From the NCBI GenBank assembly GCA_944380185.1, contig CALWGV010000003.1, positions 1 to 36,049 on the forward strand: a DNA stretch of 36,049 nucleotides. Direction: 5' to 3'. The position numbers were made by a program, and so were the translations under genes. Position 1 is the stretch's first letter. Each line of letters opens with the position of its first letter. Below the pieces are notes generated by a model. That model worked only from the letters and a program-made list of their open reading frames with translations, was not told where the DNA came from and searched no databases. This DNA comes from an uncultured Lachnospiraceae bacterium. GTDB taxonomy: Bacteria; Bacillota; Clostridia; Lachnospirales; Lachnospiraceae. Positions 1-36,049 of this stretch are shown piece by piece.

Positions 1-1479
1 TCCGAGGCCAACGTGGTGCGTACCTATCTGGACTGGCTGGCGGAACTGCCCTGGAAAAAACTCTCGCGCGACAGGCTGGACATAGCCCACGCCAAGCAGA
101 TCCTGGATGAAGACCACTGTGGTCTGGAAAAAATCAAGGACCGCATTCTCGAATTCCTGAGTGTGCGCAAGCTCAATCCGCAATCCAAAGGGCCGATCCT
201 CTGCTTTGCGGGTCCTCCCGGCGTGGGCAAAACGTCCCTCGGACGCTCCGTCGCCCGCGCGCTGGGTCGCAAGTTCCAGCGTCTGTCCCTGGGCGGCATG
301 CACGACGAGGCCGAAATACGCGGGCACAGGCGCACCTATATCGGCGCCATGCCCGGCCGCATCATGGAAGGTATCCGCCGTAGCGGCGCCTCCAACCCTG
401 TGGTTGTCCTCGATGAGGTGGACAAGCTGGTGCGCGATTACGGCGGAGACCCCTCCAGCGCCCTATTGGAGGTCCTGGATCCGGAGCAGAACTCTACCTT
501 TACAGATCACTACATGAATGTGCCCTACGATTTATCCGATGTGCTGTTTGTCTGCACGGCCAACACCACCGACACGATACCCGAGCCACTGCTCAACCGT
601 ATGGAGGTAATCTCCTTCCCCGGCTATTCGGCTCTGGAGAAATTCCAGATTGCCAAAAAACACTTGCTGCCCAAGGCCATGCAGAAAGCCGGAATCAGCG
701 AGGATAATCTCGCCGTGGACGACGATGCTCTGCGTGCCGTCATCTCCGATTACACCATGGAGGCAGGCGTGCGCGGGCTCAAGAACCGCCTGGATACGCT
801 GTGCCGCGCTGTGGCCGTGAAAATTGTCAGCGGCGAGGAGGAGAAAGTGACAGTCAGACCCGAGGATCTGCGCGGACTTTTGGAAACAGCGCCCATTCGC
901 CACGATCACATTCTGGAGGTCAAGAACCCCGGCATCGTGACCGGCCTTGCCTGGACCCAGGCCGGCGGTGAGATCCTGTTCATCGAAACACTGTTTACCA
1001 AGGGAAACGGCCGGGTCACCGTCACCGGTCAGCTGGGCGACGTGATGAAAGAATCGGTTCAGATCGCCATAAGTCTCGTCAAATCCATGTTTCCGGAGAA
1101 GGCGGAGCTCTTTGAGCAAAATGATCTGCACATCCATGTTCCGGCGGGCGCCGTGCCCAAGGATGGACCTTCAGCCGGCATCACGCTGACCACAGCTCTG
1201 GCCTCCCTGGTGACTAAAACGGCTGTAAATCCGGAAATCGCCATGACTGGCGAGGTTTCCCTGCGGGGAATGGTTATGCCCATCGGCGGTCTGCCGGAAA
1301 AGCTGATGGCCGCTCAGCGCGCCGGTGTCAAAAAGGTCTTCATCCCTGAGGAAAATATGGATGACCTGGCAGATGTGGCCGAAGAAGTCAAAGAAGCTAT
1401 CCAGATTGTCCCGGTCCACTATGTATCGGAGGTGCTGGAGCAGGCAGGCATCCTGCAGCCGGTATCCGCCGCTGCCTAA
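1..1479 (+). CDS. lon: Lon protease, ATP-dependent, 5'-truncated
   Basis: C-terminal part of the ATP-dependent serine protease Lon, which degrades misfolded and regulatory proteins in the cytoplasm. The reading frame is open from base 1, so the N-terminal substrate-binding domain lies outside the window. What is visible is the end of the linker, then the AAA+ module with Walker A GPPGVGKT (about 210-235) and Walker B VVLDEVDK (about 400), then the S16 peptidase domain. Its catalytic serine sits in KDGPSAG (codon 1171-1173) and the partner lysine in GGLPEKL (codon 1300-1302). Both catalytic residues are present, so this part looks functional. It converges on queA across a shared terminator. 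Family identification is secure; upstream regulation cannot be seen. Confidence 0.97.
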   Translation, partial: SEANVVRTYLDWLAELPWKKLSRDRLDIAHAKQILDEDHCGLEKIKDRILEFLSVRKLNPQSKGPILCFAGPPGVGKTSLGRSVARALGRKFQRLSLGGMHDEAEIRGHRRTYIGAMPGRIMEGIRRSGASNPVVVLDEVDKLVRDYGGDPSSALLEVLDPEQNSTFTDHYMNVPYDLSDVLFVCTANTTDTIPEPLLNRMEVISFPGYSALEKFQIAKKHLLPKAMQKAGISEDNLAVDDDALRAVISDYTMEAGVRGLKNRLDTLCRAVAVKIVSGEEEKVTVRPEDLRGLLETAPIRHDHILEVKNPGIVTGLAWTQAGGEILFIETLFTKGNGRVTVTGQLGDVMKESVQIAISLVKSMFPEKAELFEQNDLHIHVPAGAVPKDGPSAGITLTTALASLVTKTAVNPEIAMTGEVSLRGMVMPIGGLPEKLMAAQRAGVKKVFIPEENMDDLADVAEEVKEAIQIVPVHYVSEVLEQAGILQPVSAAA

Positions 1480-1500
1480 CCGCCGAATATTAGCCACTAA

Positions 1501-1560
1501 AAAAGAGCTGCCGCATCAATGATCAGCAAATCATAGATGTGACAGCTCCTTTTTCTTTTC
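1501..1560. terminator. two-way terminator between lon and queA
   Basis: A long interrupted hairpin with outer arms GAGCTG/CAGCTC, middle GCATC/GATGT and inner ATGAT/ATCAT, flanked by A-runs on the left and T-runs on the right. It therefore gives a stem followed by U's for both converging genes. Confidence 0.85.
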
Positions 1561-1568
1561 ATTTTTGC

Positions 1569-2594
1569 TCACATCACAAGCATGGCATCTCCGAAACTAA
1601 AGAACCGATAGCGCTGGCGCACAGCCTCCTCATAAGCTGCCAATACATGCTCTCTGCCGGCCAGAGCCGACACCAGCATGATCAGCGTGGACTGAGGCAG
1701 ATGGAAATTCGTGATCAGCGCATCCACCATCTTGAAATGATAACCCGGATAAATAAAGATCTCCGTATTATCACTGCCCGCATGGAGAACACCGTTCTCA
1801 TCGGAAGCAGATTCCAGGGTGCGGCAGCTGGTAGTTCCCACAGCCACGATACGGCCTCCCGCTGCCCTTGCCTCGTTGATGATGGCCGCCTGATCCGGCT
1901 CAACCCGGTAAAACTCAGAGTGCATATGATGCTCCTCCACCACATCTGCCTTCACCGGCCGAAAGGTACCTAAGCCCACATGGAGCGTAACCTGAGCGAT
2001 CTTTACTCCTTTGTCCTGAATTTCCTGAAGTAAATCCTCCGTAAAATGAAGACCTGCTGTGGGAGCCGCTGCCGACCCCTCATATTTGGCATATACCGTC
2101 TGATAACGGTTCTTGTCCTTCAGCTCGTGGGTAATATAGGGCGGCAAAGGCATCTGCCCCAGCTGGTCCAATATCTCTTCAAAAATACCCTGATAGTGGA
2201 ATTGGAGCAGACGGTTTCCGTCCTCTACCACTTCCAGCACCGTAGCCTCCAGCAGACCATCGCCAAAGCTCAGCACCGTCCCCGGACGAGTTTTCTTGCC
2301 CGGGCGAGTCAAGACCTCCCAGATATCCTTTTCCCTGCGCTTCAAAAGAAGCACCTCTACGGCAGCCCCCGTCTCCTTGCGCACACCCAGCAGCCTGGCC
2401 GGAATCACTTTAGTGTTGTTGATCACCAGGCAATCCCCCGGATTTAAATAATCGATGATATGGCGAAACACATCATGATGATATTCTCCCGTTTTTTTGT
2501 CCAGCACCAAGAGCCGGGAAGCAGAACGGTCCTCCAGCGGATCCTGAGCAATCAGCTCTTCCGGAAGCTCAAAATCGAAATCTTTTACATTCAT
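1569..2594 (-). CDS. queA: S-adenosylmethionine:tRNA ribosyltransferase-isomerase
   Basis: QueA transfers and isomerises the ribosyl moiety of S-adenosylmethionine onto 7-aminomethyl-7-deazaguanine in tRNA, giving epoxyqueuosine at wobble position 34. The 341-residue product has the usual family length and its typical start [15 protein letters not shown]. It also has the conserved stretches [30 protein letters not shown] and NFHLPQSTL, spread over the whole protein. The start ATG follows AAAGGGGAT at good spacing. There is little room for its own promoter between it and the upstream SH3 gene, so read-through from that gene is likely. No other queuosine genes are in the window. Confidence 0.97.
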
Positions 2595-2620
2595 CTTCTA
2601 TCCCCTTTTTCCGCGGTAAA

Positions 2621-2655
2621 GAGAGGCCGCCCCACAATCTTCAGGACGGCCTCTC
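2621..2655 (-). terminator. hairpin, probable leaky terminator after the SH3 gene
   Basis: Perfect 9-bp stem GAGAGGCCG/CGGCCTCTC with a 17-nt loop. On the minus strand it is followed only by TTTACC, so termination is probably partial and queA may be read through. Confidence 0.55.
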
Positions 2656-2676
2656 CTCTGCCTGCATTTCTGTCGC

Positions 2677-3645
2677 TTATTTCAAAATCACGTAATCGCT
2701 GGAGACGTAAGCCTCCTCGCCATCATAGGTAATTCTGCTCCACTGCGCGTTGTAGCCGGTACGGTGAAGCGTCTCGCCCGGCTCCACATTGGCAATAATA
2801 TTGTCATCCGAATCCGTGGACGGCGTACTGCGCACACGCACCGTCGTGGTTGTCAGCACATCTTCATCCCTGTCCTCAAAAGTCATCTGACTCACGTCCT
2901 GAGGCTGGGTCTCCGCCTCCGTAGGCTCCTCCGCCGTATAGTTGGCACCCTCGTTTAGCTTCTCCACCACCAGATTCAGCTTCTCATCCGAAGCCATGGC
3001 CTCATTCATCTTCTGATTGGTCTCTTCCTTCAGCAGGCGGACATCCTCATCATTGCTGACCGTATTAATATAACCGGCCAGCTCCGCATCTAAGGAACCG
3101 GCATTGATATACATACTGCCGTCCTCATTGGTACAAATGTAAAGCTGAATCAGAGCCGGACACAGGGTGTCTACGTTATGGAACTTCACCTCATAATAGA
3201 CATAGGCCACGTAATCGCCGTCAGACATGCCGGGCTTGGTGTAGCAGCTGATATTCTGGTAGTCCTCGATAAACTCACCTTTCTTCTGCAGCTTCTCCGC
3301 CGTCATATCGTCTCCTGCCACGATATTGGTATAGGTCTCCGCATCAAAGTCCTTCATGGCCTGGAAGTATGTATTGACCAGTTCATTGAGCTCAGGAATG
3401 GCATCCTGCTTCAGCGCATAATCCTCCGCAGAGCGGGTTGCCTCCGTCTCCTCTTCTCCCACAATAATCTCACCTGAGGTCTCTCCGGTGCCTTCCCCGC
3501 CGCCACTGCCGCAGGATCTGATAATCAAAACCAGAAGGACTAACACTACCGCTGCCAAAATGATCAGTGCCATTTTATGATTATCCTTCAAAAAGGTTAT
3601 CAGCTGATTCGTATCTTTACCTCTGCCGTTTCGACGTTCCTCCAT
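2677..3645 (-). CDS. membrane-anchored SH3-domain protein
   Basis: A 322-residue protein of the type found at clostridial cell envelopes. A short basic cytoplasmic N-terminus (RRNGRGKDTNQ) is followed by one membrane segment at about residues 24-46, ending in RSC. An acidic Glu/Thr-rich linker and a middle domain resembling NTF2-like folds follow, then a C-terminal bacterial SH3 domain (from about residue 262, TTVRVRSTPS to the end). Such SH3 domains usually bind peptidoglycan; the exact role here is not known. I chose ATG 3645 because AGGAGG lies 9 nt upstream; an in-frame TTG two codons earlier is too close to that site. A 340-nt region with a strong promoter precedes it. Confidence 0.85.
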   Translation of the reverse strand: MEERRNGRGKDTNQLITFLKDNHKMALIILAAVVLVLLVLIIRSCGSGGGEGTGETSGEIIVGEEETEATRSAEDYALKQDAIPELNELVNTYFQAMKDFDAETYTNIVAGDDMTAEKLQKKGEFIEDYQNISCYTKPGMSDGDYVAYVYYEVKFHNVDTLCPALIQLYICTNEDGSMYINAGSLDAELAGYINTVSNDEDVRLLKEETNQKMNEAMASDEKLNLVVEKLNEGANYTAEEPTEAETQPQDVSQMTFEDRDEDVLTTTTVRVRSTPSTDSDDNIIANVEPGETLHRTGYNAQWSRITYDGEEAYVSSDYVILK

Positions 3646-3849
3646 GAGCAAAAGCCTCCTTTATTCCTTCGTGATCCTGACGCCAATCTATATGTGGCCT
3701 GCAACCTTTCCGCAGGCACCTGTTTACCGGAAATTATACTTTAAACATAGTAACAAAATTCTATTCAAAAATCAACCGGGAGTTTGTGACAATTCTGTGG
3801 GGTTTTTCTTAACAAACCGTAAACAAACAGCGACATTTTCCTTACGACA

Positions 3850-3980
3850 AACCCCGGTCCCATAGGGACCAGGGTCTAAAGGTCTCCAGCCGCCGTGTGT
3901 TCCTCCGGGAAATATATGTGTGTGAACCGAGACACCGGCGATACGGAAAAATATTCCGCACTCCTTTCGGAACTGATGAC
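3850..3980 (-). ncRNA. candidate structured RNA or long 5' leader upstream of the SH3 gene
   Basis: The mgtE-SH3 gap of about 370 bases has no credible ORF. It begins with a consensus promoter and is rich in complementary segments. TTCCG, CGGAA and a second TTCCG can form two mutually exclusive hairpins near 3935-3972. CGCCGGTGT can pair with ACAC-A-CGGCG further on. Near 3851-3876 there is a stem AGACCCUGGUCCC / GGGACCGGGGUUU with a UAU loop. Only a weak U-stretch (GUUUG) follows it, so whether the transcript ends there or continues 200 nt into the SH3 gene is open. I do not recognise a known family; a 6S-like RNA or a leader are alternatives. Confidence 0.4.
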
Positions 3981-3986
3981 AGTTAT

Positions 3987-4015
3987 ATTATAGTGCGCTG
4001 ACCATGAAATTGCAA
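3987..4015 (-). promoter_or_regulatory. sigma-A-type promoter directly after mgtE
   Basis: Minus strand TTGCAA, exactly 17 nt, then TATAAT. The -35 box starts 4 nt beyond the mgtE stop codon, and no mgtE terminator lies between. Predicted start of transcription is near 3980, about 335 nt before the SH3 start codon. Confidence 0.75.
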
Positions 4016-4018
4016 CCC

Positions 4019-5455
4019 TCACCCCTGCAGGTGCAGCACCTGAATCAGGAAAAGCCAGGCCAGGCCATAATAGGCGATCACTGCTACAAGGTCATTGACC
4101 GTGGTAATCAATGGTCCGGAAGCGACGGCCGGATCCACATTGATCTTTTTGAAAAACATAGGAATCACTGTTCCCGCCAAGGCTGAGAGGGTCATGGCAA
4201 GAAGCAGAGCCACGCCCGAGCAGGCTGAGACGGCAAAAGAGAAGCCCAGCGGATAACCCTTGAACAGCCAGACATACAGGCCGATGACCAGAAAGGAAAT
4301 GACCGCCAGCACTGCGCCATTTATAAATCCTACTCTTGTCTCCTTTGCTACCAGTGATATTTTTTCTTTGCGCCCCAGTTTTTCATCGGTCAGTACCCGA
4401 ATTGTCACGGCCAGAGACTGCGTACCTACATTGCCGGCCATATCGAGAACCAGAGACTGGAAGCATACGACGATGGTCAGCTGCGCCACAACTCCCTCGA
4501 ACATTCCCACAACACTGGACACCACAATGCCCAGGCCCAGCAGGATAACCAGCCAGGGCAGACGCTTGCGGGCACTCTCCTTTACGGTCTCCGACAAATC
4601 CTCCTCGGCGGCCAGACCGCCCAGCTTTGCGTAATCCTCTCCCATCTCATCGTCCACCACCTGCATGAAATCCTGAGCAGTGATAACACCCAAAAGACGG
4701 TTCTCATTATCCAGTACAGGAATAGAATCCTCCGAATAATTCCGGATTCTGGCCAGACAGTCATCGATCTGTTCCTGTGCATACACATAAGGATAAGAAG
4801 TTTTAATGATCGTCTCCAGCTCTGTATTCTCCCTGGCTACAATCAGGTCCTTCAGGTCAATGGCACCATAAAACACATGCTTGTCATCCACCACATAGAT
4901 CGTGGACACATTGTCGTTATCTGCCGCCTGACGGATCAGTTCATGCATAGCTTCCCGCACGCTGAGTCCCGGCGTGATCTCAATGTGGTTGGTGGTCATA
5001 ATACTGCCAATCTCGTCCTCATCAAAAGACAGGAGAAGGGCAATGTCCTGCTTGGCCGACTCCTCCAGAAGCTCCACCAGCATGCTTCTCTCGTTCTTGT
5101 CCAGCTCCTTCAGATAATCTGCCGTGACATCGGCATCCATACAGGAAAGGACATCTGCCTTTTTGCGAACCCCCAGCTCATTTAAATAAGGGGACATATC
5201 GTCCAGATATTCAAAAATCTCCGCCAGAGCATCCGAATCCATCACATGATACAGGCGCAGGCGATCCGCCGGGGTAAGCTCAGGCAAAACCGCCGCAATA
5301 TCTCCCTCATGATAGCCGGAAATTTTCCTTTTTAACAGAGCCGGAGAGTTGTTGCCCGTGATAATCTCCCGCAGCTCCTTCTGATAGTCTCTGTGCTGCA
5401 TGCCGGTTGTCCCGGCAGAATGGCTGTTAACCATATCGTTTTTCTTTGCACTCAT
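4019..5455 (-). CDS. mgtE: magnesium transporter MgtE
   Basis: MgtE is a dimeric, Mg2+-gated Mg2+ channel of the cytoplasmic membrane. The 478-residue product shows the family order. A superhelical N-domain (about 20-125, with ADRLRLYHVMDSDALAEIFEYL) is followed by two CBS domains (about 130-255, with IMTTNHIEITPGLSVREAM and LLGVITAQDFMQVVDDE). Five membrane segments follow, carrying GNVGTQS and the pore-region motif DPAVASGPLITTVNDL. The acidic N-domain and CBS residues that bind Mg2+ are plentiful. ATG 5455 has GAGGAGG 8 nt upstream; the 16 in-frame codons above it have no ribosome binding site. A promoter sits about 370 nt upstream, so the gene has a long leader. Confidence 0.97.
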   Translation of the reverse strand: MSAKKNDMVNSHSAGTTGMQHRDYQKELREIITGNNSPALLKRKISGYHEGDIAAVLPELTPADRLRLYHVMDSDALAEIFEYLDDMSPYLNELGVRKKADVLSCMDADVTADYLKELDKNERSMLVELLEESAKQDIALLLSFDEDEIGSIMTTNHIEITPGLSVREAMHELIRQAADNDNVSTIYVVDDKHVFYGAIDLKDLIVARENTELETIIKTSYPYVYAQEQIDDCLARIRNYSEDSIPVLDNENRLLGVITAQDFMQVVDDEMGEDYAKLGGLAAEEDLSETVKESARKRLPWLVILLGLGIVVSSVVGMFEGVVAQLTIVVCFQSLVLDMAGNVGTQSLAVTIRVLTDEKLGRKEKISLVAKETRVGFINGAVLAVISFLVIGLYVWLFKGYPLGFSFAVSACSGVALLLAMTLSALAGTVIPMFFKKINVDPAVASGPLITTVNDLVAVIAYYGLAWLFLIQVLHLQG

Positions 5456-5827
5456 CTGTTTGCCTCCTCTTCTCTCTGCCTGACACAGCCGTGCCAGATC
5501 CATTGTTCACGCGGGCTGACAGATGGCAGGAGGTTTGCCGGCAAATGGGCATAAAAATACCACCGCACCTGATCCAAACCATCCTTCCGTGTATCCCGCA
5601 CCGGTTGGAATGATGTCAAAGGGGCAATGGCAGACAACAAACAGCAATCAAAAATAGTACAGGCGCGAAATCAGAGCCGCGCTCTGCAAACAGGAAAAAG
5701 CGGAGCCGCGGCTGTCTTGCCCGATGATCGATATTTTTCGTCTGCCAGGCCCTTACCTGGTCTGCCGCAACAACTGCCGCCGTCCATAATCTCACCTCTC
5801 TTGCTGATCGTAATTTAATCCTTCGTT
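5456..5827 (-). promoter_or_regulatory. long 5' leader of mgtE
   Basis: About 365 nt lie between the predicted transcription start and mgtE. Clostridial mgtE genes are often controlled by an M-box Mg2+ riboswitch. A segment beginning GAGAGGTGAG...TGGAC near 5778-5800 is faintly reminiscent of the M-box start, but I cannot assemble the full fold. Other elements are stems CAGAGC-GCG-GCTCTG near 5673-5690 and the palindrome TTTGCCGGCAAA near 5533. No U-tract terminator is visible. The same segment can instead be read as a small ORF. Confidence 0.4.
5671..5787 (-). CDS. possible 38-residue leader ORF
   Basis: ATG 5787 lies 4 nt after GAGAGGTGAG, a strong ribosome binding site, about 35 nt from the predicted transcription start. 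The product starts MDGGSCCGRPGKGLADE and ends in a basic VCRARL. It has no membrane segment, and a Cys pair near the N-terminus. I do not recognise it. It may be a regulatory leader peptide, an independent small protein, or part of an untranslated riboswitch that resembles a start site. Its product would be made just before mgtE in the same transcript. Confidence 0.35.
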   Translation of the reverse strand: MDGGSCCGRPGKGLADEKYRSSGKTAAAPLFPVCRARL

Positions 5828-5857
5828 ATTATAATATCCCGGCTGTTTAAAAGTCAA
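5828..5857 (-). promoter_or_regulatory. promoter of mgtE
   Basis: TTGACT, 18 nt, TATAAT on the minus strand. Predicted transcription start near 5821. Confidence 0.75.
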
Positions 5858-5912
5858 GACAAGAATATATAATTTTAATACAAAATTAATGCTCGCCAAA
5901 CAGGCATTTTTA

Positions 5913-5921
5913 TGCTATAAT
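5913..5921 (+). promoter_or_regulatory. extended -10 promoter of the DUF1538 gene
   Basis: TGCTATAAT on the plus strand is a perfect extended -10 element. No good -35 box is found 17 nt upstream, which is common for this promoter class. Predicted start near 5928 gives a 90-nt leader. Confidence 0.6.
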
Positions 5922-6017
5922 GTTCATAAAATAATGGTTGAAGCTACATAACCGCTTCTGCCAACCTGTAGTTCATATAAAATTTCTGTAAAGAAAGAAG
6001 GGATCTGTGATGCACAT

Positions 6018-7541
6018 TTGAGAAATGAGAAACTAAAAGAAAAAACCCGTGAATCCATTACCGCCGTTGTGCCCATCACCATTATCGTGCTTCTGCTCGG
6101 CATTTTCGCCGTTCCTATGGAGGTAGGTACTACGGTTCTTTTTTTAACCGGGGCCGTTCTGCTGATTATCGGCATGGGATTTTTCCAGCTGGGTGCAGAC
6201 ACTGCCATGACACCGTTAGGTGAAGGCATCGGCGGACAGCTCTGGGGAAGCAAAAAACTTCCCGTCATTTTATTTATCTGTTTTTTGATGGGCGCAGTGA
6301 TCACCATCGCCGAACCGGATCTGCAGGTCCTGGCCGCGCAGGTGGAATCCATCCCCAATCAAACGCTGATCTGGACGGTAGCTGTAGGCGTCGGCATCTT
6401 CCTGGCCGTGGCTGTCCTGCGTATCCTGTTTCAAATCAGTCTGTCAAAGATCTTATGTATTCTGTATCTCATCCTGTTTATCATCTCCTTTTTGGCTCCG
6501 TCTGAGTTTGTCGCCGTAGCCTTTGATGCGGGAGGCGTAACCACCGGTCCTATGACCGTGCCCTTTATTATGGCTCTGGGTGTGGGTCTGTGCGCTTCAC
6601 GAAGCGACAAAGACGGCTCCAGCGACAGCTTCGGCCTGGTCTCTCTCTGCAGCGTAGGCCCTATTCTGATGGTCATGCTTTTAGGCATTTTCTACCATCC
6701 CTCTGAAGCGGCCTACAGTATGGTGGAAATGCCTCAGGTGGATACCATACAGGATGTCGTGCGGGAATTTGCGAGGGAACTTCCTCACTATGCTGCTGAG
6801 GTAATGTCCTCTATTTTCCCGATTCTGGCCGTATTCGTCATCTTTCAGGCTGCCACGCGCAAATACCACCGGCGTCAGCTTGTAAAAATGATCATCGGCT
6901 TTGTCTATACCGTGATCGGGCTGATCCTGTTTCTCACCGGCGTCAACGTGGGATTTGCTCCGGTGGGAAATCTTCTGGGCTCCGATCTGGCTGCCGGTCC
7001 TGCCAAATGGCTGCTGATCCCCATCGGCATGGTGATCGGCTATTACATCGTCAAGGCGGAGCCCGCCGTTCAGCTTCTCAATCATCAGGTAGAGTCCATC
7101 ACCAACGGCACCATTTCCGCCAAGGCAATGAACAACTGTCTGTCTTTCGGCGTAGCTGCCGCTGTGGCTCTTGCCATGGTTCGCGTGCTCACCGGATTGA
7201 ACATATACTGGATCATCATTCCCGGCTATGTGCTGGCTCTCGTCATGTCCCGGCTCGTTCCGCCCATCTTTGTCGGTATTGCCTTTGACTCTGGCGGCGT
7301 AGCCAGCGGACCCATGACTTCCACCTTTTTGCTGCCTCTGGCTATGGGTGCTTGTATCTCTGTAGGAGGCAACGTAGTAACCGATGCCTTCGGCATCGTA
7401 GCTCTGGTGGCTCTGGCTCCCCTAATCGCCATTCAGATCATGGGACTTATATACAGCTGGAAAGTCAAGAAACAGCAGCCTGTTGCGGCAGCCGCCGGCA
7501 CTGAGGAAGAGGATGAAATTGTGGAATGGGAGGAAGAATAG
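6018..7541 (+). CDS. DUF1538 integral membrane protein, duplicated
   Basis: A 507-residue polytopic membrane protein of the DUF1538 family; function not established, a transporter or channel is the usual guess. It is an internal duplication. AEPDLQVLAAQVESI (99-113) recurs as AEPAVQLLNHQVESI (347-361), and FDAGGVTTGPMT (169-180) recurs as FDSGGVASGPMT (423-434). These Gly-rich signatures probably form pseudo-symmetric re-entrant elements. The C-terminal tail is Glu-rich. The start is odd: the good ribosome binding site AGAAGGG fits ATG 6010, which reads only Met-His-Ile-stop, and that stop overlaps TTG 6018, the only in-frame start nearby. The PII-like gene follows 2 nt after the stop codon, so the pair is surely one operon. 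Confidence 0.85.
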   Translation: MRNEKLKEKTRESITAVVPITIIVLLLGIFAVPMEVGTTVLFLTGAVLLIIGMGFFQLGADTAMTPLGEGIGGQLWGSKKLPVILFICFLMGAVITIAEPDLQVLAAQVESIPNQTLIWTVAVGVGIFLAVAVLRILFQISLSKILCILYLILFIISFLAPSEFVAVAFDAGGVTTGPMTVPFIMALGVGLCASRSDKDGSSDSFGLVSLCSVGPILMVMLLGIFYHPSEAAYSMVEMPQVDTIQDVVREFARELPHYAAEVMSSIFPILAVFVIFQAATRKYHRRQLVKMIIGFVYTVIGLILFLTGVNVGFAPVGNLLGSDLAAGPAKWLLIPIGMVIGYYIVKAEPAVQLLNHQVESITNGTISAKAMNNCLSFGVAAAVALAMVRVLTGLNIYWIIIPGYVLALVMSRLVPPIFVGIAFDSGGVASGPMTSTFLLPLAMGACISVGGNVVTDAFGIVALVALAPLIAIQIMGLIYSWKVKKQQPVAAAAGTEEEDEIVEWEEE

Positions 7542-7543
7542 TT

Positions 7544-8251
7544 ATGCAGGAACAGCAAAAGGATATGTCATTGCATCTGATTCTGTCCGTAACCGACAGC
7601 AGGGGAGAAAAAACGCTGAGCGCTCTGCTGGAGCAAGCCCATATTCCCCTGCGTTTCCAGTTTCGCGGTCAGGGGACAGCGGATTCAGAACTGCTTCGGG
7701 TCTGCGGACTGGGAGAAAGCGACCGCATCATCACCATGTGGGTCATCCCCCAGGCTGCCGTCCATGTTCTCTTTGAGAAAATGGGAGCAGCTCTGCAGCT
7801 GCGAAAAAGAGGCAGCGGAATAGCAGTCAGTATTCCTCTGACTGCGGCTCAGATGAATTTAGCCCGCTTTATCAACCGCCAGGAAACACAAGAAGCACAG
7901 GAAACCATACCAAACGAAGGGGAGGCAGCAAAAATGGCCGAGAAAAGCAAGTATTCCATGGTAGTCGTAGCTCTGAACCAGGGCTTTAGCGACGAAGTGA
8001 TTGACACTGCCCGCAGGCACGGAGCAAAAGGCGGTACCATCATCAAGGCGCGTCGCCGCGGCCTGGACGAGGCAATGCACTTCTGGGGCATTTCCCTGCA
8101 GGAAGAACAGGAAATCATGTTTATTATCGTCCCCCGGGAATTGAAAAAAACCGTGATGACCGCCATCAGCAAGGAACACGGCCTTCACTCCCCGGCTCAG
8201 GGTCTGGTTCTGTCCCTTCCTGTAGAAGACACACTGGGTCTGGAATCCTGA
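7544..8251 (+). CDS. tandem PII-like regulatory protein
   Basis: A 235-residue soluble protein. The C-terminal half (about 137-235) matches PII-family signal proteins in a divergent form: YSMVVVALNQGFSDEVIDTARRHGAKGGTI, then a T-loop-like stretch KARRRGLDEAMHFWGIS, then EIMFIIVPRELKKTVM. The N-terminal half (about 9-100, LHLILSVTDSRG to GIAVSIPL) has the same strand-helix pattern and the same closing SIPL/SLPV, so it looks like a second, decayed PII fold. A charged linker (about 115-135) joins them. The classical uridylylation tyrosine is absent. ATG 7544 was chosen because GGGAGGA ends just upstream. The 2-nt spacing to the DUF1538 gene suggests that it gates or senses for that membrane protein. 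Confidence 0.8.
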   Translation: MQEQQKDMSLHLILSVTDSRGEKTLSALLEQAHIPLRFQFRGQGTADSELLRVCGLGESDRIITMWVIPQAAVHVLFEKMGAALQLRKRGSGIAVSIPLTAAQMNLARFINRQETQEAQETIPNEGEAAKMAEKSKYSMVVVALNQGFSDEVIDTARRHGAKGGTIIKARRRGLDEAMHFWGISLQEEQEIMFIIVPRELKKTVMTAISKEHGLHSPAQGLVLSLPVEDTLGLES

Positions 8252-8287
8252 ATCGCAATGCAGCCCTGAATCGCATAAAATTCCGGC

Positions 8288-8325
8288 CGTATCGGATAGG
8301 GAAGGCTCCTTCCCTATCCGATACG
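8288..8325. repeat. perfect 18-bp inverted repeat
   Basis: Arms CGTATCGGATAGGGAAGG and its exact complement are separated by only 2 bases. It lies between the converging PII-like and DUF5688 genes. No T-run follows on either strand, so it is not a standard terminator, though it could stabilise 3' ends. Confidence 0.85.
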
Positions 8326-8377
8326 ACGCCGCAAACAGCCCGCAGCATCGTCTCGAAGGACTAGCAGTCTTTTTCAT

Positions 8378-9367
8378 TCACCGCTTCGATTCTCCACAGA
8401 TTTCCAGTCTTGCCGATTTTCTGCTGTAATGATAAATCCGATCCGACAGATATTCCTGAGCCTCATTGCCCTCTCTATTGATCTGTGCCAGCATTCGCTG
8501 CATTTCCTCCGCTGAAAGAGACTCCGTCTCCGGCAGAAGAATAACCTCATGGATACTGCTGGGAATGACATAGAACCCGCACCCCTTGCACTCGGCAAAT
8601 TTTCTCAGCAAATTGCCGTTCAGCAGAGCCGCCGCCCCAAAATATCGGCCGGTGTTGCTCAGCACATACATCTCATGGCTCTGCCTGGGCATCAGCTCAG
8701 CAAGTATCTGTTCAGCCAAAATCTCCACATCACGTCCCGTCAGATCTCCCCCTCCGGGCGTCTCCTCGATCTGTCGGGTCAGATCCTCCTGCAAAATATC
8801 GCGGATTACCTGTTCCATCGGCGCAATCTCCTCGCCCAGTCTTTCCCCCGTATTTGCTCCAGCCAAGGCAAACAGCGTCTCCTCGTCGGTCCGCCAGAGC
8901 TCCATCTGACGATTCTGCACCATGGCTGTGCCATTGCCGATAAAATAATTTTCAATCAGGAGATAATACACCACAGCCAGGTCCAAAAATCGGCGATGAG
9001 GAACAGTCGAAAGCATTTCCTCGTTTCTCTCATAGTTGATCAGTTTATAGACAATCCGCGAAGAAACCCGGTCAAACTGCTGAAATTCATCTACATCCAA
9101 GTACAAGCCGCAGCGATTGCGTCGATACTCCTCCAGAATTTCCTCCAAAATCTCATCAACCTCCATCCCTCTCTCAAATGCTTCGTAGAAAGGATGCAGA
9201 TAGATCGTCGGAGATACATTGCTTCCTTCCTCCAAAATACACAGCATTTCTTTCTTGAGGTTATTATTCTTATAAACGGTATGTACGCTTACCCTGGCCT
9301 CCGGTCCCAATCTTCGCTGAAGCAGACCAGGAATCACCTGCAGGAATTCTTCATATGACATATTCAT
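8378..9367 (-). CDS. DUF5688 family protein
   Basis: A 329-residue cytoplasmic protein of the DUF5688 family, common in Lachnospiraceae and without known function. Recognisable stretches are VSVHTVYKNNNLKKEML, SPTIYLHPFYEAFERG, DRVSSRIVYKLINYERNEEML, VPHRRFLDLAVVYYLL and, near the end, MYVLSNTGRYFGAAALL followed by GFYVIPSSIHEVILLP. There is no signal peptide or membrane segment from this start. ATG 9367 follows GGGAGGT at 5 nt; ATG 9361 is an alternative. The frame stays open for 63 further codons upstream with a hydrophobic stretch, but without a ribosome binding site. A promoter lies about 215 nt upstream, so this is probably a single-gene unit with a long leader. Confidence 0.8.
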   Translation of the reverse strand: MNMSYEEFLQVIPGLLQRRLGPEARVSVHTVYKNNNLKKEMLCILEEGSNVSPTIYLHPFYEAFERGMEVDEILEEILEEYRRNRCGLYLDVDEFQQFDRVSSRIVYKLINYERNEEMLSTVPHRRFLDLAVVYYLLIENYFIGNGTAMVQNRQMELWRTDEETLFALAGANTGERLGEEIAPMEQVIRDILQEDLTRQIEETPGGGDLTGRDVEILAEQILAELMPRQSHEMYVLSNTGRYFGAAALLNGNLLRKFAECKGCGFYVIPSSIHEVILLPETESLSAEEMQRMLAQINREGNEAQEYLSDRIYHYSRKSARLEICGESKR

Positions 9368-9580
9368 GTATACCTCCCATGCTGATGTTCCATGCCTGGT
9401 TGCAGACAGACATGCTCTATGAAAAACTGCCGCTGCCGACGGATAGACTTTCAGACGGCTGACCTGAATCAGCATATAATAGAAAAAGCTGCCGGAAAGT
9501 TCGCAGAGACAGGAAAGAGTCAGAAGGGTAAAAGACAAGTTATTTTCACGATTCATAATGGATATACGATCTGTATATTT

Positions 9581-9609
9581 ATCTTATCGCACAGCCTCTT
9601 CTCTGTCAA
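9581..9609 (-). promoter_or_regulatory. promoter of the DUF5688 gene
   Basis: TTGACA, 17 nt, TAAGAT on the minus strand. The stretch 9368-9758 otherwise holds this roughly 205-nt leader, in which I see no known RNA, and the tRNA promoter. Confidence 0.65.
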
Positions 9610-9720
9610 TGGCTGGAAAGAAATTTGCGCATTCCTCCAAAACCATCTGCTGGCGATTCTCATCTTCATGTGATATAAACGGTTACCCAAAAACATATAG
9701 ACAGTTTTTTTAAAAAGTGC

Positions 9721-9749
9721 TTGCCGTTTTTCCTCTATTGTTGTATAAT
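9721..9749 (+). promoter_or_regulatory. promoter of tRNA-Arg
   Basis: TTGCCG, 17 nt, TATAAT, ending 9 nt before the tRNA. Confidence 0.75.
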
Positions 9750-9758
9750 AATACCGTT

Positions 9759-9831
9759 GCACCAGTAGCTCAGGGGATAGAGCAGTGGTTTCCGGAGCCA
9801 CGTGCCGGGGGTTCGAATCCCTCCTGGTGCA
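9759..9831 (+). tRNA. tRNA-Arg(CCG)
   Basis: Complete 73-nt cloverleaf. Acceptor GCACCAG/CTGGTGC, D-stem GCTC/GAGC, anticodon loop TTCCGGA with anticodon CCG (reads CGG), T-loop TTCGAAT, discriminator A. CCA is not encoded. A T7 run follows immediately. Confidence 0.96.
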
Positions 9832-9849
9832 TTTTTTTATTGGCTGTCA

Positions 9850-9893
9850 AAAACTGCCGCTGCAGGAATGGGTGTTCCTGCAGCGGCAGTTTT
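9850..9893. terminator. perfect 19-bp hairpin after tRNA-Arg
   Basis: AAAACTGCCGCTGCAGGAA and its exact complement around the loop TGGGTG. The arms end in A4/T4, so either strand gives a short U-run. It probably ends tRNA transcription. Confidence 0.75.
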
Positions 9894-9901
9894 GCGTTAA
9901 T

Positions 9902-9948
9902 AAAACAGGAACACCGCAGAGTCAAAACTCCCGACGTTCCTGTTTTTT
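9902..9948. terminator. terminator between tRNA-Arg and pnp
   Basis: 11-bp stem AAAACAGGAAC/GTTCCTGTTTT with T6 on the plus strand and TTTTATT on the minus strand. It can end pnp transcription as well as tRNA read-through. Confidence 0.75.
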
Positions 9949-9998
9949 AATTTATTCGGTTATTCGGATTTATCCATCAGCCAGCCGAAAGCAGGAAC

Positions 9999-12122
9999 TT
10001 ACTCTGCCTTCTGTACCGGCTTCCAATCATCCTTCAAATCCGCTTCTCTCATGGTCAGGTTGATGCGGCCCTTCTCGTCGATTTCCAGAACCTTGACGGT
10101 GACGATATCGCCTACATTCACCACATCCTCCACCTTGCCCACTCTGCGGTTGGCCAGCTTGGAGATATGGATCAGGCCATCCTTATTGGGCGCCAGCTGT
10201 ACAAAGGCGCCGAAATTCATCAGACGCACCACCGGACCTGTATAAATCATGCCCGGCTCCGCATCAGTCACTATGCTCTCGATAATGGAAATCGCCTTGG
10301 CAATCATATCGGCATCGGTGCCGCACACACATACCAGACCGGAATCATCAATGTCAATCTGCACACCGGTCTCCTCGATGATCTTGTTGATAACCTTACC
10401 CTGCTTGCCCACCACATCACCGATCTTCTGCGGATCGATCTGAATCTTGTCGATCTTGGGAGCATAGGGGCTCAGTTCCTTTCTAGGCTCGGAGATGACA
10501 GGGGCCATCACCTCATCCAAAATATACGTTCTGGCAATCTTTGTCTTGGCAATAGCCTCCTCGATGATCGGACGAGTCAATCCATGGATCTTGATGTCCA
10601 TCTGGATGGCCGTAATACCCTTGTGGGTACCCGCCACCTTGAAATCCATATCGCCAAAGAAATCTTCCAGACCCTGGATATCCGTCAGCACCACGTAATC
10701 GTCATCCGTATCCCCGGTCACCAGACCGCAGGAGATGCCGGCCACAGCCGTCTTAATCGGCACACCGGCCGCCATCAGCGACAGGGAAGAGGCACATACG
10801 CTGGCCTGAGAAGTGGAGCCGTTGCTCTCCATGGTCTCCGACACCGTGCGAATCGCATAAGGGAACTCTTCCTCCGAAGGAAGCACAGGCACCAGAGCTC
10901 TCTCTGCCAGAGCTCCATGACCGATCTCACGGCGTCCCGGACCTCTGGAGGGTTTGGTCTCACCTACAGAGTAGGAAGGAAAATTGTAGTGGTGCATGTA
11001 TCTCTTGGAAGTGACATTGACATCCAAACCATCCAGTCTCTGGGCCTCAGACAGAGGAGCCAGAGTGCAGATATTCATAATCTGAGTCTGACCGCGGGTA
11101 AACATAGCGCTGCCATGCGTGCGGGGAAGCAGGTCGATCTCCGCAGCCAGCGGACGAATCTCCGTGATCGCCCGTCCATCGGGACGCTTGTGATCCTTCA
11201 GAATCATCTTGCGAACCGTCTTCTTCTGATACTGATAAACCGCTTCGCCAATCAAAGGCAGCCATTCCGGATGACTCTCCTCATAGCGGGCCGCCAGCTC
11301 ATCCTCGATCTGACGAATATTTTCTTCGCGCACCTGCTTTACATCGGTAAAAACAGCCTCCTCCATTCTCTCGGCAGGAACAGCTGTCAGGATATCATTC
11401 CACAGCTCCTCAGGCGTCTCGCAGTGCGTATACTCATGCTTGGGTTTGCCGCACTCAGCCACAATGGTATCGATAAAGGCGATAACCTGCTTATTCAGCT
11501 CATGAGCGGCAAAAATAGCGTCAATCATCACATTTTCCGGCACTTCGTTGGCGCCAGCCTCGATCATGATAACCTTCTCCCTGGTGGAAGCCACCGTCAG
11601 AGCCAGATCAGATACCTTTCTCTGTGCCGAAGTGGGATTAAACACGAACTCGCCGTCGATCAGCCCCACCTGAGTGCTGGAAATCGGGCCGTCAAAGGGA
11701 ATGTCCGAGATCGTGGCCGCAATGGAGGAGCCCAACATGGCGGTCAGCTCAGGGCTGCAGTCCGGATCGACGCACAGCACCAGATTGTCCAGGGTCACAT
11801 CGTTGCGGTAATCTTTCGGGAACAGGGGGCGCATCGGACGGTCGATGACGCGGGAAGTCAGGATGGCATTCTCACTGGCCTTGCCCTCTCTCTTGTTGAA
11901 GCCGCCGGGGATCTTGCCCACAGCATACATTTTCTCCTCATATTCCACGCTCAGCGGAAAGAAATCGATCCCCTCCCTGGGCTTATCGGAAGCCGTAGCG
12001 GTGGATAAGACCACTGTGTCGCCGTAATGCATCAATGCTGCGCCGTTAGCCTGAGCCGCTACACGTCCGATATCCACCCGCAGCGTACGACCAGCCAATT
12101 CCATTGTGTAAGTCTTGTACAT
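9999..12122 (-). CDS. pnp: polyribonucleotide nucleotidyltransferase (PNPase)
   Basis: PNPase degrades RNA 3' to 5' by phosphorolysis and acts as a trimer, often with RNases in a degradosome. The 707-residue product has the full family length. Two RNase PH domains are joined by a helical domain (LAGRTLRVDIGRVAAQANGA near the start; FPSYSVGETKPSRGPGRREIGHGALAERAL in the second core). Then come a KH domain (about 555-615, with IDPQKIGDVVGKQGKVINKI) and an S1 domain (about 620-700, with MIYTGPVVRLMNFGAFVQL). ATG follows AAAGGAGAT. It lies 166 nt after rpsO, the classical rpsO-pnp order. The gap holds the rpsO terminator and a hairpin-rich pnp leader, where RNase III-type control could act. Confidence 0.97.
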   Translation of the reverse strand: MYKTYTMELAGRTLRVDIGRVAAQANGAALMHYGDTVVLSTATASDKPREGIDFFPLSVEYEEKMYAVGKIPGGFNKREGKASENAILTSRVIDRPMRPLFPKDYRNDVTLDNLVLCVDPDCSPELTAMLGSSIAATISDIPFDGPISSTQVGLIDGEFVFNPTSAQRKVSDLALTVASTREKVIMIEAGANEVPENVMIDAIFAAHELNKQVIAFIDTIVAECGKPKHEYTHCETPEELWNDILTAVPAERMEEAVFTDVKQVREENIRQIEDELAARYEESHPEWLPLIGEAVYQYQKKTVRKMILKDHKRPDGRAITEIRPLAAEIDLLPRTHGSAMFTRGQTQIMNICTLAPLSEAQRLDGLDVNVTSKRYMHHYNFPSYSVGETKPSRGPGRREIGHGALAERALVPVLPSEEEFPYAIRTVSETMESNGSTSQASVCASSLSLMAAGVPIKTAVAGISCGLVTGDTDDDYVVLTDIQGLEDFFGDMDFKVAGTHKGITAIQMDIKIHGLTRPIIEEAIAKTKIARTYILDEVMAPVISEPRKELSPYAPKIDKIQIDPQKIGDVVGKQGKVINKIIEETGVQIDIDDSGLVCVCGTDADMIAKAISIIESIVTDAEPGMIYTGPVVRLMNFGAFVQLAPNKDGLIHISKLANRRVGKVEDVVNVGDIVTVKVLEIDEKGRINLTMREADLKDDWKPVQKAE

Positions 12123-12249
12123 AAATATCTCCTTTTCTTTATGATTCAGACAGAAGATATCGAAACTACTGAAAAAACCACCGCCTCAAAACCGGCAAAA
12201 GCCGATGATCTTTTCAGTGGTCTCGTCTACCTTCTGTCCTTTTTTCCGG

Positions 12250-12277
12250 AAAAAGGGTGGATTACTCCACCCTTTTT
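12250..12277 (-). terminator. terminator after rpsO
   Basis: 12-bp stem AAAAAGGGTGGA/TCCACCCTTTTT with a 4-nt loop and T5 on the minus strand. Read-through would feed pnp. Confidence 0.8.
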
Positions 12278-12288
12278 GCCATACGCAG

Positions 12289-12555
12289 TTATTTTCTGAT
12301 ACCCAGGCGGGCGATCAGGCTGCGATATCCCTCGATGTCAATTTTCTTCAGATAATCCAGCAGTCCACGTCTCTGACCAATCATCTTCATCATACCGCGT
12401 CTGGAATGGAAATCCTTCGGATTTTCCTGCAGATGAGCTGTCAGCTCAGCGATTCTGGCGGTAAGGATAGCAATCTGCACCTCAGGCGAACCGGTATCTC
12501 CCTCCTTGCGGCCATACTCAGCGATAATTGCTGCTTTCTTCTCTTTGGAAATCAT
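12289..12555 (-). CDS. rpsO: 30S ribosomal protein S15
   Basis: S15 binds 16S rRNA early in 30S assembly and bridges to the 50S subunit. The 88-residue product is full length and carries the signature stretches [29 protein letters not shown] and [13 protein letters not shown] has TAGGAGGAACAAAAC upstream. It heads an rpsO-pnp unit. The roughly 90-nt leader (12556-12645) can form GC-rich pairings around CCGGTTCCAGCCGG, which might be an S15 autoregulatory site as in other bacteria, but I cannot confirm the fold. Confidence 0.98.
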
Positions 12556-12647
12556 GTTTTGTTCCTCCTATTCTTTTTATTACTTACTGCCCGCTAAGCC
12601 CCGGCTGGAACCGGCCAGAGACTGAGCGGCAGCGCTCATACTCAAAT

Positions 12648-12676
12648 AAACTACCATGAAATCATCTTTCTGTCAA
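12648..12676 (-). promoter_or_regulatory. probable promoter of rpsO
   Basis: A perfect TTGACA on the minus strand is followed after 17 nt by TAGTTT, a weak -10 box. Confidence 0.5.
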
Positions 12677-12723
12677 GCTGTTTTGCGATGTTTTGCCCAG
12701 CTGATTCACCGTAGAATCACATC

Positions 12724-13353
12724 TCAGCCGTGTCTCATGACAGAGAGCATAACCCGGCAAATAAGAGCAGTCAAAACAGCCGATACGATGGCTTCCGGTA
12801 TGCCCACACCGGCAATAATGGCCAATATAGCCCCGTACACCGTCCTGTATGCTCCGCCGCCAGCCGCCAGATAACTCTCGCCAAAGAACAGATAGATCAT
12901 ATTCATGACCAATAGTGTATTGGTCAACGCTCCGGCTGCTCCGGCCGCTGCCAGTGAGGCCGTCTCCTTCAGGTGACCTGGAATAAATTTCCTTAGTCCC
13001 CGATACACGCCCCAGGACACCGGTCCGATCAAAATTCGAGGGACCAGGCTGATCAGCACACTGTAAAAATTACCGCCATACTCCCCCACCTGATAAAAGG
13101 GAGAAAAGACAAAGCTGGTGGCATTTGGCGCAAAAGTATTCTTCAGCATGCTCGACAGTCCAAACACCAGCCCCAGAAAGGCTCCGTACTTTGGCCCCAG
13201 CAAAATCGCTCCGATAATCACCGGCACCTGAATAATCGTAGCGTTGATTACGCCCAGCGGAATATACCCCAAAACAGGGACGCTGGACATGACAATGATC
13301 AGTCCGGTCAGCACGCCGGCAAAGACCATCTGTCTGGTTTTTGTCTGTTTCAT
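12724..13353 (-). CDS. ECF transporter S-component, pantothenate-type likely
   Basis: Substrate-binding membrane subunit of an energy-coupling factor vitamin importer; it would share the EcfA/EcfT module encoded elsewhere. The 209 residues form about six membrane helices. The N-terminus MVFAGVLTGLIIVMSSVPVLG is typical of S-components for docking to EcfT. GVINATIIQVPVIIGAILLGPKYGAFLGLVFGLSS resembles the pantothenate-specific PanT group, but specificity cannot be proven from sequence. ATG 13353 was chosen because AAGGAGGA lies 8 nt upstream; the 11 codons above it lack a ribosome binding site. It has its own promoter, and no vitamin riboswitch is recognisable in its short leader. Confidence 0.85.
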   Translation of the reverse strand: MKQTKTRQMVFAGVLTGLIIVMSSVPVLGYIPLGVINATIIQVPVIIGAILLGPKYGAFLGLVFGLSSMLKNTFAPNATSFVFSPFYQVGEYGGNFYSVLISLVPRILIGPVSWGVYRGLRKFIPGHLKETASLAAAGAAGALTNTLLVMNMIYLFFGESYLAAGGGAYRTVYGAILAIIAGVGIPEAIVSAVLTALICRVMLSVMRHG

Positions 13354-13404
13354 TTTCAATGTCCTCCTTGCTGCCGCTCCTTTCACCGGATGCAGCGCAT
13401 CTTA

Positions 13405-13433
13405 ATCATAGCCTGACGAGGACGGTTCGTCAA
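13405..13433 (-). promoter_or_regulatory. promoter of the ECF S-component gene
   Basis: TTGACG, 17 nt, TATGAT on the minus strand, about 50 nt before the start codon. Confidence 0.65.
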
Positions 13434-13478
13434 CCTCCCTGCATTTTTCAGAGGGAATAAATTTCAGAAACATTTCGA

Positions 13479-14327
13479 TCAGGACACAAGTTCCAGAATA
13501 AGGCCTGCGGCCACGGCAGCCCCATATACGATTCCCGTGATTTTCAGACTCTCTCTGCGATCCGGATTCATCCGAAAGAGTACCAGGATGCCCACGCCTG
13601 ACCCGGCCAGCAGCCCGGCCATAGCCGCCCCCAAATGCAAAGCTCCCTGCAGATAGAGCTGTGTCATAAGCACAGACGGAGCACAATTGGGGATAAGACC
13701 GACCAGAGCCGCAAGCAGCACGCTGACCAACGGCAGACTCTGCATAAATGCCGCCAGGCTGTCCTCCCCCAAAAAGTGAATGACCAGATTCAGGGCTATT
13801 GTGGCCAGAAACAAAAAGACCGTGATGTTCACCGTATGGCGCAGGGCCGACGGCAGTATACCTGCCTGACAATCACAGTGCTCATGCTCGCACAGTTCGT
13901 GGATCTGAGGTTCCTCGGCCACAGCGTCCCGGCGGAATCGGCCGCCTGCCAGATCCACCAAAAATCCAGCCGCCGCTCCCACCACGAACTTGATAGCCAG
14001 AAGCTTCAAAATCTCCGATACACCGGCCGCCTCCGAAATAAGGATCGGCAGCATTTCATCCGAAGTGGACAAAAAAACAGCGATCAGTGTTCCCCGGCTG
14101 ACCAGCCTGGCTGCATAAAGATTAGCCGCCGCAGTGGAAAAGCCGCACTGGGGAAAGAGTCCGACCGCTGCTCCCAAAAGAGGCCCGGAGCGCCCGGCGC
14201 GGCTGATCAGCTGCCTGGTCCTGGCCGCAGCCCGATGCTCAATATATTCCATGGCCAAATAGGTCAAAAACAAAAAAGGAATCAGCCTTGCGGTATCCCA
14301 CAAGGCATCAAGCAATATGTCCGTCAA
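13479..14327 (-). CDS. ArsP_2-type permease (putative metal exporter)
   Basis: A 282-residue protein with about 8-10 membrane segments from the family annotated as putative manganese transporter or ArsP_2 heavy-metal permease; the substrate is unproven. Two half-repeats carry matching Cys motifs, GLFPQCGFSTAAANLYAARL (about 56-75) and GLIPNCAPSVLMTQLYLQGA. Between them is a soluble loop with a metal-binding look, HELCEHEHCDC. The start is TTG 14327, supported by AGGAG 7 nt upstream; no ATG is available nearby. It follows the small membrane gene by 48 nt, so the two may be cotranscribed. No terminator is visible after it. Confidence 0.8.
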   Translation of the reverse strand: MTDILLDALWDTARLIPFLFLTYLAMEYIEHRAAARTRQLISRAGRSGPLLGAAVGLFPQCGFSTAAANLYAARLVSRGTLIAVFLSTSDEMLPILISEAAGVSEILKLLAIKFVVGAAAGFLVDLAGGRFRRDAVAEEPQIHELCEHEHCDCQAGILPSALRHTVNITVFLFLATIALNLVIHFLGEDSLAAFMQSLPLVSVLLAALVGLIPNCAPSVLMTQLYLQGALHLGAAMAGLLAGSGVGILVLFRMNPDRRESLKITGIVYGAAVAAGLILELVS

Positions 14328-14375
14328 GTTTTTTCTCCTGTTCTTTGTATAGTTGTGCCGAATTGTGTCTGCATG

Positions 14376-14852
14376 CTATGCCTGGCGCAGACCGGCTCTG
14401 CGTGACAGAAGAACCAGTCCGTCATACAGGACACAGACCCCCGACAAAAGCCAGCCCACCGGCTCATCCGTAATTCCCGTGGACAAAAGGCCGAAGGTCA
14501 GCAGAAGAAGTACAAATATCCATATATACCGCACCGCTTTCTCCAGAAAAAATCTCCGCCGGCGAAGCTTCAGCGTTCGCAGGAAGCCTGCCGCAGACAC
14601 CGCCACACCGCCTGCATTCAAAGCAAAGCCCAGCATCGCGCTCTCCCCTTCTCCGGCCCCCAGGATAATATAAGCAATCCCATACAGGACGGACAAAATC
14701 AGATGCAGAACGGCAATCCATAAAATCCAGTGAAAACTATCCTGCGGCAGATAATTTCTGATTCCGGACAGCCTCGATCTCCGCTCTCTCTGCAGCCAGT
14801 TTTTTCTGGACGATTTCCATTGTGACCGGTTTGTTCTTCCCAGTACCTTCAT
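14376..14852 (-). CDS. small membrane protein, unknown; N-terminus uncertain
   Basis: A 158-residue protein: a basic N-terminus, then about four membrane helices (WILWIAVLHLILSVLYGIAYIIL; SAMLGFALNAGGVAVSAAGFL; YIWIFVLLLLTFGLL; GWLLSGVCVLYDGLVLL). I do not recognise the family. The start at 14852 has only a poor ribosome binding site. A second frame runs from ATG 14937 to 14737 and reads a more natural-looking charged helix (MEIVQKKLAAERAEIEAVR) over the same DNA. A single-base frameshift near 14740-14800 could therefore have split one gene, with the membrane part in one frame and the true N-terminus in the other. It lies upstream of the ArsP_2-type gene. Confidence 0.55.
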   Translation of the reverse strand: MKVLGRTNRSQWKSSRKNWLQRERRSRLSGIRNYLPQDSFHWILWIAVLHLILSVLYGIAYIILGAGEGESAMLGFALNAGGVAVSAAGFLRTLKLRRRRFFLEKAVRYIWIFVLLLLTFGLLSTGITDEPVGWLLSGVCVLYDGLVLLSRRAGLRQA

Positions 14853-14992
14853 GGTCTTTTGTACCCTCGCTTACCTCATGGCCGGCAGACCTTTTTCTCC
14901 GTCCGGCACTCCTTTGTTTCGCTGTAAAAGCTATCATATTCTGTTCGATCTGTCAAGGTCTAACGTTTTGCCGAACGGCATATGGATGATGC

Positions 14993-15017
14993 GGGAGGGG
15001 GATTAAATCCCCCTCCC
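14993..15017. repeat. GC-rich hairpin downstream of the lipid kinase gene
   Basis: 10-bp perfect stem GGGAGGGGGA/TCCCCCTCCC with loop TTAAA, about 40 nt after the kinase stop codon. There is no U-tract, so it may act only as a weak terminator or as a 3'-end stabiliser. Confidence 0.6.
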
Positions 15018-15054
15018 CGATTTATCGACTCGTCTGGAATATAAGATGAGAGAC

Positions 15055-15990
15055 TCAGACAATGACGCGAAGCTGTCTGGTCAGGCAGGACAAAGTCACA
15101 TCACTGTGGCTGCCCAGGATTTCGCCGTCGGCGTGGACCACGCAAGGGCGCTCCAGGTGGATGGACAGTTCCTTGCATCGATAGGTCCGCACTGTGTTCA
15201 GCCTGGTGTGAAAACCTCCCAGGGATAAGATCAGAGCGGGAATAACCCGCAGCCGACTGGTGTGGGACATGACGCATATGTCAAACTGTCCGTCGCAGGG
15301 GTCGGCTTTCGGCGCAAATTTAAAGCCCCCGCCCTCATATTTCTGCAGATGGACAGAAACAAAGGCGACATCCCTCAGCGGAATTCTTTTGACACCGTCC
15401 AGAATGAGACTGCCGGAAACGGTTTTCATATGGAGCAATGCCTGAATCCCCAAAACAATATAACTGAGCTTGCTCAAATGGATGCGGCACAAGAATGCCT
15501 TCAGGGGACTTTTGTTGATTCGGCGGCACACATCGGCGTCAAAGCCGATGCCGCTGCTGACCACAAAGCGGCGATGATTGATATCACACAAATCGCAGGA
15601 TGCAACACCATAATCCAGGAAACGGAAATAACGAGGATGCAGAATACGCTGCAATGCCTTTACTGGCTTGGTCGGAAGTTTCAGACTTCTGGCAAAATCA
15701 TTGCCGGAACCGGTGGGAATATACCCCACCGTCACTCGAGACGATACATTCAGGCCATCTATGACTTCATTGAGAGTGCCGTCCCCTCCGACAGCTACGA
15801 TGACCCGGTTGCCGTCCTCCTCATTGGCCCGGGAAGTAATCTTTGCAGCCAGATCACGGGCATGCCCCGGGTATTCTGTCAGATAAGCCTGATAGTCAGC
15901 TGAGCTTTTTTCCAGCTCTGCCTTGAGCTGAAGCCAGATCTGATATCCCTTCCCGGAACGGGAGTGGGGATTTACAATAAAATAGTACAT
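15055..15990 (-). CDS. diacylglycerol kinase-family lipid kinase
   Basis: A 311-residue soluble or membrane-associated kinase with the DAGK catalytic fold (YegS/DgkB-like), phosphorylating a diacylglycerol or related lipid with ATP. FIVNPHSRSGKG opens the nucleotide fold. VGGDGTLNEVIDGL and YIPTGSGNDFARSL are the signature loops. The C-terminal sandwich ends with the usual HADGEILG. ATG 15990 was chosen because the family starts directly at YYFIVNP and GAGGT lies 6 nt upstream; the in-frame extension to 16104 has no ribosome site. Family is clear, exact lipid substrate is not. It has a structured leader of about 130 nt. Confidence 0.92.
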   Translation of the reverse strand: MYYFIVNPHSRSGKGYQIWLQLKAELEKSSADYQAYLTEYPGHARDLAAKITSRANEEDGNRVIVAVGGDGTLNEVIDGLNVSSRVTVGYIPTGSGNDFARSLKLPTKPVKALQRILHPRYFRFLDYGVASCDLCDINHRRFVVSSGIGFDADVCRRINKSPLKAFLCRIHLSKLSYIVLGIQALLHMKTVSGSLILDGVKRIPLRDVAFVSVHLQKYEGGGFKFAPKADPCDGQFDICVMSHTSRLRVIPALILSLGGFHTRLNTVRTYRCKELSIHLERPCVVHADGEILGSHSDVTLSCLTRQLRVIV

Positions 15991-16124
15991 AGACAACCTC
16001 GGATTTTTATCTTTACACAAATGTCGGATACGAAATCCGGGTGCAGCCCATCCGACGCGGGAAAGCGCACCTATATTTGTATCCGCAAAAATGGTACCGG
16101 ACAAGATATGCCGTCAGCAAATTT

Positions 16125-16167
16125 ATTATAGCATAGGGCTTTGAAAATGAACATAGGGCGACCCTAT
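16125..16167 (-). promoter_or_regulatory. promoter of the lipid kinase gene with possible operator
   Basis: TATAAT (16130-16125) has a poor -35 box (TGTTCA) after 17 nt. The palindrome ATAGGG-CGA-CCCTAT (16153-16167) touches the -35 box, and a further CATAGGGC copy lies at 16132-16139. The placement fits an operator, but the regulator is unknown. Confidence 0.45.
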
Positions 16168-16218
16168 TGTTTATGAAAAATTTATGGATAATATGGGGAA
16201 ATTGGTTGGAAAAAGCAG

Positions 16219-16251
16219 AAAAAAAATCCGAGAGAAAAACTCTCGGATTTT
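16219..16251 (-). terminator. terminator of the tRNA-Val/tRNA-Met unit
   Basis: Stem AATCCGAGAG/CTCTCGGATT with a short A/T loop and T8 on the minus strand. Confidence 0.9.
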
Positions 16252-16261
16252 AACTGCAAAG

Positions 16262-16335
16262 TAGCGGAAGGGAGACTTGAACTCTCGACACCACGGGTAT
16301 GAACCGTGTGCTCTAGCCAGCTGAGCTATTCCGCC
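16262..16335 (-). tRNA. tRNA-Met(CAT), elongator
   Basis: 74-nt cloverleaf with acceptor GGCGGAA/TTCCGCT (G1-U72 wobble as in the Bacillus elongator), anticodon stem CACGG/CCGTG and loop TTCATAC. The three G-C pairs of initiator tRNA are missing, so it is an elongator. The T-stem GAGAG/CTCCC has one A-C mismatch, which is unusual. CCA is not encoded. Confidence 0.93.
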
Positions 16336-16339
16336 ACGA

Positions 16340-16412
16340 TGGGGCCTACAGGGCTCGAACCTGTGACCCTCTGCTTGTAAGGCAGATGCTCTCCCAGCTG
16401 AGCTAAGACCCC
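16340..16412 (-). tRNA. tRNA-Val(TAC)
   Basis: 73-nt cloverleaf. Acceptor GGGGTCT/AGGCCCC, anticodon stem TCTGC/GCAGA with loop CTTACAA (anticodon TAC), T-stem ACAGG/CCTGT. CCA is not encoded. It is 4 nt upstream of tRNA-Met in the same transcript. Confidence 0.96.
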
Positions 16413-16443
16413 GTTTTGCTGTCCGTTCCCGAACTGCTTTGCT

Positions 16444-16472
16444 AGTATATCGGATTTTGGAATAAAAGTCAA
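16444..16472 (-). promoter_or_regulatory. promoter of the tRNA-Val/tRNA-Met unit
   Basis: TTGACT, 17 nt, TATACT on the minus strand, about 30 nt before tRNA-Val. Confidence 0.8.
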
Positions 16473-16595
16473 GCACTTTTTTCAGATTTTTTTCCATTAT
16501 TTTTTGATGGGATTTGCCAAAGTCAAAGAAAAAAGTGTCGGAGAACAGACTCTCGCCATCATCATATACAGACAGCGATATTCTCATCCTTACTG

Positions 16596-17486
16596 TCACA
16601 ATTCCACCCGGCTGACCGGATCCTTCGGTTCCAGCTTTACTGTGTCGCGAATCATGCGCACACCCACGACTACCACCACAACACCAAGGACACCGGAGAT
16701 AAGCATCATCGGCCGGCTGCTGTACATAAAATCCAGAAGTCCCGTTTCCGTAACCACCACGGAGAACAGATTCGCCACCGCATGAAAGAGGACCGGGGCA
16801 AACAGATTATGATATTTCTCATAGACATAAGCCATCAAAAAGCCTAGAATTGCTGAATACACCATCTGCGTCATATTTCCATGGAAAAAGCCGAAGGCCA
16901 GTGCGGACAGCAGCATCGCCGTCCCCGGCGTCATATATTCCTTCATGCGCTTATACATCAGACCTCTGAATAAAAGTTCCTCGCAGACAGGAGCCACAAT
17001 GACCGTGCCCAAAAGTTCCATCCAGATCCCCGTCGAATACAGTGTCTGCGATACCTCCTGATACGCCGTATCGATCTGTGCCAGGCCAATTCCCAGCAGA
17101 ATATTGTTTCCGCCGATACATGCGCCAAAAGCCACCATGGCTATCAGCACGTACTCCATAAACGACGCCCCATTATAGGCAATCTCCTGCCCTAATGCCA
17201 CTCTCTTCTTTTTGTCTCCGCGATAAAAAAGCCAGGCAAAAGGAATAGTAAGCACATTGGTCGCCAGAGTGATATAATAGCTCGCCGGCCCGACCACTAA
17301 ACTTTCAATATAAATAATCTGCTCGGTCATGGAACCGGCCTCCAGCAGACTTCCGTCCATCAGGACAACAATAGTCAAAATAACGCTGCCGACCATCGCT
17401 GCCACAAACTGTATCCCCAGATACAGCAAAAGCGGGTAGAATAAACGCCAGGCTATCTTCAGCCAGTTGTCTCTGTTCTCCTCCAT
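16596..17486 (-). CDS. CPBP-family intramembrane glutamic protease
   Basis: A 296-residue polytopic membrane protein of the CPBP (CAAX protease/bacteriocin-processing, Abi) family. The catalytic motifs are EELLFRGLMYKRM (the paired glutamates), then FGFFHGN and the His motif HAVANLFS, in the order expected for the active site inside the membrane. About eight hydrophobic helices are present. Members process prenylated proteins or peptides, or serve in bacteriocin immunity; the substrate here is unknown and no bacteriocin gene is nearby. The start MEENRDNWLK follows AAAGGAAGAG. It is transcribed from its own promoter, with the tRNA unit downstream. Confidence 0.9.
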   Translation of the reverse strand: MEENRDNWLKIAWRLFYPLLLYLGIQFVAAMVGSVILTIVVLMDGSLLEAGSMTEQIIYIESLVVGPASYYITLATNVLTIPFAWLFYRGDKKKRVALGQEIAYNGASFMEYVLIAMVAFGACIGGNNILLGIGLAQIDTAYQEVSQTLYSTGIWMELLGTVIVAPVCEELLFRGLMYKRMKEYMTPGTAMLLSALAFGFFHGNMTQMVYSAILGFLMAYVYEKYHNLFAPVLFHAVANLFSVVVTETGLLDFMYSSRPMMLISGVLGVVVVVVGVRMIRDTVKLEPKDPVSRVEL

Positions 17487-17606
17487 ACACGTCTCTTCCT
17501 TTCGTCCTTACTGCCTGTCCCGGCAAAATTAACTTCGCCGGGGACAGCTTTCATACTCCCGCCCACAGCCTCTCAAACTCTCAGCTGTTCTATGATGCTG
17601 CTTTTC

Positions 17607-17635
17607 AGTATAGCAGAATTTAGTCCGCTGCGCAA
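17607..17635 (-). promoter_or_regulatory. promoter of the CPBP protease gene
   Basis: TTGCGC, 17 nt, TATACT on the minus strand; leader about 110 nt. Confidence 0.6.
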
Positions 17636-17730
17636 CCTCCGACCATAACCCGCAGGATTATTTTTTGCTCTGTTTTGCCCTGCTTTAATCTTCCATTTTT
17701 ATTTCTTGTCAATATTTTTTCACAGGGCTC

Positions 17731-17759
17731 TTTACAAATCTTCTCTTCTGTACTATACT
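17731..17759 (+). promoter_or_regulatory. promoter of the FMN riboswitch-ribU unit
   Basis: TTTACA, 17 nt, TATACT on the plus strand, about 50 nt upstream of the riboswitch. Confidence 0.75.
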
Positions 17760-17813
17760 CGTTAACAGATGACGTCTGGCACACAGACCTTCTTCCACAA
17801 TTTCATAGAGGAA

Positions 17814-17923
17814 GTCTTTGGGGCAGGGTGAAATTCCCTACCGATGGTATAGTCCATGACCCGCTTTGGCGGCTGATCTGGTGCAATTCCAGAACCGACG
17901 GTATAGTCCGGATGGGAAAAGAC
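17814..17923 (+). promoter_or_regulatory. FMN riboswitch (RFN element)
   Basis: All the conserved RFN segments are present in order: GGGGCAGGGTGAAATTCCC, TACCGATGGTATAGTCCATGA, CCCGC-TTT-GGCGG, TGATCTGGTGCAATTCCAGA, ACCGACGGTATAGTCCGGAT and GGGAAAAGAC, closing the outer stem GTCTTT/AAAAGAC. The aptamer binds flavin mononucleotide. A terminator follows, so high FMN should shut off the downstream riboflavin importer. Confidence 0.97.
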
Positions 17924-17942
17924 GTTTTCTGCTTTTTTGCTG

Positions 17943-17969
17943 TCCCCAACTTGTGTGGGGGTTTTTTTT
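17943..17969 (+). terminator. regulated terminator of the FMN riboswitch
   Basis: CCCCA/TGGGG stem followed by T8, 20 nt after the aptamer and before the ribU ribosome site. This is the expression platform. Confidence 0.85.
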
Positions 17970-18017
17970 ATTTTCAAGATACGCCCGTTTGCAGACGGGT
18001 CAGAGGAGGAAGAAGTC

Positions 18018-18617
18018 ATGAAAGAAAAACTGTTCTCAACCAAAAACATCGTGATTATGGGAATGTTCGGCGCTCTCGCCGTCGTGCTGATGCTCTTTGA
18101 GTTTCCCATTCCCTTTATCGCCCCCAGCTTCTATGAGCTGGATTTCAGCGAGGTTCCCGTGCTGATCGGCACCTTTATGATCTCGCCGGTGGCCGGCGTC
18201 ATCATTGAACTGGTCAAAGTGCTTCTCAACCTGGTTATCAACGGGACCAGCACCGGCGGAGTCGGCGAGTTCGCCAATTTCTGCATCGGCTGTGCCATGG
18301 TCATCCCCGCCGGGCTCATCTATCATCATCACAAGACAAAAAAAATGGCCGTGTTGGCCATGACCGTAGGCACCATCGTCATGGTGGCAGCCGGTGTATT
18401 TCTGAACGCCTGGGTCATGCTGCCCTTTTACTCGCAGATGATGCCCCTGGAACAAATTATCGATATGGGAGCCGCTATCAATCCGGCCGTCTCCAATGTC
18501 TGGACTTTCGTCCTGTTCACCGTAGCTCCTTTTAATCTGGTTAAGGGTGTTCTGGTCAGTCTGATCACTGCCTTGCTTTATAAAAAGGTGAGCGTTCTGC
18601 TTCGGGGCGTTCACTAA
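18018..18617 (+). CDS. ribU: riboflavin ECF transporter S-component
   Basis: RibU binds riboflavin in the membrane and delivers it through the shared ECF module. The 199-residue product has six hydrophobic segments and RibU hallmarks: IAPSFYELDFSEVPVLIGTFMISPVAGV near the N-terminus, ELVKVLLNLVINGTSTGGVGEFANF in the middle, and FNLVKGVLVSLITALLYKK at the end. ATG 18018 has GAGGAGG at good spacing. The longer open frame upstream runs through the terminator and is not coding. Control by the FMN riboswitch supports the substrate assignment. The last 4 bases overlap the convergent lipoprotein gene. Confidence 0.97.
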   Translation: MKEKLFSTKNIVIMGMFGALAVVLMLFEFPIPFIAPSFYELDFSEVPVLIGTFMISPVAGVIIELVKVLLNLVINGTSTGGVGEFANFCIGCAMVIPAGLIYHHHKTKKMAVLAMTVGTIVMVAAGVFLNAWVMLPFYSQMMPLEQIIDMGAAINPAVSNVWTFVLFTVAPFNLVKGVLVSLITALLYKKVSVLLRGVH

Positions 18618-19204
18618 AAAGCGCCCGCCCCTTTCCCACTGTCCCTTCTCGCTGATGGCAAACTGGGTATCTTCGAATGTTTTCTGAAAAAGGTGGCCGC
18701 CACATCCCCGCTGCCCAGAGCTTCTTCCCAGCCAGTAAGATCATCAATATGACCTAGCCGGGTATAGCTCCAGGAATTAGAACCATAGAACATGACAATT
18801 TGATTGCCCTGATACAGCACGATGTCCCCGGCCTGTGTTGTGGTCTGTTGGTTGCTGGTGGGAAGACTTGTTCCAAGCGGCCCAACCTTTTCAAAACCGG
18901 AATAGTCGCTCATCTGAATGGTGACAGGCCCCTGCTCCATCATTTCCACCAAAGCATCCACCGCTGCATTTTCTTCCAAAGTGGCAGTAAAGGTAGTGCC
19001 GCCAACCTGTACAATCATATTCATTATGCTCTTTTCCTCCTCCATGGTTTCACTATCCATTATCTGTGATTCTGGTGATGTTTCTATCGGAACGGAAGAG
19101 CTGCTTTCCGGCTCGCTCTCAGCCTGTTCACTGTTTCCGCAGCCTGCAAGCAGCGCCGCCAAAGAGAAAACAGTAATTGTCAATAAGGATATAGCATTTT
19201 TCAT
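18614..19204 (-). CDS. cyclophilin-like fold lipoprotein with run-on C-terminus
   Basis: A 196-residue secreted lipoprotein. The signal peptide ends in the lipobox LLAGC, followed by a Ser/Glu-rich spacer. The cyclophilin-like domain starts at MNMIVQVGGTTFTATLEENAAV and shows GDIVLYQGNQIVMFYGSNSWSYTRLGHIDD and EALGSGDVAATF. Homologous domains normally stop right after that last strand. Here about 22 unrelated, basic residues follow, and the stop lies inside the end of ribU, so the original stop was probably lost by a frameshift or deletion. ATG 19204 sits after AAAGTGGTGAA. Its ligand is unknown. It follows the SDR-fusion gene by 50 nt, in a pattern often found next to LysR regulators. Confidence 0.75.
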   Translation of the reverse strand: MKNAISLLTITVFSLAALLAGCGNSEQAESEPESSSSVPIETSPESQIMDSETMEEEKSIMNMIVQVGGTTFTATLEENAAVDALVEMMEQGPVTIQMSDYSGFEKVGPLGTSLPTSNQQTTTQAGDIVLYQGNQIVMFYGSNSWSYTRLGHIDDLTGWEEALGSGDVAATFFRKHSKIPSLPSARRDSGKGAGAF

Positions 19205-19254
19205 AGCGTTCACCACTTTCTTTTGTGATAAGAGCCCGCGTTCCCAATTAAATG

Positions 19255-19647
19255 TTATTTCTTTTTCTGTATCTGATAAATAAGGTAGTCCAGGCAATCT
19301 ATTTGCTTTTCTTCCCTATGAAGCTTTTCTAATAAATGCTTCCTGTGACGGGAAAGAAGTTGTAGCTGTTGTTCTTTATCATGACTGTTCTGAAGAGTCA
19401 TAAATTTTTCTGCCATTTCATCTGTGCACCCGGCATCCTTTAGATTCTGTAGAACGGTATAGGCATAAGGGTTCTCCGGAGCTTCATACTTTGCTGTTTT
19501 GTTAACAGCATCCAGCTTTTCCTGATGCCGGGCAGTGATAACTACTGCCGCACCTTCCTCCGCAGACAACTCCGCCATTGACTGCCCCATGCCATAACTG
19601 GCTCCGGTGATGATGACGGCCTTATCTTTGAGCATTTGTGCTTCCAT
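19255..19647 (-). pseudogene. SDR N-terminal fragment fused in frame to an unrelated small protein
   Basis: One 130-residue open frame made of two parts. Residues 1-49 are the start of a short-chain dehydrogenase: KDKAVIITGASYGMGQ is the NAD(P)-binding loop, followed by AVVITARHQEKLDAV. The rest of the Rossmann fold, including the YxxxK active site, is absent. From about residue 50 the sequence switches to NPYAYTVLQNLKDAGCTDE, then LLSRHRKHLLEKLHREEKQ and DCLDYLIYQIQKKK. This matches, from memory, a small helical protein common in clostridia and often near such LysR clusters. An internal deletion joining two neighbouring genes is the simplest explanation. The dehydrogenase is dead; the small protein might still be made, with a foreign N-terminus. 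Confidence 0.75.
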
Positions 19648-19745
19648 TTGAAATAACCCCTTTTCATTACTATTTTTCTTTCTGTCTATAGTGTACTGCC
19701 AAGCAAATCAAATATCAAATTCTTATTCTTTATCACTTTCCATAA

Positions 19746-19774
19746 TTGACTCTTATGGGTTTTTTTATTATACT
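19746..19774 (+). promoter_or_regulatory. promoter of the LysR gene
   Basis: TTGACT, 17 nt, TATACT on the plus strand. A weaker minus-strand candidate (TTTGAT, 16 nt, TATAGA near 19697) would drive the divergent SDR-fusion and lipoprotein genes from the same 175-bp gap. Confidence 0.7.
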
Positions 19775-19822
19775 GATGAAAGAATTGCTGATAACCATAT
19801 TGACTGATAGGAGACGATCTAA

Positions 19823-20716
19823 ATGGAACTGCGTGTATTAGAGTATTTTTTGGCGGTGGCCAGGGAGCAAAATATTACCGCGGCCGCCGAATCTCTGCAT
19901 ATCTCTCAACCTGCCTTGTCCACACAGCTTAAACACATGGAGGACGAGTTGGGAAAACAGCTTTTAATCCGTGGGGTAAAAGGCTCGCGCAAGGTCATTT
20001 TGACAGAGGAAGGAATGATTTTGCGCAAGCGTGCAGAAGAAATTCTCTCGCTTGTTAAGCGGACAGAAAATGAAATAACCCAATCCGATGAAACTATCGC
20101 CGGCAATGTGTTTATCGGAACAGGTGAGACTGAAATTGTACGTTTGTTCGCTATAGTTGCCAAAAAGCTGCAAATAAAATATCCAGATATTCAGTATCAC
20201 ATCTCCAGCGGTAATGCGGAGCATGTATTGGAATATCTGGATAAGGGCCTCATTGATTTTGGGCTGCTTTTTACAGAGATCGACCCGCAGAAATATGAGG
20301 CGATCCCGGTTTCCATCAAAGACACCTGGGGCGTTCTCATGCGCAAGGATTCCCCCTTAGCTGAAAAAGAAACCATCTGCCCGGAAGATCTGTGGGATAA
20401 ACCATTGATCGTTTCCCAGCAAAAAGGGGACAATGCCTATCTGGGACGCTGGCTCCAGCGGAAAGAATCGGAACTGCATATTGTCGCTACCTATAATCTG
20501 CTTTTTAACGCTTCTCTATTGGTGGATGAGGGGCTTGGATACGCTCTGTGCTACGATAAGCTCATCAATACTCAGGGCAGCAATCTCTGTTTCCGTCCCC
20601 TTTCTCCTCAGTTGGAGGCTCCCGGCTTTATCGTCTGGAAAAAATACCAGGTATTCTCTAAAGCAGCAAATATTTTTTTACAGTATCTGCAGAAAACACT
20701 TGAAACAGAAATGTAA
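19823..20716 (+). CDS. LysR-family transcriptional regulator
   Basis: A 297-residue regulator. The N-terminal winged helix-turn-helix (residues 1-60) is standard: MELRVLEYFLAVAREQNITA, then AAESLHISQPALSTQLKHME and ELGKQLLIRG. The effector-binding domain starts near residue 90 (GNVFIGTGETEIVRLF) and includes DKGLIDFGLLF. Length is normal and the gene appears intact. ATG 19823 follows ATAGGAGA. It is divergent from the SDR-fusion and cyclophilin-like genes, the usual layout for a LysR protein and its target operon. Since that operon has been gutted, the regulator may be nearly orphaned. It converges with the M20 peptidase with only 10 bases between. Confidence 0.93.
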   Translation: MELRVLEYFLAVAREQNITAAAESLHISQPALSTQLKHMEDELGKQLLIRGVKGSRKVILTEEGMILRKRAEEILSLVKRTENEITQSDETIAGNVFIGTGETEIVRLFAIVAKKLQIKYPDIQYHISSGNAEHVLEYLDKGLIDFGLLFTEIDPQKYEAIPVSIKDTWGVLMRKDSPLAEKETICPEDLWDKPLIVSQQKGDNAYLGRWLQRKESELHIVATYNLLFNASLLVDEGLGYALCYDKLINTQGSNLCFRPLSPQLEAPGFIVWKKYQVFSKAANIFLQYLQKTLETEM

Positions 20717-20726
20717 AGCTGTGCCT

Positions 20727-21869
20727 CTACTCCTTTTCATATTCCAGCATCAACGCCAGGGCGATCTTCAATCCTGCCGGCAGGCTGTCCAGCTCCACCC
20801 ATTCTTCGCGGGTATGGGCCAGGCCGCCCTTCACTGCACCGATGGTATTGGCCGGAATTCCCAGGGACAGGGGAATATTGCTGTCGGTGGAGCTGGCGAT
20901 TATACGCGCCTCCTTCCCGGTGAATGCATGTATCACCTGGGCGCTGCGCCCGGTAAAGCGGTTTAACTCCTCACGGTCCAGAGGGCCGTCGCCGGGACGC
21001 ACCCCCAGAAGCTCCACGGTAAACGTTCCGCCGCAATCCTGCCATTTCTCCAGCACCGCCCGGAATTTCTTTTCCATCTCTTCCAGGCAGTCCTGTGAAG
21101 CAGAGCGGAATTCATAGAGCATGGACGCCTCCTGGGCAATGGAATTGACTGTGGTGCCGCCCTCGATGCGTCCCACATTAAACGTTGTGCGGGCGCTCTG
21201 GGGCGGCTCTATTTGATAAAGCTCCTCCACCAGCCCGCAGAGCAGATGAATGGCGTTGGAACGGCCGAAATCCCCATAGGAATGGCCTCCTGTGGTACGG
21301 CAGGTGATGCGGTAGCGAAAGGAACCCACCGCCCCGTTGCAGCACATCGGCATATGGCCGTCAAAGGAATAAAAGCCCCGGATGCGGCTGCCGTACCGGT
21401 CAAACACCGCCCTGACGCCGTCCAGATTTCCCAGGCCCTCCTCGCAGGCATTGGCCACGATCAGGACGCCGCAGGCAAACTCCGTTTTATTCTGAATCAG
21501 ATACCGCGCTGCCAGCAGAAGATTGACCAGATTCGCCGTGTCATCCCCGATACCGGGGGCATAGAGGCGGTTCCCCTCCTCCCGCATAGGCAGCGTTTCC
21601 GTATCGGGAAATACAATATCCGTGTGAGCGGCAAACACAATCATGTCCCGGCCCTCTTCGCAGCCAAGGGCACAGATTACGTTTTTCGCCTCGTCAATAT
21701 ATACATCTTCCGCGCCCTGACTGGTCAGCCAATCTCTGCAAAACTCTGCGCGCAGTTCTTCGCTTTTGGTTGGCGCGGGCAGCCTTCCCAATGTCCGCAA
21801 AAGCTCAGCCTGCTCCGTGCGGCAGCTCTCGGCATAGGCCTCAACACGGGGGATATTTCGTTCTCTCAT
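20727..21869 (-). CDS. M20-family metallopeptidase (PepT-like)
   Basis: A 380-residue cytoplasmic zinc peptidase of the M20 clan. Zinc ligands are recognisable in AAHTDIVFPD, GIGDDTANL (bridging Asp), ANACEEGLGNL (general-base and ligand Glu), FDGHMP, and the C-terminal GGLAHTREEW. The dimerisation insert runs through GGHSYGDFGRSNAIHLLC and VGRIEGGTTVNSIAQEA. The closest functional guess is a di- or tripeptidase; other M20 amidohydrolases are possible. ATG 21869 follows AAAGGGAGGG. All ligands are present, so it seems active in spite of the decayed genes on both sides. Confidence 0.88.
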   Translation of the reverse strand: MRERNIPRVEAYAESCRTEQAELLRTLGRLPAPTKSEELRAEFCRDWLTSQGAEDVYIDEAKNVICALGCEEGRDMIVFAAHTDIVFPDTETLPMREEGNRLYAPGIGDDTANLVNLLLAARYLIQNKTEFACGVLIVANACEEGLGNLDGVRAVFDRYGSRIRGFYSFDGHMPMCCNGAVGSFRYRITCRTTGGHSYGDFGRSNAIHLLCGLVEELYQIEPPQSARTTFNVGRIEGGTTVNSIAQEASMLYEFRSASQDCLEEMEKKFRAVLEKWQDCGGTFTVELLGVRPGDGPLDREELNRFTGRSAQVIHAFTGKEARIIASSTDSNIPLSLGIPANTIGAVKGGLAHTREEWVELDSLPAGLKIALALMLEYEKE

Positions 21870-21938
21870 GGTCGTTCCCTCCCTTTCTTACATTCACAGC
21901 GCCCGCAGACGGCGCTCCGCCTGCGGACAACTGTCTGC

Positions 21939-23420
<1,482 letters not shown>

Positions 23421-23423
<3 letters not shown>

Positions 23424-23499
23424 CGTTTACAAAAAATTCGAGTCATTGTACCACACGACGCCCTCCACCTACCGCCAGCTGCGCGAAAAAGGATATTAA
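23421..23499 (+). pseudogene. C-terminal remnant of an AraC-family regulator
   Basis: On the plus strand the bases read TVYKKFESLYHTTPSTYRQL (then REKGY and stop). This is the last helix of an AraC/XylS DNA-binding domain (pattern FKKxxGxTPxxYR). Nothing of the preceding 250 or more residues remains; the fragment abuts the EIIC remnant. It was probably the regulator of the beta-glucoside operon. Confidence 0.7.
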
Positions 23500-23506
23500 C
23501 GTACGC

Positions 23507-23553
23507 AAAAAAGAGGATGTCTTCACAGCAGCTTGATGCTGCGGGACATCCTC
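23507..23553 (-). terminator. terminator of the carboxyltransferase operon
   Basis: Minus-strand stem GAGGATGTC/GACATCCTC enclosing a second stem CGCAGC/GCTGCTG, followed by T6. Confidence 0.92.
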
Positions 23554-23599
23554 ATTTAAAATACCATATAATACCCAAGTCAGACTACAGACTATCAGA

Positions 23600-25012
23600 T
23601 CAGACCGGATAGGCCTTGTTTTCCGTATCCGCCACAGTCAGATCCACCTTTTTTTGCTGGGCCTCCCGGTACTTGAAGAAATCAATGGCCACCTGGGGGA
23701 AGAGGGCGTAGGTCAATACATCCTCGTCCTGCTGCTGCCACTGGCTGATCTCCGAGCGCAGCTTGTCAAGCTCCGGCGGAATCAAATCCGCAGGACGGCA
23801 GGTGATCGGCTCCTTGTCGCCAATGACTTTCTTCTGCAATTCCTTATTGAAAGGCTTGATCGTCGCCCCGTACTCGCCGGAGAGGACAGCCTTCGTCTCC
23901 TTGGTCACCATCTTATATCTCTCGCCCATCAGCACATTGAATACGGCCTGGGTTCCTACAATCTGGGACGAAGGAGTCACCAGAGGCGGCTCTCCCAGAT
24001 CTTCCCGTACCCTGGGCACTTCCTCCAGCACATCGTAGTAGCGGTCCTCCGCATGCTGCTCCTTTAACTGGGAGGTCAGGTTAGAAAGCATGCCGCCGGG
24101 CACCTGATAGAGCAGCGTCTTGATATTGACGCCCAGATTCTTGGGATTTAAAAGGCCGGACTCCAGGGCCTCATCCCGGATCGGGCGGAAGTAATCGGCT
24201 ATTTCAGAGAGCAGGTTCTGATCCAGCCCCGTATCATAGGGAGTTCCCTTAAAGGTCTCCACCATCACCTCCGTGGCCGGCTGCGACGTCCCCATGGCGA
24301 AGGGCGACATGGCCGTATCGATCACATCCGCTCCGGCCTCCACCGCCTTTAAATAGGTCATCGAGGCGACACCGGAGGTATAATGGGTATGCACCTGGAT
24401 CGGCAGATCGGTGACCTCCTTTAGCGCAGTCACCAGCCTGGTGGCCTCATAGGGCAGAAGCAGGCCGGCCATATCCTTGATACAGATGGAATGGGCGCCC
24501 ATATCCTCGATCCGCTTGGCCATGTCCTTCCAGTAATCCAGAGTATAGCCGTCCCCGATGGTGTAGGACAAAGCCACCTGTGCATGTCCTTTCTCATGGA
24601 TGGCCGCATCCACAGCGCATTTTAAATTGCGCAGATCATTGAAGCAGTCAAAGATGCGGATGATATCGATGCCGTTTGCAATGGATTTCTGCACGAAATA
24701 CTGCACCACATCGTCGGCGTAAGGCCGGTAGCCCAGGATATTCTGCCCGCGGAAGAGCATCTGCAGCTTGGTCTTTTTAAAGCCGTCGCGGAACTTGCGC
24801 AGTCTGTCCCAGGGGTCTTCTTTCAGGAAACGCAGGGAGGCGTCAAAGGTAGCCCCGCCCCAGCACTCCACGGAATAATACCCCACCTGATCCATTTTTT
24901 CCACGATCGGAAGCATCTGCTCCGTCGTCATGCGGGTGGCGATCAGGGACTGGTGGGCGTCCCGGAGGATCGTCTCCGTTATCTTCAGCGGTTTTTTTAC
25001 TGTCTCACTCAT
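23600..25012 (-). CDS. oadA: carboxyltransferase, OadA/PycB type (5S-like)
   Basis: A 470-residue cytoplasmic carboxyltransferase that moves CO2 between biotin and pyruvate/oxaloacetate. The HMGL-like TIM barrel starts with ITETILRDAHQSLIATRM (metal-binding Asp). It continues with VECWGGATFDASLRFL, MLFRGQNILGYRPY, ICIKDMAGLL (biotin-accepting Lys) and VHTHYTSG (metal-binding His pair). The conserved PycA/OadA C-terminal domain follows (VPGGMLSNL, PPLVTPSSQIVGTQAV). No biotin-carrier domain is attached; it is encoded by the next gene upstream. ATG 25012 follows AGGAGG. It is the last gene of a four-gene operon ended by a strong terminator. It could be the alpha subunit of oxaloacetate decarboxylase, or the 5S subunit of a transcarboxylase. 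Confidence 0.95.
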   Translation of the reverse strand: MSETVKKPLKITETILRDAHQSLIATRMTTEQMLPIVEKMDQVGYYSVECWGGATFDASLRFLKEDPWDRLRKFRDGFKKTKLQMLFRGQNILGYRPYADDVVQYFVQKSIANGIDIIRIFDCFNDLRNLKCAVDAAIHEKGHAQVALSYTIGDGYTLDYWKDMAKRIEDMGAHSICIKDMAGLLLPYEATRLVTALKEVTDLPIQVHTHYTSGVASMTYLKAVEAGADVIDTAMSPFAMGTSQPATEVMVETFKGTPYDTGLDQNLLSEIADYFRPIRDEALESGLLNPKNLGVNIKTLLYQVPGGMLSNLTSQLKEQHAEDRYYDVLEEVPRVREDLGEPPLVTPSSQIVGTQAVFNVLMGERYKMVTKETKAVLSGEYGATIKPFNKELQKKVIGDKEPITCRPADLIPPELDKLRSEISQWQQQDEDVLTYALFPQVAIDFFKYREAQQKKVDLTVADTENKAYPV

Positions 25013-25044
25013 AATTTCCTCCTGTCCAAACCCGGATGAGCCGT

Positions 25045-25461
25045 TCAGTTAAGAGTGGCGAGCACCTGGCCCGTCTCAACGCTGGTTCCCTCAGACACCT
25101 CGATGGTAGCCACTGTGCCGTCCTGAGGAGCTGCCACGGGAATCTCCATCTTCATGGCCTCCAGATACATCACCGTCTCTCCCGCCTTCACTGCCTGGCC
25201 CACTTTGGCCTCGATCTTAGTGATCTTGCCGGCGGCTCCGGCCTCCACCTTGACGCTGCCCGCAGAGCCGGACGCAGCAGGTGCGAAAGCCGGGGCAGGG
25301 GCAGGTGTCTCAGGCGCCGGAACGGGGGCAGGAGCAGGGGCAGGCGCCGCCATGGGCACAGGGCCGGGCATGGGACCTGCAGCAGGAGCTGCCCCCGCAG
25401 GACGCTCCTCCACCGTCACATCATAGGAGACACCATTTACCGTAATTCTGTAATTTTTCAT
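25045..25461 (-). CDS. biotin carrier protein (1.3S/GcdC-like)
   Basis: A 138-residue swinging-arm subunit. N-terminal residues MKNYRITVNGVSYDVTVEE form the docking segment. About 50 residues of Ala-Pro-rich flexible linker follow. The biotinyl domain then ends the protein, with the biotinylated lysine in YLEAMKMEI and the closing GQVLATLN. It carries CO2 between the MmdA-like and OadA-like carboxyltransferases, whose genes flank it (OadG-like gene between). ATG 25461 follows GAGGAAAAA. The low-complexity GCA/CCG-rich linker DNA may be prone to length changes. Confidence 0.95.
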   Translation of the reverse strand: MKNYRITVNGVSYDVTVEERPAGAAPAAGPMPGPVPMAAPAPAPAPVPAPETPAPAPAFAPAASGSAGSVKVEAGAAGKITKIEAKVGQAVKAGETVMYLEAMKMEIPVAAPQDGTVATIEVSEGTSVETGQVLATLN

Positions 25462-25492
25462 CTTTATTTTTCCTCCTGTCGGACTCGTTTTA

Positions 25493-25900
25493 TCAGGCTC
25501 GTTTCCAATTATTATTTGCTGACCGGCGAATGGAGCGGATCACAATGCCGTCCGCCGGGATGTTTTCCGATGCCGCTATGGCCGCCGTGATCACCGCTAT
25601 CAGCTGCAGATCCTGTGCCGGTCCCGGCGCAAAACCAGGTCCTGCAGCAGCTGCCGCAGACGCAGATGCTCCGGCAGGCGCTATGGACGGCTGTCCGGCC
25701 GTCCCATCGGATACAGGCTGCTTGGGCAAAGCCGACGCGCCCTTTCCTCTTTCATCCGCCAGGCTGCGCACCCCCTGGTAGCAGCGGATCAGCAGAAATA
25801 CTGCCGCGAGGAAAATCACTGCCGCCACAAAGATCAAGATCGTATCCGGCTGTGCATTCTGAAAGGTTTCCGCCACGGTTAAACTGGACTGTGTAATCAT
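25493..25900 (-). CDS. OadG-like small membrane subunit
   Basis: A 135-residue protein with one membrane helix (about 18-38, DTILIFVAAVIFLAAVFLLI). A long Ala/Pro/Gly-rich cytoplasmic linker follows, then a C-terminal segment (DLQLIAVITAAIAASENIPADGI, ending RRSANNNWKRA) typical of the gamma/delta subunits of Na+-pumping decarboxylases. Such subunits anchor and assemble the complex. ATG 25900 follows AAGGAGGG and the gene starts 12 nt after the MmdA-like stop. Sequence conservation in this family is weak, so the call rests on architecture and position. Confidence 0.8.
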   Translation of the reverse strand: MITQSSLTVAETFQNAQPDTILIFVAAVIFLAAVFLLIRCYQGVRSLADERGKGASALPKQPVSDGTAGQPSIAPAGASASAAAAAGPGFAPGPAQDLQLIAVITAAIAASENIPADGIVIRSIRRSANNNWKRA

Positions 25901-25912
25901 AGAGCTCCCTCC

Positions 25913-27361
25913 TTACACTGCGCTGTGCTTCTTGGGCGGACGTGATTCTCTTTTGGTAAACAGCATCTCAAAAGCTCCGATCAGATATTTGCGGGTAGCT
26001 TCCTCGGGAATAATCTGATCCACATACCCTCTGGCAGCAGCCGCCTGAGCGCTGGCCTGGAGCTCGGCATATTTCGCTGCCGCCTCCTTCAGCGTTTCCG
26101 CCTTGTCCTGAGCCGCTTCAATCTCACCGGCATACATTACTCTGGCTGCTGCCTCGGGCTCCATCACGCCGATGGCTGCTTTCGGCCAGGCATAGACCAG
26201 ATCCGCCCCCAGAGCTTTGCTGTTCATCACAAGGACAGCGCTGGAATAGGCCTGTCCCACGATTACATTGACCCGCGGAGTCGTCGCCTCGGCAAAGACC
26301 TGCGTCAGATGTGCCGCCGCCGCGGCAATCCCTGCCTCCTCCTCCACGGAAGCGGCAAAACCGGCTACCTGGGTGAGCGTCAGAAGCGGAATTTCAAAAG
26401 CGTCGCAGAAGCGGACAAAGCGAGCCGCCTTCTCACAGCCGCCGCAGGTCAGTCTGCCGTCGTAGGCTGCCGCCTTTTCCCCTTCAGGAGACCAGAGCTC
26501 CGTGCGATTGGCCACTGCTCCCACTGTCATGCCGTTCAGGCGGATAAATCCTGTGGCCATCTCCGAGTGATAATCTCTTCTCACCTCAAAGAAAAAGCCG
26601 CTGTCGGACAAAACCTCCAGCATCCGTCCCCCGTCTCCACCGCAGCCGGTGATCTCCGGGCACAGGCGATTCAAGTCATCCAGGCACTCATCATAGGACA
26701 TATCATCTTCATTGTTGGCCGGCAGGATAGAGATCAAGGTCCGGATCTTCCGTAAAATCTCCTCCTCGGTCCCCACATCACCGGAACCTGCATGTCCGCT
26801 CTGGTAGGAAGCGCAGGCCGTGTCGCACTTATCCGACCGATTGCCCTCCAGCGTATTGGGCGCATTGACAAAAAGTCTTCCGCTCTCCTCGATAAAGCTG
26901 AAATCCGAAAGCTGAGGCATCAGAGCCATACCGCCGCCGCAGCTGCCAAAAACGGCAGTAATCTGAGGAATGACTCCCGACGCGTCGCTCTGGAGCCGAT
27001 AGATACGGCCAAAGCCATTCAGCGCATCCAGAGCCTCCTGAAGCCGCAGGCCGGCGCAGTCCAGCAGGCCAATCACCGGAGCGCCCATCCGCATGGCCAA
27101 TTCATAGAGCCGGCAGATCTTGGCCGCGTGCATCTCTCCCAGGGAGCCTCCCAGCACAGAGGCATCCTGACTGTAGACATAGACCAGATTGCCATCGATG
27201 GTGCCGTAGCCGGTGACCACACCGTCCGTGGGCTCTGCGCAGGCAGTCATGTTAAAATCCGTGCTTCTGGCCGTCACCGCCGCGCCCAGTTCCAGAAAGC
27301 TTCCCTCATCCAACAGGACGGCGATTCTCTTTCTCGCCGCACTCATTGAAACATTCGTCAT
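25913..27361 (-). CDS. acyl-CoA carboxyltransferase, MmdA/12S type
   Basis: A 482-residue crotonase-fold carboxyltransferase, the type that removes CO2 from methylmalonyl-CoA or a similar acyl-CoA and loads biotin. Both half-domains are present. The N-half has AARKRIAVLLDEGSFLELGA, DGVVTGYGTIDGNLVYVYSQD (split family motif), VLGGSLGEMHAAKI and VFGSCGGGMA. The C-half has ARFVRFCDAFEIPLLTLTQV, NVIVGQAYSSAVLVMNSKAL, YAWPKAAIGVMEPEAAARVM and YVDQIIPEEATRKYL. The start at 27361 was preferred to 27388 because GGAGGAGAAAA lies just upstream. It is the first gene of the operon. The acyl-CoA substrate cannot be read from the sequence. Confidence 0.92.
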   Translation of the reverse strand: MTNVSMSAARKRIAVLLDEGSFLELGAAVTARSTDFNMTACAEPTDGVVTGYGTIDGNLVYVYSQDASVLGGSLGEMHAAKICRLYELAMRMGAPVIGLLDCAGLRLQEALDALNGFGRIYRLQSDASGVIPQITAVFGSCGGGMALMPQLSDFSFIEESGRLFVNAPNTLEGNRSDKCDTACASYQSGHAGSGDVGTEEEILRKIRTLISILPANNEDDMSYDECLDDLNRLCPEITGCGGDGGRMLEVLSDSGFFFEVRRDYHSEMATGFIRLNGMTVGAVANRTELWSPEGEKAAAYDGRLTCGGCEKAARFVRFCDAFEIPLLTLTQVAGFAASVEEEAGIAAAAAHLTQVFAEATTPRVNVIVGQAYSSAVLVMNSKALGADLVYAWPKAAIGVMEPEAAARVMYAGEIEAAQDKAETLKEAAAKYAELQASAQAAAARGYVDQIIPEEATRKYLIGAFEMLFTKRESRPPKKHSAV

Positions 27362-27417
27362 TTTTCTCCTCCAATTTCTATCTGGCATCCAACCATGTTC
27401 AGAAAAGATTCCTTACT

Positions 27418-27446
27418 ATCATAGCCTTTTTTTGTGCAAAATGCAA
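27418..27446 (-). promoter_or_regulatory. promoter of the carboxyltransferase operon
   Basis: TTGCAT, 17 nt, TATGAT on the minus strand, about 55 nt before the first start codon. Confidence 0.7.
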
Positions 27447-27498
27447 CCTCTGGCCTCAAAAAAGACATATATTTAACACTCTTTCGATGGCTTTCGAC

Positions 27499-28776
27499 TC
27501 ATTGCGCCAAAAGCAGTTTCCACACGTAGCGCAGATACCAGGAGTAATCTCTTTTCTCCACATCCCGTACCGTAATCAGATTGTAGCTTCTGACCGCCTC
27601 TCCGTCCAGCAGATAAGTCACGGAGCCGACTGCCGTCCCGGCCTGCACCGGAGCCGTCAGGCTATCTTCTGTCTGCACCTGCATGGTCACCTCCTCATCC
27701 GGCCGCAAGAGCAGAGACAGGCCCGCCCCCTGCCCGCCGTAGTCCGCCTTTAACGCCACATAAGCCTCGCCGTCAGGGCTTTCATCCCAGGGCACTCCCT
27801 CCTCCACCAATATCTCCGTAAGTTCAGGCTCACGCCACACATCACGATACTCGTAATTTTCCAGTCCATAGTTTACCAGGGTACGCATATCGGACCACTT
27901 GTAAGTCTTGTTGCCCGGCCAGCCGCAGGCCAAAAGAGCCACGATGTAGAGCTCTCCGTCCTGCTCCACCGCCCCTACATAGCAGTACCCTGCTTTGGCG
28001 GTAAATCCGGTCTTTCCGGTCAAAGCTCCCTCCATCATATCCAGAAAAGCGTTGTGGTTGTAGCAGACAAAGCTTCTCCTGCCGTTCCCATCTGTAAACT
28101 GGTAGGCATCCGTACGGGTAATCTCCAGAAACTCCTCCCTTTTGGGCGATTCCCGTATGCAGTAACGCAGGATCCTGGCCAGATCGGCGGCCGTAGTGGA
28201 ATGAGCTCTCTCCTCGCTCTGTCCGTCTGCATTTCGGCACAGGGCCGTGGCGTCCAGTCCGTTGGGCGTCACGAAAAAAGTATCGTAGGCCCCGATATCC
28301 CTCGCTTTTTGATTCATCATGGCCGCAAAATTCTCCACTGAGCCTGCCACTCCCTCGGCTACCACCACGGCCGTGTCATTATGACTTTCCAGCATCAAAG
28401 AATAGAGAAGATCTCCCAGCCGATAAGTCTCCCCCTCCCGCACCCCCAGATGGACCTCCGGCATGGACGACGCGTATGAGGAGACCGTCAGCATATCGTC
28501 AGGATCTCCGTTCTCCAGAGCCAGGATACAGGTCATGATTTTGGTGGTGCTGGCCATCGGAAGGATTTCATAGCCGTTTTTTTCGTAGAGAATCCTCCCG
28601 CTGTCCCCGTCCATCAGCACAGCGCTCTGGGCATAGAGGGAGAGCTGCTCCTCCCTTTGCGCTGCCAGAGCCGTTCCCGTCTGTCCTCCCATCAGAAAAA
28701 GGCCCAGGCTTATCCACAGAATGAAGAGCCGTTCAGCCTTGTTTTTTCTCCTTTTTCTTTTCTGCATATACACCAT
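27499..28776 (-). CDS. D-alanyl-D-alanine carboxypeptidase (S11, DacF-like)
   Basis: A 425-residue secreted penicillin-binding protein that trims the terminal D-Ala of peptidoglycan pentapeptides. A very basic N-terminus (QKRKRRKNKAERL) leads a signal peptide cut after GTALA. The S11 motifs follow: nucleophile PMASTTKIM, ESHN and KTGFTAKAG. A C-terminal beta domain then precedes a final helix (YSWYLRYVWKLLLAQ) that may tether the protein to the membrane. The start is uncertain between ATG 28776 and ATG 28767, neither with a strong ribosome site; codons above 28776 look non-coding. It is divergent from azlC. The frame and all active-site motifs are intact. Confidence 0.92.
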   Translation of the reverse strand: MVYMQKRKRRKNKAERLFILWISLGLFLMGGQTGTALAAQREEQLSLYAQSAVLMDGDSGRILYEKNGYEILPMASTTKIMTCILALENGDPDDMLTVSSYASSMPEVHLGVREGETYRLGDLLYSLMLESHNDTAVVVAEGVAGSVENFAAMMNQKARDIGAYDTFFVTPNGLDATALCRNADGQSEERAHSTTAADLARILRYCIRESPKREEFLEITRTDAYQFTDGNGRRSFVCYNHNAFLDMMEGALTGKTGFTAKAGYCYVGAVEQDGELYIVALLACGWPGNKTYKWSDMRTLVNYGLENYEYRDVWREPELTEILVEEGVPWDESPDGEAYVALKADYGGQGAGLSLLLRPDEEVTMQVQTEDSLTAPVQAGTAVGSVTYLLDGEAVRSYNLITVRDVEKRDYSWYLRYVWKLLLAQ

Positions 28777-28835
28777 TCCGCCATATTTTGCTCTCTGCCA
28801 TTCTATGAACAGACGAAAGGCAAAAGAACAGTGCA

Positions 28836-28864
28836 TTGACTTTTCAGCCGGAATCCACTAGTAT
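28836..28864 (+). promoter_or_regulatory. promoter of azlCD
   Basis: TTGACT, 17 nt, TAGTAT on the plus strand. Confidence 0.6.
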
Positions 28865-28928
28865 AGAAATCAATTCGCGGACCATCTGCGCCCGACCAGG
28901 CGGCCGCAATGGAGGAGGGAGGCCATCC

Positions 28929-29690
28929 ATGAAAAAAGAACACTACAGACAAGCTTTCTACCTGACCCTGCCCGTAATGGCCGGCTACCTGTTTTTAGGC
29001 TGCGCCTTTGGCATTCTCTTTCAGGAACAGGGCTACGGTCCTCTGTGGGCAGCCCTGATGTCCTTTGCCGTCTACGCCGGCTCCCTGCAGTTTGCAGCCG
29101 TCGGCCTGTTTGCCGCCCCTTTTTCTCCGCTCTCCGCTCTGCTTTTGGCCCTGACTGTCAATGCCAGGCACGTTTTCTACGGCCTCTCCATGCTGGATAA
29201 GTATGAGGGCCGCGGATTGACCAAATGGTACTGCGTCTTCGGCCTCTCTGATGAGACCTACTCTCTTTTGTGCACCGGCAGAACGCCGGAGGGCGCCGAC
29301 CCGGCCCGTTTTCGCTTTCTTGTCACGCTGCTGGATCAAAGCTACTGGATTATAGGAAGCGCAGCGGGAGCTCTGATCGGACGCTATCTACCCTTCTCCA
29401 GTGAAGGCATCGACTTCGTGATGACCGCCCTCTTTCTGGTGATTGCCATCGAACAGTGGGAGAAAGCAGAAGACCATCTTCCGGCAGTCGGAGGGTTCAT
29501 TCTCTCCCTGATCTGCCTGTTTTTCTTTGGTCCCGATTCCTTCCTGATTCCCTCCATGGCTGCTATTCTGCTCTTTCAGTATCTGCTCTACCGCCGCGAC
29601 TGCCGGCAAAAGTCCTCCCCATACCGGCCGGCAGATTACATGGACGCCGCCGGACAGGCAGAAAAAAAGGAAGGTGACCATACATGCTGA
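28929..29690 (+). CDS. azlC: AzlC-type branched-chain amino acid exporter, large subunit
   Basis: A 253-residue inner-membrane protein of the AzlC/LIV-E family that, with AzlD, exports branched-chain or similar amino acids. Conserved stretches are LPVMAGYLFLGCAFGILF, FAVYAGSLQFAAVGLF, LTVNARHVFYGLSML and FGLSDETYSLL. Seven to eight membrane segments are visible. ATG 28929 has GGAGGAGGGAGG upstream; the 31 in-frame codons before it hold the promoter and are not coding. The stop overlaps the azlD start by 7 nt, indicating translational coupling. A local regulator is not seen. Confidence 0.93.
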   Translation: MKKEHYRQAFYLTLPVMAGYLFLGCAFGILFQEQGYGPLWAALMSFAVYAGSLQFAAVGLFAAPFSPLSALLLALTVNARHVFYGLSMLDKYEGRGLTKWYCVFGLSDETYSLLCTGRTPEGADPARFRFLVTLLDQSYWIIGSAAGALIGRYLPFSSEGIDFVMTALFLVIAIEQWEKAEDHLPAVGGFILSLICLFFFGPDSFLIPSMAAILLFQYLLYRRDCRQKSSPYRPADYMDAAGQAEKKEGDHTC

Positions 29691-30013
29691 CTACCTCCCA
29701 ATCTCTGATTCTCATCGCTATCCTTGCGGCCGTCACTTTTCTCACCAGAGCCATCCCCTTCCTTCTCTTCCCCGACAAGAACCGGATGCCTTCCTTCGTC
29801 CGCTATCTGGGTCAGGCTCTGCCCTACTCGATCATGGCCATGCTGGTAGTGTACTGTTATAAAAACGTCAGCCTGACCGCCTCGCCCTTTGGCATCCCGG
29901 AGTTTATCTGCGCCCTGTTCATCCTGATCCTCCACCGGCGGCGGCATAACCTGATCCTCTCCATCGCCGGAGGCACCATCCTCTATATGCTCCTGGTACA
30001 GATGGTATTCTGA
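29684..30013 (+). CDS. azlD: AzlD-type exporter small subunit
   Basis: A 109-residue membrane protein with four hydrophobic helices. It has the AzlD marks AAVTFLTRAIPFLLFPD and PSFVRYLGQALPYSIMAMLVVY. It partners AzlC, with which its start overlaps. Its 3' end overlaps the opposite-strand pcp gene by 31 nt, and no terminator can fit between the two, so transcription from each must run into the other. Confidence 0.92.
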   Translation: MLTTSQSLILIAILAAVTFLTRAIPFLLFPDKNRMPSFVRYLGQALPYSIMAMLVVYCYKNVSLTASPFGIPEFICALFILILHRRRHNLILSIAGGTILYMLLVQMVF

Positions 30014-30639
30014 ATTTTCCTCTTCAGCATCTCTTCGATGATGAATTCCACAGTACGGGCCATCTTCTCCACCGGCAGAGAGGGCTTATCCCTGTCGATC
30101 CCCTGCTGTCCGTCCGCCCAGGGCAGATGGACAAAATCCCCCCACACAGCGGGGACAGCTTCGTTGGCCGGCAGCCTGCCGATCTCATGCATCAGCGTGT
30201 AAAAAATACAGTTGCAGACATATGTTCCCGCCGAATCGGATACGGCAGCCGGCAGCCCCGCAGTCACAGCCGCCGCCACCGCTGCCTTTACCGGCGCATT
30301 GGAAAAATAAGCTGCCGGTCCTGCAGGCTCCACCGGCTCCTCATCAGGCTGAAAGCCTGCGTTGTCCGGAATACGGGCATCCATCAGATTGACCGCCACT
30401 CTCTCAGGAGTCACAAGTTTCCGACCGCCTGCCTGCCCCATACAAATCACCAGCTCCGGCCGTTCCTCGGCCACGGCCTGCCGCAAAGCCTCCGCTCCTG
30501 CCCTAAACTCTACCGGCAGAATCCGCTTTGCCACAGTGTAATTCTCTCCCCGCAGCTTCACCGCGCTGCACACCAGAGCCGAACTATTTACCGCATCTGT
30601 CCCAAAGGGCTCAAAAGCCGTCAAAAGCACTTTTCGCAT
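29983..30639 (-). CDS. pcp: pyroglutamyl-peptidase I
   Basis: A 218-residue cytoplasmic cysteine peptidase (C15) that removes N-terminal pyroglutamate from peptides. The catalytic triad can be placed: Glu in TPERVAVNLMDARIPDN, Cys in DSAGTYVCNCIFY, His in WGDFVHLPW. FEPFGTDAVNSSA opens the fold. ATG 30639 follows AAGGAGAGGG. It starts 47 nt after proA and is likely the last gene of the proline operon, a sensible partner because both deal with glutamate-derived rings. The C-terminal tail (KRKIQNTICTRSI) is encoded by DNA shared with azlD. Confidence 0.95.
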   Translation of the reverse strand: MRKVLLTAFEPFGTDAVNSSALVCSAVKLRGENYTVAKRILPVEFRAGAEALRQAVAEERPELVICMGQAGGRKLVTPERVAVNLMDARIPDNAGFQPDEEPVEPAGPAAYFSNAPVKAAVAAAVTAGLPAAVSDSAGTYVCNCIFYTLMHEIGRLPANEAVPAVWGDFVHLPWADGQQGIDRDKPSLPVEKMARTVEFIIEEMLKRKIQNTICTRSI

Positions 30640-30686
30640 CTGCCCTCTCCTTCCTGCTGCTCTTGCTGTCCGCTCCCCTGCACTTT

Positions 30687-31934
30687 TCAGGGGCGTATCT
30701 GGCCGTTTCCATAGATCACATATTTCGTCGTTGTCAGCTCCTTCAACCCCATGGGACCTCTGGCATGCAGCTTCTGGGTACTGATGCCGATCTCCGCGCC
30801 GAAGCCAAACTCGCTGCCGTCGGTAAAGCGGGTGGAAGCATTGACATAGACTGCCGCCGCATCGATTTCATCCAGGAAACGCTGCGCATTGCCATAATCC
30901 CGGGTGACGATGGCCTCGGAATGACCGGTATTGTATCGGTTGATATGGGCGATAGCTTCATCCAGACTTTTTACCGTTTTCACCGACAGGATGTAGTCCA
31001 GATATTCCATGCCCCAGTCCTCCTCCGTGGCCGGCTGTATCCGCCTATCTGCCTCGCAGGCTTTCTTGTCTCCCCGAATCTCCACATGATGAGCGTCCAG
31101 CCGATCGCAAAGCCTCGGCAAAAAGGTCTGGGCCACTGCCTCATGAATCACCATTGACTCGCAGGCATTGCAGACGCCTACCCGTCCCGTCTTGGCATTG
31201 TCGATAATATCCAAGGCCATGGAAAGATCTGCCGAGGCATCCACGTAGATATGGCAGTTGCCTGTGCCTGTCTCGATGACCGGGACGGTGCTCTCACGCA
31301 CCACTGTGCGGATCAGGCCGGCCCCGCCCCGGGGAATCAGCACGTCCAGATAGTCGTTCATCTTCATGAATTCCGCCGTTACCTGCCGGTCCGTGCTGTC
31401 GATCAGCTGCAAAATGCCCTCGCCTAAACCGCCCTTCATCAGGGCTCTCTGCAGAGCCGTTACAATGGCCCTGTTGGAATGAATGGCATCGCTTCCCCCT
31501 TTCAGGACCGCTGCATTGCCGGACTTAAAGCACAGACCAAAGGCGTCCGCCGTCACATTGGGCCGGGCCTCATAGATTATGCCAACCACTCCCAGAGGCA
31601 CCCGCTTCTGACCGATCAGAAGGCCGTTGGGCCTCTTTTTCATCCAGAGCACCTCGCCCACCGGATCCTCCAGCGCAGCCACCTGCCGCAGTCCATCTGC
31701 CATGGAACGGATACGCGCCGGGTTCAGAGCCAGACGGTCCAGAAGACCCGCCGACATTCCCCGGGCACGCGCCGCCTCCATGTCCTGCTCATTGGCCGTC
31801 AGGATCTCATCCTGGGCCAGCAGCAATTCCTGCGCCACGCTTTCCAAGATCTCATTTTTGCGCCCGCCGGGCAGAATACGCAGCTTCTGCGCTCCTTCCT
31901 TTGCCAGCCTTCCGATCTGCTCCAGATATTCCAT
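30687..31934 (-). CDS. proA: gamma-glutamyl phosphate reductase
   Basis: ProA reduces gamma-glutamyl phosphate to glutamate-5-semialdehyde with NADPH, the second step of proline synthesis. The 415 residues are full length. Conserved parts are [52 protein letters not shown] and [12 protein letters not shown]. The catalytic cysteine lies in [13 protein letters not shown], and [20 protein letters not shown] is near the end. It begins 10 nt after proB, so the kinase and reductase are coupled, as expected for an unstable intermediate. proC is not in the window. Confidence 0.97.
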
Positions 31935-31944
31935 AGCTTCTCTC

Positions 31945-32793
31945 CTACATCAGGTATTTCTCCAGATCAAAATGTTCCTCTCGGGCCGCCAGAAACAAAG
32001 TTCCTCTCTCTTCACCGTCCATCAGCCGGTGGATTATCCCCACGTCGCCGCCGTCCGCTATAATCATATCGGCCCCTGAGGCCGTGGCAATCCGGGCGCA
32101 GGACAGCTTGGTGGCCATTCCTCCGGTACCTGCGCGGGTTCCCGCGCCTTTGCCAAGCCTCATGATCTCCTCATCCAGCCTCTCCACCTTATCGATGAAA
32201 CATGCCTCCGGATTCAGACGAGGATCATCCGTATAGAGACCCTCGATATCTGACAGAAGGATCAGCAGATCCGCCCCAATCATGGCCGTCACCACCGCAG
32301 ACAGCGTGTCGTTGTCCCCGAACTGCTGCAGCTGCGACAATTCATAGGTGGAAATGGTATCATTTTCGTTGACAATCGGAATCACGCCCAACCCCAGAAG
32401 CTTCTCAAAAGTATTCTGAGCATTCTCCCGATTGATCGCGTTGAGCATGGTGTTTTTGGTCATCAGAATCTGGGAGGCAATACAGTTGTATTCGGCGAAA
32501 AGCCTCTGATAGATCATCATCAGCCTGGCCTGTCCCACCGAGGCGCAGGCCTGTTTTAGAGCCGTCTGCTGCGGCCGCTCGGAAAGGCCCAGAGTTCTGG
32601 CCCCCACAGCGATGGCGCCGGAGCTGACTAACACCACCTGAATCCCCCGGTTTCGCAGATCGCACAGTTCCCTTACCAGCTTCTCCAGCTTAATCAAATT
32701 TACCTCGCCGGTCTCCTCATGGGTCAGGGAAGAACTGCCGATCTTGACGACAATTCTCTTTTTATCCCTCAACCTGGCACGGTTTTCATCCAT
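31945..32793 (-). CDS. proB: glutamate 5-kinase, short form
   Basis: ProB phosphorylates glutamate to start proline synthesis. The 282-residue product has the amino acid kinase fold: [12 protein letters not shown] at the nucleotide site, [17 protein letters not shown], then [25 protein letters not shown] and [16 protein letters not shown]. The C-terminal PUA domain of the E. coli enzyme is absent, which is usual in this bacterial group and may change feedback inhibition. ATG 32793 is used; GAGAGGAGG lies about 10 nt upstream. It is 39 nt after the HAD phosphatase gene. Confidence 0.96.
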
Positions 32794-32832
32794 CCCTCTG
32801 TCTGCCTCCTCTCCATCAGGGAAGCCACCCTC

Positions 32833-33486
32833 TCAGGCCAGCAGCCACTGAACCATGTCTCCCGGTGAAGCAGCGATAAAATCGGCCCCCGCGCAGGCGA
32901 GCTCCTCACGGCTGCCATAACCGGTAAGCAAACCCACGGTAGAGATACCGTTGGCCTTTCCGCCGATGATATCATGCTTGCGGTCGCCCACCATGGCCGC
33001 AAACGGCTTTTCTTCCTCTGTCACGCAAAGTTCCACGAGAGCCCGGGCCACGATATCCTTTTTCAGCGCATGGCTTCCGTCGGGAGCACTGCAGCAGATG
33101 GTGTCAAAATACTGCTCCAGATCAAAATGCCTCAGCACTAAGGTGGCCACCGTAATCGGCTTGGAGCTGGCTACAGCCAGATGAAAACCTGCCCTGCGCA
33201 AGGTCTTGAGCGCCTCGGGAATGCCGGAAATCAGCTCGTTTTCCTGCCAGCCCACATCGTTGTATCTCTCCCGAAATTTGGCCACCAGGGAATCCGCCTT
33301 CGCTTCATCCACCTTAAGCCTTGTCATAAACTCGTCCCGCAGCGGCGGACCGATATAGACTTCCAGCTCATGTCTGTCCGATACGGGAATCCCGTGCCAT
33401 TCAAAGGAATACTGGATGCTCTTTGTTATCCCCTCTCCGGGGTCGGTCAGCGTGCCGTCCAAATCAAAGAGTGCATACCGAAACAT
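32833..33486 (-). CDS. HAD-superfamily hydrolase (phosphoglycolate phosphatase-like)
   Basis: A 217-residue cytoplasmic phosphatase. Motif I is FDLDGTLTDPGEGI (nucleophile and acid Asp). The helical cap follows (SYxFEWHGI type, with IGPPLRDEF). Motif II is AVASSKP, motif III the lysine in HALKKDI, and motif IV GDRKHDIIGGKANGI. This matches the Gph/PgmB-like subgroup; the true substrate is unknown. ATG 33486 follows GAGGAGG at 5 nt; the 22 in-frame codons above overlap the end of the SEC-C gene and are not coding. It sits between the SEC-C gene and proB in one operon, with no obvious pathway link. Confidence 0.92.
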   Translation of the reverse strand: MFRYALFDLDGTLTDPGEGITKSIQYSFEWHGIPVSDRHELEVYIGPPLRDEFMTRLKVDEAKADSLVAKFRERYNDVGWQENELISGIPEALKTLRRAGFHLAVASSKPITVATLVLRHFDLEQYFDTICCSAPDGSHALKKDIVARALVELCVTEEEKPFAAMVGDRKHDIIGGKANGISTVGLLTGYGSREELACAGADFIAASPGDMVQWLLA

Positions 33487-33496
33487 GCCGTCCTCC

Positions 33497-33994
33497 TCAC
33501 CTGCCGCAGCAGTATTTGTATTTCTTGCCGGAACCGCAGGGACAGGGCTCATTGCGGCCGATCTTGCGCCCCTTTACGATGGTGCCGGAGGATTTCTGCT
33601 CCCGATAGAGCTCCTTTCTTCTCTCCGGAGTGAGAAGCTCATCCCACTGAGGCAGCTCATAGAGCCACTTGGCCTTTGCCGCCACCATATTGTAATAGAG
33701 CTTCTCCGGATCGTAATCCAGGGATACCGGCGTATCCTCCTCCATGGTCTCGATAGGATTAGGCGTCTTCAGGCTGTCGTTGATGCCGTCTAAGAATCCC
33801 ACCATCAGGGAAAGCTCGGCTCCAAACCTCTCGGCCAGCTCCTTCACCGTGCCAGTCACCGGCTCCGCCGCCGCCAGAATCTGCTCGTAGATCTCTTTTT
33901 CCTTATTAAAATATGCACCCCAGAAAAGCTGCTCGCTTCTCTGGTCTCTCTCGCTCTCATATGCTGCCTGTCTCCAATTTTCCAGTAAAGTCAT
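33497..33994 (-). CDS. SEC-C motif protein
   Basis: A 165-residue cytoplasmic protein. The main part is helical ([33 protein letters not shown], then [21 protein letters not shown]). It ends with a zinc-binding SEC-C motif, [20 protein letters not shown], the module at the end of SecA that contacts SecB and ribosomes. Proteins with this layout are common in clostridia and uncharacterised. ATG 33994 follows AAAGAGGTAA; the 11 codons above lack a ribosome site. It is the first gene of the operon that continues with the HAD phosphatase and proBA. Confidence 0.88.
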
Positions 33995-34050
33995 CGTATT
34001 ACCTCTTTCTTTTGATTGTCTGATCAATCGGCCATTTCTGCCTTTCTCCC

Positions 34051-34079
34051 AGTATATACGAAAGCCCTCATTTTTGCAA
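34051..34079 (-). promoter_or_regulatory. promoter of the SEC-C/HAD/proBA/pcp operon
   Basis: TTGCAA, 17 nt, TATACT on the minus strand, about 50 nt before the first start codon. Confidence 0.75.
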
Positions 34080-34094
34080 CTTGATTTGCCGGAG

Positions 34095-34131
34095 GAAAAA
34101 AATAAGGAACCGTCCTTGGCCGGACGGCTCC
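34095..34131 (-). terminator. terminator of the GntR/ABC operon
   Basis: GGAACCGTCC/GGACGGCTCC stem with one A-C mismatch, followed on the minus strand by TTATTTTTTT. It lies just after the permease gene. Confidence 0.88.
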
Positions 34132-34153
34132 CGTTATGATCGGCAGATACATT

Positions 34154-34939
34154 TTACTCCAGATTCGCCCTCTTCTCCAGGATCCACGCCCCCAGGAAGA
34201 AATAGATCAGGATCTGCGCGATAATATATATAGTATTAAGCCAAGTGGAACCGCTGTACATCCATCTGACTAAGGCGTTCACTCCGCCGTAAAGGCCGAA
34301 CACCAACGAGCCGATAAAGACAAAGAGCTCCAGCACAATCAGAAGGCCCAGATAAGCTCCGATGGCTCCCCAGATTTTATGTTTGGCAAACATCTGTCCG
34401 ACGCAGATGGAGAAGTAAATCAGCAGAATGCCTCGGATAAAGTTCAGCACGCCGTTGACGAAAAAGAGGGTGCCATAGAAGGACTCGAAGGTCTCAAAGA
34501 AGCTGCGTAAAGCCTGCGCCAGTTCCTCCCATACATTGGCCCCGCCCAACCCTGCGGCCACAATCGCCAGGCCGGCGGCTATGACGATGCCGGTAAGCAC
34601 AATGAAGAACACTCCGCTCAACAGTTTGGACAGCATATGCATCCGGGTAGAAACAGGCAGAGTCAATGTCAGATAGCCCTCGTCCCGCACCAGATTTACA
34701 TAGAAACGGCGGATCACCAGCACGTAAGTCAGGATAACCAGGGCGATCAGGGAACCGCCCCAGAGTATGGTCAGCGAGAGGAAGGTAAAGGCCAGAACCA
34801 TGCCCGGCACGCCGGAGGCCGTATCCACTCCTTTTACGCTGAGCACAAAACCCACAGTCAGCGCGATATAGACGCAATAGCAGACCAGCAGATACCGATA
34901 GCTGGCTTTCAGATCATATTTCAGCAATTTTCCTAACAT
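34154..34939 (-). CDS. ABC transporter permease, ABC-2 type
   Basis: A 261-residue membrane protein with six predicted helices: YRYLLVCYCVYIALTVGFVL, GGSLIALVILTYVLVI, FFIVLTGIVIAAGLAIVAAG, FVNGVLNFIRGILLIYFSI, GAYLGLLIVLELFVFIGSLV and IYIIAQILIYFFLGAWIL. DEGYLTLTLPVSTRMHMLSK is the cytoplasmic stretch typical of such permeases. It overlaps the end of the ATPase gene by 7 nt and forms the membrane half of that exporter. Systems of this layout (YtrA-type GntR, ATPase, permease) often respond to cell-wall-active compounds; the substrate here is unknown. Confidence 0.88.
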   Translation of the reverse strand: MLGKLLKYDLKASYRYLLVCYCVYIALTVGFVLSVKGVDTASGVPGMVLAFTFLSLTILWGGSLIALVILTYVLVIRRFYVNLVRDEGYLTLTLPVSTRMHMLSKLLSGVFFIVLTGIVIAAGLAIVAAGLGGANVWEELAQALRSFFETFESFYGTLFFVNGVLNFIRGILLIYFSICVGQMFAKHKIWGAIGAYLGLLIVLELFVFIGSLVFGLYGGVNALVRWMYSGSTWLNTIYIIAQILIYFFLGAWILEKRANLE

Positions 34940-35637
34940 CTGAACACCTCCCGGAACAGAGCATCCACCGATTTGCCATTTTCTTCACGGATCGCATCCA
35001 CCGAAGCATGAAGTACCACTTCGCCGTAGCGCAGGAAGACCACCTCGTCCAGAATCGTCTCCACATCCGCGATCAGGTGGGTGGAAATCACAACGGTAGC
35101 ATTCTCATTGTAATTGGTGATGATCGTATTCAGGATATAATCCCTGGCAGCCGGGTCCACACCGCCGATGGGCTCATCCAGGACATAAAGCTGCGCATTC
35201 CGGCTCATGACCAGGATCAGCTGCACCTTCTCCTTTGTTCCCTTAGACAGGGTTTTCAGCCTGGCGGAAGGGTCGATATGGAGATTTTTCAGCATCTCAT
35301 AGGCCCTTTCCTCCTGGAAATCAGCGTAGAAATCCTTAAAATACCGGATTGCCTCATTGACCGTCATTCCCATATTCAGATAGGTGCGCTCCGGCAGATA
35401 AGACACAATCTTATGGGTCTCAATCCCCACCGGCTTTTCATCGATCCAGATTCCTCCTGTAGTAGGTGCCAAAAGACCGTTGGCCAGCTTGATCAGCGTC
35501 GTCTTCCCGCTGCCGTTGGGCCCCAGAAGGCCGATGATCCGGCCTCGATTCAGCTTCAGATTCACATGATTCAACGCAGGGCGGGCGCCCTTGCCGTAGG
35601 CTTTCGTCAGGTCCCTGCACTCCAGAATCGGTGTCAT
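34933..35637 (-). CDS. ABC transporter ATP-binding protein
   Basis: A 234-residue ATPase. Walker A GPNGSGKTTL (about 39-48), a Q-loop region in SYLPERTYLNMGMTVNEAI, a degenerate signature LSKGTKEK in place of LSGGQ, Walker B LYVLDEPIGGVDP and the switch His in VISTHLIADVE are in order. The altered signature is frequent in this exporter subgroup. It partners the permease downstream and starts inside the last codons of the GntR gene (4-nt overlap), so the three genes are translationally linked. Confidence 0.95.
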   Translation of the reverse strand: MTPILECRDLTKAYGKGARPALNHVNLKLNRGRIIGLLGPNGSGKTTLIKLANGLLAPTTGGIWIDEKPVGIETHKIVSYLPERTYLNMGMTVNEAIRYFKDFYADFQEERAYEMLKNLHIDPSARLKTLSKGTKEKVQLILVMSRNAQLYVLDEPIGGVDPAARDYILNTIITNYNENATVVISTHLIADVETILDEVVFLRYGEVVLHASVDAIREENGKSVDALFREVFRC

Positions 35638-36049
35638 AGATTCATCTCCCCTTTCTGCGCCTCCTCTTGCTGCGGCGCTGTCTCATTCCTCACTTCGCCG
35701 GCTGTCTCATCCGGCCCTATGCCGGCTGCCCCATTGCCTGCCGTCTCATTGCTTGCTGCCTCATCGCCTGCCGCGCCGGCTTCTTCCCGATCCCTCTCCA
35801 TCAGGGCTATGACCTCTTGCCGGCTGTAGCCCATCTCCTTCATGGCCTTCATAAATTCCTCGATCTTCTCCAGGGCAATCCGCCGCCTGTACTGCCGGAT
35901 CAGTTCATCGTCCTCGGTGACGAACCGCCCCGCTGTCCGCTGCGTATAGATTAACCCCGTCCGCTCCAATTCTGCGAAGGCCTTCTGCATCGTATTGGGA
36001 TTGACTGCCGCCTCAGCCGCCATTTCCCGAACGGATTTCAACTTATCCC
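35634..36049 (-). CDS. GntR-family regulator (YtrA-like), 5'-truncated
   Basis: The frame is open to the window end and begins inside the winged helix: KLKSVREMAAEAAVNPNTMQ, then KAFAELERTGLIYTQRTAGR, the recognition helix and wing of GntR proteins. The first residues lie beyond the edge. A short effector/dimerisation segment follows (RQYRRRIALEKIEEFMKAMKE). This size and operon position are typical of the YtrA group that represses an adjacent ABC transporter. The C-terminus is unusual: after MERDREEAG comes about 45 residues of Ala/Glu/Gly/Thr-rich repeats encoded by a tandem DNA repeat. The stop overlaps the ATPase start. Confidence 0.9.
   Translation of the reverse strand, partial: DKLKSVREMAAEAAVNPNTMQKAFAELERTGLIYTQRTAGRFVTEDDELIRQYRRRIALEKIEEFMKAMKEMGYSRQEVIALMERDREEAGAAGDEAASNETAGNGAAGIGPDETAGEVRNETAPQQEEAQKGEMNL
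35677..35769. repeat. degenerate tandem repeat in the GntR gene
   Basis: Two 24-bp units starting GCTGTCTCAT are followed by three 15-bp units of the form GCYGYCYCATYGCYT (35725-35769). All lengths are multiples of three, so copy-number change keeps the frame. Encodes repeats of the type E-T-A-G / E-A-A-S. Confidence 0.75.

Follow-up and report, generated by a model that had tools for sequence, protein, structure and literature searches.

A fused DUF1538 membrane protein and a tandem PII-like protein form a conserved gene pair suggestive of a regulated cation/H+ antiporter

Does a DUF1538 membrane protein with a PII-like gene directly behind it possess a regulator of its own, and what would such a pair transport? 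Classically, PII proteins are known for controlling the uptake of nitrogen and carbon. The question arises from a stretch of 36,049 nucleotides of an uncultured Lachnospiraceae bacterium (contig CALWGV010000003.1, positions 1 to 36,049; hereafter the window), for which a sequence-only reading had proposed a self-contained channel or transporter with a dedicated sensor, its substrate being left unknown. We followed up this proposal by profile searches, structure prediction and comparison of gene neighborhoods.

Results

Layout of the gene pair

The first gene, at 6018..7541 on the + strand, encodes a DUF1538-DUF1538 fusion membrane protein of 507 aa, recognized by PF07556 and an AlphaFold2 model, and the second, at 7544..8251 on the + strand, encodes a tandem PII-like protein of 235 aa. 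Just as originally described, the genes are 2 nt apart, with the TAG stop codon of the DUF1538 gene at 7539-7541 and the ATG of the PII-like gene at 7544; GGAGGAAG sits upstream of this ATG. The start of the first gene had to be revised. Position 6003, where it had been placed, is an ATC codon, and the earliest in-frame ATG, GTG or TTG is the TTG at 6018, which is the probable, albeit uncertain, start.

Divergent from the DUF1538 gene is a gene for an MgtE magnesium transporter with CBS domains (4019-5503, - strand, 286 bits), a family that is absent from the 25 commonest neighbor families at other loci. Convergent with the PII-like gene is a gene for a DUF5688 protein (8378-9556, - strand, 311.5 bits). 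The genes flanking the pair at 53 loci have no marked preference for one strand (28+/25- upstream and 22+/31- downstream), and the commonest Pfam family among flanking genes accounts for 6 of the 82 neighbors scanned.

Two homologous DUF1538 domains with invariant acidic residues

PF07556 (DUF1538) matches the fusion protein in two stretches with 459.6 bits, well above the Pfam gathering cut-off of 22.6. The N-terminal domain (6018..6737, + strand; PF07556 at 6075-6692) is UmpA-like, has a K+R bias of +9 and is predicted to be N-in, while the C-terminal domain (6738..7541, + strand; PF07556 at 6822-7451) is UmpB-like, has a K+R bias of -4, is predicted to be inverted and ends in an acidic tail. 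The two halves are homologous, with an hhalign probability of 99.9% and 29% identity across 227 columns. Both of the duplicated motifs noticed earlier are present as claimed, AEPxxQxLxxQVESI beginning at residues 98 and 347 and FDxGGVxxGPMT at residues 169 and 423. On the + strand the first motif reads AEPDLQVLAAQVESI (6309..6353, residues 98-112) and AEPAVQLLNHQVESI (7056..7100, residues 347-361), and the second reads FDAGGVTTGPMT (6522..6557, residues 169-180) and FDSGGVASGPMT (7284..7319, residues 423-434). Neither motif was produced even once by 20,000 shuffles of the DUF1538 protein. Each copy contains one acidic residue (E99, D170, E348 and D424, respectively, in the order of the chain) that is invariant in alignments of 19 and of 68 sequences.

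The AlphaFold2 model of the DUF1538 protein is confident (pLDDT 91.4, pTM 0.88). Its helices are broken at residues 97/100, 176/180, 347/349 and 429/432, so that all four motif copies lie at helix breaks with the invariant acids at or near them. A fold comparison of this model with the PDB gave no clear match, which suggests that DUF1538 may represent a new fold and makes the protein a good structural target. When scored against the NCBIfam equivalogs the window protein reaches 171.1 bits of the 490 set as cut-off for UmpA and 143.1 of the 500 set for UmpB. Scores this far under the cut-offs mean that its substrate may differ from that of UmpAB.

Opposite charge patterns of the two halves

We calculated K+R bias as even minus odd loop counts, with the loops delimited by the seven helices that the model shows in each half. 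Fused N domains have a bias of +6.5 (positive in 47/47) and the first genes of DUF1538 pairs one of +4.8 (positive in 33/33), in contrast to -4.7 for fused C domains (negative in 47/47) and -4.5 for the second genes of pairs (negative in 33/33). Overall, N-type domains are positive in 80 of 80 cases and C-type domains negative in 80 of 80. Single DUF1538 proteins average +1.8, with seven of the nine positive and two at zero. A second alignment gave positive N domains in 68/68 and negative C domains in 66/68, the remaining two being one zero and one positive. A plasmid-borne DUF1538 pair of Methylocystis has biases of only +1 and -1, its first gene being without its first loop, and the second DUF1538 gene of Chelativorans has a bias of -6. 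Because of these opposite positive-inside charge patterns, the DUF1538 halves are probably antiparallel.

Conservation of the pairing

The adjacency of the two genes extends well outside this genome. We examined 80 named loci, a biased sample in that they are the best 80 of 568 DUF1538 matches to the window, and found a PII gene directly downstream of DUF1538 in 78. In 77 of these the PII is a single reading frame, truncated at a contig end in one case, and in one, L084, it is two; as for the remaining two loci, L054 stops at a contig edge and L078 has no PII in the sequence covered. In L084, from Mobilisporobacter senegalensis, the tandem PII is naturally split into two reading frames (L084:6525-7212).

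Among 61 genomes of relatives, DUF1538 is found in 22, and 19 of the 22 have an adjoining PII gene. The other three are L021, L022 and the fragment L023, with ~0.7 kb of downstream sequence covered for L021 and L022. A second DUF1538 locus in one of the 19 genomes (L009) is without PII in the sequence covered. L021 and L022 encode a diverged fused DUF1538 that has no acidic tail and no PII within ~0.7 kb downstream, and these may be a PII-independent branch.

A survey of 299 genomes of the phylum detected DUF1538 in 101. The reverse search of the same 299 genomes with the PII profile (E<=1e-6) likewise matched 101, 100 of them in common with DUF1538. Both families thus occur in 100 genomes, DUF1538 only in one (G116), PII only in one (G109, a partial match) and neither in 197 (Fisher p 4e-78, which is no true probability since the genomes are related). 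The 91 loci around the listed DUF1538 places comprise 97 gene units, and DUF1538 is followed by PII in 91 of the 97. The six units without this pairing are the fragments L165 and L146, L223, which is cut by a contig end, two from L145, where DUF1538 and a PII at the contig edge were entered as distinct units, and L179 of genome G277, the sole absence that contig ends fail to explain. On contigs outside the DUF1538 listing we examined 27 further PII places, of which 21 adjoin DUF1538 and six have no DUF1538 within ~3 kb; one of these six lies in G277. In G277 the DUF1538 gene is on contig C36 (L179) and a tandem PII is on another contig, C77 (L242).

Annotated plasmids of the Alphaproteobacteria Methylocystis and Chelativorans have the order DUF1538-DUF1538-'P-II family nitrogen regulator', where the first DUF1538 gene of the Chelativorans plasmid is a 90-aa fragment, and Vescimonas, Peptoclostridium and Paraclostridium have a fused DUF1538 plus P-II. 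PII annotation beside DUF1538 is already in public records. Among the matches listed in a literature search, with subscription journals and preprints excluded, no paper addressed a DUF1538-PII link. Taken together, these data support the earlier view that a membrane protein of transporter-like character comes with a dedicated PII-type partner. Neither of the two outcomes that would have overturned it, no conserved adjacency elsewhere or no PII fold in either half by structure prediction, occurred.

Two side observations concern individual loci. L170, L172 and L180 hold two complete DUF1538-PII units in tandem in one genome. The contig of L041, labelled Enterococcus raffinosus, has a DUF1538-PII pair with a DUF1538 protein 64% identical to that of the window, reflecting contamination or transfer.

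The tandem PII-like protein

The structure model of the PII-like protein (pLDDT 80.2, pTM 0.73) contains two ferredoxin-like domains with the double beta-alpha-beta fold of the PII superfamily, and both modelled halves give PII-type structural matches. The PII fold on which the sequence-only reading depended is therefore predicted for both halves, namely the N-terminal domain at 7556..7885 (+ strand, ~residues 5-114), which has the more diverged pocket, and the C-terminal domain at 7928..8248 (+ strand, ~residues 129-235). At the sequence level Pfam P-II (cut-off 25) detects only the C half and does so below threshold, with 18.7 bits for the whole protein and 20.5 for the C half alone; a scan of the N half gave no match. 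In whole-protein scans of seven other family members six pass (32.6-55 bits) and L007 fails (24.2). Profiles of the N and C halves align to each other with an hhalign probability of 98.2% (E 3e-14), as compared with 1.9% for reversed columns and <=4.3% for 30 column shuffles. The top PDB match of the PII profile is chain H of 9p1x (E 1.7e-7), with 12 chains within that entry.

We take K58, K90, R101, R38, G27, T29, G35, G37, G87 and G89 to be functional residues of classical PII, the T-loop of which carries Tyr51. In the K58 column E stands in all 46 fused C domains, all 20 split C domains and 12/13 split single domains, and A, S or G in all nine PII proteins of single-DUF1538 units. Throughout the C-type and single PII domains the K90 column is I, L or V (88/88), the R101 column is G (87/88) and R38 is mostly replaced, with G27, T29, G35, G37, G87, G89 and F92 mostly retained. 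In fused N domains G35 and G89 are retained (46/46 each), whereas G37 has been lost, being absent among the residues listed, and T29 is lost from 22/46. The K58 column of these domains holds K or R in 39/46, in an alignment that is gapped nearby, and loss of the K58 site is thus not general. Compared with GlnK, the T-loop is shorter by ~5-6 residues, and the family alignment contains no conserved T-loop tyrosine. The combination of K58, K90, R101 and a full-length T-loop with Tyr51 that would identify a classical nitrogen PII (GlnB/GlnK) is not found.

The N half had been called decayed and the C half clearly PII-like. The first description is a fair one, but the C half has also lost pocket residues. 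The window's own C-terminal domain lacks G35 and G87, and its sensing may therefore differ. The window's genome (84% complete) gave 0 matches to PF00543 at E<=0.001, its tandem PII-like protein included, and hence no classical PII was found there. Elsewhere in the phylum, a sample of 101 genomes includes 68 with a P-II family match, the DUF1538-linked PII subfamily being counted.

Architectures of the unit

A fused DUF1538 with a tandem PII is the arrangement of 43 complete units and a fused DUF1538 with two PII genes that of one. Two DUF1538 genes are accompanied by a tandem PII in 14 units, by one PII in 13 and by two PII genes in six, and a single DUF1538 by a single PII in nine. Among complete units there is accordingly one PII domain in 9/9 single-DUF1538 units and two in 44/44 fused units; none combines a fused DUF1538 with one PII domain or a single DUF1538 with two. 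Domain trees of 88 units place N-type, C-type and single DUF1538 domains in three groups. A tree of 79 paired units shows a single change between the fused and split states and at least two changes in PII number, and joining or separation of the two PII domains happened more than once. Because tree changes are few, the exact matching of domain numbers rests on few evolutionary events.

Discussion

A working model and its alternatives

We believe that the pair is probably a self-contained UmpAB-like monovalent cation/H+ antiporter with its own PII-type regulator. The parts of this model differ in strength. It is quite likely that the PII-type protein is a dedicated regulator of the DUF1538 transporter, and reasonably probable that the DUF1538 protein performs monovalent cation/H+ antiport, whereas the chances are about even that the PII-type protein docks inhibitorily on the cytosolic side. 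The substrate, which the sequence-only reading left unspecified, is narrowed by the related UmpAB, a Na+(Li+,K+)/H+ antiporter according to the available text of its description (PMC5484666).

In this model the DUF1538 halves would lie antiparallel, as an inverted repeat, and together make up the transport unit. E99, D170, E348 and D424 would bind cation and proton, and the helix breaks near them would serve as ion-binding crossovers. The PII-type protein would assemble as a trimer that docks on the cytosolic face of the antiporter via its shortened T-loop, and a small ligand in the inter-subunit cleft would set the throttling of transport. T-loop docking and gating are proposed by analogy with AmtB-GlnK and SbtA-SbtB, as far as the accessible part of the source describes them (PMC8352866). 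A T-loop with 5-6 residues less than that of GlnK could limit pore insertion, which counts against docking. The regulator would sense something other than 2-oxoglutarate with Mg-ATP, and its C-terminal domain would carry most of the sensing. Since K58, K90 and R101 are replaced, R38 mostly so, and the glycines and T29 are mostly kept, we tentatively suggest, by analogy with SbtB and CPII, that the ligand might be AMP, ADP or a cyclic adenine nucleotide rather than Mg-ATP together with 2-oxoglutarate.

The DUF1538 protein could instead transport something else, be it ammonium, a metabolite or an anion like bicarbonate, with PII reporting on the metabolism of that substrate in the manner of SbtB for bicarbonate and GlnK for ammonium. 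This is a serious alternative of lower probability. PII's transporter partners serve carbon or nitrogen uptake in the part of the source available (PMC8352866), the window protein falls far under the UmpA and UmpB cut-offs, and no clear fold match links the DUF1538 model to solved cation antiporters. However, cation/H+ antiport is the activity of the one DUF1538 pair that has been assayed (PMC5484666, available text), the four invariant acids suit cation and proton binding, and PF07556 is listed, in the accessible text of a machine-learning study, among growth-pH features beside cation transporters and Na+/H+ antiporter subunits (PMC13255231).

A further possibility, which we regard as speculative, is that such pairs make up a separate class of transporters, gated by a sensor and built on a membrane fold of their own, derived from a single DUF1538 plus PII by duplication and fusion. 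An ancestral dual-topology DUF1538 homodimer would have worked with one PII, duplication would have fixed opposite orientations of DUF1538, the regulator would have duplicated too, and both partners would have fused later. The N-terminal PII domain would then have become a docking or assembly pseudo-domain, with the C-terminal one still sensing.

It is unlikely that the PII-like protein serves assembly or stability, or no longer senses, instead of acting as a ligand-controlled gate. Several classical ligand residues are indeed replaced, G35 and G87 are missing from the window's C half, and UmpAB functions in E. coli without a PII, at least in the text available (PMC5484666). UmpAB working from two DUF1538 genes alone means that PII is unnecessary for transport as such, but it also speaks against an obligate assembly role, and the pocket glycines and T29 are strongly retained across the family's C and single domains.

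The pseudo-symmetric docking put forward in the sequence-only reading, with one PII copy per DUF1538 half, is improbable. Although PII domain number is one in every single unit and two in every fused unit, the opposite K+R bias would place equivalent surfaces on opposite sides of the membrane, so that the halves should present different faces to the cytosol. Furthermore, of the 33 complete units with paired DUF1538 genes 13 contain one PII, and the fused or split state changes just once on the tree. Finally, despite the public annotation as 'P-II family nitrogen regulator', an ordinary nitrogen PII placed beside the transporter by chance is hardly credible given the near-constant co-occurrence and adjacency, the replacement of K58 in C and single domains and the unconserved T-loop tyrosine.

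Significance and comparison with known systems

The antiporter-regulator model points to a little-studied bacterial way of switching an ion transporter on and off. If it is true, PII control extends to ion and pH balance through a subfamily tied almost exclusively to cation/H+ antiporters, and a role is found for a group of 'P-II family nitrogen regulators' in many gut and anaerobic bacteria. The series of singles, pairs and fusions in both partners also provides material for studying the evolution of antiparallel transporters and their regulators.

The closest characterized proteins are UmpA and UmpB of Halomonas zhaodongensis, which according to the available text jointly perform Na+(Li+,K+)/H+ antiport as a heterodimer; E. 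coli KNabc regained salt tolerance with just these two DUF1538 genes, and co-expression of both was required (PMC5484666). UmpAB resembles the window pair in having two homologous DUF1538 domains with seven predicted TM segments each and differs in being two genes, whereas the window DUF1538 is one fused chain far under the UmpA and UmpB cut-offs. The words PII, topology, antiparallel and inverted have 0 occurrences in the main text of that paper, as available (PMC5484666).

UPF0016 and DUF606 are antiparallel families with dual-topology ancestors, and in 2014 the authors of the study, in its available part, knew these as the sole families with such a diversity of states (PMC4067407). Like DUF1538 they (and SMR) occur as singles, pairs and fusions, and the likeness includes K+R biases of opposite sign where domains are paired or fused, and singles without clear preference; unlike for DUF1538, no soluble partner is mentioned for UPF0016 or DUF606 in that part (PMC4067407).

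Compared with GlnK-AmtB, the DUF1538-PII pair has a different target family, its T-loop is shorter, and its C and single PII domains have other residues in place of K58, K90 and R101. In SbtA-SbtB the regulator, a trimer of SbtB, docks on SbtA from the intracellular side with its T-loop partly blocking the exit, and as with DUF1538-PII, transporter and PII-like regulator share one operon; SbtA contains inverted repeats, as predicted for DUF1538, according to the accessible text on SbtA-SbtB (PMC8352866). SbtA is absent among the listed fold matches of the DUF1538 model. The regulator in most DUF1538 units is a tandem of two PII domains, which sets it apart from SbtB and also from the PII-like proteins CPII and PotN, both single-domain chains. 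SbtB and CPII bind adenine nucleotides (AMP, ADP or a cyclic nucleotide).
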